Source: an uncultured Chloroflexus sp. (GTDB lineage: Bacteria; Chloroflexota; Chloroflexia; Chloroflexales; Chloroflexaceae). From it: DNA of 61,990 nucleotides. Within the stretch, counting starts at the first letter, position 1; every line of letters starts with the position of its first letter. Below the pieces are notes generated by a model. It saw only the letters and a program-made list of their open reading frames with translations. It was not told the DNA's origin and did no database searches. The DNA lies in NCBI RefSeq assembly GCF_937951745.1, contig NZ_CALFBQ010000041.1, positions 1 to 61,990 of the forward strand, in the 5' to 3' direction. Positions 1 to 61,990 of the stretch are shown here, piece by piece. The translations under genes were made by a program, and so were the position numbers.

Positions 1-1
1 G

Positions 2-481
2 ATGCATGACGGATATCTGTTTACGTTAGGTATTTGCGGCAGCGCCGATGAAGATGATCCGGCGCCAGAGGTATTGAGCGCGCTGCTCGGCCAATTACCA
101 CCGGTGAAGCGGGCTGCATTTCTCGGCCCGTTGCCTTCCGGCCAACCCGACGCGCTGCTGGCCGATATCGTGGCCGATATGCGCGATGCGGAGTTAATCG
201 TGATTGTCACGCCGGCCACCGTGCCGCAACTGCCGGCCCGCCTCAACGACCTGCTACGCGCCGCTTATGCCGCCGATCTGGCCGGACGCTACGCAGCATT
301 GGTTGCAGTCGGACCGCATGCCGCCGCTGTGCTTAACGAATTGCGGGCTGCGGTTGCGACATGCGGTTTTACGCTTGCCGGTGCATTTGCGCTGACCAAC
401 GACACGCCGTTACCACACACCGGCATTCAAGCGGCGTATAAGGCCGCGCGCGCAGCCTTAGCGCCGCATGCGCTACCATAG
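2..481 (+). CDS. Flavodoxin-fold NAD(P)H-dependent FMN reductase-like protein (start may lie upstream)
   Basis: About 159 residues with the alternating strand/helix pattern of the NADPH-dependent FMN reductase family: an N-terminal beta strand ending in a Gly-Ser turn (LGICGSADED), and a central ELIVIVTPATVPQLPARL segment that resembles the family's second FMN loop. Such proteins bind FMN in the cytoplasm and reduce flavin, quinone or other acceptors. The first ATG is at base 2, so no ribosome binding site can be seen and the true start could lie before the window. The family assignment comes from the fold-like pattern only; the substrate is unknown. Confidence 0.6.
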   Translation: MHDGYLFTLGICGSADEDDPAPEVLSALLGQLPPVKRAAFLGPLPSGQPDALLADIVADMRDAELIVIVTPATVPQLPARLNDLLRAAYAADLAGRYAALVAVGPHAAAVLNELRAAVATCGFTLAGAFALTNDTPLPHTGIQAAYKAARAALAPHALP

Positions 482-535
482 TACGGGCAGAGCGCTGATC
501 TGCCCGACGCCGTCTATCTTTACTACAAAGCCACT

Positions 536-1342
536 ATGGTCACGCCTCGCATCCCAGCCAACAAAATCTGGATCGCCGATGAAGTCATCTACTATTTGTT
601 AGCTCGTCCGGCACTCAGGCGCAGCTTCGATCACATCTGGTTCGCCCAATACGGTCCGCGCCCCGATCCGCAGCGAGGGCCGTACATCTTCTATCTGAAC
701 CATTCGGCGTGGTGGGATGGGTATATGATGATGCTCATTCACCGCGCGATTATGCAGCGGGCATTTGACAGTTATCTCATGATGGAAGAGCGGCAACTGC
801 GCGCGTACCGCTTCTTTACGTGGTGCGGCGCTTTCTCGATTGAACGGCGCGATCCCGCCGAATCTCAGCGCGCGCAGATCTATGCCGCGAACCTATTGCG
901 CGAACGGCGCGATCGGGCGCTCTACATCTTCCCGCAAGGCCGGATCGAAGCCAACGACTACCGCCCGCTGACCATCTACCCCGGCATTGCCCGCATCGCC
1001 GCGCTAGCTGGCGATGTCACCCTCTGCCCGATCGCACTGCGCTACGAATTTCTTGGTCAGCAATGGCCGCATGCCTTTGTACAAATCGGCCCGCCCCACC
1101 CGCCGGCCAGCCGTGAAGATATCGAAGCGATCCGCACCGATGTTGCTGCGCGGCTGACAGCGGCAGTTGACACGCTCCGCGCCGACGTTATCGAGCAGCG
1201 GCTAGGCCGATTCCAGCCACTGCTCAGCGGACGGTGGGGGATTGACCGCACGTGGGATACAGTTACGGGTTGGTTTCGGCGACACGACGCAGACGGCGGG
1301 CCAGCCGCGGCAGCAGCCAATCGCCTGCGAGCACGAGCATAA
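536..1342 (+). CDS. PlsC-type acyltransferase (lysophospholipid or carotenoid-glycoside acyltransferase)
   Basis: 268 residues with the PlsC/LPLAT acyltransferase signature: NHSAWWDG gives the catalytic His-x4-Asp box near residue 58, followed by a FPQGRIE block that matches the family's acceptor-binding FPEGTRS motif. The family transfers acyl chains from acyl-CoA or acyl-ACP onto an alcohol at the inner membrane face. It ends tail-to-tail with cruF, and the two coding regions overlap by 80 bases. Because green phototrophs make carotenoid glycoside esters using a PlsC-like enzyme (CruD), this one may acylate a carotenoid glycoside rather than a lysolipid; that is inference from position only. 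No strong ribosome binding site precedes the chosen ATG. Confidence 0.75.
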   Translation: MVTPRIPANKIWIADEVIYYLLARPALRRSFDHIWFAQYGPRPDPQRGPYIFYLNHSAWWDGYMMMLIHRAIMQRAFDSYLMMEERQLRAYRFFTWCGAFSIERRDPAESQRAQIYAANLLRERRDRALYIFPQGRIEANDYRPLTIYPGIARIAALAGDVTLCPIALRYEFLGQQWPHAFVQIGPPHPPASREDIEAIRTDVAARLTAAVDTLRADVIEQRLGRFQPLLSGRWGIDRTWDTVTGWFRRHDADGGPAAAAANRLRARA

Positions 1343-2150
1343 TCAAGCCGCCGATCAGAGCCGGCAACACTTGGCCGCGGGCAAGATTAACGACCACGAA
1401 CATTGTGAGGTTGGTTAAATACAACACCGGCGGTAGCCACGGCATAAAATGCTGCGGCGCATGGCTGTGGCGCGCCGCTTGCTGGCGCAACGCCAGCAAC
1501 ACCCACGATAAGATCAAGCTCGTCACCCACCACGCGATAAAGTTGGACGCAGGGATACCGTAGTAAAAACCGGTCTCGTCACTCGTCCAGACCCAATAGC
1601 GATTAATGTAGACGGCGAACGGCTCGATAGTTACGTCAAGCAGCAACGCAAACGACGCCGCCGTTAAGACGCGGGTCGGATTAAGCAGGCGATCGTCTAC
1701 CGAACGGCCATCACGGTTGAGGATCCGCTCGGCGACGCCAACAGCGGCCACGACAATTAACAGCCATGCAAAGGGGATAGCCAGCGGCACCACGCCGAAG
1801 ATTTGCGGTTGCAACACATCAGTGTACGAATAACTCCCGAAAGGAAAGCCGGTGGTTGCGCCAATGTGCTCAACCGCCCACGAGATGACTAGAATCAAGC
1901 CGGCTGCCAGCACCCCCCACCAGCGATAGCGCACGGTCAGCCACACGCCCATCAACGCGCCTTGCAAAATCAACAAGGCACCACCCATCCACGTGCCCCA
2001 TACCGGCACCCGATCCAGCGCGACTAATACGATAGCGAACGGATAGATAAAGAGGTAAACGGCGAGCAGAAGAATAACACTGCGACGAAACTGTGGCAAC
2101 AAAGATTGATCAGAAAGCATAGGGTAATATATTCCTGACAGACGGGTCAT
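1263..2150 (-). CDS. cruF: CruF-type carotenoid 1,2-hydratase (integral membrane)
   Basis: 295 residues, mostly hydrophobic, with about seven to eight membrane spans. Blocks typical of the CruF/CrtF-like carotenoid biosynthesis family (DUF422) are present: EHIGATTGFPFGSYSY, LLDVTIEPFAV and GIPASNFIAWW. CruF adds water to the psi end of gamma-carotene or related pigments, which prepares the hydroxyl for glycosylation. An internal ATG at 2120 has a possible AGGA 12 bases upstream and could be the real start; the ATG at 2150 has no clear site. Its last 80 bases run antisense through the end of the acyltransferase gene. The substrate is inferred from family knowledge. Confidence 0.8.
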   Translation of the reverse strand: MTRLSGIYYPMLSDQSLLPQFRRSVILLLAVYLFIYPFAIVLVALDRVPVWGTWMGGALLILQGALMGVWLTVRYRWWGVLAAGLILVISWAVEHIGATTGFPFGSYSYTDVLQPQIFGVVPLAIPFAWLLIVVAAVGVAERILNRDGRSVDDRLLNPTRVLTAASFALLLDVTIEPFAVYINRYWVWTSDETGFYYGIPASNFIAWWVTSLILSWVLLALRQQAARHSHAPQHFMPWLPPVLYLTNLTMFVVVNLARGQVLPALIGGLIMLVLAGDWLLPRLARRLRRVAETNP

Positions 2151-2383
2151 ACCATTCGGCAGCCCCTATAGTTGATTATAAATTCGCTTTCATGGCCTGT
2201 CAAAGCCTATCAACGACCTAACTCCAGCATAACAAGCTCCAGCAGCAAATTGACAAAACTGTTATAGCGACAATCACAAACATGTGCTACACTAATATGG
2301 GACTAAAGTACTAATTCTACCAGCGCCGCCTCTACCTCTCATTCCTTGCAATGGCGCAGGATAAGCGACAGGGGGGGTGACCA

Positions 2384-2812
2384 ATGACACACGCGCAAGT
2401 TAATGGCCATCCAGTGCGCATTCTCCTTGTAGAGGATGATAATAATATTGGGCGCATCATCGAATTTGCCATGCGGGGGCTTGGCATTCCATACGAATTC
2501 GTGTCGGTATTAAGCGCGGAAGAGGGCCTCGAACGCTGGAAGGAGCAGCCATTCGATGTGCTGATCACTGACTACAATTTGCGCGGCATGAGCGGAGTGC
2601 GCTTGATTAAAGAGTTGCACGCCCAAGGGTATTACCCGCCAACGCTGATCGTCACCGCCTACGACTCGGCTGAAGTGCGGAATGCAGCCGCTGAAGCGGC
2701 GGTCGATAGCTACATGACCAAGCCCTTTTTTATCGACGAATTGATCGAGCGAATTAAGCGACTGCTACCCTCGGCCCACATCGTCCACGAGCGCGTGATC
2801 AATGGGGATTGA
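2384..2812 (+). CDS. Single-domain response regulator (CheY-like)
   Basis: 142 residues forming one receiver domain and nothing else. The acidic pocket is visible (VEDDNN at 16-21), the phosphoacceptor is Asp63 in LITDYNL, Thr is in LIVTAYDS, and the conserved Lys is in MTKPFF. It should be phosphorylated by a histidine kinase and pass the signal by protein-protein contact, since it has no output domain. A G-rich stretch with a weak SD (GGGGGGGTGA) lies just before the ATG. No kinase is adjacent; the one complete histidine kinase in the window is 55 kb away. A strong hairpin follows at 2866-2893. Confidence 0.88.
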   Translation: MTHAQVNGHPVRILLVEDDNNIGRIIEFAMRGLGIPYEFVSVLSAEEGLERWKEQPFDVLITDYNLRGMSGVRLIKELHAQGYYPPTLIVTAYDSAEVRNAAAEAAVDSYMTKPFFIDELIERIKRLLPSAHIVHERVINGD

Positions 2813-2865
2813 GCCAATTCATCCGCTTCGTTACGACGAAGGTAACACGCAAGCAACGTTAGAGT

Positions 2866-2893
2866 AGCGCGCGGCAGGCACCTGCCGCACGCT
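2866..2893 (+). terminator. Hairpin between converging response regulator and HAD genes
   Basis: Inverted repeat AGCG-C-GCGGCAGG / CCTGCCGC-A-CGCT with a two-base loop and one mismatch, followed on the plus strand by GTGTTTC. It sits between two convergent genes (stop at 2812 and stop at 2912), so it can serve both strands. The U-tract is short, so it is a probable rather than a textbook intrinsic terminator. Confidence 0.6.
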
Positions 2894-2911
2894 GTGTTTC
2901 AGCCAGCCACG

Positions 2912-3964
2912 CTAATCTAACACCGCTGGCGTGCGATGCAACGGCAGCAAACCGGTTGCGGCCTGTTCCGGCGACGGCAACGCCGACTCAGCCGGTTTGT
3001 CGGAAGCGGCCAACAGCAACGCTCCCCGGGCTTGCAGTTCTTGCCCCAGCCGGAACAGCTCGCTGCTGAGGGCCAGCCGGCCATCGGCCATGCGCGCTGC
3101 AGTTGTCACCAATTCGGCGCGGCGGAATTGGGTAAACGGCGTCGGATCACCGGCTTCGATTCGTTCGATCAATTGCTTGCGCAGCGCCTGCAACTCAACC
3201 GGTACCTGTTGCGCTGCAATCAACAATTCGAGTAGCGTCGGCGACAAGCCGGCGGCCAATTGCACTTCAATCGCCGGCAAATCAAACACCTCGACCGTAG
3301 CGAAGAGGGCCAGCGCCACCGTATAGTCTTGATTGTCGAGGGTCAGACTGTGCCATTCCCGCCGGCACAACTCGGCATAATTCCGGCGAAACAAGCTGCG
3401 ATCAAACTGGTCGCCCAATAACTCAGTGGCAACCATCAAGGCCGCCTCGGCCCGCGCATCATCAATCGCGCCATCTGACCGCCCGCGCGGGCCAAGGAGG
3501 GTCTTGTCAATATCGATCAGCACGGCGGTTTGCGCCCAATCCACCCCCCGTGCCGCTAGCTCCGCCGCCCACTGCTGCACCAAAGCCCAGCGGGTCGCCG
3601 TCGCTACCGCATCGGCCCACTCAAGGGTTGCCGGCGCTACTGGCCGGTCAACGCCGATAAAGCCATATGCAGTGATCGCGCCTAAGCTTTGCAAATGAAC
3701 GGTCAAGAGCCGATCATTCTCGGTATCGCCAATCACAGCCACAGTCGTGAGCGGCGGGCCGTTGCGCAACGCCTGCGCCGCGCGGGCAAGAGCAAGAATC
3801 ACGCGCGCATAGGCCACATCCCGCTTACGTGGCGTCACATTGGTCGGCAAGCCCAACACCGTGCGTAACGTGGCCAAGCCGGGCAAAGCAGGGTCGCACG
3901 GCTGCAAATCGCGATAGATTACATAATCGCCGGTGAGGTCGGCAATCGTTGCCCGCACATTCAT
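2912..3964 (-). CDS. HAD-like hydrolase with long N-terminal domain
   Basis: 350 residues. An N-terminal alpha/beta part (residues 1-150) is followed by a HAD motif I, VLIDIDKTLLG, in which the two Asp residues of DxDxT would be the nucleophile and the acid/base. A C-terminal SDKP segment could provide later HAD motifs. The ATG at 3964 overlaps the asd stop codon by four bases (ATGA), so the two genes are translationally coupled; an in-frame GTG two codons earlier is less likely. HAD proteins of this kind are usually cytoplasmic phosphatases. The substrate cannot be read from the sequence, and coupling with asd does not by itself place it in the aspartate pathway. Confidence 0.65.
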   Translation of the reverse strand: MNVRATIADLTGDYVIYRDLQPCDPALPGLATLRTVLGLPTNVTPRKRDVAYARVILALARAAQALRNGPPLTTVAVIGDTENDRLLTVHLQSLGAITAYGFIGVDRPVAPATLEWADAVATATRWALVQQWAAELAARGVDWAQTAVLIDIDKTLLGPRGRSDGAIDDARAEAALMVATELLGDQFDRSLFRRNYAELCRREWHSLTLDNQDYTVALALFATVEVFDLPAIEVQLAAGLSPTLLELLIAAQQVPVELQALRKQLIERIEAGDPTPFTQFRRAELVTTAARMADGRLALSSELFRLGQELQARGALLLAASDKPAESALPSPEQAATGLLPLHRTPAVLD

Positions 3965-5007
3965 AACCACCCCTGCGCATGCATCAGTTCGGCATTCAGA
4001 ATCGACGCGCCCGCCGCACCCCGGATCGTATTGTGGCTCAGGGCAATCAACTTGATATCAAACAGCGAGCACGGACGGATCCGGCCCACGACCGTGGCCA
4101 TACCCCGGCCAGCGTCGCGATCACGGCGTGGTTGCGGACGATCGGGTTCATCACGCACAATGATCGGCTGTTCAGGAGCAGTAGGCAAGCGCAGTTCTTG
4201 CGGCAAGCCGCGGAACTGGCGTAAGACGGCTGCCACTTCATCGGGAGTCGCCTTTTGTTCGAGTTCGATTGATAGGCAAACCAGATGACCTTCGAGCACC
4301 GGCACCCGATTACAGTGCGCGGAAGTGGCAAAACTCGCCGGCACAATCGTATCATCGCGCAACTGGCCAAGCATCTTTTGCGGTTCAATTTCGAGCTTTG
4401 GCTCTTCGCCGCCGATAAACGGGATGACATTATCGACAATATCGTAGCTAGGCACACCCGGATAGCCCGCGCCTGAGAGGGCCTGCATACTGACCAGCAG
4501 CATGCGGCGCACGCCAAAGGCATCGAGCAACGGACGCAACACCATCGTCGCCGGGGTTGACGTGCAGTTTGGGTTGGTCACAATCGCGCCTGACCAGCCG
4601 CGCCGGCGCCGTTGCACCGGGATGAGGTGCAGATGGTCGGGGTTCACTTCGGGGATCACCAGCGGCACATCAGGTTCCATGCGGTGGTTGGAGGCGTTGG
4701 AACAGACAATATGGCCGGCGGCGGCCAACCGTTGTTCAATTGGCCCGGCGACATTGCTGGGCAGAGCCGAGAAGACCAGTGGCGTCGGCAGATCAGCATC
4801 GGCATCAAGCACGGTCAGATCGGCCACCGCTGCCGGCATCGGCGTATCGAGCACCCACCGGCATACCTCGCGATATTTCTTGCCGGCGCTGCGTTCGCTA
4901 CCGGTCAGCGCCACCACCTCAAAGAGCGGATGCCCTTCGAGCAATTGAATAAAGCGCTGGCCCACCGCGCCGGTGGCGCCCAGCACTGCAACCGGGATCG
5001 TAGCCAT
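3961..5007 (-). CDS. asd: Aspartate-semialdehyde dehydrogenase
   Basis: 348 residues, normal length. It reduces aspartyl phosphate to aspartate semialdehyde with NADPH, the branch point to lysine/diaminopimelate, threonine and methionine. An N-terminal Rossmann motif (VLGATGAVGQ) and the active-site Cys in TNPNCTSTPA are visible; the sequence pattern matches the yeast/archaeal subgroup of Asd rather than the E. coli type. The start is set at ATG 5007 because AGGAGG lies eight bases upstream; the longer frame from 5025 would contain that site. The next gene (HAD) overlaps the stop by four bases. Confidence 0.95.
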   Translation of the reverse strand: MATIPVAVLGATGAVGQRFIQLLEGHPLFEVVALTGSERSAGKKYREVCRWVLDTPMPAAVADLTVLDADADLPTPLVFSALPSNVAGPIEQRLAAAGHIVCSNASNHRMEPDVPLVIPEVNPDHLHLIPVQRRRRGWSGAIVTNPNCTSTPATMVLRPLLDAFGVRRMLLVSMQALSGAGYPGVPSYDIVDNVIPFIGGEEPKLEIEPQKMLGQLRDDTIVPASFATSAHCNRVPVLEGHLVCLSIELEQKATPDEVAAVLRQFRGLPQELRLPTAPEQPIIVRDEPDRPQPRRDRDAGRGMATVVGRIRPCSLFDIKLIALSHNTIRGAAGASILNAELMHAQGWL

Positions 5008-5285
5008 TCCGAGACCTCCTGTCACTAGAACTCAGTCGCTTTCATTATACTCAAAGACGAACGGTTGCATAAACAACTACTAATGGTTATTATTCGCCCA
5101 CGTTTGTTGTAAAAAAAGCCGGTAAAAGAGTAGCATTTCAACCCATGATGGTGTATAATCTCTGTGAGATCTGAAACATTATTCATTTTTGCCTCGCTAT
5201 TTGTGCTCCTCCCACGACGCAGGAGTCGTTATTTATTCCCTCAGCAACGCTGATCACTGTTGATCACGCAGGAAGGAGCAGCACT

Positions 5286-5669
5286 ATGATCGATCCGCAC
5301 GTCCAACGATTGTTAGAGCACGTGCTCGATACACCAACTAAGCTGCATTTACTCCTCATGTTTCATGAAAACCCTCGCAGCGAGCTATCGGCAGCCGCAA
5401 TCGCCGAACGGCTCTTCCGCGATATTTGGAGCGTGCAACAGGCGCTCGACGAACTAGCCGCATCCGGATTCTTATCCGTAACCAACACGATGGGCGGCCA
5501 GCCGATCTACCGTTACACACCGCCGCCAGAATGGCACGAAGCGATCCGGCGGTTGGTGCGCAGCTACAATGATCCGCTCGAACGCGACCTGATCCAGCGC
5601 ACCATTCGCGATCTTGCTGCGTTAGCCTCGTTCCGGCGCAACGAATTGGAACGGTTCGAGTTTGTCTGA
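5286..5669 (+). CDS. Small winged-helix protein, possible transcription regulator
   Basis: 127 residues. Residues 20-80 have the pattern of a MarR/ArsR-like winged helix (AAAIAERLFRDIWSVQQALDEL as helix-turn-helix, then FLSV...PIYRYTP as the wing), followed by a C-terminal helix. AAGGAG lies eight bases before the ATG. No effector-binding cysteines or histidine cluster are seen. It stands alone between asd (divergent) and the dnaJ-like gene, with its own terminator hairpin after it. A target cannot be named. Confidence 0.6.
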   Translation: MIDPHVQRLLEHVLDTPTKLHLLLMFHENPRSELSAAAIAERLFRDIWSVQQALDELAASGFLSVTNTMGGQPIYRYTPPPEWHEAIRRLVRSYNDPLERDLIQRTIRDLAALASFRRNELERFEFV

Positions 5670-5697
5670 TGTTCCGTTGCGGCAACACGGCTGCTCT

Positions 5698-5718
5698 GGC
5701 GCGGGTATACCCCGCGCC
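5698..5718 (+). terminator. Hairpin after winged-helix gene
   Basis: GGCGCGGG / CCCGCGCC inverted repeat with a short loop, 29 bases after the stop of the winged-helix gene. No clear U-tract follows, so it may act with help or only stabilise the mRNA end. Confidence 0.45.
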
Positions 5719-5753
5719 ATTGCTATGCTAACACAGATCTAACACAGCCTGTC

Positions 5754-5782
5754 TTGACGCTGGCGACAATGCTCTCTACAAT
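5754..5782 (+). promoter_or_regulatory. Sigma70-type promoter for the dnaJ-like gene
   Basis: TTGACG at 5754-5759 and TACAAT at 5777-5782 with a 17-base spacer, 48 bases before the ATG at 5831. It is close to the sigma70 consensus; no CIRCE-like inverted repeat was seen, so there is no sign of HrcA control. Confidence 0.65.
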
Positions 5783-5830
5783 CGAAAACAGACCCATGTG
5801 GCGGCAAACTCTGCGGCGCGAGGCAGGTGT

Positions 5831-6709
5831 ATGAAGGACTATTATCAGGTGCTTGGCGTAAGCCGTTCGGCCAGCGATGAAGAGATTAAGCAAGCTTACC
5901 GGCGGCTAGCGCGCAAGTACCATCCCGATGTTAATCGGGGCGATCCGCAGGCCGAAGCCCGGTTTAAAGAGATTAACGAAGCCTATCAGGTACTGTCTGA
6001 CAAAGATCAGCGCGCCAAATATGATCGGTTCGGCAGCGATTTTCGCCGCTATGAGCAAGCTGGGTATGGCGGGTTTGATTACGGCAACGCTACCGATGTC
6101 GCCGATCTATTTGAAACCCTCTTTGGCTCCCGGCGTTCTCCCGGCGGCGGGTTCAATGTCAGCCTTAACGGCCAAGATGTCGAGCAGAACGTCGAGTTGA
6201 CGCTTGAAGAGGCCTACCACGGCACGCAACGCTCGTTGCAGTTTTCCAACCCCAACGGCACTCCGCGCACCATTACCGTTAAGATACCCCCCGGCATTGA
6301 TACCGGCAAGCGGGTGCGTGTTCCCGGCGAAGGCGCACCCGGCCTGAACGGCGGTCGCCGCGGCGACCTGTATCTCGTGGTAACGGTCAAGCCGCATCCT
6401 CGCTTTGAGCGCAAAGGCAACGATCTGTACACAACCGTGCCGGTGAGCATGTACACGTTATTGCTGGGCGGGCAAATTCAGCTTCCATTGCTCTCTGGTA
6501 AAACGCTGAAGCTGGCCATTCCTGCGCAAACGCAAAATGGGCGGGTATTTCGCATCGCCGAACAGGGCATGCCGCTGATGGGCAGCCCGCGGTACGGCGA
6601 CTTATACATCACCGTGAGCGCCGTTTTGCCGACCAATCTTTCCCCCAAAGCCCGCCAGTTGATCGAAGAGTTGCAGCGGCTCACTGGAAATCTAGCCGAG
6701 CAGCAATGA
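5831..6709 (+). CDS. DnaJ-family co-chaperone without zinc finger (CbpA/DnaJB type)
   Basis: 292 residues. The J domain (residues 1-70, starting KDYYQVLGVS) contains the HPD tripeptide in KYHPDVN needed to stimulate the DnaK ATPase. A short Gly/Phe-rich linker follows, then directly the two substrate-binding beta domains (VKIPPGIDTGKRVR and later repeats). The four CxxCxGxG repeats of classical DnaJ are absent, so it is a type II J protein like CbpA. The start at 5831 begins exactly at the J domain; a longer frame from 5798 would add an unrelated leader. No grpE or dnaK is adjacent. Confidence 0.9.
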   Translation: MKDYYQVLGVSRSASDEEIKQAYRRLARKYHPDVNRGDPQAEARFKEINEAYQVLSDKDQRAKYDRFGSDFRRYEQAGYGGFDYGNATDVADLFETLFGSRRSPGGGFNVSLNGQDVEQNVELTLEEAYHGTQRSLQFSNPNGTPRTITVKIPPGIDTGKRVRVPGEGAPGLNGGRRGDLYLVVTVKPHPRFERKGNDLYTTVPVSMYTLLLGGQIQLPLLSGKTLKLAIPAQTQNGRVFRIAEQGMPLMGSPRYGDLYITVSAVLPTNLSPKARQLIEELQRLTGNLAEQQ

Positions 6710-6750
6710 TCCGGCGAGCCGGCTGATTTGGTACTTTCGCACAAAACCGC

Positions 6751-6780
6751 TTGACACGCTTGCCCAAAGTGCGGTATATT
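6751..6780 (+). promoter_or_regulatory. Promoter of gltB
   Basis: TTGACA at 6751-6756 and TATATT at 6775-6780, spacer 18. Transcription should start near 6787, about 300 bases before the gltB start codon, so the mRNA carries a long untranslated leader. Confidence 0.7.
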
Positions 6781-6786
6781 ATTTGG

Positions 6787-7087
6787 TAATAATCCACGAT
6801 AACAGTGCTGTTTAGCCGTACCGGGCGGTACAGTGGTCACACTCAACGATCGAGTGTGGCACTTTCCTGTATCTTCCATCTTTATCATTCGTAAATCGAA
6901 CTGGATTGGCTTTGTCGCCGAGATGTGATCGCCGTCATTGTGCGGCGGTATCACTATCTCTACGGTAAATTGCAAAAGCGAGAGCGCGCTCGCCCTTCTC
7001 TCTCATCGTCGAGGAGCAGCGAGCGCGCTTTTGTCTTTTTCTGTACTTGGCATTCGTCTACTTTTAGTGAAGAGCAAGGAACGAGCG
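6787..7087 (+). promoter_or_regulatory. Structured 5' leader of gltB with terminator-like hairpin (candidate attenuator)
   Basis: No gene is seen in this 300-base stretch. Three hairpins can be drawn: 6838-6858 (CACACTC/GAGTGTG), 6925-6954 (GTGAT-CGCCG / CGGCG-GT-ATCAC), and 6983-7029 (AGCGCGCTCGC / GCGAGCGCGCT) followed by a U-rich run to 7040. The left arm of the third hairpin can instead fold on itself (GCGAG...CTCGC at 6979-6993), which is the layout of a terminator/antiterminator switch. No known riboswitch class was recognised. Regulation of nitrogen assimilation here is inference. Confidence 0.5.
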
Positions 7088-10000
7088 ATGTACCTTCCTG
7101 CGCGAGACCCAGCCCGACTTTACGATCCGCGCTTTGAGCACGATGCTTGCGGTATCGGTTTCGTGGCCCGTGTGAATGGTCGGGAGAGCCACGATATTCT
7201 TGAGCTGGCCCTCATTGCATTGAGCCGCCTTGAACATCGCGGCGCAGTGGCTGATGATGCGCGCACCGGTGATGGCGCTGGCGTGCTGACTCAATTACCG
7301 CGCCGGCTCTTACGCCGTGAGCTGACCGCCGCTGGTATTAACGTCGCTGAGACTGATCTCGCGCTTGGCATGCTCTTCTTACCCGCAGATCCCGCCCAGT
7401 GCGCCGCCGCATGCGCGCTGATCGAGCAAGCACTGGCCGAACACCAGTTGCCGTTGCTGCGCTGGCGCGAGGTGCCGGTCGATCCCAATGTGCTCGGCGA
7501 GCGCGCGCGCAAGGCGATGCCGACGATCCGGCAGGTGATTGTTGGCCGCCCGCAAGGGCTTGATGATCGTGCCTTCGAGCGCACGATCTTTCTTGCCCGA
7601 AAGGCGATGGAGAAGTATTTCCGCCGCGCCGGTCTGCCGGCCTACGTCCCCTCCTTCTCGTCGCGCACGGTTGTTTACAAGGGGTTGCTGCTCGGTTCCC
7701 ATTTAGCCGATTTCTACCTTGATCTGCGCGATCCTGATTTCACCACGGCGCTGGCCGTCTATCATCAGCGTTACAGCACCAACACCTTCCCAACGTGGGA
7801 TCGGGCCCAGCCCTTCCGCATGCTCTCGCATAACGGCGAGATCAACACCTTGCAAGGCAATGTGAACTGGATGCGCGCCCGCGAGCAAGCGATCACGTTG
7901 CCCGACGATTTCTTGCCTAGTGGTGCGCCGCCAATGAGCGAACTGCTGCCAGTGATTGATGAGAGCGGTTCTGACTCGGCAATGCTGGATAATACGCTTG
8001 AGTTGCTGGTTATGGCCGGACGCGATATTCGCCATGCTACGGCGATGCTGGTACCGGAAGCGTGGGAAAAGGTGCAGGATATTGATCCCACTCTGCGCGC
8101 CTTCTACCAGTACCATGCCTGTCTGATCGAGCCGTGGGACGGCCCGGCGGCGCTAGCTTTCTCGGATGGCGTGATCGTGGGTACGTCGCTCGATCGCAAC
8201 GGCTTGCGCCCGGCGCGCTATATCGTGACCGATGACGGCTTGGTCGTATCAGGATCGGAAGTCGGCGCGGTGCCGATCGCTGAAACGCGGATTGTCTGTA
8301 AAGGCAAACTCGGCCCCGGCCAGATGTTGGCTGTCGATACCGCTGCCGGACAGATTTACACCGATAGCGAGGTTAAAGCGCTGTTAGCTGCGCGCCAGCC
8401 CTACACCGAATGGCTGAACGAGCATTTGTGCTATCTCCCAGCCGAATTGCCCGCAATCGCCACTGACGAACCAGAAGACCTGCAACCGTTGCAGATGGCG
8501 TTTGGCTATACCTCCGAAGAGCTGAACGTGATCCTCAAGCCGATGGGAATGACCGGCCACGAACCGGTCGGCTCGATGGGTGACGATACACCGATCCCGC
8601 CCCTCTCACAGTGGGAATTGGGCCGCCCATTGTTCCACTTCTTCAAGCAGCGCTTCGCCGAAGTGACCAATCCGCCCATTGACCCGCTGCGCGAAGAGCT
8701 GGTGATGTCGCTCAGCGTCGGCATTGGCCGCCGCCGCTCGATCTTGCTCGAGACACCAGAGCATGCCCATCTGCTGCAACTGACATCGCCAATCCTGACC
8801 GATGCCCAGTTGCAGGCGATCCGTGCCCAAACCGATCCGCTGTTACGTTCGGAGACGATTAGCCTGCTCTTCCCGGCCCGCCAGATTATGGCCGAGAGTC
8901 TGCTCAAGGCGCTCGACCGGATCGGTGACGAGGCGGCGCAGGCGGTGCGCGATGGGGCGGCTATCGTAATCTTGAGCGATCGCGGGGTTGATGCCGATCA
9001 CGCTGCATTACCCATCTTACTCGCCACCGGCGCTGTCCACCACCATTTGATCCGCACCGGCTTGCGCTCACGGGTGAGCTTGCTGGTCGAGACCGGCGAG
9101 GCGCGTGAAGTCCACCATATTGCCGCCTTGATCGGCTATGGGGCCGAGGCGATTAATCCCTATCTGGCGCTGGCCAGCGTGCGCCGGATCGCGGTCGAGC
9201 GCGAGGCGGTGCGCCAGCGCGCCGAGCATAGCCTCGACCACAAGCAGAGCGAGGCGCGCACCCATACGCTCGCGCTGGAAGCTGAAGAGCATTTTATCCA
9301 CGCGCTCGAAAAGGGCTTGTTAAAGATTATGTCAAAGATGGGCATCTCGACCCTCGACAGCTACTGCGGCGCGCAGATCTTCGAGGCAGTTGGGTTGGCC
9401 CACGAGGTGATCGAGCGCTGTTTCACCGGCACGCCATCACGAGTCGGCGGCATTTCGTTCAATCGCATTGCCCGCGATCTGGCTGCCCGCCATGCCCGCG
9501 CCTTCCAGACCGGGAGGGTGACGTTGCCGCACCCCGGCTTGTACAAGTTTAAGAAGGATGGCGAATACCACGCCTTCAGTCCGGCAGTTGTGCATGCACT
9601 CCACAAAGCGGTGCGCAACCCGCATGCACTGAATGGCGACAGTACTGGGCCAGAGCTGAGTAGCGAGGGCTATGCTTCCTATCGCGCCTATGCCGAGCTC
9701 GTCAACAATCGGCCACCGGTCGAGCCGCGCGACCTGCTGGAGTTTGTGCCGGCTGGCCCGCCAGTGCCGATTGATGAGGTGGAGCCGATCGAGGCGATTG
9801 TGAAGCGGTTTTCAACTGCGGCGATGAGCCATGGCTCGACCAGCTCAGAGGCGCATGAGACGCTGTCGATCGCGATGAACCGGCTGGGAGGTATGGCCAA
9901 CAGCGGCGAGGGTGGCGAAGCGCCGGAGCGCTACCACGACGAGCGCAACTCGCGGATCAAGCAGGTAGCGTCGGGCCGGTTTGGGGTCACGCCGGCTTAT

Positions 10001-11689
10001 CTCGCCAGCGCCAGCGAGTTGCAGATCAAGATGGCGCAAGGGGCCAAGCCCGGCGAGGGTGGCCAGTTGCCCGGCCATAAGGTCAACGAAGAGATCGCGC
10101 GTATCCGCCATACCGTGCCCGGCGTCGCCCTGATCAGCCCGCCGCCGCACCACGATATCTACAGCATCGAGGATTTGGCCCAGTTGATCTATGACCTCAA
10201 GCAGGTGAATCCGAATGCGCGTGTTTCGGTCAAGTTGGTGGCAACGGCTGGCGTGGGAACGGTAGCGGCTGGTGTAGCTAAAGGGTATGCCGACACGATC
10301 TTAATCAGTGGTCACGCTGGCGGCACCGGCGCCTCGCCGCTCAGCAGCATCAAGAACGCTGGCATCCCGTGGGAGCTTGGGTTGGCAGAAACGCAGCAGA
10401 CACTGATCCTCAACGGGTTGCGCGAGCGGGTACGGCTGCGCGTCGACGGCGGCCTCAAGACGGGGCGCGATGTGGTGATAGCGGCCTTGCTCGGCGCCGA
10501 CGAGTTCTCATTCGGCACCGCTGCGCTGGTGGCCGAAGGATGTATTATGGCGCGGGCCTGTCACAACAACACCTGTCCGGTTGGGATCGCCACCCAACGC
10601 GGCGATCTGCGGGCCAAGTTCCCCGGCAAGCCAGAGATGGTGATGGCGTTCTTCCGCTACTTGGCCCAAGAGGTGCGCGAGATTCTCGCCAGCCTTGGCC
10701 TACGCTCGATTGAAGAAGCGGTTGGGCGCACCGACTTGCTGCGCCAGCGCCACACCGAGGTTGAAACCGCCGATCTGCTCGATATGACGCCGGTGTTGGG
10801 TGCGGCCAGCCTGATCGGGCGCGGCCCGATCCGCCACGGCGGCAAACCAAACGCACTGCCGCCGGAAGAGAGCCTCAACGACCGGATTATGCGCGATGCC
10901 GCCAGCGCGCTCGAAGCCAGCGGCCCGGTACGCTTACAGTACCAGATCAATAACTGCGACCGTTCAGTCGGTGCGCGCTTGGCCGGCGCAATCGGGCATC
11001 TGTACGGCGACAAAGGTTTGCCGCCCAATACGATTACGATCACGTTCCACGGCCACGCCGGCCAAAGCTTCGGCGTCTTCAATGCGCCGGGGGTAACACT
11101 GCGGCTGATTGGCGACGCGAACGACTATGTCGGCAAGGGAATGGCCGGTGGGTTGATCACCATCGCTCCGCCGCCAGACGCGCAATACGTCTGGCACGAG
11201 AATGTGATCGCCGGCAATACGTTGCTGTACGGCGCCACCGGCGGCGAACTGTACGCAGCAGGACGAGTCGGCGAACGCTTTGCGGTACGCAATTCCGGCG
11301 CAACGGCAGTGGTGGAAGGCATCGGGGATCACGGCTGCGAATATATGACCGGTGGCACGGTGGTTGTGCTCGGCCCGACCGGGCGTAACTTCGGTGCCGG
11401 TATGACCGGCGGCGTGGCTTATGTGCTCGACGAACACGGCACGTTTGGCCGGCGTTATAACCCGCAGTTGATTGAACTGCGCCCACTCAGTGATCGCGAT
11501 GAGATGCGGTTGCGCGACCTCATTCGCCGTCACGTCGAGCTGACCAAGAGTCCGCGCGGTAGTGAGATTCTGGCCCGCTGGGATCGTTATCGTAATCTCT
11601 TCCTCACCGTACGGCCACGCGATGCCGTGGCCCAACTTGAAGCCGCTGCCGAAGGCACCGAAGAGCCAGCCAAAGTGCATGCAGCGTAA
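7088..11689 (+). CDS. gltB: Glutamate synthase, large (alpha) subunit
   Basis: 1533 residues, the usual length. It transfers the amide of glutamine to 2-oxoglutarate to give glutamate. The N-terminal class II glutaminase domain carries the catalytic Cys21 in HDACGIGF, which implies removal of a 20-residue propeptide. Then follow the central domain, the FMN-binding synthase barrel (ISGHAGGTGASPLSS) and the cysteines for a 3Fe-4S cluster in CIMARACHNNTCPVG. A C-terminal GXGXG beta-helix follows (YGATGGELYAAG, GGTVVVLG). AAGGA precedes ATG 7088; a longer frame from 6938 would run through the leader hairpins. The small subunit GltD is not adjacent, so reduction must come from a distant gltD or from ferredoxin. 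Confidence 0.97.
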   Translation: MYLPARDPARLYDPRFEHDACGIGFVARVNGRESHDILELALIALSRLEHRGAVADDARTGDGAGVLTQLPRRLLRRELTAAGINVAETDLALGMLFLPADPAQCAAACALIEQALAEHQLPLLRWREVPVDPNVLGERARKAMPTIRQVIVGRPQGLDDRAFERTIFLARKAMEKYFRRAGLPAYVPSFSSRTVVYKGLLLGSHLADFYLDLRDPDFTTALAVYHQRYSTNTFPTWDRAQPFRMLSHNGEINTLQGNVNWMRAREQAITLPDDFLPSGAPPMSELLPVIDESGSDSAMLDNTLELLVMAGRDIRHATAMLVPEAWEKVQDIDPTLRAFYQYHACLIEPWDGPAALAFSDGVIVGTSLDRNGLRPARYIVTDDGLVVSGSEVGAVPIAETRIVCKGKLGPGQMLAVDTAAGQIYTDSEVKALLAARQPYTEWLNEHLCYLPAELPAIATDEPEDLQPLQMAFGYTSEELNVILKPMGMTGHEPVGSMGDDTPIPPLSQWELGRPLFHFFKQRFAEVTNPPIDPLREELVMSLSVGIGRRRSILLETPEHAHLLQLTSPILTDAQLQAIRAQTDPLLRSETISLLFPARQIMAESLLKALDRIGDEAAQAVRDGAAIVILSDRGVDADHAALPILLATGAVHHHLIRTGLRSRVSLLVETGEAREVHHIAALIGYGAEAINPYLALASVRRIAVEREAVRQRAEHSLDHKQSEARTHTLALEAEEHFIHALEKGLLKIMSKMGISTLDSYCGAQIFEAVGLAHEVIERCFTGTPSRVGGISFNRIARDLAARHARAFQTGRVTLPHPGLYKFKKDGEYHAFSPAVVHALHKAVRNPHALNGDSTGPELSSEGYASYRAYAELVNNRPPVEPRDLLEFVPAGPPVPIDEVEPIEAIVKRFSTAAMSHGSTSSEAHETLSIAMNRLGGMANSGEGGEAPERYHDERNSRIKQVASGRFGVTPAYLASASELQIKMAQGAKPGEGGQLPGHKVNEEIARIRHTVPGVALISPPPHHDIYSIEDLAQLIYDLKQVNPNARVSVKLVATAGVGTVAAGVAKGYADTILISGHAGGTGASPLSSIKNAGIPWELGLAETQQTLILNGLRERVRLRVDGGLKTGRDVVIAALLGADEFSFGTAALVAEGCIMARACHNNTCPVGIATQRGDLRAKFPGKPEMVMAFFRYLAQEVREILASLGLRSIEEAVGRTDLLRQRHTEVETADLLDMTPVLGAASLIGRGPIRHGGKPNALPPEESLNDRIMRDAASALEASGPVRLQYQINNCDRSVGARLAGAIGHLYGDKGLPPNTITITFHGHAGQSFGVFNAPGVTLRLIGDANDYVGKGMAGGLITIAPPPDAQYVWHENVIAGNTLLYGATGGELYAAGRVGERFAVRNSGATAVVEGIGDHGCEYMTGGTVVVLGPTGRNFGAGMTGGVAYVLDEHGTFGRRYNPQLIELRPLSDRDEMRLRDLIRRHVELTKSPRGSEILARWDRYRNLFLTVRPRDAVAQLEAAAEGTEEPAKVHAA

Positions 11690-11708
11690 CCGGCACGCAG
11701 CACCGGCA

Positions 11709-11733
11709 GATGGGACAAAAATTCTGTCCCATC
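11709..11733 (+). terminator. Terminator of gltB
   Basis: Perfect nine-base stem GATGGGACA / TGTCCCATC with a seven-base loop, 19 bases after the gltB stop, followed by tgtcagcTTTTTATC. Confidence 0.75.
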
Positions 11734-11751
11734 TGTCAGCTTTTTATCAGC

Positions 11752-11779
11752 TTGCAGACTAGCCGGGTCATGGTAAGAT
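11752..11779 (+). promoter_or_regulatory. Possible promoter of the polysaccharide block
   Basis: TTGCAG at 11752-11757 and TAAGAT at 11774-11779, spacer 16, located after the gltB terminator and about 100 bases before the first gene of the envelope block. Moderate match only. Confidence 0.4.
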
Positions 11780-11878
11780 AGGGCGCTGCGTCATAACAGC
11801 ATCGGGCAACTATCACCTTGCCTGATACAGTAGTATCGTCGCTACCATTTCGTGATTAGCAATGGAGAAGAGCCAAGT

Positions 11879-12022
11879 ATGCTCTGGATCAGCTTGATAG
11901 CACTGATGGTTCTGATTGCGGCTTCACCGGGGATTATGCTCTACTTTGAACATCGGCAGGCAGGTGCCATCCAGTTTGAGCAAGCCGGAGACACACCCTC
12001 GTATCAGCACGATGCTTCTTAA
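11879..12022 (+). CDS. 47-residue single-pass membrane peptide
   Basis: A short reading frame that begins ATG-CTC-TGG and ends TAA, encoding 47 residues. Residues 1-23 are hydrophobic (LWISLIALMVLIAASPGIML), enough for one membrane span, and a polar tail of about 24 residues follows. GGAG sits 11 bases before the ATG. Its stop codon overlaps the start of the glycosylphosphotransferase gene by 11 bases (ATGCTTCTTAA), suggesting translational coupling. No family is recognised; it could be a small partner of the polysaccharide machinery or only a coupling leader. Confidence 0.55.
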   Translation: MLWISLIALMVLIAASPGIMLYFEHRQAGAIQFEQAGDTPSYQHDAS

Positions 12023-13586
12023 GCTGATGCAGCAAGTGACGACCACTCCACGTTCGGCGCGGTTGGGCAGGCACACAGGCTTGCACATGATAGAACACCC
12101 ACCGGCACAAGAGAAGCAACCTCCAACCACCCGCCAGCGGTTGCATCACCGACGACGCTGGACGATGGTTGGTTTATTTTTGGTGGATCAAGCGCTGATC
12201 TTCGTCGGTTTTGCGATAGCCTACATCTTGCGCTATCAAGTACTCTGGCCACCGCCATTTGACCAGATCATCGCTGAAGTGGCGATTGAAAATCAGGTGC
12301 CGTTCAGCGCGTTCTTACCTATCGTCTTCATGCTGCAACTGCTGCTGGGGCTGCACTTCATCATGCGCGGCTTCTACCGCTCAAGCCGGCGGATGACGTT
12401 GCTCGATGAAGCTGAAGCCATTGCTGGCAGCGTGATCACGATGATCGCGCTGGTTATGGTGGTCGTCTTTCTCTACCGGCCATTCTTTTATTCACGGCTC
12501 ATCTTCGCGTTTGCCGCCATCACCATGATTGGGTTACTCCTGAGTTGGCGGCTCTTGCTGATCGGTATCCGGCACTGGTTTTGGTCGCGTGGTTTGGGCC
12601 GCGAACGAGTGTTGGTGGTAGGCGGTACCGGGTTGGGCCAATTGGTAATGCACGCGCTGACTGCATCACCGGGTGTCGGTTATACCCTCGCCGGTTATCT
12701 GAGCGAGCAACCAATCATCGCTGGTAATCGCGCGCGCGTGTTTCAACATCTTGGCGATCTTGACGATCTCGAGCAAGTTATCGAACAACAACAGATCCAG
12801 CAGGTCATCATTGCCTTGCCGTTTTGGAACTACGATCGCTTACCCGAATTAGCCGCGCGTTGCCACCAATTGGGCGTTGAATATCAAATCGCACCGGATA
12901 TTTATCAATTGAGCTTTGACCGGGTTGATATTATGCATCTGAGCGGCGTGCCGCTGCTGCAACCAAAAGAGATTCAATTGCATGGCCTGAATCTGGCGCT
13001 CAAGCGCACCTTTGATTTGGCAGCAGTATTGCTGAGTCTGCCGCTCACGCTGCCGCTGGCCGCAATTATTGCGCTCTTGATCTGGATTGACTCGGGCCGG
13101 CCGGTGATCTTTCGTCAACAACGAGTCGGCAAGCATGGTCACCTATTCACCTGCTACAAATTCCGCACAATGGTTCCCGACGCCGAGCAGCGCCGTCAAG
13201 AGTTGTTGATGCACAATGAAGCTGATGGGCCACTTTTCAAGATCCGCGATGACCCCCGCGTAACGCGGGTGGGGCGTTGGTTACGGCGCACCAGCCTCGA
13301 CGAGTTGCCACAATTGTGGAATGTGCTGCGCGGCGAGATGAGTTTGATCGGCCCCCGACCGGCGTTGCCCGAAGAGGTCGCACGCTACGAACCATGGCAC
13401 CATCGCCGGCTGGAAGTGCAACCGGGGTTGGCATGCTTACCGCAGGCACTGGGACGGAGCGAAATTTCATTTGACGAGCAGGTTCGGCTTGATATTTACT
13501 ACGCCGAAAACTGGTCATTGAGCCTTGACCTGCGCATCCTCATGATGGTTATTCCAGCGATTTTGTCTGGCCGCGGCGCGTGGTGA
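12012..13586 (+). CDS. Polyprenyl-phosphate hexose-1-phosphate transferase (WbaP/WcaJ type)
   Basis: 524 residues. Four to five N-terminal membrane spans and a CoA-binding-like Rossmann segment ([13 protein letters not shown]) are followed by a reentrant membrane helix and the conserved C-terminal catalytic domain. That domain includes [40 protein letters not shown] and PRPALPEEV, which are diagnostic of bacterial sugar transferases. The enzyme loads the first hexose-1-phosphate onto undecaprenyl phosphate at the inner membrane and starts a repeat unit of exopolysaccharide or capsule. The start at 12012 lies within the stop of the small upstream peptide; an ATG at 12090 is an alternative. It heads a plus-strand envelope block up to 20.1 kb. 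Confidence 0.93.
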
Positions 13587-15073
13587 TGCAGTTCCCAATG
13601 ATGGCACAACGAGATTGGTCGCGTTGGCTGTGGCTGGCGGGTGCGATTGCGATCGGCGCTGGCTTAGCTGTTCTGCCGCCCTTCCTTGCAGTGAGTTGGC
13701 TGCTAGGGCTGGTTGGGTTGGGGCTTGCTGTCAGTGATCCGATCTGGCCAGTAGCGTTAGCCGTTCTCTCCGTTCCCTTTCAACAACTAGTGATGCTGCC
13801 CGGCGGCGTCAGCGTTACCCAGTTTTGCTTTGGACTGGTTGCGTTGAGCCTGTTGTGGCACACACGCCAGCGTTGGCCAATGCTGGGGATACCGGGCATT
13901 ACCTTAGCGATCTTCATTTGGACACTGGCGCTCGCCGCTGCATTAACCCCGCTGAGCCGCAGTGAAGGCTTGAAAGAGACATTGCGTTGGGGTACTGTGC
14001 TGCTCATCTACCTCGCCGCAGGGTGGGCCTTGCAAGACCCGGCCCACGCGCAATGGCGCCGGGCCGTCCTCGCATCCTGCTTGCTAGCTGCGCCAGCGAT
14101 CACCGGCCTGATCGGCATCGGCCAATACCTGACTGGCATCGGCCCGGAAAGCTTCGCGATTGGTGGCGGACGAATGCGCGCGTATGGCACCATCGGCCAG
14201 CCCAACTCGTTCGCCGGCTACCTTAATCAAGCATGGCCATTGGCTGCCGGAATGGGCTTAGCCCTGATCGAAACGCGACGCTGGCACAAATATCACTGGT
14301 GGCTGATCCTCGGTGCGATTGCCCTTGCCGGGGCTTGTTTGCTCGGCGGGTTGCTGGCTAGCTTCTCGCGCGGCGGCTGGATCGGGGCGTTAGTCGGGGC
14401 GTTGACGTTAGGCATTGCGTTTGCCAGACGGTACGGACGCCGGATAGGAGGGCGGATTGGCGCGGCTGCGCTCATCGCTGGCCTTGGGGGTCTCTTGCTG
14501 CTCAATAGTGGCTTCATACCGGCAGCACTCAGCAGTCGCGTCACTTCCATCCTTGCAAACCTGCGCCCCTTCGACACTCGCGGCGTCGAAATCACCCCGG
14601 CCAATTTTGCCGTGGTTGAGCGCATGGCCCATCTACAAGCGGCGTGGCACATGATTCAAGAGCGCCCGTTGTTCGGGGTGGGACCGGGCAATTTCAGTAT
14701 CGCCTATGAACGGCTGGTGTACAGCGGGCAAACACCAACATGGATCAAACCGTGGTATGATTCACGTGGCCATGCTCACAACTATTATCTCCACGTTGCG
14801 GCTGAAAGCGGATTGATCGGCGCGCTCGCCTATCTTCTTTGGCTCGGCAGTGTCTGGTATATTGCCATTGGCGCGATCCGGCGGGCGCATGATTGGCCAA
14901 CGCGCGGCATCGCGCTTGGCGGGATAGGCGTTATTGGGGCGCTGAGCGGTCACAATCTCTTTGAAAATCTGCACGTCTTGAATATGGGAGTACAGCTTGG
15001 CGCCGTGATTGCGCTGCTGGCAACCATCACCGCCGAGCCTGCTTCCCAGCCACTTGATAACGAGGATGTATGA
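13586..15073 (+). CDS. O-antigen ligase/polymerase family membrane protein
   Basis: 495 residues with about 11-12 membrane spans. It has the large non-cytoplasmic loop typical of the Wzy_C/WaaL family (around residues 330-400, including RPLFGVGPGNF, a good match to the family's G-x-G-x-G-x-F block). Such proteins polymerise or ligate polyprenyl-linked glycans outside the membrane. The ATG at 13586 shares a base with the TGA of the preceding gene; GTG codons six and three bases upstream are in frame but less likely. It ends with a four-base overlap into the epimerase gene. In an organism without lipopolysaccharide, a polymerase role is more likely than lipid A ligation. Confidence 0.85.
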   Translation: MQFPMMAQRDWSRWLWLAGAIAIGAGLAVLPPFLAVSWLLGLVGLGLAVSDPIWPVALAVLSVPFQQLVMLPGGVSVTQFCFGLVALSLLWHTRQRWPMLGIPGITLAIFIWTLALAAALTPLSRSEGLKETLRWGTVLLIYLAAGWALQDPAHAQWRRAVLASCLLAAPAITGLIGIGQYLTGIGPESFAIGGGRMRAYGTIGQPNSFAGYLNQAWPLAAGMGLALIETRRWHKYHWWLILGAIALAGACLLGGLLASFSRGGWIGALVGALTLGIAFARRYGRRIGGRIGAAALIAGLGGLLLLNSGFIPAALSSRVTSILANLRPFDTRGVEITPANFAVVERMAHLQAAWHMIQERPLFGVGPGNFSIAYERLVYSGQTPTWIKPWYDSRGHAHNYYLHVAAESGLIGALAYLLWLGSVWYIAIGAIRRAHDWPTRGIALGGIGVIGALSGHNLFENLHVLNMGVQLGAVIALLATITAEPASQPLDNEDV

Positions 15074-16026
15074 CGTATCTTGTCACTGGCGCAGCCGGAT
15101 TTATTGGCAGCCATCTGGTCGATCACCTGCTGGCGCGCGGCGAACAGGTGATCGGTCTTGACAATTTGGTTGATTACTACAGCCCAGCGCGCAAGCGACG
15201 CAATCTGGCGCAGGCGCTGCAACAACCGGGGTTCACCTTCATCGAGGGCGATATTCGGGATAGCGAAACCGTAGCGGCGATCTTTGCTCGCTACCGACCG
15301 CGCTATGTCGCCCATCTCGCCGCAATGCCCGGCCCCCGGCCATCGATCGCCAATCCGGTGTTGTATGAAGCGGTGAATGTAGGCGGCACGCTGGTGATGT
15401 TGGAACAAGCGCGCCGTGCCGAGGTCGAGAACATGGTGATCGCCTCGACCTCATCGGTCTATGGCAAGACTGATCGCATCCCCTTCCGCGAAGACGACCC
15501 CACCGACCGGCCACTGTCGCCATACGCGGCGACCAAGAAGGCGGCTGAAGTGCTGGCTTACACTTTTCACAGCCTGTACGGGTTCCCGATCAGCGTTGTC
15601 CGCTTCTTTACTGTCTATGGCCCACGTGGCCGGCCCGATATGACGCCGTACCTGTTTGTCGAGCGCATGGTGCGTGGGCAGCCAATTACCCTCTTCAATG
15701 GCGGTGAAAACCTGTTTCGCGATTACACCTACATTGACGACATCATTGCCGGTGTTATCAATGCGCTCGACCGCCCACGAGCTTACGAAATTTTCAACCT
15801 CGGCCATTCGCAGCCGGTTGAACTGCGGCGCTTTGTCAGCTTGCTCGAACACATTACCGGCTATCCGGCCCAGATCGAGATCAAACCGTTGCCGGCGACT
15901 GAACCACCGATCACCTACGCTGATACGACAAAAGCTGGCCAGCTCCTCGACTTTGCGCCAACGGTGGCAATTGAAGAAGGCGTGGAACGCTTCTGGGCAT
16001 GGTATTGCGCAGAGATCGAACGTTAA
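15070..16026 (+). CDS. NAD-dependent nucleotide-sugar epimerase (UDP-glucuronate 4-epimerase-like)
   Basis: 318 residues of the extended SDR family. The NAD-binding TGAAGFIGSH is at the N-terminus, a TSSVYG strand follows, and the catalytic Tyr and Lys are in SPYAATKKAAE. The spacing and the DNLVDYYSP segment after the second strand resemble UDP-glucuronate/UDP-glucose 4-epimerases. It likely supplies an epimerised sugar nucleotide to the adjacent glycosyltransferases. The ATG overlaps the ligase stop by four bases. A second, more typical galE lies at 39188-40171, so this copy is probably dedicated to the polysaccharide. Confidence 0.88.
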   Translation: MTYLVTGAAGFIGSHLVDHLLARGEQVIGLDNLVDYYSPARKRRNLAQALQQPGFTFIEGDIRDSETVAAIFARYRPRYVAHLAAMPGPRPSIANPVLYEAVNVGGTLVMLEQARRAEVENMVIASTSSVYGKTDRIPFREDDPTDRPLSPYAATKKAAEVLAYTFHSLYGFPISVVRFFTVYGPRGRPDMTPYLFVERMVRGQPITLFNGGENLFRDYTYIDDIIAGVINALDRPRAYEIFNLGHSQPVELRRFVSLLEHITGYPAQIEIKPLPATEPPITYADTTKAGQLLDFAPTVAIEEGVERFWAWYCAEIER

Positions 16027-16068
16027 CTTATTGATATTTGCATCTACGTCATAGGATCGAGTAGGATT

Positions 16069-17178
16069 ATGCCAGATAGCGAACCAGCAACCGTAACGAA
16101 TCACGGGAAGGCACAGATACCTATGACCGATCAACCATCATCGGTTGAGATACCGGCCACGGAACGCGGAGCACGTGGTGAAGAGCGCAGCAGCTTTTCG
16201 CTCGGCCAGCGGTTGCGCCAACCACGCACGCTGATCTCGTTTGGGATTGCGATTGCAATCGTTGCGTTTGCTGTGCGCAGTCTTGATATTGACATCGCCA
16301 CGACGTGGCAATATATGCGCTCAGCCAACCCGATCCTGCTTGGATTGGGATTGGTGGTGTTTTACATGACATTCCCGCTGCGCGCGTTGCGGTGGCGGAT
16401 GCTATTGGCCAACGCTGGGGTACCGATCCAAGCGGGCCGGGGCAGTTGGGCGTCGTTGCCGGCGCTGATTGAGTACATCTATTTGTCGTGGTTTGCCAAT
16501 TGTATTGTGCCGGCTAAGCTTGGTGATGCGTATCGGGGCTATTTGCTCAAGCATAACGGCAATGTCTCATTTTCGGCCACCTTTGGCACGATCTTCGCCG
16601 AGCGGCTGCTCGATATGATTGGCTTGTTCGGCTTACTGGTGCTTTCCGGCTACCTCACTTTTGGCGCGCAGATGCCTGAAGGTACGCAAATCGTCTTTCT
16701 CTTCGGCGGCTTGCTCGTGGTTGTCATTGTTAGCGGACTGGCCGGCATGCGTTGGCTGGGGCCACAGATCCGCTGGTTTATTCCGCGCCGGCTGCACAAT
16801 GTCTACGGCAATTTCGAGCAATCGGCCCTAAAGTCGTTTACACCGGCCATTTTGCCGCGGCTATTCGCCTTTACCGGCGCGATCTGGCTGCTGGAGGGAT
16901 TCCGGCTCTGGTTTGTCATCCAGTCGCTCAATCACACCGGTCTCAACCTGACGCTGGCGGCGATTATCTTTGTCGCCCTTGCCTCATCGCTCTTAACGGC
17001 ATTACCAATTACCCCAGCTGGCTTGGGGGTGGTGGAAGGCACCATCACCGCGGTACTGACCCTCTTCGGCATCGCCGCTAGTCTGGGTGGCGCCGTGACC
17101 TTGCTCGACCGGCTGATCAATTTCTGGAGCATCGTCGTCTTTGGCTTTATCCTCTACTTGTTCAGTCGGCGGAAGTAG
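16069..17178 (+). CDS. Lysylphosphatidylglycerol synthase-like transmembrane protein (UPF0104)
   Basis: 369 residues with a polar N-terminus of about 60 residues and then eight or so membrane spans of the LPG_synthase_TM family (also called UPF0104 or AglD-like). The family's conserved blocks FPLRALRWRML, ANCIVPAKLGDAYRG and LPITPAGLGVVEG are present. No soluble aminoacyl-transfer domain follows, so it is not MprF itself. Relatives are linked to flipping or transfer of lipid-linked sugars. The start at 16069 has TAGGA just upstream; an ATG at 16123 is an alternative. Within this operon a role in lipid-glycan handling is inferred. Confidence 0.85.
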   Translation: MPDSEPATVTNHGKAQIPMTDQPSSVEIPATERGARGEERSSFSLGQRLRQPRTLISFGIAIAIVAFAVRSLDIDIATTWQYMRSANPILLGLGLVVFYMTFPLRALRWRMLLANAGVPIQAGRGSWASLPALIEYIYLSWFANCIVPAKLGDAYRGYLLKHNGNVSFSATFGTIFAERLLDMIGLFGLLVLSGYLTFGAQMPEGTQIVFLFGGLLVVVIVSGLAGMRWLGPQIRWFIPRRLHNVYGNFEQSALKSFTPAILPRLFAFTGAIWLLEGFRLWFVIQSLNHTGLNLTLAAIIFVALASSLLTALPITPAGLGVVEGTITAVLTLFGIAASLGGAVTLLDRLINFWSIVVFGFILYLFSRRK

Positions 17179-17180
17179 CG

Positions 17181-18335
17181 ATGCGGATCGGGATCGATGT
17201 TACAGCGGGGATGTGGCAGGGGGCCGGCATTGGCCGGTATACGCGCGAACTGGTGCGCGCGGCGGCGCAGGCAGGGCCAGATCTCGCCTTCCACCTCTTT
17301 TATGCCGCTGGCGGGCTTGATCCGCAGAGTCCTTTTGCCCGCTATGCCCACGAATTAGCTGCGACTTACCCAAACATCACCTTACGGCCCATCCCGATCA
17401 GCCCGCGCCTGTTGACGATCCTCTGGCAACGGCTGCGATTGCCGATCCGGGTCGAGTGGCTGATCGGACCGATCGATGTGGTGCATGCGCCAGATTTTGT
17501 CTTGCCGCCAACCCAAGCCCGCACGCTGCTCACCATCCACGATTTGACCTTTCTGGTCGAACCAGCCTGCGCCGAACCAACGTTGCGCCGCTATTTGAGC
17601 GCAGCAGTGCCGCGTTCGTTACAGCGCGCCGACTTAATCGTGGTCGACTCGAAAGCAACAGCGAACGATTTAGGCCGGCTGTATGGCATTCTCAGCCGGC
17701 GCGTCCGCCTGCTCTATCCGGCAGTGGATGAACGGTTCCGACCAATGCAAGCGGCTGAGACGGCTCCGGTTCGCGAGCGGCTGCGCTTGCCCGATCGCTT
17801 CTTACTCTTTGTCGGCACGCTCGAACCGCGCAAGAATCTCGTGCGTCTGTTGCAGGCATTCACGCTCGTAGCCGTTGACAACCCCGACCTAAACCTCGTG
17901 ATTGCCGGACGGCGTGGTTGGTTATACGACGAGATTTTTGCCGCAGTTGAGCGCTCTAACGCGCGTGAGCGCGTTCACTTCCTCGATTTTGTTGCCGATG
18001 ACGATCTGCCGGCATTGTATAATCTAGCTGAAGCCTTCGTTTATCCGTCATTGTACGAAGGGTTTGGTTTTCCGGTTCTCGAAGCGTTGGCCTGCGGCAC
18101 CCCGGTTATCACTGCTAAGGTAGCAAGTTTGCCTGAGGTGGCCGGATCAGCCGCGATCATGGTCGATCCGTTAGAGGTCGAAGATATTGCTGCCGGTATC
18201 CGTGCTGTGCTCGCTAATCCGACGCCGCTCCGCGCCGCCGGGCCACCGCAGGCCGCTACCTTTCGCTGGGAACAGACCGGACAGGCGCTGGTAGCAATCT
18301 ACCGTGAGCTAGCGGCAAAAGCCGCTGCCACTTGA
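17181..18335 (+). CDS. Family 4 glycosyltransferase
   Basis: 384 residues with GT-B fold. The N-terminal Gly loop is in GAGIGRYTREL, the middle hinge is LLFVGTLEPRKNL, and the C-terminal donor site carries PSLYEGFGFPVLEALACGTP, the E-x7-E motif of GT4 enzymes. It uses a nucleotide sugar to extend a glycan, probably the polyprenyl-linked repeat unit on the cytoplasmic face. GGAAG lies just before the ATG, and the gene starts two bases after the preceding stop. Sugar specificity cannot be read. Confidence 0.92.
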   Translation: MRIGIDVTAGMWQGAGIGRYTRELVRAAAQAGPDLAFHLFYAAGGLDPQSPFARYAHELAATYPNITLRPIPISPRLLTILWQRLRLPIRVEWLIGPIDVVHAPDFVLPPTQARTLLTIHDLTFLVEPACAEPTLRRYLSAAVPRSLQRADLIVVDSKATANDLGRLYGILSRRVRLLYPAVDERFRPMQAAETAPVRERLRLPDRFLLFVGTLEPRKNLVRLLQAFTLVAVDNPDLNLVIAGRRGWLYDEIFAAVERSNARERVHFLDFVADDDLPALYNLAEAFVYPSLYEGFGFPVLEALACGTPVITAKVASLPEVAGSAAIMVDPLEVEDIAAGIRAVLANPTPLRAAGPPQAATFRWEQTGQALVAIYRELAAKAAAT

Positions 18336-18346
18336 GGATGATGAGC

Positions 18347-18988
18347 ATGATGCAACCAAACGATCTGACTGCAGAAGCTCTTAGCCGCGGCGCATTACCG
18401 GGGCGCGGCTATGCGATAGCCCGGCGCATTTCGCAAATTCTGCACCCCGTGCCGCTGAGTATTGTCAGTATTTTTATCGTCGGCGTGCTTGGCAGCGACA
18501 ACCGGGTGAGCGGGTTGTGGTGGTCGATTGTGTGTGCGTTATTGCACGTGGTGCCGCCGACCATCTTTTTCAATATTCGCCTGCGCCAAGGCGCGTATAG
18601 CGATGACGATATTTCGGTGCGCACCCAACGCAATGAACTCTACTTGTTTGGCATGGTGAATGTGCTGGTAGGCACGGCCATCTTGTGGGCGATGAACGCA
18701 CCGTTGCCGTTGTTGGCAATGCTGGTATCGGTAGCGGTGATGAATGCGATCTCGTTTGTCATTAATCTGTTTTGGAAGATTAGCATTCACTCGGCCAGCA
18801 TTGGATCGTGCGCTACGCTGGCCAGCATCTACTTGCCAGCGCTCGGCGGCATTTGCTGGGCGGCGGCTATTGTGTTGGGATGGGCACGGTTGCGCACCCG
18901 CAATCACACCTTGATGCAGGTGATCGCCGGAATGAGTTTGGCGGTGGTTTGTGTATTGGTCGTGTTCCGGCTGTTTGGGTTGGTGTAA
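18347..18988 (+). CDS. PAP2-like membrane phosphatase family protein
   Basis: 213 residues with about six membrane spans. The three PAP2 catalytic stretches appear in a divergent form: D-I-S-V-R-TQRN after the second span, WKISIHSASIG where classical members have PSGH, and ARLRTRNHTLMQVIAG where they have SR-x5-H. The central and final His are kept. Such proteins dephosphorylate lipid pyrophosphates or phosphatidic acid; in this operon, recycling undecaprenyl pyrophosphate is a reasonable guess. GAGG nine bases upstream favours ATG 18347 among several near-by starts; the gene begins just after the GT4 stop. Confidence 0.7.
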   Translation: MMQPNDLTAEALSRGALPGRGYAIARRISQILHPVPLSIVSIFIVGVLGSDNRVSGLWWSIVCALLHVVPPTIFFNIRLRQGAYSDDDISVRTQRNELYLFGMVNVLVGTAILWAMNAPLPLLAMLVSVAVMNAISFVINLFWKISIHSASIGSCATLASIYLPALGGICWAAAIVLGWARLRTRNHTLMQVIAGMSLAVVCVLVVFRLFGLV

Positions 18989-19029
18989 ATAAACATTCTT
19001 CTTATCGTGAAGAAGCAGGATAATATTGC

Positions 19030-20097
19030 ATGCGCCCTACACTCATTCAGTACCTTCGTTGCCCCGCTTGCCAAGCACCACTCCGCTGGACCGAACCGTA
19101 TGCGACTCAGTGGATCGAACATGGTGAACTCATTTGTACTCATTGTAACCAGCGCTATTGCATACGTAAGGGCATAGCCTATATCTATGTTGATAATGAT
19201 GACTGGAAACGGCTGGCAACCGAAGCTAGCGGATGGGTACAAATGGCAAAGGATGCCGGTTGTTATGATCAAACTCATGTTGACATCGATTTTCGCCTGC
19301 CATACGTTGCGAGTGAACCATGGCCTGAAATTGCATACCAATTTGACCTTATTCTGAGTATCATTCGGCCAAAACCGCACAGCCGTGTCCTCGATCTCGG
19401 GGCGGGGCGTGGATGGGCAGCCAAGCAGTTTGCCATTCGCGGTTGCGACGTCGTTGCGGTTGAAATCAACGATGACGATCAGATTGGAGTTGGGCGTTCA
19501 CTAGCACTGATGCAGCAGGCCAGTGTTTCCTACGATATTCTGATTGCCAACAGCCAACATCTCCCGCTCGCCGATCAAAGCTATGATATTGTCTTTGCTT
19601 CGGCAGCGCTCCATCACTCAACCAGTTTGGAAAAGGTAGTAAGAGAAGCAGCACGCATACTACGCCGTGGCGGCAAGCTGGTTGCCATTCATGAGCCGTG
19701 CATTGCTGATCACATCACTCCAGAGCAAGATGCGCCAAACATTGCACGTGAAACAGCCTATCACATTCAGGAGTTGCGCCCAAAGTTAGACGATTATCGG
19801 CGCGCCTTGCAACAAGCTGGACTGCGCGAATTAGCAATGTTTCACCATGAAACGTATGGGGTAACGGTTGAAAAACTGCAAGCATGGAGCAAGAAGAACA
19901 ACTTGCCACCGCTGACAGAGCAACAGATGAGAGATTTGCAGCGTAACCGTCGTTTTAGCTTACACCACATTGCCCGAACGATCCAGAGCCGCTTCAAGCG
20001 GCGACCTGATCCGGCGTTATTACCACCACAAGCATGGATGGATCAGTTTTATCGTCGTTGCGGTGGTAATCTTACGCTGATTAGCGAGCGGTTGTAA
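19030..20097 (+). CDS. Class I SAM-dependent methyltransferase with N-terminal zinc ribbon
   Basis: 355 residues. An N-terminal Trm112-like zinc ribbon (CPACQAPL ... CTHCNQRY, residues 11-40) is followed by a class I methyltransferase core with motif I VLDLGAGRGWAAKQF and the LPLADQSYDIVFASAALHH motif. A C-terminal helical extension of about 110 residues follows. AGGA lies nine bases before the ATG. It is the last gene of the plus-strand envelope block but separated from the PAP2 gene by 41 bases. Its base composition is visibly richer in A+T than its neighbours, which may indicate later acquisition. Methylation of a glycan or lipid is possible; the substrate is unknown. Confidence 0.82.
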   Translation: MRPTLIQYLRCPACQAPLRWTEPYATQWIEHGELICTHCNQRYCIRKGIAYIYVDNDDWKRLATEASGWVQMAKDAGCYDQTHVDIDFRLPYVASEPWPEIAYQFDLILSIIRPKPHSRVLDLGAGRGWAAKQFAIRGCDVVAVEINDDDQIGVGRSLALMQQASVSYDILIANSQHLPLADQSYDIVFASAALHHSTSLEKVVREAARILRRGGKLVAIHEPCIADHITPEQDAPNIARETAYHIQELRPKLDDYRRALQQAGLRELAMFHHETYGVTVEKLQAWSKKNNLPPLTEQQMRDLQRNRRFSLHHIARTIQSRFKRRPDPALLPPQAWMDQFYRRCGGNLTLISERL

Positions 20098-20406
20098 GAG
20101 CATTGACTACAAATTATCAGAGAACTCTGTGAAGCAAAGCCCTGACTACCATGACAGGAGGCTTCAGTGAGTGCTATCTGGCCGGCTAGGTGGTGTAAAG
20201 GTGACAGCAATTCGCCGGTTGCTAGGTGCAGCACTCCTACGCCCTACCTCGTGCGCCGCAGACAGTGGAGGAACAGGGCGGCTTGAAAACTGCCCTACCA
20301 TGCAGTACATACGCGGCAATAAGAGGGATGTTTGACATGGCCGTGTGCCCTTAAAACCGCCTTGTAGGGGCAACACCTCGCGCGATGGGTCACCGTGCTG
20401 ATGCGA
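20098..20406. other. Intergenic stretch with short inverted repeats, no gene
   Basis: About 310 bases between convergent genes. I see no coding pattern. It holds small palindromes such as AGGGC...GCCCT around 20276-20304 and a GTAGGGGCAACACCTCGCGCG segment near 20365 that looks like a dispersed non-coding repeat. It may also terminate the two converging genes. Confidence 0.4.
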
Positions 20407-21327
20407 TTAACGAGTAGGGCCCTCCGGCATTACCGTACCGTTATTGGTTGGCTGCACCGGCAACGCCCGCACGATCACCCGCTGCTTGAACTTATCGGGG
20501 CCGCTTGGTGGCCAACACGTCACCATTGTCACCACTTCATAGCCGGTAGGTGCAATATAGCGGGCATTGGCGAGACGCTGTTCAGGTGGCGCACCCTCCT
20601 CATCAACGATGATCCGCTCGCTGACGAGGTAGCGGTACGGTTGACCACGGCTATAGACAATCACCTCATCGCCGGGCTTAAGGTAGAAGAGGTCTTTGAA
20701 CACTCGACCGTAGCCACCAACATGACCGGCTAACACAATATTATCGCCTTCGCCGGGATTGGCCGAACCGCGGTGCTGGCCAACCGCATACTCGGCCACC
20801 TGCCACACCGAGATCAATTGACCGTTTTCTTCGATCGTATCCCAACCAACTTCTATTACCTTAAAATCGACCCGAATTGCTGGAATGACCAGTCGATCAA
20901 CCATGGCCACCCACTCGGCGCGCACCGGCTCAGGCGGTTCGGAAATCAACAAACCACTGTTTACCGCAGGTAACGTGCTTGGAGCAGCGACGGCAGGAGG
21001 TGGAATATCGCCAGCCGGCGCTGACGGCGCAACGGTAGGAGCTGGCGCTGACGGCGCTAGACCGGTCAGCAACGGCAACGGACGTTCATTAGCCGGACGG
21101 AAACCGTTGGTGGTAAGCTGCGGCACAGGGAGGGGCGAATCACCGCGCGCAGCCCAACGGTAATACTCGATCTGCAATGTCGCCACCAAGACATAGATCA
21201 GTAAGGCGGCGCCAAGCGCCATCAGCGTCGTACCGAGCAGCCACGGCCCGCGCCTCACCGGCGTGACGCGCCGGCGAGCGATGATGTGCCAAATTCGTTC
21301 ACCAAGCATAGGAAAACGGTGGAGCAT
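20407..21327 (-). CDS. Sortase family transpeptidase, membrane anchored
   Basis: 306 residues: cytoplasmic basic N-terminus, one membrane span (WLLGTTLMALGAALLIYVLV), a Pro/Ala-rich linker of about 90 residues, then the sortase barrel. The catalytic His is in LAGHVGGYG, the Cys in VTMVTCWP and the Arg in KQRVIVRAL. Sortases cleave a C-terminal sorting signal and join the protein to an amino acceptor outside the cell. ATG 21327 has GAGGA ten bases upstream; a TTG two codons earlier is less likely. No obvious sorting-signal protein lies in the window, so the substrate must be elsewhere. Confidence 0.88.
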   Translation of the reverse strand: MLHRFPMLGERIWHIIARRRVTPVRRGPWLLGTTLMALGAALLIYVLVATLQIEYYRWAARGDSPLPVPQLTTNGFRPANERPLPLLTGLAPSAPAPTVAPSAPAGDIPPPAVAAPSTLPAVNSGLLISEPPEPVRAEWVAMVDRLVIPAIRVDFKVIEVGWDTIEENGQLISVWQVAEYAVGQHRGSANPGEGDNIVLAGHVGGYGRVFKDLFYLKPGDEVIVYSRGQPYRYLVSERIIVDEEGAPPEQRLANARYIAPTGYEVVTMVTCWPPSGPDKFKQRVIVRALPVQPTNNGTVMPEGPTR

Positions 21328-21504
21328 TGCCAACTATCCTCATTGCTGTGTTCTGTCTTCAGTATACCACGCGACCCGCCGGAGCGGATTGCGCCGCATC
21401 TTACGCTACGCATAGCGCAGACGAAAGGATGTATGGGGGGGCGGATCGTAGTGGCTGGGCGACGCAAGATGGCTGGCAGACGACGGCGTTGAAGAGTCAA
21501 CAAG

Positions 21505-21523
21505 GCGGGGTTGCACCCCGCCC
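21505..21523 (-). terminator. Hairpin after the 81-residue gene
   Basis: GGCGGGGT / ACCCCGCC stem with a three-base loop, 58 bases beyond the stop at 21581 on the minus strand and followed there by TTGTTGACTCTTC. A probable transcription end. Confidence 0.5.
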
Positions 21524-21580
21524 TTAATCGCTTATTCTACACTGCGACTGAGCCTACACACCTATCAGCACTGGCGTTGA

Positions 21581-21826
21581 TCAGGCAATATTAACCGCCT
21601 CATCATGCTGGAGCAACATCAGACTCCCGCGCAATGCGATCACGTCAGCGTCAGACAAGGCTGCGATTAGTGGATCGGGCGGCAAAACCGTGCTATGCAG
21701 CAGCAACAACGCCCGCATCGCCAGCAACCACGAGGTATCAGATGCGTCAGCAGGCGGTGATGACGGCTGATCACCGGTAAATGGAGGTTGGGGTAAAGCA
21801 GAGGGGGTGCGACGAGCGGCAGTCAT
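21581..21826 (-). CDS. Hypothetical 81-residue protein
   Basis: 81 residues with a Pro-rich, polar N-terminal third and a helical C-terminal part rich in Leu and Ala (ALLLLHSTVLPPDPLIAALS). GAGAGG lies about nine bases before the ATG, supporting translation. It is on the same strand as, and 55 bases downstream of, the HAD-IIA gene, so the two may be co-transcribed. No domain is recognised and no function is offered. Confidence 0.5.
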   Translation of the reverse strand: MTAARRTPSALPQPPFTGDQPSSPPADASDTSWLLAMRALLLLHSTVLPPDPLIAALSDADVIALRGSLMLLQHDEAVNIA

Positions 21827-21881
21827 GGATTTTCCTCTCTATCGATTATTATTGATAGCGTAACTGGAAGCAGCCCGATCG

Positions 21882-22673
21882 TCAAGCCAAGTCACCAATC
21901 AATTCATCGATTCGCTCGAGCACGTAGGTCGGCTGGTAAGGTGAGCGTTCAAGATCGGCGCGTTGACTATCGCCGGTCAAGACCAACGCCGTATCCATCC
22001 CGGCTGTCACCCCCATCGCAATATCGGTCATCAAACGATCACCCACAATCAGGCATCGCGCAGGTGGCAACCCGATCAGATTGCTGACCGTGCGGGCCAT
22101 AATTGGCGATGGCTTGCCAACGATCACCTCACAGCGTGTTGCGGTACAAGCTTCGATGGCAGCGATGATCGCGGCTGCATCTGGCTCACCGCCACCGGGC
22201 ACCGGGCAGAAGCGATCGGGATTGGTCGCGACCAAGCGCGCGCCGGCCCGGATGGCATCAAAGGCAATCTGGAGCTTGCGGTAAGTGAAGGTGCGATCAA
22301 ACGACGCTACCACGAACTTAATCTCACCCGGACGTTCGCTGATCGGGAAGCCAGCTCCCTCAAGCTCGCTAATCAGCGGCGCTTCACCAACCACAAACAG
22401 CGGCACACCCGGCGCGTTAGCCAACAGCCACTCTACCATAACCGCCGAGCTGGTGACAATTTCGCTTTCATCAGCAGCAATGCCAAAGCGTTGCAAGCGT
22501 TCGGCGTATTGCCGGCGAGTTTTGGTCGGGTTATTCGAGAGAAAAGTGATCCGGCGCCCCTCACGGCGCAAGGTTGCTAACAGCTCGGCAGCGCCCGGCA
22601 AAAGGGTGTCGCCGAGATAGATGGTGCCGTCAAGATCAAAGATGTAGCCATCGTAGCGGGGGATTGATTGCAT
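21882..22673 (-). CDS. HAD-IIA family phosphatase (NagD/AraL/4-nitrophenylphosphatase-like)
   Basis: 263 residues. Motif I is YIFDLDGTIYLGD (Asp nucleophile and acid/base Asp), motif II FLSNNPTK is the NagD-type serine/threonine motif, the C2 cap contains VVASFDRTFTYRKL, and motifs III/IV are IVGKPSPIMA and LIVGDRLMTDIAMG. Family members remove phosphate from small sugars, nucleotides or phosphoglycolate in the cytoplasm. The start is ATG 22673 because GGAG lies seven bases upstream and the HAD fold begins there; the longer frame from 22820 would run through a terminator hairpin. Confidence 0.9.
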   Translation of the reverse strand: MQSIPRYDGYIFDLDGTIYLGDTLLPGAAELLATLRREGRRITFLSNNPTKTRRQYAERLQRFGIAADESEIVTSSAVMVEWLLANAPGVPLFVVGEAPLISELEGAGFPISERPGEIKFVVASFDRTFTYRKLQIAFDAIRAGARLVATNPDRFCPVPGGGEPDAAAIIAAIEACTATRCEVIVGKPSPIMARTVSNLIGLPPARCLIVGDRLMTDIAMGVTAGMDTALVLTGDSQRADLERSPYQPTYVLERIDELIGDLA

Positions 22674-22755
22674 GGTGTCTCCAACACTATCACACATCGC
22701 CAATCTCGTTTGAGATGGTACCATATCTGGCGACACCGGCTGATCAAGGCAAGAA

Positions 22756-22781
22756 GCGGGGCAACCGGTATGTTGCCCCGC
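22756..22781 (-). terminator. Terminator of the response-regulator gene
   Basis: Perfect ten-base stem GCGGGGCAAC / GTTGCCCCGC with a six-base loop, 65 bases beyond the stop at 22846 on the minus strand and upstream of the HAD-IIA start. Confidence 0.6.
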
Positions 22782-22845
22782 GCAGATGCGCATTGTAGCA
22801 CGCTTCTTATGGGATGGCACACAGGCAGCCCAATCAACTCAGCCC

Positions 22846-23199
22846 TCATAATCCAAACACATCGAGCATATAGCGGAGATTTTCGAGCGAAACCGGCTTG
22901 AGGAGAAACAGTGAGGCACCTGCCGCCAAGGAATCCTGTTCGATCATCGGATCAGCCGAAATAACCACAATTGGTGTGGTGTAACCCTCTTGGCGGAGGT
23001 AGTAAGTCATATCCAATCCATTCATTTTTGGCATGTGGTAGTCAGTGATAATCAGATCATACCATTGACGGCGCGCCAGCTTGAGACCATCAGCTCCATG
23101 GGTTGCCGTATCGATCTTTACGCTGCGCCGCAACGCTTTCATCGCGTTTTGCAAAAACGAGCGCACGCTTGATTCGTCTTCTACGATGAGAATGCGCAT
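22846..23199 (-). CDS. Single-domain response regulator (CheY-like)
   Basis: 117 residues, receiver domain only. The acidic pair is in IVEDESSV, the phosphoacceptor Asp in LIITDYHMPKMNG, Ser in VVISADP and the Lys in LLKPVS. It resembles the regulator at 2384 in being a stand-alone receiver, but the sequences differ. A purine-rich stretch precedes ATG 23199; a longer frame from 23226 is possible. No kinase is next to it. Confidence 0.88.
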   Translation of the reverse strand: MRILIVEDESSVRSFLQNAMKALRRSVKIDTATHGADGLKLARRQWYDLIITDYHMPKMNGLDMTYYLRQEGYTTPIVVISADPMIEQDSLAAGASLFLLKPVSLENLRYMLDVFGL

Positions 23200-23348
23200 A
23201 ATTGTCTCTCTCAGTATGTAGAACAATTATCACTTCATGAAACGAGAATGACCTTCCAATTTCCACATCTTTGACCTGACACTCCATTCATGTGACCCTG
23301 TGAACTTGTGCTAAGATTCACCAGAGCAAGATTGTGAAGGAGGTTGCT

Positions 23349-24953
23349 ATGCCACAACGACAGCGCCTCGGCGTCGTCACAGGGGGATCGCTGCTAGAGG
23401 GGTTGACCGTCCGGCTTGACGCTGGCACACCGGTCGAGGATGTGCGGGTCGGCAAGTTTGTGGTGGTGAAGGGGCAGCGTTTCACCTTCTTCTCAATGGT
23501 GACGGATGTGCGTCTCGGCGCGACCACACCCAAGGTAATGGCCGATCCGCCGCCGGATGACGAGTTCTTCAGTCACGTACTGGCCGGCACGACCACCTAC
23601 GGCGAAGTCCGGCTTGATTTGCGCCTGATGTTACCGCTCGACGGCAGCGCCGATTTGTTGCCGGTCAAGACGGTGCCACACCATTTTGCGCCGTTGTTTG
23701 AAGCGAGCGACGCAGATTTCACCCAAGTCTTCGGCCACGAAGAGGGCAGCCGGTTTATGATCGGCACGCCGCTCGATATGTCAGCGCCGGTATGTATTGA
23801 TCTGAACCGGCTAGTCGAACGCTCGAACGGGGTGTTTGGTAAGAGCGGCACCGGCAAGAGTTTTCTAACCCGACTCTTGGTGTGCGGCGTTATTCTCAGC
23901 GACGTGGCCTCTAATCTGATCTTCGACATGCACGACGAGTATGGATGGTCAGCTCGCTCAGAGGGAGCCAATTTCGTCAAAGGATTGCGCCAACTCTTCG
24001 GCAGCAAGGTGTTGCTCTACGCGCTGGCCGGCGGCGCGTTTGACCGCTCGCGCATCGACGGCGAAATTGTGATCGGTTATGACCAGATCGAGCCGGAAGA
24101 TGTGCTCTTGTTAAGCGAAGAGCTAAATCTTAATCCAACCGCTGCCGAAACGGCGGAGCTATTGGTAGACAAGTACGGCGCAAAATGGTTGGCCGAGCTC
24201 TGGACGATGGATCAAGAAGAGCTAAAGAACTTTGCCGACGAGAAGAGCGCTAGCCTCGCCTCGCTCAATGCGCTCAAACGCAAGACATTGCAACTCAAGC
24301 GGCTGGGATTTGTGCAGGCACAGGCTGATCTTTCACCAGTCGATAATCTGATCAAAGCACTCCTAGACAGACGACACGTGGTGCTGAGCTTTGGTCGCTA
24401 TGATGACCCACTGGCGTACATGCTCGTCGCTAATGTGCTGACCCGCCGGATTCACCAGCGCTGGCGCGAGCAAACCGAGCGGTACCTGCACACAAAAAGT
24501 GAGGCTGACCGACCCCGACCGTTGATGATCACGATCGAAGAGGCGCACAAGTTTCTCAATCCGCGTCTTGCCCGCCAAACTATCTTTGGTACAATTGCCC
24601 GCGAGATGCGCAAGTACAGCGTGACACTGCTGGTCGTTGACCAACGCCCTTCATCGATCGACAGCGAAGTGCTCAGCCAGCTTGGCACCCGGATCACGGC
24701 GCTGCTCAGTGATGAACAGGACATTGACGCCGTATTTACCGGCGTTGGCGGCAGCGCGCGCTTGCGGGCCGTGCTAGCCAATCTCGACACGCGCCAGCAG
24801 GCGTTAGTGCTAGGCCATGCGGTGCCGATGCCGGTGGTGGTGCAAACTCGTGCCTATGACGAACAGTTTTACCGCTTTATCGAACAGCGCACACGCCGCG
24901 CCAGCGATATGGTCACAGCGCAACAAGCGGTTGATGAACTGTTTCCCGATTAA
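23349..24953 (+). CDS. HerA-like DNA translocase/ATPase (DUF87)
   Basis: 534 residues. An N-terminal beta-barrel region (HAS-barrel like, residues 1-110) precedes a RecA-type ATPase with Walker A GKSGTGKSFL and Walker B LMITIEEAHKF; SIDSEVLSQLGTRI and VLGHAVPMPV match late HerA blocks. HerA forms hexameric rings that move DNA, usually with the nuclease NurA in break repair. AAGGAGG sits six bases before ATG 23349 and rules out the longer GTG frame. No nurA, mre11 or rad50 gene is adjacent, so the partner, if any, is elsewhere. Confidence 0.85.
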   Translation: MPQRQRLGVVTGGSLLEGLTVRLDAGTPVEDVRVGKFVVVKGQRFTFFSMVTDVRLGATTPKVMADPPPDDEFFSHVLAGTTTYGEVRLDLRLMLPLDGSADLLPVKTVPHHFAPLFEASDADFTQVFGHEEGSRFMIGTPLDMSAPVCIDLNRLVERSNGVFGKSGTGKSFLTRLLVCGVILSDVASNLIFDMHDEYGWSARSEGANFVKGLRQLFGSKVLLYALAGGAFDRSRIDGEIVIGYDQIEPEDVLLLSEELNLNPTAAETAELLVDKYGAKWLAELWTMDQEELKNFADEKSASLASLNALKRKTLQLKRLGFVQAQADLSPVDNLIKALLDRRHVVLSFGRYDDPLAYMLVANVLTRRIHQRWREQTERYLHTKSEADRPRPLMITIEEAHKFLNPRLARQTIFGTIAREMRKYSVTLLVVDQRPSSIDSEVLSQLGTRITALLSDEQDIDAVFTGVGGSARLRAVLANLDTRQQALVLGHAVPMPVVVQTRAYDEQFYRFIEQRTRRASDMVTAQQAVDELFPD

Positions 24954-24967
24954 GCGGTGCGCAACGT

Positions 24968-25726
24968 TCACGGCCCGTAGGGAAATTGGCCGATCCCGTT
25001 GACCAATTCACCCGGCGAATTGCTTGTACTTGAGAAAGAGGTAAACTGCACCGTCTCAGTCAGCACATTGCCATATATGTCGGTAATTCGTAGCGTGAAG
25101 GGGCCAAATTCGCCGCCAGCGCAATTGCATTGCCGGATGAAGTAATTATAGGTGGTGCGACTCAGTTGGACCCACTGTCCTTGTGGTGTGCGATATTCGA
25201 GCTTAGCAACCGGATTGCGATGATTGCGCACCTGAAATGCTAACCACCACGGATTGCTGCCATCTTTGAGATGAACCTGCACCGGCCCGCTCAGCGACGG
25301 GCTGATCACGCGCCACGTGATCGGCACTCTCCCCCATGCACGTGGCGCAATCCGATCAAACGCCTCTGGACTCAGATCGAGATGGTTCGGCCCGCAGCCG
25401 GGATGATCCGGACACATATCAACAATCCGCACCACCACACTTCCTTGCGGCCCAAAGATTTCGGCATACGCGCCACAGTAATCGGCATTGCCGTAATTGA
25501 GATAACTAATCGCTGCCACCATCCGATCACCGGGGATCGGGTCAAACAGACAGGCGCCGCTCCCGTCGGCTTCGAGATAATAGGTCGCCTCGCCGCTGAA
25601 GAGCGGATTCTGGACTGAGCGAGCCACGAGCGGCACTAAGACGCGATACGGGGATTGGGCTGTCGCTGGTGACAACGCCAGCCAGAGCAGAGCGACCAGC
25701 AGCATCCACCCATAAGAGCGGCGCAT
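24968..25726 (-). CDS. Secreted expansin-like protein
   Basis: 252 residues. A signal peptide is evident (basic MRRSYG, hydrophobic core, cleavage after ATAQ). The next domain has the double-psi barrel pattern of expansins/RlpA: GEATYYLEADGSGACLFDP, then YCGAYAEIFGP, VVRIVDMCPDHPGCGPNHLDLS and EAFDRIAP, including the catalytic-like Asp of the HLDLS block. The C-terminal part (WWLAFQVRNHRNPVAKLE ... ITDIYGNVL) matches the second, carbohydrate-binding beta-sandwich of two-domain expansins. Expansins loosen polysaccharide networks without hydrolysis. Its target here is unknown: own sheath, peptidoglycan or mat polysaccharide. It is convergent with the HerA-like gene. Confidence 0.8.
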   Translation of the reverse strand: MRRSYGWMLLVALLWLALSPATAQSPYRVLVPLVARSVQNPLFSGEATYYLEADGSGACLFDPIPGDRMVAAISYLNYGNADYCGAYAEIFGPQGSVVVRIVDMCPDHPGCGPNHLDLSPEAFDRIAPRAWGRVPITWRVISPSLSGPVQVHLKDGSNPWWLAFQVRNHRNPVAKLEYRTPQGQWVQLSRTTYNYFIRQCNCAGGEFGPFTLRITDIYGNVLTETVQFTSFSSTSNSPGELVNGIGQFPYGP

Positions 25727-25789
25727 CGCAGGAACCTCTCAGGGAATGCATAGCCGCGGGTAGCGCTCTCCAATGCGCCACCCGGCGGG

Positions 25790-27598
25790 TTAGACCTCGT
25801 TGACCAACTGCTCCAGCCGGTCAACATACGATGCCATAACGGCAAAGGTACGCTCGACCGGCTCAGGCGAAGCGAGATCAACCCCGGCCCGGCGCAGGGT
25901 ATCGAGCGGGAAGCGGGAACCACCGACCTTGAGGAACTCGTTGATATAGCGTTCAGCCGCACCGGCCTCACCGGCAATGATCGGTGCGGCAAGCGCATGC
26001 GCGCCGGCAATGCCGGTCGCATACTGATAGACGTAGAAATTGGCGTAGAGATGGGTAGAAAACTGAGCCCATGTATTACCGACCCGCGCCCGATCAACCA
26101 CAACTTCAGCACCATACCCTTCGGCGAAGAGATCGGCCATCAGCTCATTGAAGATAGTAGCGGTCAGCGGCTGACCGCGCTCGGCGCGCTGGTGGATGGC
26201 CAGCTCAAAGCGGGCCAGTGTCGGCATAATGAAAAAGTAACGGTGGAAATTAGCCATCGCCTCTTCGATCAGAGCGATCTGGGCATTACGATCGGTCAGC
26301 GTCTTGAACAGGTAATCGCGCACGAGCGCCTGATTGAAATTAGAAGCCACTTCAGCGAGGAACAAGCCGTAGTTCGAATAAATCACCGGCTGGGTGCGGC
26401 GCGTATAGTACGAGTGCATCGAATGGCCCAATTCGTGGGCAAGTGTGCTGAGGCTGAAGATGTCGTCGTTGTACGACATCATAATGAACGGATGGGTACC
26501 GGGGGCGCCGGTCGAAAATGCGCCAGCCCGCTTGCCGCGATTAGGGTAGACATCAACCCACCGCTGTTCGTGCAAACCGCGGCGCATAATCTGCACATAC
26601 TCGCTGCCCAACGGCGCCATACCCGCGCAAATCCAATCAATTGCCTGCTCGTATGGCACAACCAATGGCGTGGCAAGCGGCGCTTTGGTATCGTAGACGT
26701 GTAGTTCATCAACCCCTAGCGCTGCGCGGCGCACTCGCCAATAGCGATGCCACACCGGTAAATGGCGCTCGAAGGTGGCGATCAGATTATGGAAGACTTC
26801 AAGCGGAATAACATTCGGCTTGAGCGCACCTTCCAATGCCGAAGCATAACGGCGGGCGCGGGCCATGAACACATTCTGCTTAACACCGGCAGCCAGACAC
26901 TGCGCCATCGTATTTTCGACCGCGATATGGGCATCGGCATAGCCTTCCCATGCATTCTTGCGCAACGTGCGGTCGGGATGGGTAATCAACGCATTGATCG
27001 TACCTTGGGTAATCTCGTGCGCCTCGCCGTTACTATCATACGCTGGCGGAAAGCGCAATTCGGCATTGGCCAGCACGCCATGCACCGCGCTGGCAGCGGC
27101 AAAGGGATCGCGCACTTGACCAAGCAACTCTTCCACCTCGGCGGAGCGAACGTGTGGCGCACGCGCGAGCAGTCGCTCGAAATAATGGCGATAGGTCGCC
27201 AGACTCTCATCTTGCTCGGCCCATGCCAATAACTGATCGCCACCGATCGCTAACAACTCCGGTTCACCAAAGGCCAGCGCCGCGCTCGCCCGCGCCTGCA
27301 AGCCAGTCGCCCGATCGCGCATCGCGCTCGCCTCGCGGTCGTTGGTATCAACCGTGTAAAACATTGTCGCAAAGACCGCGATCTGGCCGACGTTGCGCAT
27401 AATCGTTTCGCTCAGACTGAGAAAATCGGCAATGATGCGCGGGCCTTCACCCAGTCGGCCTCGGAATTGCACGGCAGTAGCGATGAGCGCATCAGTCTCA
27501 TCGATCGCCGCTTCCCACGCTGCCTGAGAGGGAAAGATACTGTACGGATCCCACTTATACTGATCCGGAATCTCGCTGCGTTCCCGCACTGTCTGCAT
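25790..27598 (-). CDS. pepF: Oligoendopeptidase F (M3 family)
   Basis: 602 residues, the usual PepF length, and no signal peptide, so cytoplasmic. The zinc site [11 protein letters not shown] gives HExxH, with the third ligand Glu in the following helix ([12 protein letters not shown]). It cleaves short peptides. AAGGAG nine bases upstream marks ATG 27598; the frame from 27616 would begin with a TTG inside that site. It is on the same strand as the expansin-like gene with 63 bases between them, so a shared transcript is possible, without a clear functional link. Confidence 0.95.
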
Positions 27599-27754
27599 TG
27601 CAATGGTCTCCTTCAATACGATTGCGGTTCGCGAGGTATTATACCTGTTTATTTGCCAAAAATCGCACCAACCGCACCGATCTAAACGCTCAGCCCTGAA
27701 AGATTGCTACAACAGAGCCATCACGACACCGAATTGAAGAGCAACGCTACCTGA

Positions 27755-28228
27755 ATGACGCGCGATCCTGTTGGCCCGTTTCGAGCGTACCATTGTGACC
27801 CGTCTCTGGCGCCAATCGCGCCGTATGTTACGCCAGCGCATGCCGGCTGTCATTGGCGTCACTAGTCTGGCGCTCGTGGTAGGTGGCGCGACGCTGATGG
27901 TAGTAGCCAAACAAGGCTCCGGCGGTCCGATCGCTACATTCGCTGATGCCGGCTGGAGGGCCTTAACCACCATCATCACCGTCGGCTACGGCAACACCTA
28001 CCCGGCCATAGGGCGGGGACGTGGCGTTGCCGTCTTTGTGATGATTATCGGCATCGCGCTCTTTGGGCTGCTCACAGCCAACGTTGAGCGTTTTTTGTTG
28101 AGAAAGATGCAGTCGATCGCATGCAAGCCGAGTTAGCCTAGATCAACCAACGGATCGAACGCAGCAAACAATTGCTGGCTACACTCACCCAACCGATCGA
28201 AGAGGGGCCTTCCACATCGAGGGAATAA
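27755..28228 (+). pseudogene. Broken two-span potassium channel
   Basis: The readable part (27771-28136) encodes two membrane spans around the selectivity filter TTIITVGYGNTYP, as in small KcsA-like channels. The frame then breaks: after LLTANVER a run of six T (28091-28096) puts translation out of frame, and the next frame continues as FVEKDAVDRMQAELA, then meets TAG at 28139-28141 and goes on as a helical tail to TAA 28226-28228. One missing T and one C/G-to-T change restore a normal channel with a coiled C-terminal tail. At the 5' end only a TTG start fits, while ATG 27755 is one frame off, so a third lesion is possible. Confidence 0.7.
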
Positions 28229-28243
28229 GATCAACAAGGCAGT

Positions 28244-28320
28244 GGCGGGGCTGGCGCGACTCGAACGCGCAACCATCGACTTAGAAGGTCGGTGCTCTAT
28301 CCATTGAGCTACAGCCCCGC
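28244..28320 (-). tRNA. tRNA-Arg (anticodon UCU)
   Basis: Reverse-strand cloverleaf: acceptor GCGGGGC / GCCCCGC, D arm with AGCTC...GAGC, anticodon stem CGAC/GTCG closing the loop CTTCTAA (anticodon UCU at 28285-28283), and T arm GCGCG TTCGAGT CGCGC. The CCA end is not encoded. It reads AGA/AGG arginine codons. It lies between the broken channel gene and the YpdA-like gene. Confidence 0.93.
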
Positions 28321-28373
28321 ATGCCGATTACTATACTGCACACTCGGCAATTTTGGCAAGAGGGAGCGAATGC

Positions 28374-29465
28374 TCAATTCGCCGCGATCTGCTCAAAACT
28401 GAGCTGATAAGTACGCGCGGCCACATCACCCAACCGCGCCGGCCACTGCCCGGTGAGCGCTTGAGTGATTTTGCCGGCGTGCTCGTGACAATTCTCGATA
28501 AAGAGCGTATAGCGTTGCTGAATCCCGGCAGCCACCGTACCGGCCAGATACAAACCGGGCACATTCGTCTCCATCGTTGCGGGATGATAAACTGGAACCC
28601 GGTTTGGCCCCTGCAAAATCACGCCAGCCTGCTCAAGCAGGCTCTGATCGCCACGAAAACCGGTCGCCAGCAAGACAAAATCGGTCGGGTAATAGAACTG
28701 CTCGGTCGTAGGCTGACCATCGGCATCGGTACGAGCCAGCGTCACACCGCCGGCATCGATCGCAATTGGCATCGTCTGAGGGAGAAAGCGGATAGTGCCA
28801 GCCTCAACTTGGGCGGCAAAATCGGGCAACAGCCAATGCTTAACCCGATTGGGATCGAGCTGCGCCCGCCGGTACGACAACGTCACCTGCGCGCCGGCCC
28901 GCCAGCAACGCAATGCCGCTTCAACCGCCGAATTCTTGCCGCCGACGATCAGCAACCGGCGGCGAAAATAGTCGTGCGGATCGCGAAAATAGTGGCTCAC
29001 GTGTGGTAAATCCTCACCGGGGATATTGAGGCGATGGGGAAAGTGCATATCGCCAATCGCCAACACCACCCGGCGCGCGTAATAGCGGCGCGGCCCGCTA
29101 AGTGGCTGGGTGATGAGCGTAAAACCGTCGCGCTCGCGGTGTAATGCGCTGACCGGCTCGTAGCTCTGCACACGCAGATCGAACAGCTCAACCACCGTGC
29201 GCAGATACGCCAAATACTCTTCACCGGTGATACGCTGCTGATGGTTATTAGGAATAGGCACACCGGCAATCGCCAGCCGCTCGGTCGTACTGAAGAAATT
29301 GGTATTGCGCGGCCACCACGTCATCGTATACCCAATCTGGCGCGCATCGAACTGGATGTAATCAACCCCGGCTTGCTTGAGGCACACCGCTAGTTCGAGA
29401 CCAATTGGGCCAGCGCCAACAATCGCCACCTCGTGAGTAGAAGTGAGCGGAAGATCGTAGGTCAT
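28374..29465 (-). CDS. YpdA-like FAD/NAD(P)-dependent disulfide reductase
   Basis: 363 residues with two dinucleotide-binding motifs: [14 protein letters not shown] at the N-terminus for FAD and [15 protein letters not shown] near residue 180 for [13 protein letters not shown] and PGLYLAGTV close the FAD site. There is no CxxC redox pair, which matches YpdA (bacillithiol disulfide reductase) rather than thioredoxin reductase. In the cytoplasm it would reduce an oxidised low-molecular-weight thiol with NADPH. GGAGGTG precedes the ATG by about eight bases. No thiol biosynthesis gene was recognised in the window, so the physiological thiol is unknown. Confidence 0.85.
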
Positions 29466-29569
29466 GAATGAACACCTCCAACGTGCATTGCTATCTCCAT
29501 TTGTATCATACCCGCAAAAGACACAACCGTGCGCGCACTAAGATGTGAATACTTGCGCGAATATTCCTA

Positions 29570-29598
29570 TTGACACAAACGTTCGAGTATGGTATGGT
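29570..29598 (+). promoter_or_regulatory. Promoter of the double winged-helix gene
   Basis: TTGACA at 29570-29575 and TATGGT at 29593-29598, spacer 17, about 48 bases before the ATG at 29646. The -10 region repeats TATGG twice. Confidence 0.65.
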
Positions 29599-29645
29599 AA
29601 AGACATAGTACGAGCGGGTACGTGCAAGGAAGAGGAGGTACTGCG

Positions 29646-30191
29646 ATGCTGGCCACAGCGGACATTCCACAGGCCGATATGCTTTGGGACGTTGCGCGAG
29701 TCGCGGAAGCGATTGCGCGTGGGAGAGTAACGGCAGAGGAGATCGGAGAGTACATCGGCGCCAAGGGTCAGCGTCAAGGTCTCTACTATATGCAGGCAGC
29801 GCGGATCATTGGCTTAATCGAGATGGGTGAGCAGACCGAGGCGGCGCGACTAACCAAGTTTGGTCTTGCTTTCACGCGTTACAACCGCGCCGACCAGCGC
29901 GCTGCCCTGCGCCGGCAACTCTTACGGTACGAGCCAACCCGCTCGGTGATTGCCGCCCTCCGCGACACCCTCGAAGGTTTGACCCGCCACGATGTTGCAC
30001 GCATCCTCCAACAACTCGCCCCATTAGCCGAATCAACTGCCCTACGCCGGGCAGCCACTGTCACGGCATGGCTGACCGAAATCGGGTTAGCTGACTGGCG
30101 CGACGATCGCCTGTGTTACTGCGGGCCGGCATTACCGGTCGCAATACCACAACCACCGCGTAACACAATGTCGTTTGCCAGCGGTGTGTGA
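29646..30191 (+). CDS. Protein with two winged-helix-like domains, function unknown
   Basis: 181 residues. The first half (DVARVAEAIARGRVTAEEIG ... LTKFGLAFTR) reads as a winged helix, and a second similar unit follows (LTRHDVARILQQLAPL ... WLTEIGLADWRDDRLCY). The pattern recalls the DNA-binding winged-helix domains attached to restriction-type and AAA proteins, but no nuclease or ATPase is fused or adjacent. AGGAGGT lies six bases before ATG 29646. It stands alone between its own promoter and the CRISPR array. A DNA-binding role is inferred; a link with CRISPR is not shown. Confidence 0.6.
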   Translation: MLATADIPQADMLWDVARVAEAIARGRVTAEEIGEYIGAKGQRQGLYYMQAARIIGLIEMGEQTEAARLTKFGLAFTRYNRADQRAALRRQLLRYEPTRSVIAALRDTLEGLTRHDVARILQQLAPLAESTALRRAATVTAWLTEIGLADWRDDRLCYCGPALPVAIPQPPRNTMSFASGV

Positions 30192-30490
30192 GGGGATGAC
30201 GGTGTTCTCTCCTGTCATTGCGCAAGTGATCTCCAACCGGTCATTGCGAGCGAGTAGTGACGCAAGGAGGCTTGCTTGCATGCAGGATTACCCATACCTA
30301 CGGATCGCCCTTCGGTCATTGCCAGCGAGTGGTAGCACTTAGCTGCGCTAGAGGTCGCCCGACCGCAGCAATCTCCCGCTGCAGCGGGAACTAGGCCAGA
30401 TTGGGCGCACACCGCTTCCCGCCGGTCATTATGCAGCGCGCAGCGCCAGAAGCTAGGTTTGTACTTCAGTGGGAACGATGTGTACAGACT
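30192..30490. repeat. Repeat-rich intergenic region left of the CRISPR array
   Basis: No gene seen. It contains copies of a short dispersed element: GTCATTGCGAGCGAGTAGTG at 30239-30258 and its partner GCAATCTCCCGCTGC near 30375-30389, whose ATTGC/GCAAT ends are complementary. A related pair occurs at about 50217-50257. It would be the CRISPR leader side if the array is transcribed rightwards, but no AT-rich leader or clear promoter is visible. Confidence 0.45.
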
Positions 30491-30950
30491 TTCCCGCCCA
30501 TGCGCGCGGGGGATTGCCGGGGTTTCTGGCGTATGCTTGGGTTGCTGAGTTATCCCGCCCGTGCGCGCGGGGGATTGCCGTTTTAACACTGCCGATCGCC
30601 GTGCCGGCGCGGTTCCCACCCGTGCGCGCGGGGGATCGCCGCACGATACTGAAACGGAAGACGCTCGCCACCCATCCCGCCCGTGCGCGCGGGGGATTGC
30701 CAGTTGAGCTTCGTGATTAGCCGGCGGCGTGATCATCCCACCCGTGCGCGCGGGGGATTGCCAATATCTGTTCCTTGCGCATGTCTCGACTGACCATCCC
30801 ACCCCGCCCGTGCGCGCGGGGGATTGCCGTTTGCAGACCGCGTTGTTACTCGTTGGCGCAAATCCCGTCCGTGCGCGCGGGGGATTGCCGAGGCTGCTGG
30901 CGTATGCTTGGGTTGCTGAGTTATCCCGCCCGTGCGCGCGGGGGATTGAT
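30491..30950 (+). CRISPR. Orphan CRISPR array, 8 repeats and 7 spacers, type I-E-like
   Basis: Repeats of 28 bases (core GTGCGCGCGGGGGATTGCC, usually followed by G or A) start at 30491, 30552, 30613, 30674, 30735, 30796, 30862 and 30923. All seven spacers are 33 bases counted this way, giving the 61-base period (29+32) typical of type I-E. The repeat has a CCCGC/GCGGG stem like I-E repeats. Repeats vary: the first has CATG instead of CGTG, the third and fifth have CCCACC, the sixth carries five extra bases, the seventh has CCCGTCC, and the last ends GAT instead of GCC, which marks it as the distal end. No cas gene is in the window. Confidence 0.93.
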
Positions 30951-31004
30951 TCGCCATTGACCGGCGGCTCGCAACAACAAGCGGGAGCGGGGGATGGCAG
31001 TCTA

Positions 31005-32270
31005 TCACGCTGCCGGCACTTGCCCGGTGCGAGCCGGCGCTGCCACGTGCCAATGCAACAACCCCATACCAATCACGCCTACCAGCGCGAGCAGGGCAAA
31101 CATCACACCATAACCGGTTACTGTCGCCACAAGACCTACCACTACTGGCCCCAACGCGGCTACCGGGGCCAATGCCAGATTGGCGACGCCAATGTAGGTG
31201 GTTCGTTCGGCTGGTGGGCTAAAGGCAAAGACAAGCGTAAAGCCGGAGAGCTGGTAGCCAGCCTAGGCCGCGCCGACTAAGGCGAAGACAAGGTAAAACC
31301 ACGCGCTTGCCGGCGCGATAAGAGCTAACACCAGCGCCGCCATCCCCATCCCCGCCGACAACACTAATACCTGTTTGTGGCCCCATCGATCAGCCAGCGC
31401 CCCCAAGCCGATATTGCCAAGTGCCTGCGCAGCCAGCATCATGCTGGTAAACAGACCAATCTCTGCCGCCGGTACCTGAAACCGCTCTAGCGCAGCCGCT
31501 GTCAAGAAACTATGGCCGGTCAAGCCGAGCGCAATCGCCGCTCGGCAGAACAGATAGCGCCGGAAAGCGACATCACGCCGCAAGAGCGGCCCCAAGCCGC
31601 GCAAAAAGACGTGAAACGGGCGGGTCGGCGCCGGCGCTTGGGCCGGTTCGACCGTCAGAGCAAGAAAAAGGTATGAGACCACCATCGCTGCGAAGCAAAT
31701 TAAGGCGAGCATGCCAGCACTTTGCGGGAATGGTTGCTGGGCCAAAATCGCTGCTGCCAGCGCACCGCCGCCAATGCCGAGCAGACCGCCCAAACCAGCC
31801 TGTAGACCAAAGAAGACTCCCCAACGGCGGCCCGGAATGACCCGCGCAATTAGATCTTGCCACGCGATTGACGTGAGACCGGCACTCGTGGCGAAGATGG
31901 CGTACAGCGTTAGCACGATTACCAGCAACACGCTCGTCGGTAAATCAGGCAACGTTAGCAGAATAATGCCCATCGCCAAAAAGGGCAGGCGTTCACCGAT
32001 CGTCGCCAGTAGCACCCACGGCTTGCGCCGCGGCTGCGCTGCTATCAACGGCGCGGTAAACAATCCCGGTAATAACCAGCCGGCAAAAAAGATCGCCGGA
32101 ATCAATCCCTGCACCCATCGCGCATCGGTCAACCGTTCGACGATCAGCGGCAAGACGGTAAACCGCGAAACAAGGCTGATACCGAAGGTGAAGGCGCTGC
32201 CATCGAGTACATTCAACCAGAAATTCCGCCGGGCATAACGGGCCAGCACCGCTTCTGACGACGTGGTCAT
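31005..32270 (-). pseudogene. MFS transporter interrupted by an in-frame TAG
   Basis: From ATG 32270 a major facilitator protein of 12 expected spans is read for 335 residues (WQDLIARVIPGRRWG in the central loop, GALADRWGHKQ as the second-half MFS motif). Translation then meets TAG at 31265-31263, inside span 10. The same frame continues for 85 more residues with the missing last spans (AGYQLSGFTLVFAF, then ALAPVAALGPVVVGLVATV) to TGA 31007-31005. Only one base change, for example Trp TGG to TAG, separates it from an intact gene. So it is a recent pseudogene, a readthrough gene or a sequencing error. Substrate unknown. Confidence 0.75.
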
Positions 32271-32368
32271 AGCTTATCCTACTGTTTATTCTTGCGCTTC
32301 CACACAATGAATCGTAGCCTTGTTTCGACGAAAAGGGATCATTCCCGCGACTGATCGAAACTATCCTC

Positions 32369-32396
32369 TTGCAATTCTGTAAAAGTGTGGTATAGT
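32369..32396 (+). promoter_or_regulatory. Promoter of the RRM gene
   Basis: TTGCAA at 32369-32374 and TATAGT at 32391-32396, spacer 16. Transcription would start near 32403, leaving a leader of about 215 bases before ATG 32620. Confidence 0.6.
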
Positions 32397-32402
32397 ATAG
32401 AA

Positions 32403-32619
32403 GTCAATCAACGTCGTGTGCTGCGAGACCGGCATCAGAGAACTCTCAAGCTTTAGGTCGATCGGCAGTGCTTCATCGCTCGAAGTAGGAACGTTGTCGA
32501 TCGCCGGAGCGAACGCCCGATATATCTATCGGCGGCGGCTGTACGAGAGGTCTGTGATAGCCGGTTTTTGGTATGCCACGAACGTGTCTGCCAAACCAAG
32601 TCTCTGTGGAGTGTATGCA
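32403..32619 (+). promoter_or_regulatory. Long untranslated leader of the RRM gene
   Basis: About 215 bases between the likely transcription start and the start codon, without a convincing reading frame of its own although it is in frame with the gene for part of its length. Long leaders are typical of cold-induced RRM genes in cyanobacteria and of cspA; a similar temperature control is inferred here and not shown. Confidence 0.4.
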
Positions 32620-32904
32620 ATGTTAGTGAAACTGTTCGTCGGGAATTTGCCGTGGAGTGTCGGTGATGCTGAGCTAGGTGCGATCTTCGAGCCGCACGGC
32701 GAGGTGCAGAGCGCGCGTGTTATTAACGACCGCGATACTGGTCGCTCGCGTGGCTTCGGGTTTGTTGAGATCGAGACCAATAACGTCGCCTCCGTCATCC
32801 GGGCGACCGACGGCCTTGAGATTGGCGGGCGCAATCTGCGCGTGAATGAGGCTGAAGACAAGCCGCGCAGCGCGCCGCGAGGCAATTTTGGCCGCCGCTA
32901 CTAG
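32620..32904 (+). CDS. Small RNA-binding protein with one RRM domain
   Basis: 94 residues, essentially one RRM. RNP2 is LFVGNLPW (residues 5-12) and RNP1 is RGFGFVEI, with the aromatic residues that stack on RNA. A short basic Gly/Arg tail (APRGNFGRRY) ends the protein, as in cyanobacterial Rbp proteins. It should bind single-stranded RNA, probably as an RNA chaperone in the cold. GGAG lies eight bases before ATG 32620; the frame from 32416 would translate the leader. A strong terminator follows at 32947. Confidence 0.92.
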   Translation: MLVKLFVGNLPWSVGDAELGAIFEPHGEVQSARVINDRDTGRSRGFGFVEIETNNVASVIRATDGLEIGGRNLRVNEAEDKPRSAPRGNFGRRY

Positions 32905-32946
32905 AAAGTAGCTGCCACGTCACTCAAGGCGCTGGCAAAAAACAAG

Positions 32947-32982
32947 ACCGGTGAACGCCATTGTTCACCGGTTTATTGTTTG
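32947..32982 (+). terminator. Intrinsic terminator of the RRM gene
   Basis: Perfect ten-base stem ACCGGTGAAC / GTTCACCGGT with a six-base loop, followed by TTATTGTTTG. It lies between convergent genes. Confidence 0.8.
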
Positions 32983-32997
32983 TATACGGATCGTCGT

Positions 32998-33264
32998 CTA
33001 CTTGATCGTTTGCTTAAGCCGCTCAACCAATTCAATGTAACGATTCATCGCATCGGTGGTTGAGAGGCCTTTGAGTTTTGTCCACGCATCATACTTCAGC
33101 CGCCCGGTCATATCCAGCACGCCGGGCCGCGATCCCTGCACATCGCCAACCGTGGCCTGCTTATAGAGCGCATACAATTGCAATAATGTCTCGTTATCGG
33201 GGCGGCGCGGCAACTCCTGCACCTCTTGCGCTGCTCGTTCAAAAGCCGCTCGCAGATCGCTCAT
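32998..33264 (-). CDS. Acyl-CoA-binding protein
   Basis: 88 residues, the standard length of a single-domain ACBP. The four-helix pattern and the ligand residues are present: LYALYKQATVGDV with Tyr and Lys, and the block YDAWTKLKGLS with the second Lys and Trp. These proteins hold long-chain acyl-CoA esters in the cytoplasm. A start at ATG 33264 is preceded by GAGAGGA. The family is mainly eukaryotic and scattered in bacteria. It is convergent with the RRM gene and has no metabolic neighbours. Confidence 0.93.
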   Translation of the reverse strand: MSDLRAAFERAAQEVQELPRRPDNETLLQLYALYKQATVGDVQGSRPGVLDMTGRLKYDAWTKLKGLSTTDAMNRYIELVERLKQTIK

Positions 33265-33343
33265 ATTCCTCTCCTCACTGTGCGCGAATGATAGCAGTAT
33301 CGTACCATATTTACTATATCTATACCAAGAAAACGATGAAGTG

Positions 33344-33366
33344 CGGCAGTCAAATTGCCGCCCTTC
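33344..33366 (-). terminator. Hairpin after the FtsX-type permease gene
   Basis: GCGGCA / TGCCGC stem with a seven-base loop just beyond the stop at 33385, followed on the minus strand by ACTTCATCGTTTTCTTGG. Confidence 0.5.
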
Positions 33367-33384
33367 ATAACAAGGCGCAATACG

Positions 33385-35922
33385 CTACTCATCACGCAAC
33401 GCCACCGCCGGACTAATCCGGCTCATACGCAGCGCCGGCCATATACCGGCCAGCAAAGCCGCCCCGATCGCAACCGCCAACGCCTGCCCAAACAGGGCCG
33501 GATCAACGGCGAGTTCCAGTGTCCAGCCAAACGAACGCTTATTGATAACATAGGTCAGCACGAGCGCCAACGCAAACCCCAACGGCGCAGCCAGCAGACC
33601 GGAAGCCAACCCCATCAGACCGGTTTGGCCCAGCACTGCGCCCCACAGTTGGCCGGGTGTTAAACCGTTTGCGCGCAAGACGCCCAATTCACGGGTGCGT
33701 TCGAGTTGCAAGGCCATTAATGCGCTTAAGATACCGATAAAGGCGACAATGGTTGCCAGCAATTGTAATACCGACGTGATAGCAAAGGTGCGATCAAAGA
33801 CTGCCAACGTCCCTTCACGCAACGCCCGGCTTGAATTGACCAACACCATCCCATAGGCAGCACTTATGGCCCGCACTTGTTCAATGACGGCATCAACGTC
33901 GTAGCCATCGCGCACGTAGATCGCCAGCGACGAGATCGCCGGATCGTCCCACAAAGCGCGATAGGTAGCGGCATTGATCCGCACCACACCCCGATCAGAG
34001 GCATAATCGTAATAGACGCCAGCGATCGGCAGGTCGCGCAAGCCGCGATCGGTACGCACCGTCAAGGTATCACCCACCCCTAAACCAGTGCGAAAGGCGA
34101 GTGGCTCTGAGATCAACACCGCGCCGTTTTCCCACGCGGCCCACGTCGCCGCATCACCACCCTGTTGGAAGCGCAACGCGCGCCGTCCCTGCTCGGTCGC
34201 TCCATCCACCGCCAATAACGTTGTCGGCCCGGTAGGCAAATCAATCTGCACACTGCGGAAGGTCGTCATCGACTCAACTCCCGGCAGAGCTGCCAACACC
34301 GCTGGCAAGGCCGGATCAAGCGTCGTGTCGATCCGGTTGGCGACATTGCTTGGCGGCGAGAGGTAGATGTCAGCGACGAGGCTTTGCTCAAGCCAACTGA
34401 TCACAGTTTGGCGGAAGCTGCCGATCATGATACCAACGCCAATCGTTACTGACACCGCAACCATCAAGGCAGCGACGGCAACCGCAGTGCGTGAGAGACT
34501 TGCTACCACATCGCGTGCTGCCATCCGGCCCAGCAACCCCAATACCCGCCCTAACGCCGGACGTAACAGGGACATCAGCCCCACTAGCGCCAGCGGGGTG
34601 AGCAAGGCCGCTCCGATAACGACAGCAAACAACCCGCCGAAGGCGACATAGAGACTAACAGCGCCGGTAGGCGCCGGCATTGCTAGCAGCGCACCACCGA
34701 TCGCGAGCAAGCCAACGCCAGCGCCGGCCAAGCGCGGCGTTGCCCGCCGCACCCGTTCTTCGATACTCGAACGACGCAAGACGGTACGCGGTGGGGTATA
34801 CATTGCTTCCAAGGCCGGAGCCAGCGCCGCCAACAGCGTCGCTGTTATCCCCAGCACTGCGCCTTTCAGCAACACCGCCGGCTCAACGCTCAGATCGCGC
34901 ACTGTCACCACAAAATAGAGATCGTTGATGGTTTGCGTCACCAAGCCAACCAAGCCGCGTCCTAACACCACACCCAACACCAACCCACCGGCCACGCCCA
35001 AGAAGCTGATCAGCAACGCTTCAGCCAAGACCAAACCGGCTAATTGGCCGCGACTCACCCCCACGCAGCGCAGCGTCCCCCACAGCGCGCGCCGCTGCAC
35101 GACGCTGAACGTCATTGTGTTATAGATAAGGAACATGCCAACAATCAGGGCCAAGAGACTGAGCGCAGTAAGGTTCAGCTCGAAAGCAGCCGTCATCTGT
35201 TGCAACGCGCCGGCGCGGGCCGCCACCGGTTGCACCGTCGCGCCGGGCGGCAACAGCGGCGCCAGCGCCGCCAGATCAAATGACTCAGGTACGATCAGGT
35301 CAATCCGGCTTAACCGTCCGACACTATCGAGCAACTCTTGCGCGCTGGCAATATCAACGGCGATCATCCCGGCCAGCGCGCGCCGGCTAAGATCATCAGC
35401 CGGTTCCAGCACTCCCACCACCTGCACGGTAGCCGTGCGCGGGCCAATCTGGATCGGCAACGCATCACCGAGCTGCAAACCGGCCCGTTCGGCATTGGCA
35501 CGAGCCAGCAGCGCCGCCCCCGGTTCAACCAATAGCGCGGCCACATCAACCGCACCACCGCCGGCCAGATAGGGCCGGAAGGGCGCTTCGGCAAATGGAT
35601 CAATTCCAAAAAGCTGATAAACACCGGGGCCGAGGGAGGGGGCAATCACATACCCCTCGACAATTGGCGCCGCAGCCAAGGTTGGAAAGCGCCGCCGGAG
35701 TTCGGGATAGACCGTTTCGGGCAGGCCGGATGGGCCGCCAATGATTTGATGGGTTGATTGGCCGGCCACAGTATCGCCGGCCAATTGGAAAGCGCGGCGC
35801 GCACTGGCATTGGCCAGATCAATCGCCACTACGACTGCCACTCCTAATGCTACCCCTAGAATACAGAGCAACATCTGCCACGGATGGCGCACAATCCAGC
35901 GGATGGAACTACGGAAAAGCAT
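33385..35922 (-). CDS. ABC transporter permease, FtsX/MacB type
   Basis: 845 residues. The first span near residues 14-36 is followed by a large periplasmic-core-like domain, then three spans (around 250-400), two to three spans near 420-500, a second core domain, and three C-terminal FtsX spans ending SRISPAVALRDE. This duplicated layout is that of lipoprotein-release and MacB-like permeases, which use ATP energy to act on outer-face substrates. GAGGT precedes ATG 35922. No ATP-binding subunit is adjacent on either side, which is unusual for the family. Confidence 0.88.
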   Translation of the reverse strand: MLFRSSIRWIVRHPWQMLLCILGVALGVAVVVAIDLANASARRAFQLAGDTVAGQSTHQIIGGPSGLPETVYPELRRRFPTLAAAPIVEGYVIAPSLGPGVYQLFGIDPFAEAPFRPYLAGGGAVDVAALLVEPGAALLARANAERAGLQLGDALPIQIGPRTATVQVVGVLEPADDLSRRALAGMIAVDIASAQELLDSVGRLSRIDLIVPESFDLAALAPLLPPGATVQPVAARAGALQQMTAAFELNLTALSLLALIVGMFLIYNTMTFSVVQRRALWGTLRCVGVSRGQLAGLVLAEALLISFLGVAGGLVLGVVLGRGLVGLVTQTINDLYFVVTVRDLSVEPAVLLKGAVLGITATLLAALAPALEAMYTPPRTVLRRSSIEERVRRATPRLAGAGVGLLAIGGALLAMPAPTGAVSLYVAFGGLFAVVIGAALLTPLALVGLMSLLRPALGRVLGLLGRMAARDVVASLSRTAVAVAALMVAVSVTIGVGIMIGSFRQTVISWLEQSLVADIYLSPPSNVANRIDTTLDPALPAVLAALPGVESMTTFRSVQIDLPTGPTTLLAVDGATEQGRRALRFQQGGDAATWAAWENGAVLISEPLAFRTGLGVGDTLTVRTDRGLRDLPIAGVYYDYASDRGVVRINAATYRALWDDPAISSLAIYVRDGYDVDAVIEQVRAISAAYGMVLVNSSRALREGTLAVFDRTFAITSVLQLLATIVAFIGILSALMALQLERTRELGVLRANGLTPGQLWGAVLGQTGLMGLASGLLAAPLGFALALVLTYVINKRSFGWTLELAVDPALFGQALAVAIGAALLAGIWPALRMSRISPAVALRDE

Positions 35923-36066
35923 ACGACCTCGTTATGGTTGTGAAACGCGCAATACAGACGATGATCAGGCACTGGGCAGTGATTGTGTCCTTCTATCATT
36001 TTGCCACTGTTCTCTTATTTTTTCATGAACCGGATCGCTATGCGCGTATTCTCCAGAGATAATTTT

Positions 36067-36105
36067 GGGTGGTTAGCATACAGCGACCCTGTGTGCCAAC
36101 CACCC
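36067..36105 (-). terminator. Hairpin after the MoxR gene
   Basis: GGGTGGTT / AACCACCC closes a hairpin with an inner GCAYACAG-type pairing; on the minus strand it is followed by AAAATTATC. It separates the MoxR gene from the permease gene. Confidence 0.55.
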
Positions 36106-36141
36106 ATAAGCAACAATTAAGGTACGTCTTTCCAGAACATC

Positions 36142-37089
36142 TTACCGCGGCACTTCCACCCGATTGAGGATACGCCCGATCGCCATATCGGCATTCAGCC
36201 CTTCAATCTCGGCTTCTGGCCGCAGAACGATCCGGTGGCGCAACACCGGACGGGCCAACATCTTCACCTCATCAGGCGTCACGTAGCCACGATCGTGAAT
36301 TGCCGCCAGCGTCTTTGCCGCCAGCAACATCGCCACTCCGGCCCGCAGCGATGCGCCGACCAACAATTCAGGGCTAGTGCGCGTCGCCTGCACAATCGAG
36401 ACAATGTAATCGAGAATCCCCTGCTCAACCTGCACCTGTGCAATCTCGGCCCGGCAGGCAGCCAACGCCTCCGGCGTCACAATGGGGCGCAACCCGGCAG
36501 CAGCCAACTGGTGTGCGTCGAAGCCGAGGTGATAGCGCCGCAAGACCTCGGTCTCAACTTCGCGCGGAGCATAATCAATCACCACCTTAAACAGAAAGCG
36601 GTCAAGCTGGGCTTCGGGCAGCGGGTACGTCCCCTCGTACTCAATCGGGTTTTGGGTCGCAATCACAAAAAACGGCTCCGGTAAAGGCAATCGTTGACCT
36701 TCTATCGTCACCTGCCGCTCCTCCATTGCCTCAAGCAACGCGCTCTGCGTCTTGGCCGGCGCGCGGTTAATTTCATCGCCAAGCAACACTTGGGTGAAAA
36801 TTGGCCCTTGCCGCAGGCGAAATTGGCTACTGCTCAGATCGAAGACTTGAGTGCCCACGATATCAGATGGCATCAAGTCAGGCGTAAACTGAATACGGCG
36901 AAACTCGGCTTGGATCATCTGAGCCAAGGTCTTGGCCATGAGCGTCTTAGCCGTACCGGGCGGACCTTCGAGCAACACATGCCCGCCACTGAGCAATGCC
37001 GTCAGGAGCAACGTCAAGGGTTCCTCTTGCCCAACCAGTGTCTTGCGCGCTTCATTCAACAACGCCGACGCCAACTGCGCAGTTTGCAT
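36142..37089 (-). CDS. MoxR-family AAA+ ATPase
   Basis: 315 residues. Walker A is [11 protein letters not shown], Walker B is [11 protein letters not shown], sensor 1 is [25 protein letters not shown] and the C-terminal lid contains [12 protein letters not shown]-like sequence (VGASLRAG). MoxR ATPases act as chaperones that mature or activate partner proteins, often with DUF58 and von Willebrand factor A proteins, but none of these is next to it. GGAG eight bases upstream sets ATG 37089. A perfect palindrome (37138-37164) separates it from the upstream kinase gene. Confidence 0.92.
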
Positions 37090-37137
37090 AGCATATTCTC
37101 CAATGCGTGGGGAACACGATGGTCCTATCGCCAATCG

Positions 37138-37164
37138 TAGCGCCGTTGCAATGCAACGGCGCTA
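37138..37164. repeat. Perfect 13-base palindrome between kinase and MoxR genes
   Basis: TAGCGCCGTTGCA and its exact inverse flank one central base. It lies beyond the kinase stop (37183, minus strand), so it can terminate that transcript, but without a U-tract. Its core GTTGCA-TGCAAC recurs at 55439-55457, suggesting a dispersed palindromic element. Confidence 0.6.
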
Positions 37165-37182
37165 CAGTCGCAACGGGGATCT

Positions 37183-39198
37183 TCACAGCGTCAGAAAGGC
37201 CAAGCTAATAATCAAAAAGAGCGACAGCACACCGATGCCGGCAGAAAAGAGAATTCGCTCCCAGTGCAACAGCCGCCAATCAGGTGGGATCAGATTCTCG
37301 AACCCATAGATCGCCAACCGGTAGGATTGCTCCTGCCGGCCAAGATCGAATCCGATCTCGGTTAGTGGGATAAAATGGATTTGCAGTTCAGCCATCACAA
37401 TGCGGCTATCGTTATCGAGCGCTTGCCGCTGGCGATCGATCATCGCTTTCACTTCGGTGATTTGGAGCCATTCAGGCGGAATTTGCCCAATCACCCGGTG
37501 TTTATACACCAATTCAGCTTTGCATGTGCGGCGCAGCCATGTCTCATCAACATCAGGTAGATCGTTCTGAGCCTCATCGCGCACGATGCGGCGCGACCAC
37601 TCGATCAACTTGCGCTGCACGACGCGGCCAAAACTGGCGCATCGCTTGCAAGGGAGCGAACCGCGCCCATTACATTGCGGACAAGCAATGACCCGTTGGC
37701 GTACCACCGTCGATGCGCCGGCGTCCTCCGTCGTGCCGGCTGGTTGCTCGGCGGTCATTGATCTGGCAGACGGCTGTTCAGTCACCGTCACGCGCCGCAT
37801 GCCCTTACACATCGAGCACACGATCACGCCTTCTCCTTTACAAGCCGGGCAATTAACCACTTGTTCGGAACCGGGCACAACCAGCAGGCTACCCGCCTTG
37901 TCTTGAAACTCCTTGGGTGGCGGTAATTCGATCTGCCAACGCTCCACTTCACGATGGGGCGGTAATTCTTTCTGTTGGGTGTCAGGTTCTTCCTCCATCC
38001 CAGCGTCGCGGCGCTGCTCAACCAGCAATTGCAAATGGAAGAAGAAGACATTGTAGTGCCGGACGCTATGCAAACGGGCCAACCGGCCAAGCAGCGGCAG
38101 CCGGAACGGGTGCTCTTGGGCCCACTGGTCAAGTAACTGGCTAATATGATAGGCATCGAGCTTACGCGCGCGCTGCTGTGCGCGCTCGAGCGGTTCGTGA
38201 AACACGGCACCGGTCAACGCACGCTCAACCTCATTGGGTTCGATGAGGGTGAACGGTTTAGGTTGGCTTGCCGGTTGCGCAACACTGGCCGCAGCCACCG
38301 GAACGACCTGTGTTTGCGACAAATAGGGAGCAAGTACTGCTTCAAGATCGGCGGCCGCAGCCCTAGCGCTAGCATAGCGATGGTGCGGTTCCCATGCCAA
38401 CAGGGTGCGAATAATCCGATCCACTTCCTCCGGCAGCTTCTGCCCCGCTTCAGCTAATGAGCGAACCTGTGGCAACTCCAGCCAGCTATCTCCCGGTTTT
38501 GGCTTTTTAAACCATGGCTCCTCGCCGGTCAGCATATAAAACAGCACTACACCCAAACTGAATATATCGGATAAATGGGTAGCTTTTTGCGCCTCGCGCA
38601 TACACTCTGGTGCGATAAAACCGGGCGTGCCCATAATCATGCCGGTTGAGGTCAACGACTGGTCAGGATCGCGAGCAATCCCGAAGTCGATCAAGTAGGC
38701 CTTCTCGGCATCGGGATCGATCAAGATATTGCCCGGTGCCAGATCACGATGGACAATATCAAGGCTATGGGCATAATCAAGGGCAGCAGCGATCTGTTGA
38801 AAATAGCGCAGCGCCAATTCGGGCGACAAGGGCAAATAAGAACCCTTCTTCAGCGCGTTTGCATTCGTTGATGCTAGCAACTTGGGCAGATCACGTAACG
38901 AGCTGCCGTGGATATATTCAAACACCGCGTAGTGAAACGGATTTTGCACGCCGTAGTCGATCAAGCGTGAAATATGTGGATGCCGAAGGCGAGCAGCGAT
39001 GCTCGCCTCTTGCTCAAACCGCATAATTCGCGCCGCCTCTTGGCTGAGCAACACCTTCAGCGCAACTTTATGCTCGCGAATCCGGATATGATGAGCGAGA
39101 AAGACGCGGCTTGACTCACCGCGCCCAATCCGCTGCTCAATCTCGTATTGGCCGAAGATGCGCGGCAAGCTGGGTGACGAAGAGATGCTAGTCATCAT
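37183..39198 (-). CDS. Ser/Thr protein kinase with DnaJ-like zinc-finger region and C-terminal anchor
   Basis: 671 residues. The kinase domain (about 18-290) has the glycine loop [10 protein letters not shown], Lys in VALKVLL, the catalytic [11 protein letters not shown], metal-binding LIDFGIARD and [10 protein letters not shown] linker follows, then near residues 445-525 four cysteine pairs: [24 protein letters not shown] and CKRCASFG. These match the CxxCxGxG zinc repeats of DnaJ. One membrane span lies at the end ([20 protein letters not shown]). ATG 39198 overlaps the galE stop by 11 bases and lacks its own clear SD, implying coupling. All catalytic residues are intact; substrates are unknown. 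Confidence 0.88.
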
Positions 39199-40171
39199 AA
39201 CCGTGTGGATGGGTGCGATGCCATTCCCAAGCCGATGCAATAATCGACTCAAGATCAGGGTAGCGCGGCTGCCAGCCCAGCTCGGCGCGGATCGTTTCAG
39301 AAGAGGCGACCAATACTGCCGGGTCGCCGGGTCGGCGCGGCCCCACCACCGCCGGGATCGGATGGCCGGTCACTTTGCGCGCTGTCTCGATCACTTCCCG
39401 CACGGTAAAGCCTTGACCATTGCCGAGGTTATAGCGACGTTCACCCAAGCGGTCGAGCGACTCCATCGCCAAAATGTGGGCGCTGGCCAGATCCAGCACG
39501 TGGATGTAGTCGCGCACGCAGGTACCATCGCGGGTCGGGTAATCATCGCCAAAAATCGTAACGTGCGGGCGTTGGCCCAACGCCACTTGCAACACGATCG
39601 GGATCAAATGCGTTTCCGGATCGTGATCTTCGCCGCGGTCGGGCGTATCGCCGCAAGCATTAAAGTAGCGCAGACAAGCGTAGCGCATCCCATAGATCCG
39701 GTGCATCCAGTGCAGCATCCGCTCGATAAAAAACTTTGACTCACCGTAGGGCGAACCGGGGACAATCCGTTCGTGTTCAGCGATAGGAATGCGTTCGGGT
39801 TGATCAAACAGATTCGCGGTTGACGAGAGAATAAACCGACGCACTCCGGCGGCAATAGCGACTTCGAGCAGATTGGCAGCATTGACGAGATTATCGCGCA
39901 GATAGAGCATTGGTTGTTCCATGCTCTCACCGACCAGCGTATACGAGGCAAAGTGCATAATCCCATCAATGCCGGGGTAAGCAGCGAAAATTTCGCGCAG
40001 CGCATTGCGATCGGCTAAATCAGCCTCGACAAATATCGCCTCTGGCGGTACAGCAGCGCGATGCCCTTGATAGAGGTTATCAACGACAATCACCTCATGC
40101 CCGGCCCGCACCAATTCGGCGCTAGTAATGCTCCCGATGTAACCAGCGCCGCCAGTAACCAATACCTTCAT
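39188..40171 (-). CDS. galE: UDP-glucose 4-epimerase
   Basis: 327 residues, normal GalE length. The NAD-binding TGGAGYIGS is at the N-terminus, a LSSTANLF strand follows, and the active-site Tyr and Lys are in [13 protein letters not shown]. Later GalE blocks [14 protein letters not shown] and [14 protein letters not shown] are clear. It interconverts UDP-glucose and UDP-galactose in the cytoplasm. GGGAG about nine bases upstream favours ATG 40171 over one three codons earlier. The kinase gene overlaps its 3' end, and the hypothetical gene ending at 40193 lies just upstream on the same strand. Confidence 0.95.
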
Positions 40172-40192
40172 AGTAGTCATCTCCCTCGTCTA

Positions 40193-40774
40193 TTAACCTT
40201 CGGGTGTGGTTCCATCTGAAGCAGGTTCAACCGCAGCCGCCGGCGCTTCCGGCGCCGGTTCAGACTGAGCCGGACTACGCACACTGTAGAGGGCTTGGAT
40301 AGCGCGCTGTGCCAAACAAACAAACGAGCGGTGCAACGGCGCACCGCCATTGATCGGGAAGATCGTCACGTTGCGGAGCGGAATGAAATCATCGGCCAAC
40401 GCCGTCAACATCTCTTCCAATTCAACGTCTGGCCGGCGATACATTTCGGCCCGCACTGCAAATTCGCTAGCAAAAAACATCACCGGCTGTGTAGCCCGCG
40501 GCGGCGCTAAAACGCGATAATCCGGCGGCGGTTCAGGCTCTGCTAACACTGCCACGAGCAGCGCATCACCCCATGCCACTAAGGCTTGTGGCACCCGCTG
40601 CGCGTGCTGCGGACGCCAGAGCGGGGCGATGCTGACCTCATGGAGGTTCACAAAGCGGCTCATCCGGTTGTTAAGGGCATCACTCACCCTGCGGTACAAG
40701 GGCAGCGTATAACTGCCGGTGTAAAGCAACGTAGGTGTGAAGATCTCGACCGTAAAGGTGAAGCCATCGCTCAT
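40193..40774 (-). CDS. Conserved-looking hypothetical protein in the aroA operon
   Basis: 193 residues. A compact alpha/beta part (residues 1-155, FTVEIFTPTLLYTGSYTLPL ... FPINGGAPLHRSFVCL) is followed by a Pro/Ala/Glu-rich tail of about 35 residues. ATG 40774 overlaps the aroA stop by four bases, and AGGAG lies five bases before it. No membrane span, metal site or catalytic motif is recognised. The position suggests co-expression with aroA and galE rather than a defined reaction. Confidence 0.65.
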   Translation of the reverse strand: MSDGFTFTVEIFTPTLLYTGSYTLPLYRRVSDALNNRMSRFVNLHEVSIAPLWRPQHAQRVPQALVAWGDALLVAVLAEPEPPPDYRVLAPPRATQPVMFFASEFAVRAEMYRRPDVELEEMLTALADDFIPLRNVTIFPINGGAPLHRSFVCLAQRAIQALYSVRSPAQSEPAPEAPAAAVEPASDGTTPEG

Positions 40775-42078
40775 ACTGTCTCCTGCACCGCAGCGAGCGC
40801 TTGCCAGAAGCCGGGATAGCTCACCGCAGCGGCTGCCGGTTCTAAGATGGTGGTTTCGCCTCGCGCTACCAGCGCTGCAATCGCCCATGCCATCGCCAAC
40901 CGGTGGTCGTGATAGCTATCAAGGGTTGTACCGTGCAATTGGCCGGGCCGACCAATAATGACCATCCCATCGGCGGTTGGTTCGACCAACATACCCATCG
41001 CGCTCAAACCGGCTGCCACCGTCGCGATACGGTCGGTCTCTTTGGCGCGTAACTCGTGCGCATCGCGGATGACCGTCTCACCATCGGCACAGGCCGCGGC
41101 CACTGCCAAGATCGGGATTTCGTCGATCAAGCGCGGGATCAATTCACCGGCGATGGTTGTGCCGCGCAGGGTTGACGAACGCACCACCACATCGCCAACC
41201 GGTTCGCTCCCTTCTAAGCGCTCGTTGACAACCTCAATCGCCGCTCCCATCGCACGCAACACATCGAGCGCGCCAGTGCGGGTCGGATTGAGGCACACGC
41301 CGGGAGTAACCAATTCGGCATCGGGATGGATCGCCGCCGCTACCCACCAAAAGGCGGCTGACGAAGGATCGCCGGGCACGCGCAGCGAGAGCGCCGCTGG
41401 AGCAGTGGCCGCGGTTGGCGGACGCAACGTAATCTGCTCGGCAGTCACCGTAATATCAAGCCCCATCGCCGCCAGCATGCGCTCAGTATGGTCACGTGAG
41501 TCAATGCGACCGGTCAGGGTGATGGGACTATCGGCGTTCAACGCCGCCAGCAAGAGGGCCGACTTGACTTGAGCTGATGCGATCGGCAACTCGTACTGGC
41601 CACCGCGCAGCGCGCCGCCGCGAATCGCCAATGGCGCCCGATCGCCCTCGGCGCGGCCATCGATCTGCGCTCCCATCGCGCGCAACGGCACAACAATCCG
41701 GCGCTGCGGACGCGAGCGTAATGAGGCGTCGCCGGTCAACACACTAAAGAACGGTTGACCAGCCAGCAACCCGGCCAGCAGGCGCAAGGTTGTGCCAGAG
41801 TTACCGCAATCGAGCACATCAGATGGCTCGCGGAAGCCACCCAAGCCGGCGCCATGCACCACCAGCTCGCGCTCACCGAGCTGTTCAACCGTCACCCCCA
41901 ACCCCCGCACGCAAGCCACCGTAGAAAGGCAATCAGCGCCGGGCAAAAAATTGGCAATCTGCGCACTGCCGGTCGCGATAGCGTTAAACAACACCGCGCG
42001 ATGTGAAATCGACTTATCACCCGGCACCTGAACCACACCGCGCAACCGGCTCGGCGCAGTTAATGTTATCCCTGTCAT
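40771..42078 (-). CDS. aroA: 3-phosphoshikimate 1-carboxyvinyltransferase (EPSP synthase)
   Basis: 435 residues, standard length. It joins phosphoenolpyruvate to shikimate 3-phosphate in aromatic amino acid synthesis. The signature blocks are visible: VPGDKSISHRAVLF at the N-terminus, LDCGNSGTTLRLL, RPQRRIVVPL and LRAKETDRI. The start at ATG 42078 has GAGG nearby and leaves 16 bases after the FHA regulator stop, so the gene is in an operon with that regulator. The Gly-Asn-Ser-Gly-Thr-Thr loop has Ser where class I enzymes usually have Ala, a position known to affect glyphosate binding. Confidence 0.96.
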   Translation of the reverse strand: MTGITLTAPSRLRGVVQVPGDKSISHRAVLFNAIATGSAQIANFLPGADCLSTVACVRGLGVTVEQLGERELVVHGAGLGGFREPSDVLDCGNSGTTLRLLAGLLAGQPFFSVLTGDASLRSRPQRRIVVPLRAMGAQIDGRAEGDRAPLAIRGGALRGGQYELPIASAQVKSALLLAALNADSPITLTGRIDSRDHTERMLAAMGLDITVTAEQITLRPPTAATAPAALSLRVPGDPSSAAFWWVAAAIHPDAELVTPGVCLNPTRTGALDVLRAMGAAIEVVNERLEGSEPVGDVVVRSSTLRGTTIAGELIPRLIDEIPILAVAAACADGETVIRDAHELRAKETDRIATVAAGLSAMGMLVEPTADGMVIIGRPGQLHGTTLDSYHDHRLAMAWAIAALVARGETTILEPAAAAVSYPGFWQALAAVQETV

Positions 42079-42094
42079 CGCCGCCTCATCCGCT

Positions 42095-42760
42095 CTAGCC
42101 CGCCGGCTCAGCGTCGGGAGCCACAATCAGCTTGTACCCAAACCCGCGCTGTGTCACCAAATACCGCGGTCGCGACGGATCGGGTTCGATTCGCTGGCGC
42201 AACCGGTAGACAAGCGCATCTATCGCATTGTAATCAAAGATGGCATAATCCCACACCTGATTAGCGATCTCCTCCTTACTCACCACCTCACCCTGCCGGC
42301 GGTAGAGCAAGGCCAACAATTGGAACTCTTTCACCGTGAGCGGCGGCGTGAGCAACTCACCGCGAATGTACACCGACTTGGTTGGTTCATCAACCCGGAT
42401 CTCGGCCCGCACTGCCCGCAACAGCGCAGGGTCAAGCATCCCCTTCATCGTTGCGGCGGGGTCGTTAAACACAATAACGGTATCGGCGATCAAGATTTGA
42501 TCAGCATGATGCAGGCTGCGCGCGCCGCTCACGCGCTCTTGATTAAGGAAGGTGCCGTTCGTACTCTCAAGATCGCGAATAAAAAACCCTTCTTCCGTCT
42601 GTTCAAAGCGCGCATGACGCCGGGAAGCGAGCGGATGATCGATAATAATGTCATTCGAGCTATCACGGCCAACGGTAATGACCGATCGATCCCACACGAT
42701 TTCCCGATAGTCGCCGTTACTACGTTTGACAATCAATTGCGGGGCGGGAGCGGATTGCAT
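42095..42760 (-). CDS. FHA domain fused to OmpR/PhoB-type winged helix
   Basis: 221 residues. The FHA domain (about 20-100) has its phosphothreonine-binding residues: VGRDSSNDIIID, SRRHARFE and DLESTNGTFLN. A DNA-binding winged helix of the PhoB class follows (residues 130-210, LTVKEFQLLALLYRRQGEVVS, VWDY, ALVYRLRQRIEPDPSRPRYLVT). There is no receiver domain, so phosphothreonine recognition replaces Asp phosphorylation as the input. It is transcribed divergently from a Ser/Thr kinase, its probable signalling partner, and leads the aroA-containing operon. GGAGG lies 11 bases before the ATG. Confidence 0.9.
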   Translation of the reverse strand: MQSAPAPQLIVKRSNGDYREIVWDRSVITVGRDSSNDIIIDHPLASRRHARFEQTEEGFFIRDLESTNGTFLNQERVSGARSLHHADQILIADTVIVFNDPAATMKGMLDPALLRAVRAEIRVDEPTKSVYIRGELLTPPLTVKEFQLLALLYRRQGEVVSKEEIANQVWDYAIFDYNAIDALVYRLRQRIEPDPSRPRYLVTQRGFGYKLIVAPDAEPAG

Positions 42761-42790
42761 CGTTCACCAGCCTCCAGCTACAACATGCTT

Positions 42791-42819
42791 TTGAATGCGC
42801 AGATGCGATGTGGTACAAT
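42791..42819 (+). promoter_or_regulatory. Promoter of the plus-strand kinase gene
   Basis: TTGAAT at 42791-42796 and TACAAT at 42814-42819, spacer 17, about 85 bases before the GTG start at 42911 in the divergent kinase/FHA-regulator region. Confidence 0.6.
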
Positions 42820-42910
42820 CGCTTTGACCTTGCTGATTATACCATGGCATATTCGCCTGTGGCAGACGTTGAATTCACAGCATTCCACTAATGGGTGATC
42901 GGAGACACGG

Positions 42911-44551
42911 GTGAGCAGTATTAGCGGGCGGCGCATTGGCCGGTACGAGTTAATCGAGGAGCTGGGCCGCGGCGGGATGGCGCGCGTGTATCGGGCGCGT
43001 GACACCCAACTTCAGCGCATCGTTGCCCTCAAGGTGCTGGCTGCACAACTAAGCATGGACGCAGAGTTTATCAAGCGGTTCGAGCGCGAAGCGCGTACCG
43101 CCGCTAATCTGCGCCATCCGAATATCGTGACGGTATACGATATCGGTGAGGATCAGGGGCTGCACTATATCGCGATGGAGTACATTGACGGTTTGCCCTT
43201 GCATACCATTCTCGAACGGCATGTCGTGCTTGGGCTTGGCTATGCGATTGCCCTACTCGAACCAATTGCCGCCGCGCTCGATTACGCTCATCACGCTGGC
43301 GCTGTCCATCGCGATATCAAGCCGCATAATATTATGGTTGATCGCAATGGCCGGGTGGTGTTGACTGATTTCGGCATTGCCCAAACCCCCGAAACCGATG
43401 ATCAACGGCTGACTCGTACCGGCGTCTTTATGGGAACGCCGGAATACATTTCACCCGAACAGGCCGAGGCTCGCCGGGTTGACGGACGCAGCGATCTTTA
43501 TTCGCTGGCCGTGGTAGCCTACGAGATTATTGCCGGACGGGTGCCGTTTAGCGGGCCAACGCCGCAATTGATCGTCGCCCATGCCCAACTGCCGCCGCCG
43601 CCGATCTCTTCCATCGCCCCCGATTTACCGACTGATCTTGATTTAGTGCTGACCCGCGCACTGGCCAAACGCCCCGAACGGCGTTTCCAAACCGGCGCAG
43701 CCTTTATCGCTGCGCTCCGCGATATTGCTGATCGGAACGGGATTGTTCCCGCCACGGCTGCCGATCTGGCGGCGCTTGTCGCACTGCCGGCCCTCGATCA
43801 AGCCGAGCCGACAATACCAGCATTGACGGCCCAACCACGGGCAATGGCCGAGCCGCCAGCGCCCCAACCAGCGCCTAGCTCATATCCACCGGCAGGCTCC
43901 AACCGGCCAGCAGCGCTATCGGCCAGCGTTGTACCGAACCGCCCGGCTGCACCGCCTAACGCACCAAACAACCAACCGCTGGTTGCGCCACCGGCCCCGC
44001 CCGCCAAACCCCCTGCCCGGCGGAATACACCGGCCCATCCGTACGAGCACGGGAATATTGCGGTACCCAGCGATCGGGCCGATCAACTGCCGTTTTTCAT
44101 TATCGGCGGTATCTTGCTGGTGGTCGCCATTGCATTAATCGTGTTTGTGGCACGCAGTTTCAGCGATAACGCCGCACCCCCACCGGCGCCGACGGTTCCA
44201 TCCGCTCTGTCACCCACCTTGGCCGTGCCTCTGCCGACGGCTACGGCAACGTTTACAACCGTGCCGACAGCCCCCCCAACCGCAACACCTCTGCCTACCG
44301 ACACCCCATCACCGGTTCCACCGTCGCCAACTGCGCCGCCGCCACCACCGCCGCCAGTACCGACGGTAACACCATCGCCAACAGAGACGCCAACGCTGAC
44401 GGTAACACCATCGCCAACCCTAACGGGCACACCGGCTACCACCGGCACCCCGACGCCAGAAGGCACGCCGGCTACCACCAGTATTGCTACGCCGACAGAA
44501 ACTGCTACGCCACTGCCAACGCCAGTACCAGTAACACCGGTGAACCCATAA
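42911..44551 (+). CDS. PknB-type transmembrane Ser/Thr protein kinase
   Basis: 546 residues. The kinase domain (about 10-275) shows LGRGGMARVYRA, Lys in VALKVLA, HRDIKPHN with catalytic Asp135, LTDFGIAQ and GTPEYISPE, all intact. A Pro/Ala-rich linker leads to one membrane span near residues 395-417 (FFIIGGILLVVAIALIVFVA). Outside the cell there is only a Thr/Pro-rich repetitive tail of about 120 residues (TPSPT and TPT repeats), with no PASTA domain. The start is GTG 42911 with GGAG upstream. It is divergent from the FHA-winged-helix regulator, and the GH57-like gene follows after 44 bases. Confidence 0.93.
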   Translation: MSSISGRRIGRYELIEELGRGGMARVYRARDTQLQRIVALKVLAAQLSMDAEFIKRFEREARTAANLRHPNIVTVYDIGEDQGLHYIAMEYIDGLPLHTILERHVVLGLGYAIALLEPIAAALDYAHHAGAVHRDIKPHNIMVDRNGRVVLTDFGIAQTPETDDQRLTRTGVFMGTPEYISPEQAEARRVDGRSDLYSLAVVAYEIIAGRVPFSGPTPQLIVAHAQLPPPPISSIAPDLPTDLDLVLTRALAKRPERRFQTGAAFIAALRDIADRNGIVPATAADLAALVALPALDQAEPTIPALTAQPRAMAEPPAPQPAPSSYPPAGSNRPAALSASVVPNRPAAPPNAPNNQPLVAPPAPPAKPPARRNTPAHPYEHGNIAVPSDRADQLPFFIIGGILLVVAIALIVFVARSFSDNAAPPPAPTVPSALSPTLAVPLPTATATFTTVPTAPPTATPLPTDTPSPVPPSPTAPPPPPPPVPTVTPSPTETPTLTVTPSPTLTGTPATTGTPTPEGTPATTSIATPTETATPLPTPVPVTPVNP

Positions 44552-44595
44552 GCGCCTGTGTACTATAATGGATTACGAGAGCCGGTGGGAATGTA

Positions 44596-46053
44596 ATGAG
44601 CGAGGGCATTATGCCGGTCGCGTTTGTCATTGAAGTGCATATCCCATACGTGCGTCATCCCGGACGGCATCCTATTGGCGAAGAGTATCTGCACGCTTTT
44701 ACCGCACAGATGCTGATTCCCCTGCTCGATCTGGTCGGTGAATTGCAACGCCACCATCTACCGATCACGCTCGCCTTGGCATGCTCACCAGTTGCACTGG
44801 AACAGTGGCGCGACCGGGTTGTCAGCAAGCATTTTACGCAGTGGCTGGAAGATAAAATTGCTCGCCATCAAGCCGAACTCGCTCGATTTGAAGCGGAAGG
44901 CAATCGCCACGGTGCTTATCTCGCACGGTTTTACCTTGATTGGGATCGCCAAACGCTGCGCACATTCAATACTCGCTACCAGCGCAATTTGGCCGGGCGG
45001 CTGCAAGAATTAGTTATAACCGAGGTGCTTACGCCGCTTTGTTTGCCGGCCAGCCACGCCATTTTACCATTGCTAAGCCGTGAGAGCCTCGTGCGAGCGC
45101 AACTCGAGCACGGCTTGCTCTATATCTCGCGCCACCTCAAACGACCGGAAGGACTCTGGCTGCCCGGTTGCGCATGGCGACCGGGAATCGAGCAGATAGC
45201 GCTCGATTTGGATCTACGTTATGTCATTGTGGATCCAACTTACGTGCGCGCTGGCCAATTGCCCGGCTGGATCATCCCGCGTCGACTTGCAGCCATTGGG
45301 GTTGAGAGCGAACTATCCCGCCACATTTGGTCTACCGAACTAGGATATCCGGGTGATCCGCTCTACCGGAACGCTGCTGATCCAACCGGTTATACGGCCA
45401 ATGGCCTCAATGAGCCACAACCATATGATCCGTATGATGCGCTGCGGCGCGCGCAAGAACATGCCAACCATTTCGTCGAGCAACTCCTGTACCGGTTGAA
45501 TCACTTGCCGGCTGACACCACGATCGTGGTACCAATTGATGCTCGCTGGTGGGGAACCTGCTGGTTTGAAGGGCCAACATGGCTGCAAGCAGTATTAACC
45601 CGCTGCGCGACTGATGCTCGTCTCGGTTTGACGCATCCCGGAACGATACTGGCCGGCCTACGCACGGGCGAGACCGTTTCGCTGCACACTGATGCCCATT
45701 TCCCTCATTCCCTCTCGCGTTGGCAGTCGCCAAGCGCGCAGCGCTATTGGCAGGCACTCCACGACGCTGAACAACGGTTTGCTGATTTAATCGCACACTA
45801 CCCGGCAGTCGAAGGATTTCGCGAACGGGTACTGACGCAAGCGGCACGCGAAATATTGCTAGCTGAACAGAGTGATTGGGCTGAAGATCCGCAAGAATTG
45901 GGCTGGCAACGACACCTCGATCGCTTCGAGCAACTATTCGCGCTTGCGCGCCAAGAGTCGTTGAGCGCGACCGATCTCTTTACGCTTGAGCAGATCGAAA
46001 CGCACGACGCGATCTTTCCGGTGTTGAATTACCGCTTGTTTGGCAAGGGATGA
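44596..46053 (+). CDS. GH57 branching-enzyme-like protein lacking the catalytic nucleophile
   Basis: 485 residues, close to GH57 alpha-glucan branching enzymes. Family regions are recognisable: VHIPYVRHP (His15), the block LWLPGCAWRPG, WGTCWFEGPTW and a C-terminal DAIFPVLNYRLF like the DUF1957 part. In active enzymes the third block reads LPECAY with Glu as the nucleophile; here that residue is Gly191 (codon GGT), two base changes from Glu. The acid/base Asp appears kept as Asp315. Retaining transglycosylation is therefore unlikely, and a binding or regulatory role, or a different chemistry, is inferred. It probably shares a transcript with the kinase upstream. Confidence 0.8.
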   Translation: MSEGIMPVAFVIEVHIPYVRHPGRHPIGEEYLHAFTAQMLIPLLDLVGELQRHHLPITLALACSPVALEQWRDRVVSKHFTQWLEDKIARHQAELARFEAEGNRHGAYLARFYLDWDRQTLRTFNTRYQRNLAGRLQELVITEVLTPLCLPASHAILPLLSRESLVRAQLEHGLLYISRHLKRPEGLWLPGCAWRPGIEQIALDLDLRYVIVDPTYVRAGQLPGWIIPRRLAAIGVESELSRHIWSTELGYPGDPLYRNAADPTGYTANGLNEPQPYDPYDALRRAQEHANHFVEQLLYRLNHLPADTTIVVPIDARWWGTCWFEGPTWLQAVLTRCATDARLGLTHPGTILAGLRTGETVSLHTDAHFPHSLSRWQSPSAQRYWQALHDAEQRFADLIAHYPAVEGFRERVLTQAAREILLAEQSDWAEDPQELGWQRHLDRFEQLFALARQESLSATDLFTLEQIETHDAIFPVLNYRLFGKG

Positions 46054-46091
46054 GCGATTACGTAGCCGGCTAAGATGCCGGACGGCATCAC

Positions 46092-46919
46092 TCATACCTC
46101 CCACCCCGCCGGTATGGTGTACGTTTCGCGCCGCCAGCGCCAACCCGGCTCTAAAATCTCTCCCGGCTCGGCGAAGTAGAGACTGTGTAGCGCCGCATGC
46201 AATACAGTCAACTGTTGCGCCCGGTTCCCCGGTTCGCCTAACGGATGACCAAACGGCCATGCCAGATGCAGGGTACGTGGCGGACGCACCTGTTCAGCAA
46301 TCGGCTTGAGACTGACGATACAAATCGTGCTGATGCCGGCGTCTTCGATGATGCGTGCGATCAGTCCCACGGACTGATTGCACAACCCTCAGGCTGGGGT
46401 AAGCAAGATAGCATCAACCTGCTCTTGCTTGAGGAAGCTGGCGACTTCAGGAGCAGTTTGCCGCAGTAAGGTTTCGAGATGGGGTGGTTCGATATGGCCC
46501 ATGAAGCTGTAGCAATCGGCCAGACTGCCAATAATCCCGCGCTGCGCCAACGAGCGCATCAATTCTAGCGGGAAGAGAATATTGAGATCACGCTCGGCAT
46601 CGGTGTGATCGTAGTAGTCGTGCGTGATAGTGAGATCGGCCACCGGCGTATCAGCCGGAATGCGGCGATAGGTAGGGTCACCGCGTGGATCGACCATATC
46701 AAACGGCGGTTGATCGTGCCGGTGAACGCCGCCGGTCGTCACTAGCGCAAAGCGAGCTTCGGCCAGCGGTTTACGCAGGGGGGTGAAGGGTACCGTATCG
46801 AAACTGAGCGCACGATACGCACCACCCCACAAGCGGGCCAATGCCGGTAGCTGCGAGAAGATCTGGCCGGTCAGCCGGTAGAGATCTTTGAGTGAGCGAT
46901 TGCGCCAGTCGCCGGTCAT
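46092..46919 (-). CDS. GrdB-family reductase subunit, probable selenoprotein (UGA at codon 177)
   Basis: One frame of 275 residues from ATG 46919 to stop 46092, crossed by a UGA at 46391-46389. The upstream part (residues 1-176) and downstream part (178-275) together match the glycine/sarcosine/betaine reductase selenoprotein B family. The junction reads ILLTPA-[UGA]-GLCNQSVGLIARIIE, so UGA falls in a UxxC redox motif where relatives have Sec or Cys. Directly after the UGA a hairpin is formed (46383-46355), as expected for a bacterial SECIS. GAGG lies six bases before the ATG. If UGA were a stop, the redox site and the last third would be lost. Substrate unknown; no selA/selB/selC/selD in the window. 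Confidence 0.75.
46355..46383 (-). promoter_or_regulatory. Candidate bacterial SECIS hairpin
   Basis: Five bases after the UGA the mRNA can fold GUGC-A-AUCAGUCC / loop GUG / GGACUGAU-C-GCAC: twelve pairs, one A-C mismatch, and a three-base apical loop that begins with G. The distance from UGA to the loop is 18 bases. These features agree with the known form of bacterial SECIS elements (short stem-loop just after the UGA, G near the start of the loop), to which SelB binds. Confidence 0.65.
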
Positions 46920-47005
46920 ATTATCCTCTGCAATACCTATACTACTGGTGATCCTGCGCTTGTAGTATACCCTCGTTTTGGTCGGTTGGTCGATCCCGGC
47001 CAGCG

Positions 47006-47878
47006 TTAACCGCGATTCAACGACCAGTCATACGGACGATAGACCAAGCGGCCTCGCTGCGCTTGTAGCAGCCATGCTCGGCGTTCGTCATCGGGCAGCG
47101 CCTGCCGCAAGAGTTGTACAATCCCACTGGGACCGCCAAAATCTTCGCGATACCAGTCGAAGATGCGCGACAGATGGATCTCACCGCGAGCCGGATCGAT
47201 GGTCACGTCAGCCTCAACAAAACTGCGCAGCGCCAGATCGAGCTGGGCATCGATCTGCTCAGCACTGTAGACGCCAATCGGCGGGCACGAACGGCTGGCG
47301 CAATTGAGTGCAAAGTGGATACGGACATCAGGCGGATCGATGATCCACGCGAGGCGCGGATCTCCGGCGGCAAATTGGGGGCCGGGAATAAAGGGATGGC
47401 CACGATTAGCGCGCAGGATGCCGTGCTCGATGTCGTTGAGCGAACAACGCTGGCCGCCGATGAGATAGGCCGCCGCCTGAAAGAAGCTCAAGCCGGCCAA
47501 TTCATTGGCAACGCTGGTCTGGACGCCAAAAGCAATGACGGCATCAATCACCAGCGCGTTGTAGAGGTTGATCCAGAAGGCCAGTCGCGTCGCCCGATCC
47601 GGCAACGAAGCCGGATCGAAGCGCTGCAACTGCGGGGTGAGTTCAGCACGGAAAGCGAGGTAAGCCGGATCCGTGCGGAGCCGATCGTAGGCCACCTGCG
47701 TACCGCTAGCATCCATCGCCTGTGCCTTAAACCGGTTGACTACCCGCTTGAGTTCGGCGGCCAACGCTGCCCCAGCGACCGTCGTCACCGGCACGGGGCC
47801 AGCGTTGAGCACGCTGCGCGCCCGATCGCCCAGCGCCAACCCAAATGCCGTTTCGCGCAACCAGACCAGTTGGCTCAT
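47006..47878 (-). CDS. DUF547 domain protein
   Basis: 290 residues. The DUF547 signatures are present: LAFWINLYNALVIDAV near residue 95, SLNDIEHGILR, and HFALNCASRSCPPIGVYSAEQID with two Cys. The fold is thought to be papain/transglutaminase-like, but the function is unknown. There is no signal peptide. Its ATG overlaps the stop of the receptor-like gene by four bases (ATGA), placing it at the end of the ATP-grasp/receptor operon. Confidence 0.85.
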   Translation of the reverse strand: MSQLVWLRETAFGLALGDRARSVLNAGPVPVTTVAGAALAAELKRVVNRFKAQAMDASGTQVAYDRLRTDPAYLAFRAELTPQLQRFDPASLPDRATRLAFWINLYNALVIDAVIAFGVQTSVANELAGLSFFQAAAYLIGGQRCSLNDIEHGILRANRGHPFIPGPQFAAGDPRLAWIIDPPDVRIHFALNCASRSCPPIGVYSAEQIDAQLDLALRSFVEADVTIDPARGEIHLSRIFDWYREDFGGPSGIVQLLRQALPDDERRAWLLQAQRGRLVYRPYDWSLNRG

Positions 47879-48657
47879 AGGTTACTCCCTAGCAGTTGCC
47901 GGAACGAGGCGATTGCTGCGGCAGTGCGCGGGCCAGGCCACGTTAGCGCCATGCCATCACAGAACGCGATTTGGCAACGAGCGGCAATGTCGCTAAACGC
48001 CGGCAGATCGCGCTCGCTAAAAGGATACGGCTCGCTCGGCAAGAGGATCATATCGGGATTGAGGGCGAGCAGTTCGGGCAGCGGCGCGCGCGGGTAGCGG
48101 CCCGGCAGCGCTGCGGCTACATTGATCCCGCCACTGAGGCGCAAGAGATCGCCAGCGTAGGTATCTTGCCCCACCGCCATCCACGGATCACGCCAAATCA
48201 ACGCCAGTACCCGGCGCGCCGGCGGCGGCGGATCGGCCATAGCTGCCTGCATCGCGGCAACCATTGGCGCAGCCGTGACCGCCACCCCAAGCGCGTCAGC
48301 CAGCGCTGCCAACTGTATGGCGGCATCGGCCACGCTGCGAATGGCGGTAACATAGACATTGACACCGGCAGCAGCTAAAGCCAGCACATCGCGCTCACGG
48401 TTCTCTTCTTGCTCGGCGATGACCAAATCGGGGTGCAGCGCGAGAATCGCTGTCCGATCCGGGTTCTTAGTACCGCGCAGTCGCGGCAGATGCGCGATGG
48501 CTGTTGACGGCTCGATGCAATAGTCGGTAATCCCCACTACCCGCTCGCCGGCGCCTACGCTAAACAGCCACTCGGTCATACTCGGCACCAACGAGACAAT
48601 CCGTTGCGGCGGCGCGACCAACTCGATTGTCCGGCCAACGGCATCGCGCACTTGCAT
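47875..48657 (-). CDS. Helical-backbone metal/corrinoid receptor-like protein without signal peptide (BtuF-like)
   Basis: 260 residues of the class III periplasmic-binding fold: RIVSLVPSMTEWLF, the strand VGITDYC, LHPDLVIAEQEEN, a long central helix, and LALNPDMILLPSEPYPF in the second lobe, as in BtuF and FecB relatives. The gene starts at ATG 48657 (GGAGG six bases upstream) directly with the mature fold, so the protein should stay in the cytoplasm. No ABC permease or ATPase is adjacent. Binding of a corrinoid or metal chelate is possible, but transport is unlikely. It sits between an ATP-grasp gene and DUF547. Confidence 0.8.
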   Translation of the reverse strand: MQVRDAVGRTIELVAPPQRIVSLVPSMTEWLFSVGAGERVVGITDYCIEPSTAIAHLPRLRGTKNPDRTAILALHPDLVIAEQEENRERDVLALAAAGVNVYVTAIRSVADAAIQLAALADALGVAVTAAPMVAAMQAAMADPPPPARRVLALIWRDPWMAVGQDTYAGDLLRLSGGINVAAALPGRYPRAPLPELLALNPDMILLPSEPYPFSERDLPAFSDIAARCQIAFCDGMALTWPGPRTAAAIASFRQLLGSNL

Positions 48658-48676
48658 CACGTCCTCCGCACAGTCA

Positions 48677-50059
48677 TCAACCATCGATCACGAAGACCGG
48701 AACGGTGCTGCCGCCGCCGGCAGTGACATTCAGCAACGTCACCGTAGACAGCCGGCACAGACAGCCATTAACTTCGGTGCCAAACAGGAACGGATCGCTA
48801 TCAACCAACCGCTCGCCGATCACGACCTGCCCATCAACCAGTGCCGGATACGGCTCATACGCAATGGTCACGCGCTCTTGCACTACAAACGGCGAGGCAA
48901 GGGCAGCATTCAGCGCAGCATCCCACTCGGCGGCACTCGCCTCCCAGCCGATGGTAATCCCCTTGCCGCCGTACTCATCGTTCGGCTTTAGCACCAACCG
49001 CTCGCGGTTAGCTCGGGCAAAGGCCAGCAAATCAATCGTCTCACCCTGATAGGTCGTCTGGCCGGATCGCACGACGCGCGTCCATGGCACGTGCGCAGCA
49101 ACCGCAGCGCGCTGTTCAGCGCTCAGCGGATCGTGGAACCGTTCATCAGACAGCAGGGCAAACAGCGACTTCTTGTGCAGCAATTTGGCGCGAAACGAAT
49201 TGACGATTACGCATGCGCCGGCGGCATACGCCTGCACCAGCGGATGGCTGAGCGCATCATCACCGTAGTGAGTAAGAAACTCGCTGGTTAACACCCGTTT
49301 AAAGACGATTGTGACTAGCGTTTCGCTACCGTCTTCCAACCGCGCCCACAACTGGCCATCGTGGAAGGCAAGGTCTTGCGGCGCGCAGATCACCGCCGGC
49401 AAGCCGTGCTCATTGAAATAGCGCCGGAACATCTCGAATTCAGTAGCAGTCGGCACGCCGCGCCAATCAACAATCGCCACCTGCGGCTCTTGGCCGGGGC
49501 TACCGGCTGCTCGCCAGCAATCCATCAGCGTGCGCAGCATGTACGGGCGGGCAGGCAACGGCATCAGCGAATAGCGTTTGGCGAACTCTTCCATCACTGG
49601 CATGGCCAAAAAAGCCTGCGCCAGCAAATCTTCGTAGGCAATCGCCGCCGGACTCTCGGCGTTATACTCAACAAATTGCAGCGACGAACCATCCACAGTG
49701 AGGAAGGTATCCATCCGGGAATGGGCGCTCGGTTCGAGATAACCGGGATGCATCGCGATCAGGCGCTCTTCGAGGGGGGTGAGCATTAACGTATCGCGCA
49801 CCGCTTGGCCGGTTTCGTTGTGTTCAAATGCTGCGGCTACGATCGCACGCGCCGCTTCAGCGACTTGTTGCGTTCCTCGTCGTAACAAATCGTACTGCGA
49901 TGCCGTCATCAACCGCGGGCGCAATACGGTAGCCAGCGGACGCTCGCCGAAATAGAGCTGGCGGGCGCGCATTTCTTCGGTTAGCCGCTGCCATGATGCG
50001 GCTGCCAGCGCCGGATCGAGCAGAGCATGGTAATCGGCGATTGCCTGTGCAAGGGTCAT
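48677..50059 (-). CDS. ATP-grasp family protein, ligase-like
   Basis: 460 residues. The ATP-grasp nucleotide site is visible in the C-terminal half (ERLVLKPNDEYGGKGITIGW, then PFVVQERV), and the N-terminal half contains FVEYNAESPAAIAYEDLL. The domain order recalls glutathionylspermidine-synthase-like or circularly permuted ATP-grasp enzymes, which join a carboxylate to an amine through an acyl phosphate. AAGGA precedes the ATG. It is the first gene of a short operon with the receptor-like and DUF547 genes, and another ATP-grasp gene lies just upstream on the same strand. Substrates are unknown. Confidence 0.75.
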   Translation of the reverse strand: MTLAQAIADYHALLDPALAAASWQRLTEEMRARQLYFGERPLATVLRPRLMTASQYDLLRRGTQQVAEAARAIVAAAFEHNETGQAVRDTLMLTPLEERLIAMHPGYLEPSAHSRMDTFLTVDGSSLQFVEYNAESPAAIAYEDLLAQAFLAMPVMEEFAKRYSLMPLPARPYMLRTLMDCWRAAGSPGQEPQVAIVDWRGVPTATEFEMFRRYFNEHGLPAVICAPQDLAFHDGQLWARLEDGSETLVTIVFKRVLTSEFLTHYGDDALSHPLVQAYAAGACVIVNSFRAKLLHKKSLFALLSDERFHDPLSAEQRAAVAAHVPWTRVVRSGQTTYQGETIDLLAFARANRERLVLKPNDEYGGKGITIGWEASAAEWDAALNAALASPFVVQERVTIAYEPYPALVDGQVVIGERLVDSDPFLFGTEVNGCLCRLSTVTLLNVTAGGGSTVPVFVIDG

Positions 50060-50503
50060 GGTCGTTCCTTACCGGTCTTTAGACAACGTTTAATGGCTCA
50101 CCCCAGCTCTCTTTGAATAGCCACAAAGAGACATAAAAGGTACCAAAAATATAACACGAGATTCCTTTTGTGTGGCGCATTGGTAACGCAAAGGCGCGAA
50201 GAGCTTTGGGGTTGTTATTGCGAGTCGAGTGGAGCGAGGCGAAGCAATCTCCCACAACGGCGCGATTTCATCACTCATAGAGGGGCGCTGCTGCATTCCG
50301 CCCAGCAATGCCTTGCCCGCCATCCAGCCGCTACCTTCTCCCACCTGACGGTGGGAGAGGAGGCCGGGAAGGTGAGGGGTATCCCCTCCTCGGCCCTCTC
50401 TGAATAACCACCAAGGGACACACAAGGCACCCAACGACAACTTGCTTTCTCGCGCCTTTTGCGGGTTTTCGCGGCCATTCTCCAGCGGGAGGGGTGGGTA
50501 CCT
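50060..50503. repeat. Repeat-rich 440-base gap between the two ATP-grasp genes
   Basis: No gene seen. Two similar copies of a sequence of about 35 bases lie at 50107-50143 and 50397-50434 (cores GAATAGCCACAAAGAGACA and GAATAACCACCAAGGGACA). AACGCAAAGGCGCGAAG at about 50188 recurs at 59900. An ATTGCGAG...GCAATCTCCC element at 50217-50257 matches that near the CRISPR array, and a CTCCCACC/GGTGGGAG hairpin lies at about 50338-50357. These are dispersed non-coding repeats. Confidence 0.6.
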
Positions 50504-51574
50504 TTACGCTTCTTCAGCCATCTTCTTCTTGCGCGTTGTCCGGCGCTTGGGCGCAGCCGGCGCTTCGGCAGCCGGCGGATCACCATTGGGAGCAGCTTCC
50601 GGTGCAGCAATCGGTGCAGCAGCCGGGGCCATCGGGCCGTTCAACAAGCGATGCCATGCAAACTCCTCCGGCTTGGCCCGGCCTTGCAAGGCCAGCTCGA
50701 TGGTGAAATCGGCCATCGTGCGCACCACCCAGTCGAAATAGAAGGGTGTGAGCGAATTGACATCGAAGTCGGGGGCGGGGTTGGTGAAGTCAATCGCGTA
50801 GGCAACACCATTGCGGATAGCGAACTCGACCGTGTTCATATCGTAGCCGAGAGCCTGATTCAGCTTGAGTGCACCTTCCACCACTTGCCGGCCTTCGTCA
50901 GGGGTCAGGTAGTTATCGTCGCGGAAATAGCGGTGCGGCCACGGCGCATTGGCATCGAACTTGATCGTCATAATGTGGCGGCGACCGATCACGATGCAGC
51001 GCACATACTTCTCCCACGCGATGTACTCTTGCAGCATCATGCACTCGATGCCGGTCTCGTTGTAAGCGCGCCACAACTCCTCATACGAATGCACCTTGTA
51101 GACCTTCTTAAAACCGCCGCCCCACGCCGGCTTGAGAATGACCGGGAAGCCGCCGACATAATCGACGTGCTCTTTCCACGGAATCGGGTATTGGAGATTG
51201 CGCAGCGACTCTTCAACCACGCCTTCGATATAGGAATGCGACGGCAGCGCCACCGTGCGCGGGTGGGGAATGCCGAGCGCCGTCGCCAACGACGCGCCGA
51301 AAAACTTATCATCTGCGCTCCACCAGAAGGGGTTGTTGACAATGCGGGTGCCACTCAGCGCCGCCGTCTTGAGAAACGTGCGGTAGTATGGAATCTCATG
51401 GCTAATGCGATCGACAATCACGTCGTAGTCGCACAACTCGGCCATGCGCGTTCCACCCAGCTTGATGAACTCGGCCCGCACACCAACATTGCGCCGATTG
51501 ACCTCTTCGATAAAGGCGGGCGGCCACGACCACTCGCGACCGACGAGAATGCCGATCTTTCTGACATTCACCAT
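50504..51574 (-). CDS. RimK-like ATP-grasp protein with Ala/Pro/Lys-rich tail
   Basis: 356 residues. The ATP-grasp core (about 90-300) shows GFPVILKPAWGGGFKKVYKV for nucleotide binding, MMLQEYIAWEKYVRCIVIG and a metal-binding AYAIDFTNPAPDFD. A tail of about 55 residues rich in Ala, Pro and then Lys/Arg ends the protein (KRRTTRKKKM). The N-terminal part resembles the pre-ATP-grasp fold of ligases such as RimK and glutathione synthetase. It is on the same strand as the ATP-grasp gene at 48677 but separated by 440 bases of repeats. The basic tail may bind nucleic acid or an acidic partner; the reaction is unknown. Confidence 0.8.
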   Translation of the reverse strand: MVNVRKIGILVGREWSWPPAFIEEVNRRNVGVRAEFIKLGGTRMAELCDYDVIVDRISHEIPYYRTFLKTAALSGTRIVNNPFWWSADDKFFGASLATALGIPHPRTVALPSHSYIEGVVEESLRNLQYPIPWKEHVDYVGGFPVILKPAWGGGFKKVYKVHSYEELWRAYNETGIECMMLQEYIAWEKYVRCIVIGRRHIMTIKFDANAPWPHRYFRDDNYLTPDEGRQVVEGALKLNQALGYDMNTVEFAIRNGVAYAIDFTNPAPDFDVNSLTPFYFDWVVRTMADFTIELALQGRAKPEEFAWHRLLNGPMAPAAAPIAAPEAAPNGDPPAAEAPAAPKRRTTRKKKMAEEA

Positions 51575-51650
51575 AAACCTCCTTATATAGTAACAGGTAT
51601 CATTTCATAAACCAGCATGGCTGATTGTAGCATAAAGCATGCCAGCTCGA

Positions 51651-53492
51651 TCACCACGGAAACAGCAACGGTACCACCAACAGGCAGATCACGAGCACCA
51701 CCACTTGCAACGGAATACCGGCGCGGGCATAATCGGCAAAGCGGTAGCCTCCCGGTGCCAGCACGAGCGTGTTAACCGGCGAGGCGATCGGAGTGGCAAA
51801 CGCCGTCGAAGCGGCAATCGCCGCCGTGATGATGAGCGGCTCCGGCGCTAGGCCCAATTGCTGCGCAATCCCCAGCGCAATCGGCATCATCAACACGGCA
51901 GTAGCAGTATTTGAGATGAATTGGCTGAGGAAACTGGTGATGATGAACACACCGGCCAGCACCACTAGCGGCGAGAACGCGCCGAGCGTCATCGCCAGCT
52001 CGCTGGCGATCAGAGCTGCGCCGCCAGTTTTAGTGAGAGCCGTCGCCATCGGCAACATCGCCGCAATCAACACCAAGCTCTCCCAACTGAGACGACGGTA
52101 GATGTCGTCAAGCGGTACACAACCGGTTATCGCCATTGCCACGGCTGCGATCAGCGCCGTTGTGACCGTCGGTAGCCACCCGCCCGCCATTACGACCAAC
52201 ATCGCCAGCATAATGACGATCGCGAGTAGCGCACGCCGGCTGAGCCGGTCGCCGCTGACAGCCAGATCACGCGGCAGCGCCACCACCGCCAGATCGCCAA
52301 AGGTGCGTTGATCGCGCACGATTGTCTCAAGCCGGGCCGGCGGACCAGCAACCAGCAACGTATCACCAAAGCGCAACGTCTCGTGGGCCGGATCGCCAGC
52401 AAGCGGCTGGCCCAACCGGCGCGCGCCCAATACCGTCACCCCAAATAGTTGGCGCAGCTCCGAAGCAACCACCGTCTGGCCAATAAACCGCGAACGCGGG
52501 GTGAGTGCCACTTCCATCACCGGCAAATCCGGCCCAAACGGCAGATCGGGCTGCGGCGCTTGCGGGATCAATCGCTCGGTACGGCAGAGCGCCGCCACCG
52601 CCGCCTCATCACCGATCACATCGAGCAGATCGCCGGCCAGTACCCGCGTTGCAGCAGTGACTGCGCGCGCCGGGCCGGGAGCTGGCCGATTGGCCGGCCA
52701 GCGGCGAATTCCCACCACCGTCACCCCATACCGGCTGTGCAAACGTGCCTCGGCCAGCGTCAAACTGGCTAGCGGCGAATCGGCGGCGACCCGCACCTGT
52801 GCCAGACCCTCGGTTAAGCAGTACTCGGCAGCCAATTCGGCCAGTGTTGGCCCGCGCGTCTCGCCCGTCGCCGACGCAACCCGCGCTGGCAACAACCAAT
52901 GACCGAACAGCACGATTACGAGCGTGATCACGATCACAACCAAGCCGCCAATCGGGGTAAAACTAAAAAAGCCGAGCGGAGGCCGCCCAGCAGCTACCAC
53001 CGCATCGGCAGCAATGAGATTAGGCGGCGTTCCGACAAGCGTTAGCATTCCTCCAGCCAAAGCCGCATACGCCAGCGGCAACAGCAAGCGTGACGGGCTA
53101 ATGCCGGCGCGACGGGCCAAATTGACTGCAATCGGCAGCATAATCGCTACTGTGCCAGTTGAGCTGATGAATGCCGACAGTACGGCCACCGGAATCATCA
53201 ACGTCACCAGAATTCGGCGCTCGTTGTTACCGGCAAGCAGGCCCAATCGCTGACCAATCCACGCCGCCACGCCGGTCTGGAACAAGCCATCGCCAACCAC
53301 CATGAGCGCGGCGATCAGTAACACGGTTGTATCGCCAAATCCAGCCACCGCTTCGGCAGGGGTGAGAATGCCGCTCAGCATCAGCGCCAGCATCCCCATC
53401 ATTGCGACTAGATCGAGCCGGATGCGATCGCTGACAAACAGCGCGATCATCACCCCCAGCACGATAAACACAAAGGCAATATCGTTTGTCAT
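51651..53492 (-). CDS. SLC13/DASS-type anion symporter with two TrkA-C domains
   Basis: 613 residues. Two membrane halves of about five to six spans each flank a cytoplasmic insert with two RCK-C/TrkA-C domains (about residues 215-300 and 315-400). The transporter signatures ISSTGTVAIMLPIAV and ISNTATAVLMMPIAL each carry the SNT-like motif that binds sodium and substrate in DASS proteins, and VGTPPNLIAAD follows the first. Such proteins import sulfate, dicarboxylates or other anions. Its ATG shares one base with the stop of the glycosyltransferase gene (TAATG), so the two are coupled. Confidence 0.9.
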   Translation of the reverse strand: MTNDIAFVFIVLGVMIALFVSDRIRLDLVAMMGMLALMLSGILTPAEAVAGFGDTTVLLIAALMVVGDGLFQTGVAAWIGQRLGLLAGNNERRILVTLMIPVAVLSAFISSTGTVAIMLPIAVNLARRAGISPSRLLLPLAYAALAGGMLTLVGTPPNLIAADAVVAAGRPPLGFFSFTPIGGLVVIVITLVIVLFGHWLLPARVASATGETRGPTLAELAAEYCLTEGLAQVRVAADSPLASLTLAEARLHSRYGVTVVGIRRWPANRPAPGPARAVTAATRVLAGDLLDVIGDEAAVAALCRTERLIPQAPQPDLPFGPDLPVMEVALTPRSRFIGQTVVASELRQLFGVTVLGARRLGQPLAGDPAHETLRFGDTLLVAGPPARLETIVRDQRTFGDLAVVALPRDLAVSGDRLSRRALLAIVIMLAMLVVMAGGWLPTVTTALIAAVAMAITGCVPLDDIYRRLSWESLVLIAAMLPMATALTKTGGAALIASELAMTLGAFSPLVVLAGVFIITSFLSQFISNTATAVLMMPIALGIAQQLGLAPEPLIITAAIAASTAFATPIASPVNTLVLAPGGYRFADYARAGIPLQVVVLVICLLVVPLLFPW

Positions 53493-54892
53493 TACGTCAA
53501 TTCATGAATCCGTGCCGCGACCGAACGCAGCGCCGCGGTATCGTCTTCGGTCAACCCGATGTCGGCAGCAGCACGCGCTGCCGCATAAACCAACAGCGAA
53601 GGCGACGCCGCCGGCTGCACCGGCGATGCAGGCGAAGCTACTGCCGCCAAAGGTGGGGCCGGATCCCAGAGCGGCTCGGTGCGGAGTAAACGCGGGGCCG
53701 GCCAACCGTAGACCTCGGCCAAAAAGCCAATCATCGCCCGCGCCGCGCCGGGCAAGGTATGATTGGTTGCTACATAGGCTCGCGCCCGTGCTCCTAAGGC
53801 CGCCGCCAGCGCCGGATCAGCCAGCAAGCGCCGACAGTAGGCGACGATCATATCGGTCTCGCTCTCGTCAACATCCACCTGCGCCGCAACGTCGGGCGGT
53901 AGTTCGCGGAAAGCATCAACTGCGCTGACCAGCGTAGGCTTGCCCGCGCCGAGCAGACGCAACAGGCTGGCGCTCGTTTCGCCAGCGGTCGGGTAGCGCA
54001 AATTCAGGCAAACATCGGTCGCCGCGACATAATCCTCAAATTGGCTACGCTCAACATAGCCGGTGACGGTTACTGCGGCTTGCAGGCCAAGCCGTTGGAT
54101 CACGCTCTTGAGGTCGTAATTAGGCGACACGGAACCGACTAACACGCAGTGAGCATCGATCCCCTCCCGGCGCAAGAGAGCCAGTGCCCGCAGCGTTGGT
54201 TCGATCCGTTTCCAAGCATTGATATGGCCAAATGTAGCCAATAACGGCAGCTCAAGCGGAATGCCCAACCGCCGGCGCGCTTCGTTTCGATCAATCACTG
54301 GCGGCAACGGCACTCCCATCGGCACAAGACCACGCGGCAGATCGGGCCGGATGGCAGCTACCCGATCTAACAGATACCGGCTATGCCCGATTACCGCCTT
54401 GGCAGCGGCCAGCACATCTTCGTTGCAGGGAAACGAAAACGCTGCTTCGCTAAAGCGCGAACGGATCATGAGCTGAGCAACATGTTCGCCATCCGCGCCG
54501 TAGCGCGCCCGCATCATTGTCACGTAACGTTGCACGTCGTGCTGCACATTCGCCGCGTACCATAGCATAAAGTGATGCAGCACGAAATCGTGCAGCACGA
54601 TCACGCCGGGAACGCGCTGCGCAACCCGCCAGATACTGGCATGAGCAGGGCTGTTGCCTATATGGTAGACGATCGCATCAAACGCTCCCCGCCGGGCTAG
54701 CCGTTCAAGCTTGCGGATAGGCAAGACCGTGAACTGCCGCTCAAGCTGCGGGTTTGTCGGACGCAACCCATCCGCAACAAACAGCGTGATCTCAGCGTAT
54801 TGGGCGAGGTAGGGCAGCAGCTCCTCGCTATAATCGGAAATACCCGACGGGGCAGGGTTGACGGGTGAACAATAAGCGATACGCGGGGTCAT
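53492..54892 (-). CDS. Family 4 glycosyltransferase
   Basis: 466 residues with GT-B fold. The N-terminus is IAYCSPVNPAPSGISDYSEEL with the Gly loop, the hinge is LLATFGHINAWKRIEP, and the donor half has VTGYVERSQFEDYVAATDVCLNLRYPTAGE-like sequence followed by LLGAGKP. A C-terminal extension of about 90 residues is not part of the fold. ATG 54892 overlaps the stop of the DJ-1 gene by four bases. The target glycan is unknown, and it is far from the main polysaccharide block. Confidence 0.88.
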   Translation of the reverse strand: MTPRIAYCSPVNPAPSGISDYSEELLPYLAQYAEITLFVADGLRPTNPQLERQFTVLPIRKLERLARRGAFDAIVYHIGNSPAHASIWRVAQRVPGVIVLHDFVLHHFMLWYAANVQHDVQRYVTMMRARYGADGEHVAQLMIRSRFSEAAFSFPCNEDVLAAAKAVIGHSRYLLDRVAAIRPDLPRGLVPMGVPLPPVIDRNEARRRLGIPLELPLLATFGHINAWKRIEPTLRALALLRREGIDAHCVLVGSVSPNYDLKSVIQRLGLQAAVTVTGYVERSQFEDYVAATDVCLNLRYPTAGETSASLLRLLGAGKPTLVSAVDAFRELPPDVAAQVDVDESETDMIVAYCRRLLADPALAAALGARARAYVATNHTLPGAARAMIGFLAEVYGWPAPRLLRTEPLWDPAPPLAAVASPASPVQPAASPSLLVYAAARAAADIGLTEDDTAALRSVAARIHELT

Positions 54893-55413
54893 GCACGCTC
54901 CACCAAAGCCGCCACCAGCTCGCGGCAGAAGGCGGGAATATCGGCCACCACCCGCCCCCACACCAGATGACCATCGCGGAAGGCAGCTTCGTCCACCCAT
55001 GTCGCGCCGGCATTAATCAAATCGTCTTTGATCCCGGTCGAGCCAGTGGCCGGACGACCGCGCACAATCCCGGCGGAAATCGCGATCGAACCGCCGTGAC
55101 AGATAATCCCTATCACCTTACCGGCGGCATCCATCGCTCGCACCAAATCGGTCACCACCTGATAGCGACGGAGCTTATCCGGCGCCCAACCACCGGGCAA
55201 CACCAAGCCAAACAGGTCATCGGCGCGCAATTCGGCAATGGTCGTCGTGGGGGTCATCTCTAGCCCATTCTTACCACGCACCGGGCGCAGATCAAGCCCA
55301 GCGGCCAACACCTCAGCGCCCTCTTCTTGCAGGCGCATCAGTGGCACGTAAAACTCAAGGTCTTCAACCCCTTCGGCCAATAGAACTGCAATCCGTTTGC
55401 CTGCTAGTCGCAT
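54889..55413 (-). CDS. DJ-1/PfpI family protein
   Basis: 174 residues, one domain. The conserved Glu is in LLAEGVEDLEF and the nucleophile Cys in GIICHGGSIAISAG, the elbow that in PfpI and YhbO reads CHGP. Relatives have been described as proteases, deglycases or chaperones. GGAG lies before the ATG. It is the first gene of a tightly overlapping operon with a GT4 enzyme and an SLC13 transporter; the overlap is clear but a common pathway is not. Confidence 0.9.
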   Translation of the reverse strand: MRLAGKRIAVLLAEGVEDLEFYVPLMRLQEEGAEVLAAGLDLRPVRGKNGLEMTPTTTIAELRADDLFGLVLPGGWAPDKLRRYQVVTDLVRAMDAAGKVIGIICHGGSIAISAGIVRGRPATGSTGIKDDLINAGATWVDEAAFRDGHLVWGRVVADIPAFCRELVAALVERA

Positions 55414-55438
55414 GACTGGTGCTCCTGTATTATGGAAA

Positions 55439-55457
55439 GACGTTGCAGTGCAACGTC
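55439..55457. repeat. Nine-base palindrome between the GGDEF and DJ-1 genes
   Basis: GACGTTGCA and its inverse flank one base, followed by TCTAC. The core matches the palindrome at 37138-37164. It can form a hairpin just beyond the GGDEF gene's stop at 55459 (minus strand). Confidence 0.5.
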
Positions 55458-55458
55458 T

Positions 55459-56364
55459 CTACTTGCCCGAACCCGGCCACGGCCGTACACAATTCCCACC
55501 AGCCGCCTTCGCCGCGTATAATGCCTCCCCTGCGCGGCTCAATAAATCAGCCGCATTGCGCGCATCGCGAGGGAAGGCGGCTACGCCGATCGAAATCGTC
55601 ACTTGCAGATCAAGCGTACTAGGGCGAATCACCGTCCGCGCCACTGCATCGCGCCACTGTTCGGCGCGGTGCAAGATGGTTTCTAACGTCACCCGCGGTA
55701 ATACGAGCAGCAATTCATCGCTGCCGTAGCGACAGAAGATATCGCCGCCACGCACTTGCCGGCCAATCAGACTCGCCAGATGTTGCAACACCGCATCACC
55801 GAGCGCACGGCCAAATTGCCAATTCACCTGTTCAAGTTGGTCAATATCGATCAACGCCACACTCAACACCACCTGTTCACGATCGGCGCGCCGCAACTCG
55901 CGTTCCAGCGTCTCGTTGAGATAGCGGCGCGTATACAGACCGGTGAGCGGATCGCGGATCTGCTCATTCTGCAAACGCACCGTCAAGGCATGCGCTTGGG
56001 CCCGCGCCTCGGCCAACTGGTGGCGGCGCGTTTGCTCAATCTGCCAGCGCGTTTGCGCAGTCGCCAACGCGCGCAGCAAACATAACGGCTGTAAATCAGC
56101 TACTGTCAGCACTTCATGAGCGCCCGCCTGTAACGCGGCGACGGCAGCATCCACATCTGCTACGAGACCAATCAAAGGCGACTGCTCGGCTTGCGCGGCG
56201 AGATCGGGCGGTATCTGTTCGCGCAAGTCGATAAGATGCGGTGACGAGGATGCAACCGTGGCTACCGGCACAACCTGCCACGCTGAACCCAATAGCGCAC
56301 TGAGCTGTGCTATCAACGCCTGATCGCTCGTCAAGATTGGAAAGAGCTGGGTGGCGGATACCAT
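55459..56364 (-). CDS. GGDEF-domain protein with degenerate signature
   Basis: 301 residues. An N-terminal part (1-125) looks like a receiver-type alpha/beta domain without a clear phosphoacceptor; a short helix (HQLAEARAQAHALTVRLQNE) leads to the GGDEF domain (residues 145-300, starting IRDPLTGLYTRRYL). The catalytic loop reads RYGSDELLLVLP, so GGDEF has become GSDEL. Active diguanylate cyclases normally keep GG[DE]EF, so activity is doubtful; a GTP- or c-di-GMP-sensing role is possible. ATG 56364 is chosen over a start 15 codons earlier because the domain begins there. Confidence 0.8.
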   Translation of the reverse strand: MVSATQLFPILTSDQALIAQLSALLGSAWQVVPVATVASSSPHLIDLREQIPPDLAAQAEQSPLIGLVADVDAAVAALQAGAHEVLTVADLQPLCLLRALATAQTRWQIEQTRRHQLAEARAQAHALTVRLQNEQIRDPLTGLYTRRYLNETLERELRRADREQVVLSVALIDIDQLEQVNWQFGRALGDAVLQHLASLIGRQVRGGDIFCRYGSDELLLVLPRVTLETILHRAEQWRDAVARTVIRPSTLDLQVTISIGVAAFPRDARNAADLLSRAGEALYAAKAAGGNCVRPWPGSGK

Positions 56365-56440
56365 AGCCTGCCTGCAGTTAGATGACCGATCCTGCGTCAA
56401 CGATAGCACACTTCAACCTTCTCGACAAGACAGTGATGGG

Positions 56441-56914
56441 TCAGCCTCTATCGCGGAGCGCGCGGTATACATTCCCCAAACAACACGATCCCTGTGGATT
56501 GCGTAACTCGCAAGCGCATTGGCCGGCGGCTATACCCGCTCTGATATCGGCAATGATGGCTTCGTATTCAGCGGCGGTAGCCTGCTGAAGATCACTGGCA
56601 CGATACCGGAAGCAGTAACAGATAAAAACGTTAGATTGATCTGTTTCTTTTTGATATACTCGTTCACGCACCTGATCAACCGTAAGTGTCTGTGCATCAG
56701 CTACACAGTAGTAGACGACCGGACAGTGAGGCGTATGACAAAATTGATACGACGTTGATCGCAACCAACGCAAGCTGATTGCAGCCATTACTTTCACGGT
56801 CTGTATCGAAACAGACACCCCCTTAGCACCACAAGCTGGACACAGCCCCAACTGCGCATGTGTTTCATGGCTTGTTGTTTCAGCAGGTGACGAGCACGCG
56901 CGGCTTTTTCGCAT
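56441..56914 (-). CDS. CopZ-N-like iron-sulfur/zinc metallochaperone family protein
   Basis: 157 residues. A zinc-ribbon-like region (CPACGAKGVSVSIQTVK, then YQFCHTPHCPVVYY) is followed by a BFD-like [2Fe-2S] segment (VFICYCFRYRASDL ... GQCACELRNPQGSCCLG). This two-part layout is that of the N-terminal half of archaeal CopZ, where it carries zinc and a 2Fe-2S cluster next to a copper-binding HMA domain. No HMA domain is present here, and no copper ATPase is adjacent. A redox or metal-delivery role in the cytoplasm is inferred. Confidence 0.8.
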   Translation of the reverse strand: MRKSRACSSPAETTSHETHAQLGLCPACGAKGVSVSIQTVKVMAAISLRWLRSTSYQFCHTPHCPVVYYCVADAQTLTVDQVRERVYQKETDQSNVFICYCFRYRASDLQQATAAEYEAIIADIRAGIAAGQCACELRNPQGSCCLGNVYRALRDRG

Positions 56915-57126
56915 TGTGATGACTCCTTCGCGACCGGCAATGACACGGCTGTCGTTACCATACGCCTTCTAGCTAGTGGAAGGTCAAGTGATCCTGATAT
57001 CAATAGTGTAAGGAAATCGTTGTTTGCCGTTTATTCGTTTGAAGTACAATAGGAGGTATCGTAAAAACGACGCAACCCTCGCCTTACCACATCAGATTGG
57101 CCAAAAGAGTTTTTTTCAGACGAAAG

Positions 57127-59439
57127 ATGGCAGCGATCACATCTGAGTGGAACGCACCAATGGCGGCAATCCCATTTGTGATGATCTATCTCATTCCGGC
57201 AGTTATCTCGGCCGGTCTAGCGATCATGATGTGGCAAAACCGCTACTATCGCGGTGGCCGCCCTTTCACCCTCCTACTCGCTGCAGTTGGATGGTGGAAT
57301 ATGTGCCATGCGTTAAGTATTGCTGACACGACCTTTGAAGGTACTCTCTTCTGGTCATTGTTGCAAAATGTAGGGACGGTACTGATCGGGCCGTGCTGGC
57401 TCCTTATTGCACTCGCCTATTCGGGTGAATGGTGGCGGGTGCCACGTTGGCTCCGGCGCGGCATCTTTGTGCCCGAATTGATAGCGCTGGTCATTGCACT
57501 CACCAACAATCTGCATAACCTCTGGTGGGCCACCGTCGAAGCTGACACCTCACGCCCATTCCTCTGGCTGTCGGTCACAAGGGGGCCGGCATTTTGGTTT
57601 CATACGGTCTATGCTTACGTCTGTCTCGCCATTGGGATCATCGTGCTGGCCCGCGCCTCGTGGCAAGCGCCGCCGGTGCATCGTTATCATGCTCGCCTGA
57701 TGCTCACCGCGGCCCTCATTCCGGCTGCCGGTAATATTGCTTTCCTTAGCGGACTAAAGATGCCATGGAACGATGACCCTACTCCGATCCTGCTCTTCAT
57801 CTCGGCGACGCTCGGCATTTACACGACGATGCGCTACCGATTGTACGACCTCGCTCCGTTGGCCGAACAAGAAGTGATCGCCGGCTTGCCTGACGGCCTG
57901 ATCGTGCTCGATAGTCGCGGACTGGTCGCCGAGATCAACCAGCACGCACCCCGTTTGCTCGGCGTTGATAGCGATCGCTGGATTGGCCGCCCCTTAACGC
58001 AATTGGTCGCCACCTCGCCCTTTGGGCGCGATTTACAGCATCTGTTGAACACGACGCTCACTGCACCAACCCGTCCGATCATTCTCGATAACGGGATCCA
58101 AGCGATTGAAGTGCGCCTCCGCCCGCTCCAATCTGCCGCCGGGATTGCCACAGGTTCGTTGGTGCTTGTGCGTGATGTGAGCGAGCGGATGCGTGCTGAG
58201 CAAGAACGCGCGCGCCATATCGCTGCGCTGCGCCTAATCAACGCTATCGCCCGCAGCGCCAACACTGCTCAAGAAACCGGCTCGCTGCTCAATACGATTG
58301 CGCGGATCATTGTGCGTGAAGGCCATTGGGAACGGATTTCAATTGGCCTGATCGACGAATCGCAGCAGCGTATTACAGTGGTCGTTGACCACACGACCCA
58401 TGGCGCCGGCCAATTGCAAAACGAAATCATCAGCGGCGCTGCCGCCGCAAGCTTGATCCAGCGCATCCAACAAGGACGGCCAGAATTGATCCATCTGGCC
58501 GAACTCACCGAGGAAGATCCATTGGCAATTGGCTTACGGCAAGCAGGATTGCAATCGCTGTTACTGGTGCCGCTCCGGCACGAACACCAAGCGACTGGCG
58601 TCTTAGGGTTAGCCACCAATGCGCCCCAGACCATGACGCCAACCTTGAGTGAGTTGGTCACTGCCATCGGCGAATTGATTACCGACGCGATTATTCGCAT
58701 CCGCCTCTACGAGCAAGTCCAACGGGCCGACCGCCTCAAGACCGGCTTTCTTGCCACTGTCAGCCACGAGTTGCGCACGCCGCTGACTTCAATCATTGGC
58801 TATACCGATATGTTGCGGCGCGGGGTATTGGGTGAACTTAGCCCCGACGTGCAAGAGACGCTCGGCTATATGAAGCAGGCCAGTCTCAATCTGATGCGCT
58901 TGATTAGCGATATTCTTGAGTTTTCGCGCCTAGAGGCCGGCCAATTGGAGATGGAGGTCGAGCCGGTTGAGGTGAGTACGATCATTCAGAATGTGGCCGG
59001 ACAGATGCTGCCGCAAGCCCGCGAACGCAATTTGGCGTTGGTGGTGAATGTACCGTCTGATCTGCCGAAAGTGACGGCCAATGCTGGCCGGTTGGAACAG
59101 GTGTTGATCAATCTGGTCAGCAACGCGATCAAATTCAACCGCCCCGACGGGCGAGTGGAAATCTGCGCTGAACCACGCGGCGAATGGGTGCGCATCTGCG
59201 TCAAAGACACCGGCATTGGCATTGCCCCCGACGATCAAGAGCGGATCTTTGAAGAATTCCAGCGCGTTCGCCAACTTAATGGGCAGAAAGTGCATGGCGT
59301 CGGACTTGGCCTTGCCATCTGCCGCCGTCTCATCACTCACATGGGAGGCAAGATTGGGGTCGAGAGCACTCCCGGCGAAGGATCGACATTTTTCTGCGAT
59401 CTGCCGATGGTTGCGGTATCACGCATTGTAGGGGAATGA
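57127..59439 (+). CDS. Hybrid-free sensor histidine kinase with N-terminal 7TM, PAS and GAF domains
   Basis: 770 residues. Seven membrane spans (about 15-230) of the histidine-kinase N-terminal 7TM type are followed by a PAS domain (GLPDGLIVLDSRGLVAEIN), a GAF domain (about 380-525), the dimerisation helix with phospho-His547 in VSHELRTPLTSIIG, and an ATPase domain with N box LINLVSNAIKFN, G1 VKDTGIGIA and G2 GVGLGLAI. It should phosphorylate a separate response regulator, and the lone receivers at 2384 and 22846 are candidates only by being unpaired. ATG 57127 is chosen; an in-frame TTG at 57097 is possible. Confidence 0.9.
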   Translation: MAAITSEWNAPMAAIPFVMIYLIPAVISAGLAIMMWQNRYYRGGRPFTLLLAAVGWWNMCHALSIADTTFEGTLFWSLLQNVGTVLIGPCWLLIALAYSGEWWRVPRWLRRGIFVPELIALVIALTNNLHNLWWATVEADTSRPFLWLSVTRGPAFWFHTVYAYVCLAIGIIVLARASWQAPPVHRYHARLMLTAALIPAAGNIAFLSGLKMPWNDDPTPILLFISATLGIYTTMRYRLYDLAPLAEQEVIAGLPDGLIVLDSRGLVAEINQHAPRLLGVDSDRWIGRPLTQLVATSPFGRDLQHLLNTTLTAPTRPIILDNGIQAIEVRLRPLQSAAGIATGSLVLVRDVSERMRAEQERARHIAALRLINAIARSANTAQETGSLLNTIARIIVREGHWERISIGLIDESQQRITVVVDHTTHGAGQLQNEIISGAAAASLIQRIQQGRPELIHLAELTEEDPLAIGLRQAGLQSLLLVPLRHEHQATGVLGLATNAPQTMTPTLSELVTAIGELITDAIIRIRLYEQVQRADRLKTGFLATVSHELRTPLTSIIGYTDMLRRGVLGELSPDVQETLGYMKQASLNLMRLISDILEFSRLEAGQLEMEVEPVEVSTIIQNVAGQMLPQARERNLALVVNVPSDLPKVTANAGRLEQVLINLVSNAIKFNRPDGRVEICAEPRGEWVRICVKDTGIGIAPDDQERIFEEFQRVRQLNGQKVHGVGLGLAICRRLITHMGGKIGVESTPGEGSTFFCDLPMVAVSRIVGE

Positions 59440-59876
59440 GCTGGCGCGTGACCGTACCCCCGATTCTGTTTGATGCCGCCATCTCTCTCGCTGCCAAGCA
59501 GCGGCCGCTCCTAGCGCGCCGGGTGTTACCCGGGTTGCCGTCGCGGCGGCGATGCGAGCGAACAGGGTGGTACAATGAACGTGGCCTTACCACGCTCTCC
59601 CACCGATAAGCCCGCCCCACGCACCTTGCTCCCCATCGCCGGCGCAGTCGCCTAGCCGCCAGCATTACTGCTGGCGCTGGTCGGCTCTTACCCGACCGTT
59701 TCACCCCTTACCGGAAACCCGGCGGGACTGTTCTCTGTTGCCGTCTTGCGTCACCGGCTGATTGCTCAGCCAGTGCCCCCGCTTGCTGTTTCGCGGGGCG
59801 GCGTTCTGCCTTACGGCAGGCGGGGAGTCGGGAAGTTCCTCTGGGAAACCCCAGCGGCGGCGCGTCATGCGCCAGC
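59440..59876 (-). ncRNA. rnpB: RNase P RNA
   Basis: About 437 bases on the minus strand with the bacterial RNase P landmarks in order: AGAGGAACTTCCCGACTCC near the 5' end (GAGGAAAGUCC block), ACAGAGAACAGTCCCGCC, then GGTAAGGGGTGAAACGGTC followed by GGTAAGAGCC, and near the 3' end AAACAGAATCGGGGGTAC. Helix P1 is formed by GCTGGCGC-A-TGAC (59876-59864) and GTCA-C-GCGCCAGC (59452-59440), which fixes both ends. The RNA is the catalytic part of the enzyme that trims tRNA 5' ends. Its 3' end touches the stop codon of the convergent histidine kinase gene. Confidence 0.93.
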
Positions 59877-59885
59877 ACCAACTCT

Positions 59886-59894
59886 AGTATAGCA
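59886..59894 (-). promoter_or_regulatory. Extended -10 promoter of rnpB
   Basis: On the minus strand TGC-TATACT lies seven to ten bases before the predicted 5' end of rnpB at 59876, the right distance for a transcription start. No good -35 box was seen, consistent with the extended -10 (TGnTATACT). Confidence 0.6.
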
Positions 59895-60031
59895 TACCAA
59901 CGCAAAGGCGCGAAGGTTGTTTGAGATGGTTCTTAAGCGCGCTTTGGCCCAGATCGTAAAATGCTTTGCGCCCTTTGCGATCTTCGCGTCTTTGCGTCCT
60001 CCGGCTTCTGCGTTTTTGCCCCCTCTGCGGC

Positions 60032-61579
60032 TTATCCCTGTTGTAAACGCGCCAGCAGCTCTTGTTTGAGATCCCACAGGCGTTGGCTGAGCGAAACGTG
60101 ATAGATATGCGGGTTCATAATCCGCCTCACCCCAAGATCAAGCCGCTCGACATCGGCATAGCGACGAGCACGCATCTGCTCAAGTGGCAGCGGCTCAACT
60201 AGTCGTCGCCCCTCAATCATCGCCGGCTCAAGCAACGGCTCGATCCCAGTCAGCTCAGCCTGCCGCAGGATGCGCTGCCGGGTATGATCACTCGGATGCC
60301 GCAAGCGGATGTACTCTTCACTCGATGGATCTTCGTCTTCGAGCGCGATCAGGTCAGCGGTCGCCTTGCCACGGGCATCGTACAACCGCCAAACCCGCTT
60401 GAGACCGGGATTAGTCAGCTTCGCCGCGCTCTCGGCAATCTTAATCGCCGGCTGCCACGCCTTGCCATCGTGAAGTGCAACGAGCTTATAGACCCCGCCC
60501 AGCGCCCCCTCGCCGTGCGACGTCACCAGCCGGGTACCGACACCATACACCAACCGACGAATAATCGCATCGGCATCGGCGTTATAGCGCCGCGCTTCTT
60601 GGGCAATCTGGCTCTGAATCTGCCAAATCACTAACTCATCGAGATCGTTCGACAGCACAATTACCGTATCGGGAAAACCGGCCTGATCCAGCATCAACGC
60701 AGTCTGGATCGCAAGATAGGCAAGATCGCCCGAATCGAGCCGCACCCCAACCGGCTTATGGCCTTTGGCGCGCAACTCCTCAAACACCCGGATCGCATTC
60801 GGCACTCCGCTGTGCAAGGTATCGATTGTATCTACCAGTAGCAAACAATCGTCAGGATACACCTCGGCATAGGCGCGAAAGGCATCAAGTTCGCTCATCC
60901 CAAGAGCCAGAAATGATTGGACCATGGCGTGCGCATGGGTACCCTTCGCCGTTTGACCGATCGTATGAGCTAATCCCACATTCGAGGTAAAATCGGCGCC
61001 ACCGATCAGGGCCGCGCGCGTGCCGGCATTCGCCCCTAACCCCTGCCCGCGGCGCAGGCCAAACTCCAGCACCGTACTTGCCCCGCTCGCCTCGCGGATA
61101 CGGCTCGCCTTGGTCGCCACCAAGGTCTGATAATTGAGATGGTTTAGCAGTGCGGTCTCCAGAATCTGCGCCATCAACAACGGCCCGCGCACAATCGTCA
61201 GCGGCGCTTGGGCATGCACCACCCGACCTTCAGGCACTGCCCACAATGTCATCCCGCCAAAATGACCATGGTCGCGCAAATAGGCCAAAAAATCCTCGCC
61301 AAAGATCGGCTTGCCCACCCGATTCCGTTGACTGCGCAACACCTCAAGTTCGGCTGGCCCAAACGCTGCTGTCTCCATCCAATCGAGCAACCACTCAAGA
61401 CCGGCGGCGATACAATAGCCGGCTGCATGCAGGCCATAATTGGGCGGCTGTCGGAAGAAATGGTCAAACTGAGCCGGACGCTCGTGAATGCCCATCCGAA
61501 AATAGAGCTGGGCCATCGTCAACTGATATTGGTCGGTGAAGAGAATCCCGGTAGCAGTACGGAGCTGCGCGCCATTCAT
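60032..61579 (-). CDS. pncB: Nicotinate phosphoribosyltransferase
   Basis: 515 residues. The enzyme joins nicotinate to PRPP in NAD salvage. Family blocks are clear: [13 protein letters not shown] at the N-terminus, [12 protein letters not shown], the phosphosite [20 protein letters not shown] with the phosphorylatable His, and [14 protein letters not shown]. The length fits the longer bacterial NAPRTase group. GAGG lies before the ATG. A palindromic site overlaps the upstream promoter region (61595-61613). No other NAD gene is adjacent. Confidence 0.95.
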
Positions 61580-61594
61580 AGGTGCCTCGCTATA

Positions 61595-61613
61595 TAGTGT
61601 AAGTTATACACTA
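61595..61613. promoter_or_regulatory. Palindromic operator upstream of pncB
   Basis: TAGTGTA and TACACTA form a perfect inverted repeat around five bases, 16 bases before the pncB start codon and within an AT-rich stretch that would hold the promoter (TATATA, TATAAC on the minus strand). A dimeric repressor is expected. NAD-metabolism regulators of the NrtR or NiaR type are candidates, but their consensus was not matched. Confidence 0.5.
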
Positions 61614-61661
61614 ATATAGCAGGAATGGGGAAGCTTGTCAATGAATAGCAAACAAACGTAC

Positions 61662-61705
61662 CACCACACGGCCGCAGAGCCGCACAGTCGTGCGGCTCTA
61701 CGGCC
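61662..61705 (-). terminator. Hairpin after the TPR gene
   Basis: GTAGAGCCGCA and its near inverse TGCGGCTCTAC around a six-base loop, overlapping the stop codon of the TPR gene. It resembles the other dispersed palindromes of the window. Confidence 0.4.
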
Positions 61706-61990
61706 TATCACCCCTTGCTTGTGTAATCCACTGATCCGTCGATGCCACAAGCTCAGCCAAGCCAAGCTCGGCAAAAATCGCCCGAGCTCGTTCGAGGTAC
61801 GGCAACGCCTCTGCGCCGCGCCCGCGCTGCACCAACACAGCGCCATACTCACCGAGATCGTTGCCCTCGCTGTATCTATCATTGATTGAGCGGCGCAACT
61901 CCAGTGCCTGTGCAAGCAAACGTTGCGACTCGGTCGAATCACGGTCAATATGGAGCCGACTGAGCGCCGCTAGCACATTGGCTTCGCCCA
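61698..61990 (-). CDS. C-terminal end of a tetratricopeptide-repeat protein (partial)
   Basis: Runs off the right edge of the window; 97 codons plus stop are visible. Two TPR units can be read (GEANVLAALSRL ... and GNDLGEYGAVLVQRGRGAEALPYLERARAIF), followed by a short tail ending ITQARGDRP. TPR arrays serve protein contacts and often form the C-terminal part of large signalling ATPases or regulators. The N-terminal part is outside the window, so the full protein cannot be named. Confidence 0.75.
   Translation of the reverse strand, partial: GEANVLAALSRLHIDRDSTESQRLLAQALELRRSINDRYSEGNDLGEYGAVLVQRGRGAEALPYLERARAIFAELGLAELVASTDQWITQARGDRP

Follow-up and report, generated by a model that had tools for sequence, protein, structure and literature searches.

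Proteins of the PrdB family have been in print as selenoproteins since at least 2005. In the accessible portions of the relevant papers, PrdB with a UXXC motif is the third most abundant selenoprotein family of the Sargasso Sea, with 42 genes (PMC1088965), and the Global Ocean Sampling data contain 235 PrdB selenoproteins along with 110 homologues that have cysteine (PMC2398784). These portions further list a proline reductase for Anaeromyxobacter dehalogenans and Geobacter uraniumreducens (PMC1794560), count the enzyme in 110 organisms (PMC5029168) and, in a 2026 review, describe the family with UxxC only and remark that selenoproteins are rarely kept by aerobic bacteria (PMC13188914). For the Chloroflexi three selenoproteins in three families are counted but not named in the portion accessible (PMC1794560), so that the Chloroflexus member described here may already be among them; full-text searches of the PMC literature, within the text they reach, returned no description of this gene. 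Since PrdB-family selenoproteins from these two marine metagenomes are already in print (PMC1088965, PMC2398784), the gene is less of a surprise than was first thought.

The gene lies in a window of 61,990 nucleotides, which is one entire contig (NZ_CALFBQ010000041.1) of the draft genome of an uncultured Chloroflexus sp. (4.25 Mb in 94 contigs, 99.39% complete). A mechanical listing of open reading frames gives two separate frames here, 46389-46919 (176 aa) and 46092-46385 (97 aa). A sequence-only reading of the window had joined them into one gene crossed by a UGA, and its coordinates, codon number and UxxC motif all proved right, the strand being minus. Read through, the two ordinary frames form a single frame of 275 residues with UGA as codon 177 (LLTPA-U-GLCNQ), and the sequence TGAGGGTTGTGC..., which corresponds to positions 46391-46371, fixes the TGA at 46389-46391. 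The features of the locus are as follows:

46092..46919, minus strand: PrdB-like selenoprotein gene, 275 residues, Sec at codon 177; the same TGA occurs in homologues
46389..46391, minus strand: codon 177, an in-frame UGA that opens the UxxC motif (U-G-L-C); TGA or Cys in homologues
46380..46382, minus strand: TGC encoding Cys180, the putative resolving residue of the UxxC motif
46355..46383, minus strand: SECIS-like hairpin with a 13-column stem (12 pairs, 1 mismatch); synonymous constraint and covariation
46368..46370, minus strand: hairpin loop GUG
46092..46094, minus strand: terminal stop TGA of the PrdB-like gene

The closest named family is PrdB. The TIGR04483 (PrdB) profile spans residues 45-247 (E 3.3e-49), and thus, as the sequence-only reading had held, both sides of the UGA belong to one family. 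That reading had named the family GrdB, which is borne out to the extent that PF07355 (GRDB) matches residues 39-174 with 40.2 bits against a gathering cut-off of 22; however, the protein is closer to PrdB than to GrdB (167.5 vs 59.5 bits), both scores falling below the curated cut-offs of the respective profiles. Compared with clostridial PrdB (PrdAB, TIGR04483) it is alike over residues 45-247 and in the position of the UxxC motif, which in two annotated clostridial examples has a selenocysteine encoded by a TGA aligned with codon 177. It differs in a longer N-terminal part and in the replacement of the clostridial FMGGGG by FMGHIEPPH. With GrdB, the selenoprotein B of glycine/sarcosine/betaine reductase (PF07355, TIGR01917/01918), it has the PF07355 match and the UxxC region in common, but only the C-terminal part of the profile is matched (PF07355 positions 210-345 of 347; TIGR01917 positions 206-402 of 431), and it scores 59.5 bits where glycine reductase B (TIGR01917) requires 602.2, and 65.4 where the subfamily requires 65.45. 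By their published description, rather than by sequence, the 'Proline reductase PrdB' selenoproteins of the ocean metagenomes are comparable in family, in UxxC motif and in the occurrence of both Sec and Cys forms, as far as the accessible portions of the two papers go (PMC1088965, PMC2398784); the Chloroflexus gene differs from them in having a defined genome background.

These comparisons bear on whether we are dealing with a genuine small subunit of D-proline reductase, which would reduce D-proline together with PrdA. Such an enzyme is suggested by the best named family and by the 35-37% identity to two annotated clostridial PrdB proteins, with which the Sec position is in common. Nevertheless, the 167.5 bits lie well short of the TIGR04483 equivalog cut-off of 300, which those two proteins exceed (424.7 and 310.2 bits), and the host genome lacks a match to the PrdA/GrdE family (PF09338), the family of the partner proprotein PrdA. 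A PF09338 search covering 150 genomes of the class found no match in 149 of them, the host included; as a positive control the profile recognises an annotated PrdA (80.2 bits). The expectation of the sequence-only reading that the rest of glycine reductase would be missing accordingly held for PF09338, the family searched. As neither the score nor the partner is found, the protein shares family and redox motif with PrdB but does not qualify as a D-proline reductase, and we regard that identity as very improbable. The best reading of the Chloroflexus PrdB-like protein is a partnerless selenol/thiol reductase. The sole PF09338 gene in the 150 class genomes (L130, G099:C294:5640-7557, 291.7 bits) adjoins a long frame that matches the PrdB-like family weakly, and this locus is a candidate for a true glycine/betaine-type reductase in Chloroflexota.

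We then turned to the conservation of codon 177. The nearest full-length named relatives among the matches listed are from a Chloroflexota bacterium (97% identity) and Chloroflexus islandicus isl-2 (95%). All 80 of the named relatives compared, the best 80 of at least 587, carry TGA at codon 177; by title they are assigned to Chloroflexota, Nitrospirota, former deltaproteobacterial groups and a small number of other taxa. The pattern used to collect them (C-[NHQ]-[QR]-S-V...) began at Cys180 and hence did not require the TGA, yet it does not fit the Cys homologues, so this uniformity denotes constancy within the clade and not across the whole family. A search of the class genomes recovered PrdB-like homologues in 54 of 150 (63 match rows), and among the 48 loci examined at codon 177 we found 45 with TGA, 2 in which the TGA lies one column off, giving a U-x-x-x-C motif, and 1 with Gly.

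The cysteine forms emerged from a search of 400 genomes of the phylum with a relative containing two TGA codons as the query, which found homologues in 98. Thirty loci returned by this search have Cys (6) or TGA (24) at the position of codon 177; eight further loci, chosen because no stop was listed for them, all carry Cys, and two chosen for having two listed TGA codons both have TGA. Two plasmid-borne alphaproteobacterial homologues, from Roseomonas haemaphysalidis and Haematobacter massiliensis and named 'Glycine/sarcosine/betaine reductase selenoprotein B family protein', belong to the same family and have CPVC and CPIC in place of UxxC, i.e. Cys for Sec, at 36% and 32% identity respectively. 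In total there are 16 of these more distant Cys homologues, 14 from Chloroflexota and these two, so that the Sec or Cys which the sequence-only reading had anticipated on alignment of homologues is indeed what is seen. The exchange can be confined to a single residue within a stretch, as between the Sec form TAGUPLCHRTVV (L256) and the Cys forms TAGCPLCHRTVV (L261, L264). Bacterial selenoprotein genes are expected to have an in-frame UGA where Cys stands in homologues, as is the case here.

Bacterial SECIS elements are described, in the accessible portion of the source, as stem-loops that immediately follow the UGA and have a guanosine in their small apical loop (PMC1088965). The Chloroflexus gene has just such a stem-loop directly 3' of its UGA. 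The hairpin begins five bases after the UGA, has 12 pairs and one A-C mismatch, and reaches its GUG loop after 18 bases, in agreement with the sequence-only reading. We considered a chance hairpin and found its folding energy indecisive, since it is only slightly out of the ordinary (z -1.76, with 13 of 200 shuffles folding equally well); synonymous constraint and covariation argue against chance. In 29 Chloroflexia sequences the synonymous diversity of codons 182-187, five of which can be scored, is 0.13 of expectation, against 0.89 +/- 0.14 (s.d.) for a further 70 conserved codons (p 1e-4 in a rank test), and those six-codon stretches of the gene that have the lowest values overlap these hairpin codons. 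The mean rises to 0.49 (p 0.017) when codons 178-188 are taken together. At 58 loci, nearly all of them outside Chloroflexota by title, the corresponding values are 0.52 (4 codons) and 0.95 (67 codons; p 5e-4).

Covariation is clearest between hairpin columns 15 and 25, the third base of codon 182 and the first base of the Leu186 codon, which are G-C in 82, A-U in 13 and mixed in none of 95 distinct sequences (out of 118), these sequences being related and the counts therefore not independent events. Column 25 is the best partner of column 15 (mutual information 0.576 vs 0.111 for the next), and the silent exchange of CAG...CTG to CAA...TTG is seen in Desulfobacterales (L174), Nitrospirae (L182) and Deltaproteobacteria (L218). 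For column 16 the intended partner, column 24, merely ties with column 37. Measures of the whole helix give a mixed picture: all 500 shuffles are exceeded for the percentage paired, for the cells changed on both sides and for the covariation score, whereas 160 of the 500 reach the observed number of pairs changed on both sides and 205 that of further pair types, and sliding the partners by +2 yields 12 cells changed on both sides vs 6 in the actual structure. The pair between columns 6 and 34 is not formed in 27 of 34 distinct sequences, and the lower stem is weak across relatives. Because of this, support is confined to the upper part of the stem, roughly six to eight pairs capped by a GUN loop. 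By inspection of the sequences, the hairpin CAGUCC-GUN-GGACUG is missing from the Cys loci among the 30 phylum loci. The comparative sequence evidence of constraint and of covariation at columns 15 and 25 thus indicates that the hairpin is more than chance and is under selection at the level of RNA.

A true stop, i.e. a pseudogene or a sequencing error that leaves two short frames of one broken gene, would explain why the mechanical listing yields two frames. However, the same TGA at the same codon in every one of the 80 relatives drawn from several phyla, along with the silent RNA covariation of the hairpin, makes such a breakage vanishingly improbable. What looks like a gene broken by a stop is, very probably, a single intact gene in which UGA is decoded as selenocysteine.

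The selenocysteine machinery that the sequence-only reading predicted is present in the host genome in the form of selA (568 bits), selB (above cut-off, with 333 bits from those pieces that share a frame) and a tRNA-Sec (74.4 bits), which ARAGORN too calls as tRNA-Sec with anticodon TCA. Since the tRNA-Sec model also matches all 14 control genomes, exceeding its cut-off in 5, this call rests on its score together with ARAGORN; the model is also over cut-off at two further places of the host genome (51.6 and 47.2 bits). Across the class, selA exceeds its cut-off in 50 of the 54 genomes that carry the PrdB-like gene and in 66 of the 96 that do not (Fisher p 9e-4), an association partly confounded by genome completeness. 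The four exceptions comprise three genomes that are 51-86% complete, one of which carries a locus without the TGA, and one genome in which selA is split over two contigs.

With this machinery at hand, a changed code or leaky read-through by which UGA would be read as Trp or Cys, and which would equally give a full-length product, appears extremely improbable: homologues substitute Cys and not Trp, tRNA-Sec, selA and selB are present, and TGA serves as the end both of the PrdB-like gene and of the adjacent frame 44596-46053. The genes of relatives stop with TGA, TAA or TAG, which shows the terminal TGA at 46092-46094 to be a true stop. Decoding of the internal UGA as selenocysteine, the central claim of the sequence-only reading, is thus supported by selA, selB and tRNA-Sec, by the Sec/Cys exchange and by the constrained, covarying hairpin.

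The prediction of the machinery failed in one component, as no selD match above cut-off is found in the host draft assembly. Its two weak matches (40.5 and 25.3 bits) were considered as a selD hidden elsewhere and rejected; one adjoins a frame that we take to be HypD-like and itself resembles what is presumably HypE, and the other resembles what is presumably PurM. Five of the six other congeners with the PrdB-like gene have a selD over cut-off with one in-frame TGA, the sixth, without selD, being 82% complete, and in the sole congener lacking the gene (G058) neither selA nor selD is over cut-off. It could be argued that the gene retains its Sec codon by descent in a strain that has lost selD, with the UGA now mostly terminating translation and the gene decaying. 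In line with this, not only selD is missing: the approximately 20 kb surrounding selD in G050, taken as Chloroflexus islandicus, have no close match in the host assembly, and when 10 kb and 20 kb regions from there were compared with it the longer matches reached only 66-74% identity, and the others were short and resembled repeats. Against it, selA, selB, tRNA-Sec and the PrdB-like frame are all intact, the draft assembly consists of 94 contigs, and the closest relative (G066, with a 97% identical protein) has its selD on a 5.5-kb contig. We consider such decay unlikely, and because five of six other gene-bearing congeners have selD, an unassembled region is a likelier cause of its absence than loss.

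An AlphaFold model of the protein, with Cys in place of Sec, is of high confidence (pLDDT 92.3, pTM 0.91) and has a strand (170-174) and a helix (180-193) around residue 177. Searches by sequence found no relative of solved structure at E values up to 1; Foldseek gave no match at E 0.001 or better, the best being 0.012, and the best VIA-align Z was 7.8, to LacI-type and binding-protein chains, a level common for unrelated alpha/beta folds, and we take these comparisons as evidence neither of function nor of a new fold. Across 43 sequences from the clade, Sec177 and Cys180 are invariant, as are, among others, His66, His100, Tyr103, His105, Asp111, His142, Arg215 and His225. Tyr103, Asp111 and Arg215 are also invariant in a wider set of 27, in which none of those five histidines is.

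Based on these observations we propose that SelB, bound to the downstream hairpin, would bring Sec-tRNA-Sec to UGA 177 and so allow synthesis of a single 275-residue protein. In the modelled alpha/beta domain Sec177 would be placed between the strand and the start of the helix, as the nucleophile of the UxxC pair, and would attack an oxidised or electrophilic substrate; a Sec177-Cys180 selenenylsulfide would then form and be reset by a thiol donor of the thioredoxin type. Judging from the UxxC motif and from membership in the GrdB/PrdB family, such a cycle, with selenolate attack, Cys180 as the resolving thiol and a thioredoxin-like donor, is likely. The substrate would be a small molecule or a disulfide, and since no PrdA/GrdE-family partner was found it is probably not D-proline as handled in clostridia. 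Taken together, a PrdB-like selenoprotein with SelB- and hairpin-dependent Sec insertion at UGA 177, UxxC redox chemistry and a substrate that is probably other than D-proline is the best explanation of the locus, and we hold it to be likely.

The homologues also include several departures from the UxxC motif. Seven of the 48 class loci, each from a different Chloroflexota genome and together covering four families, have TGA at both redox positions, three codons apart, in the sequence U-PI-U-HQSV:

L110-L116, in G121, G097, G065, G059, G098, G095 and G009 (e.g. L115:1434-2252): UxxU loci of the PrdB-like family

In six of them selA exceeds its cut-off; the seventh genome, 86% complete, has no selA over cut-off but does have a selD with a TGA. 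The hairpin of the UxxU genes differs from that of the Chloroflexus gene. UxxU motifs are in print for Prx-like proteins and a few other families, and the accessible portions of the same two papers contain no UxxU for PrdB (PMC2398784, PMC13188914). This UxxU subfamily is the most unusual feature that we encountered and is more novel than the main finding. Other odd motifs are U-P-H-V-C in L117 and L125 (G008, G016), where the spacing exceeds that of the usual UxxC by one residue, UPRD in L237 (G222), which lacks the second Cys, and GPLS in L118 (G001), which lacks Sec or Cys at both places.

A comparison of gene-neighborhoods between the window and the 80 named loci (the best 80 of at least 587) uncovered no neighbor that points to the substrate. 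The largest cluster of neighbors, present at 26 loci, resembles an antisense shadow of the PrdB-like gene itself. In Chloroflexus the neighbors encode a DUF547 protein, a periplasmic binding protein, an ATP-grasp protein, a GH57-like protein and a protein kinase, and they recur chiefly inside the genus and close to it; further away there are isolated look-alikes. At 47006-50059 of the window, on the minus strand, the genes for the DUF547, the periplasmic binding protein and a circularly permuted ATP-grasp protein run with short gaps toward the PrdB-like gene, with which they possibly form a transcription unit. Twelve loci among the 80 named ones (L186, L194 and L215, for instance), which belong to the former Deltaproteobacteria and Nitrospirota, have a nearby gene, mostly upstream and on the same strand, that we take to be rhodanese-like; none was seen in Chloroflexus. 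The protein kinase gene (42911-44551) contains short tandem repeats with periods of 36 and 24 at 44340-44433, in the part encoding its Pro/Thr-rich C-terminus.

Ordinary gene finding splits the PrdB-like gene in two, and its correct reading adds a conserved selenoprotein both to Chloroflexus and to the family. As similar proteins have been named proline reductase in print and the partner is missing here, a widespread family may be carrying a misleading name. A broader proposal, for and against which we see the balance as even, is that PrdB-like proteins without PrdA constitute a separate family of single-subunit selenol reductases, with no pyruvoyl partner and a substrate unrelated to proline, which would be found in Chloroflexota, there also in a UxxU version, and probably in Nitrospirota and the former Deltaproteobacteria. 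The interest of the gene therefore lies in the reaction catalyzed by the partnerless PrdB-like proteins, and Chloroflexus islandicus isl-2, with its 95% identical protein, is a named and close host in which this reaction is testable.
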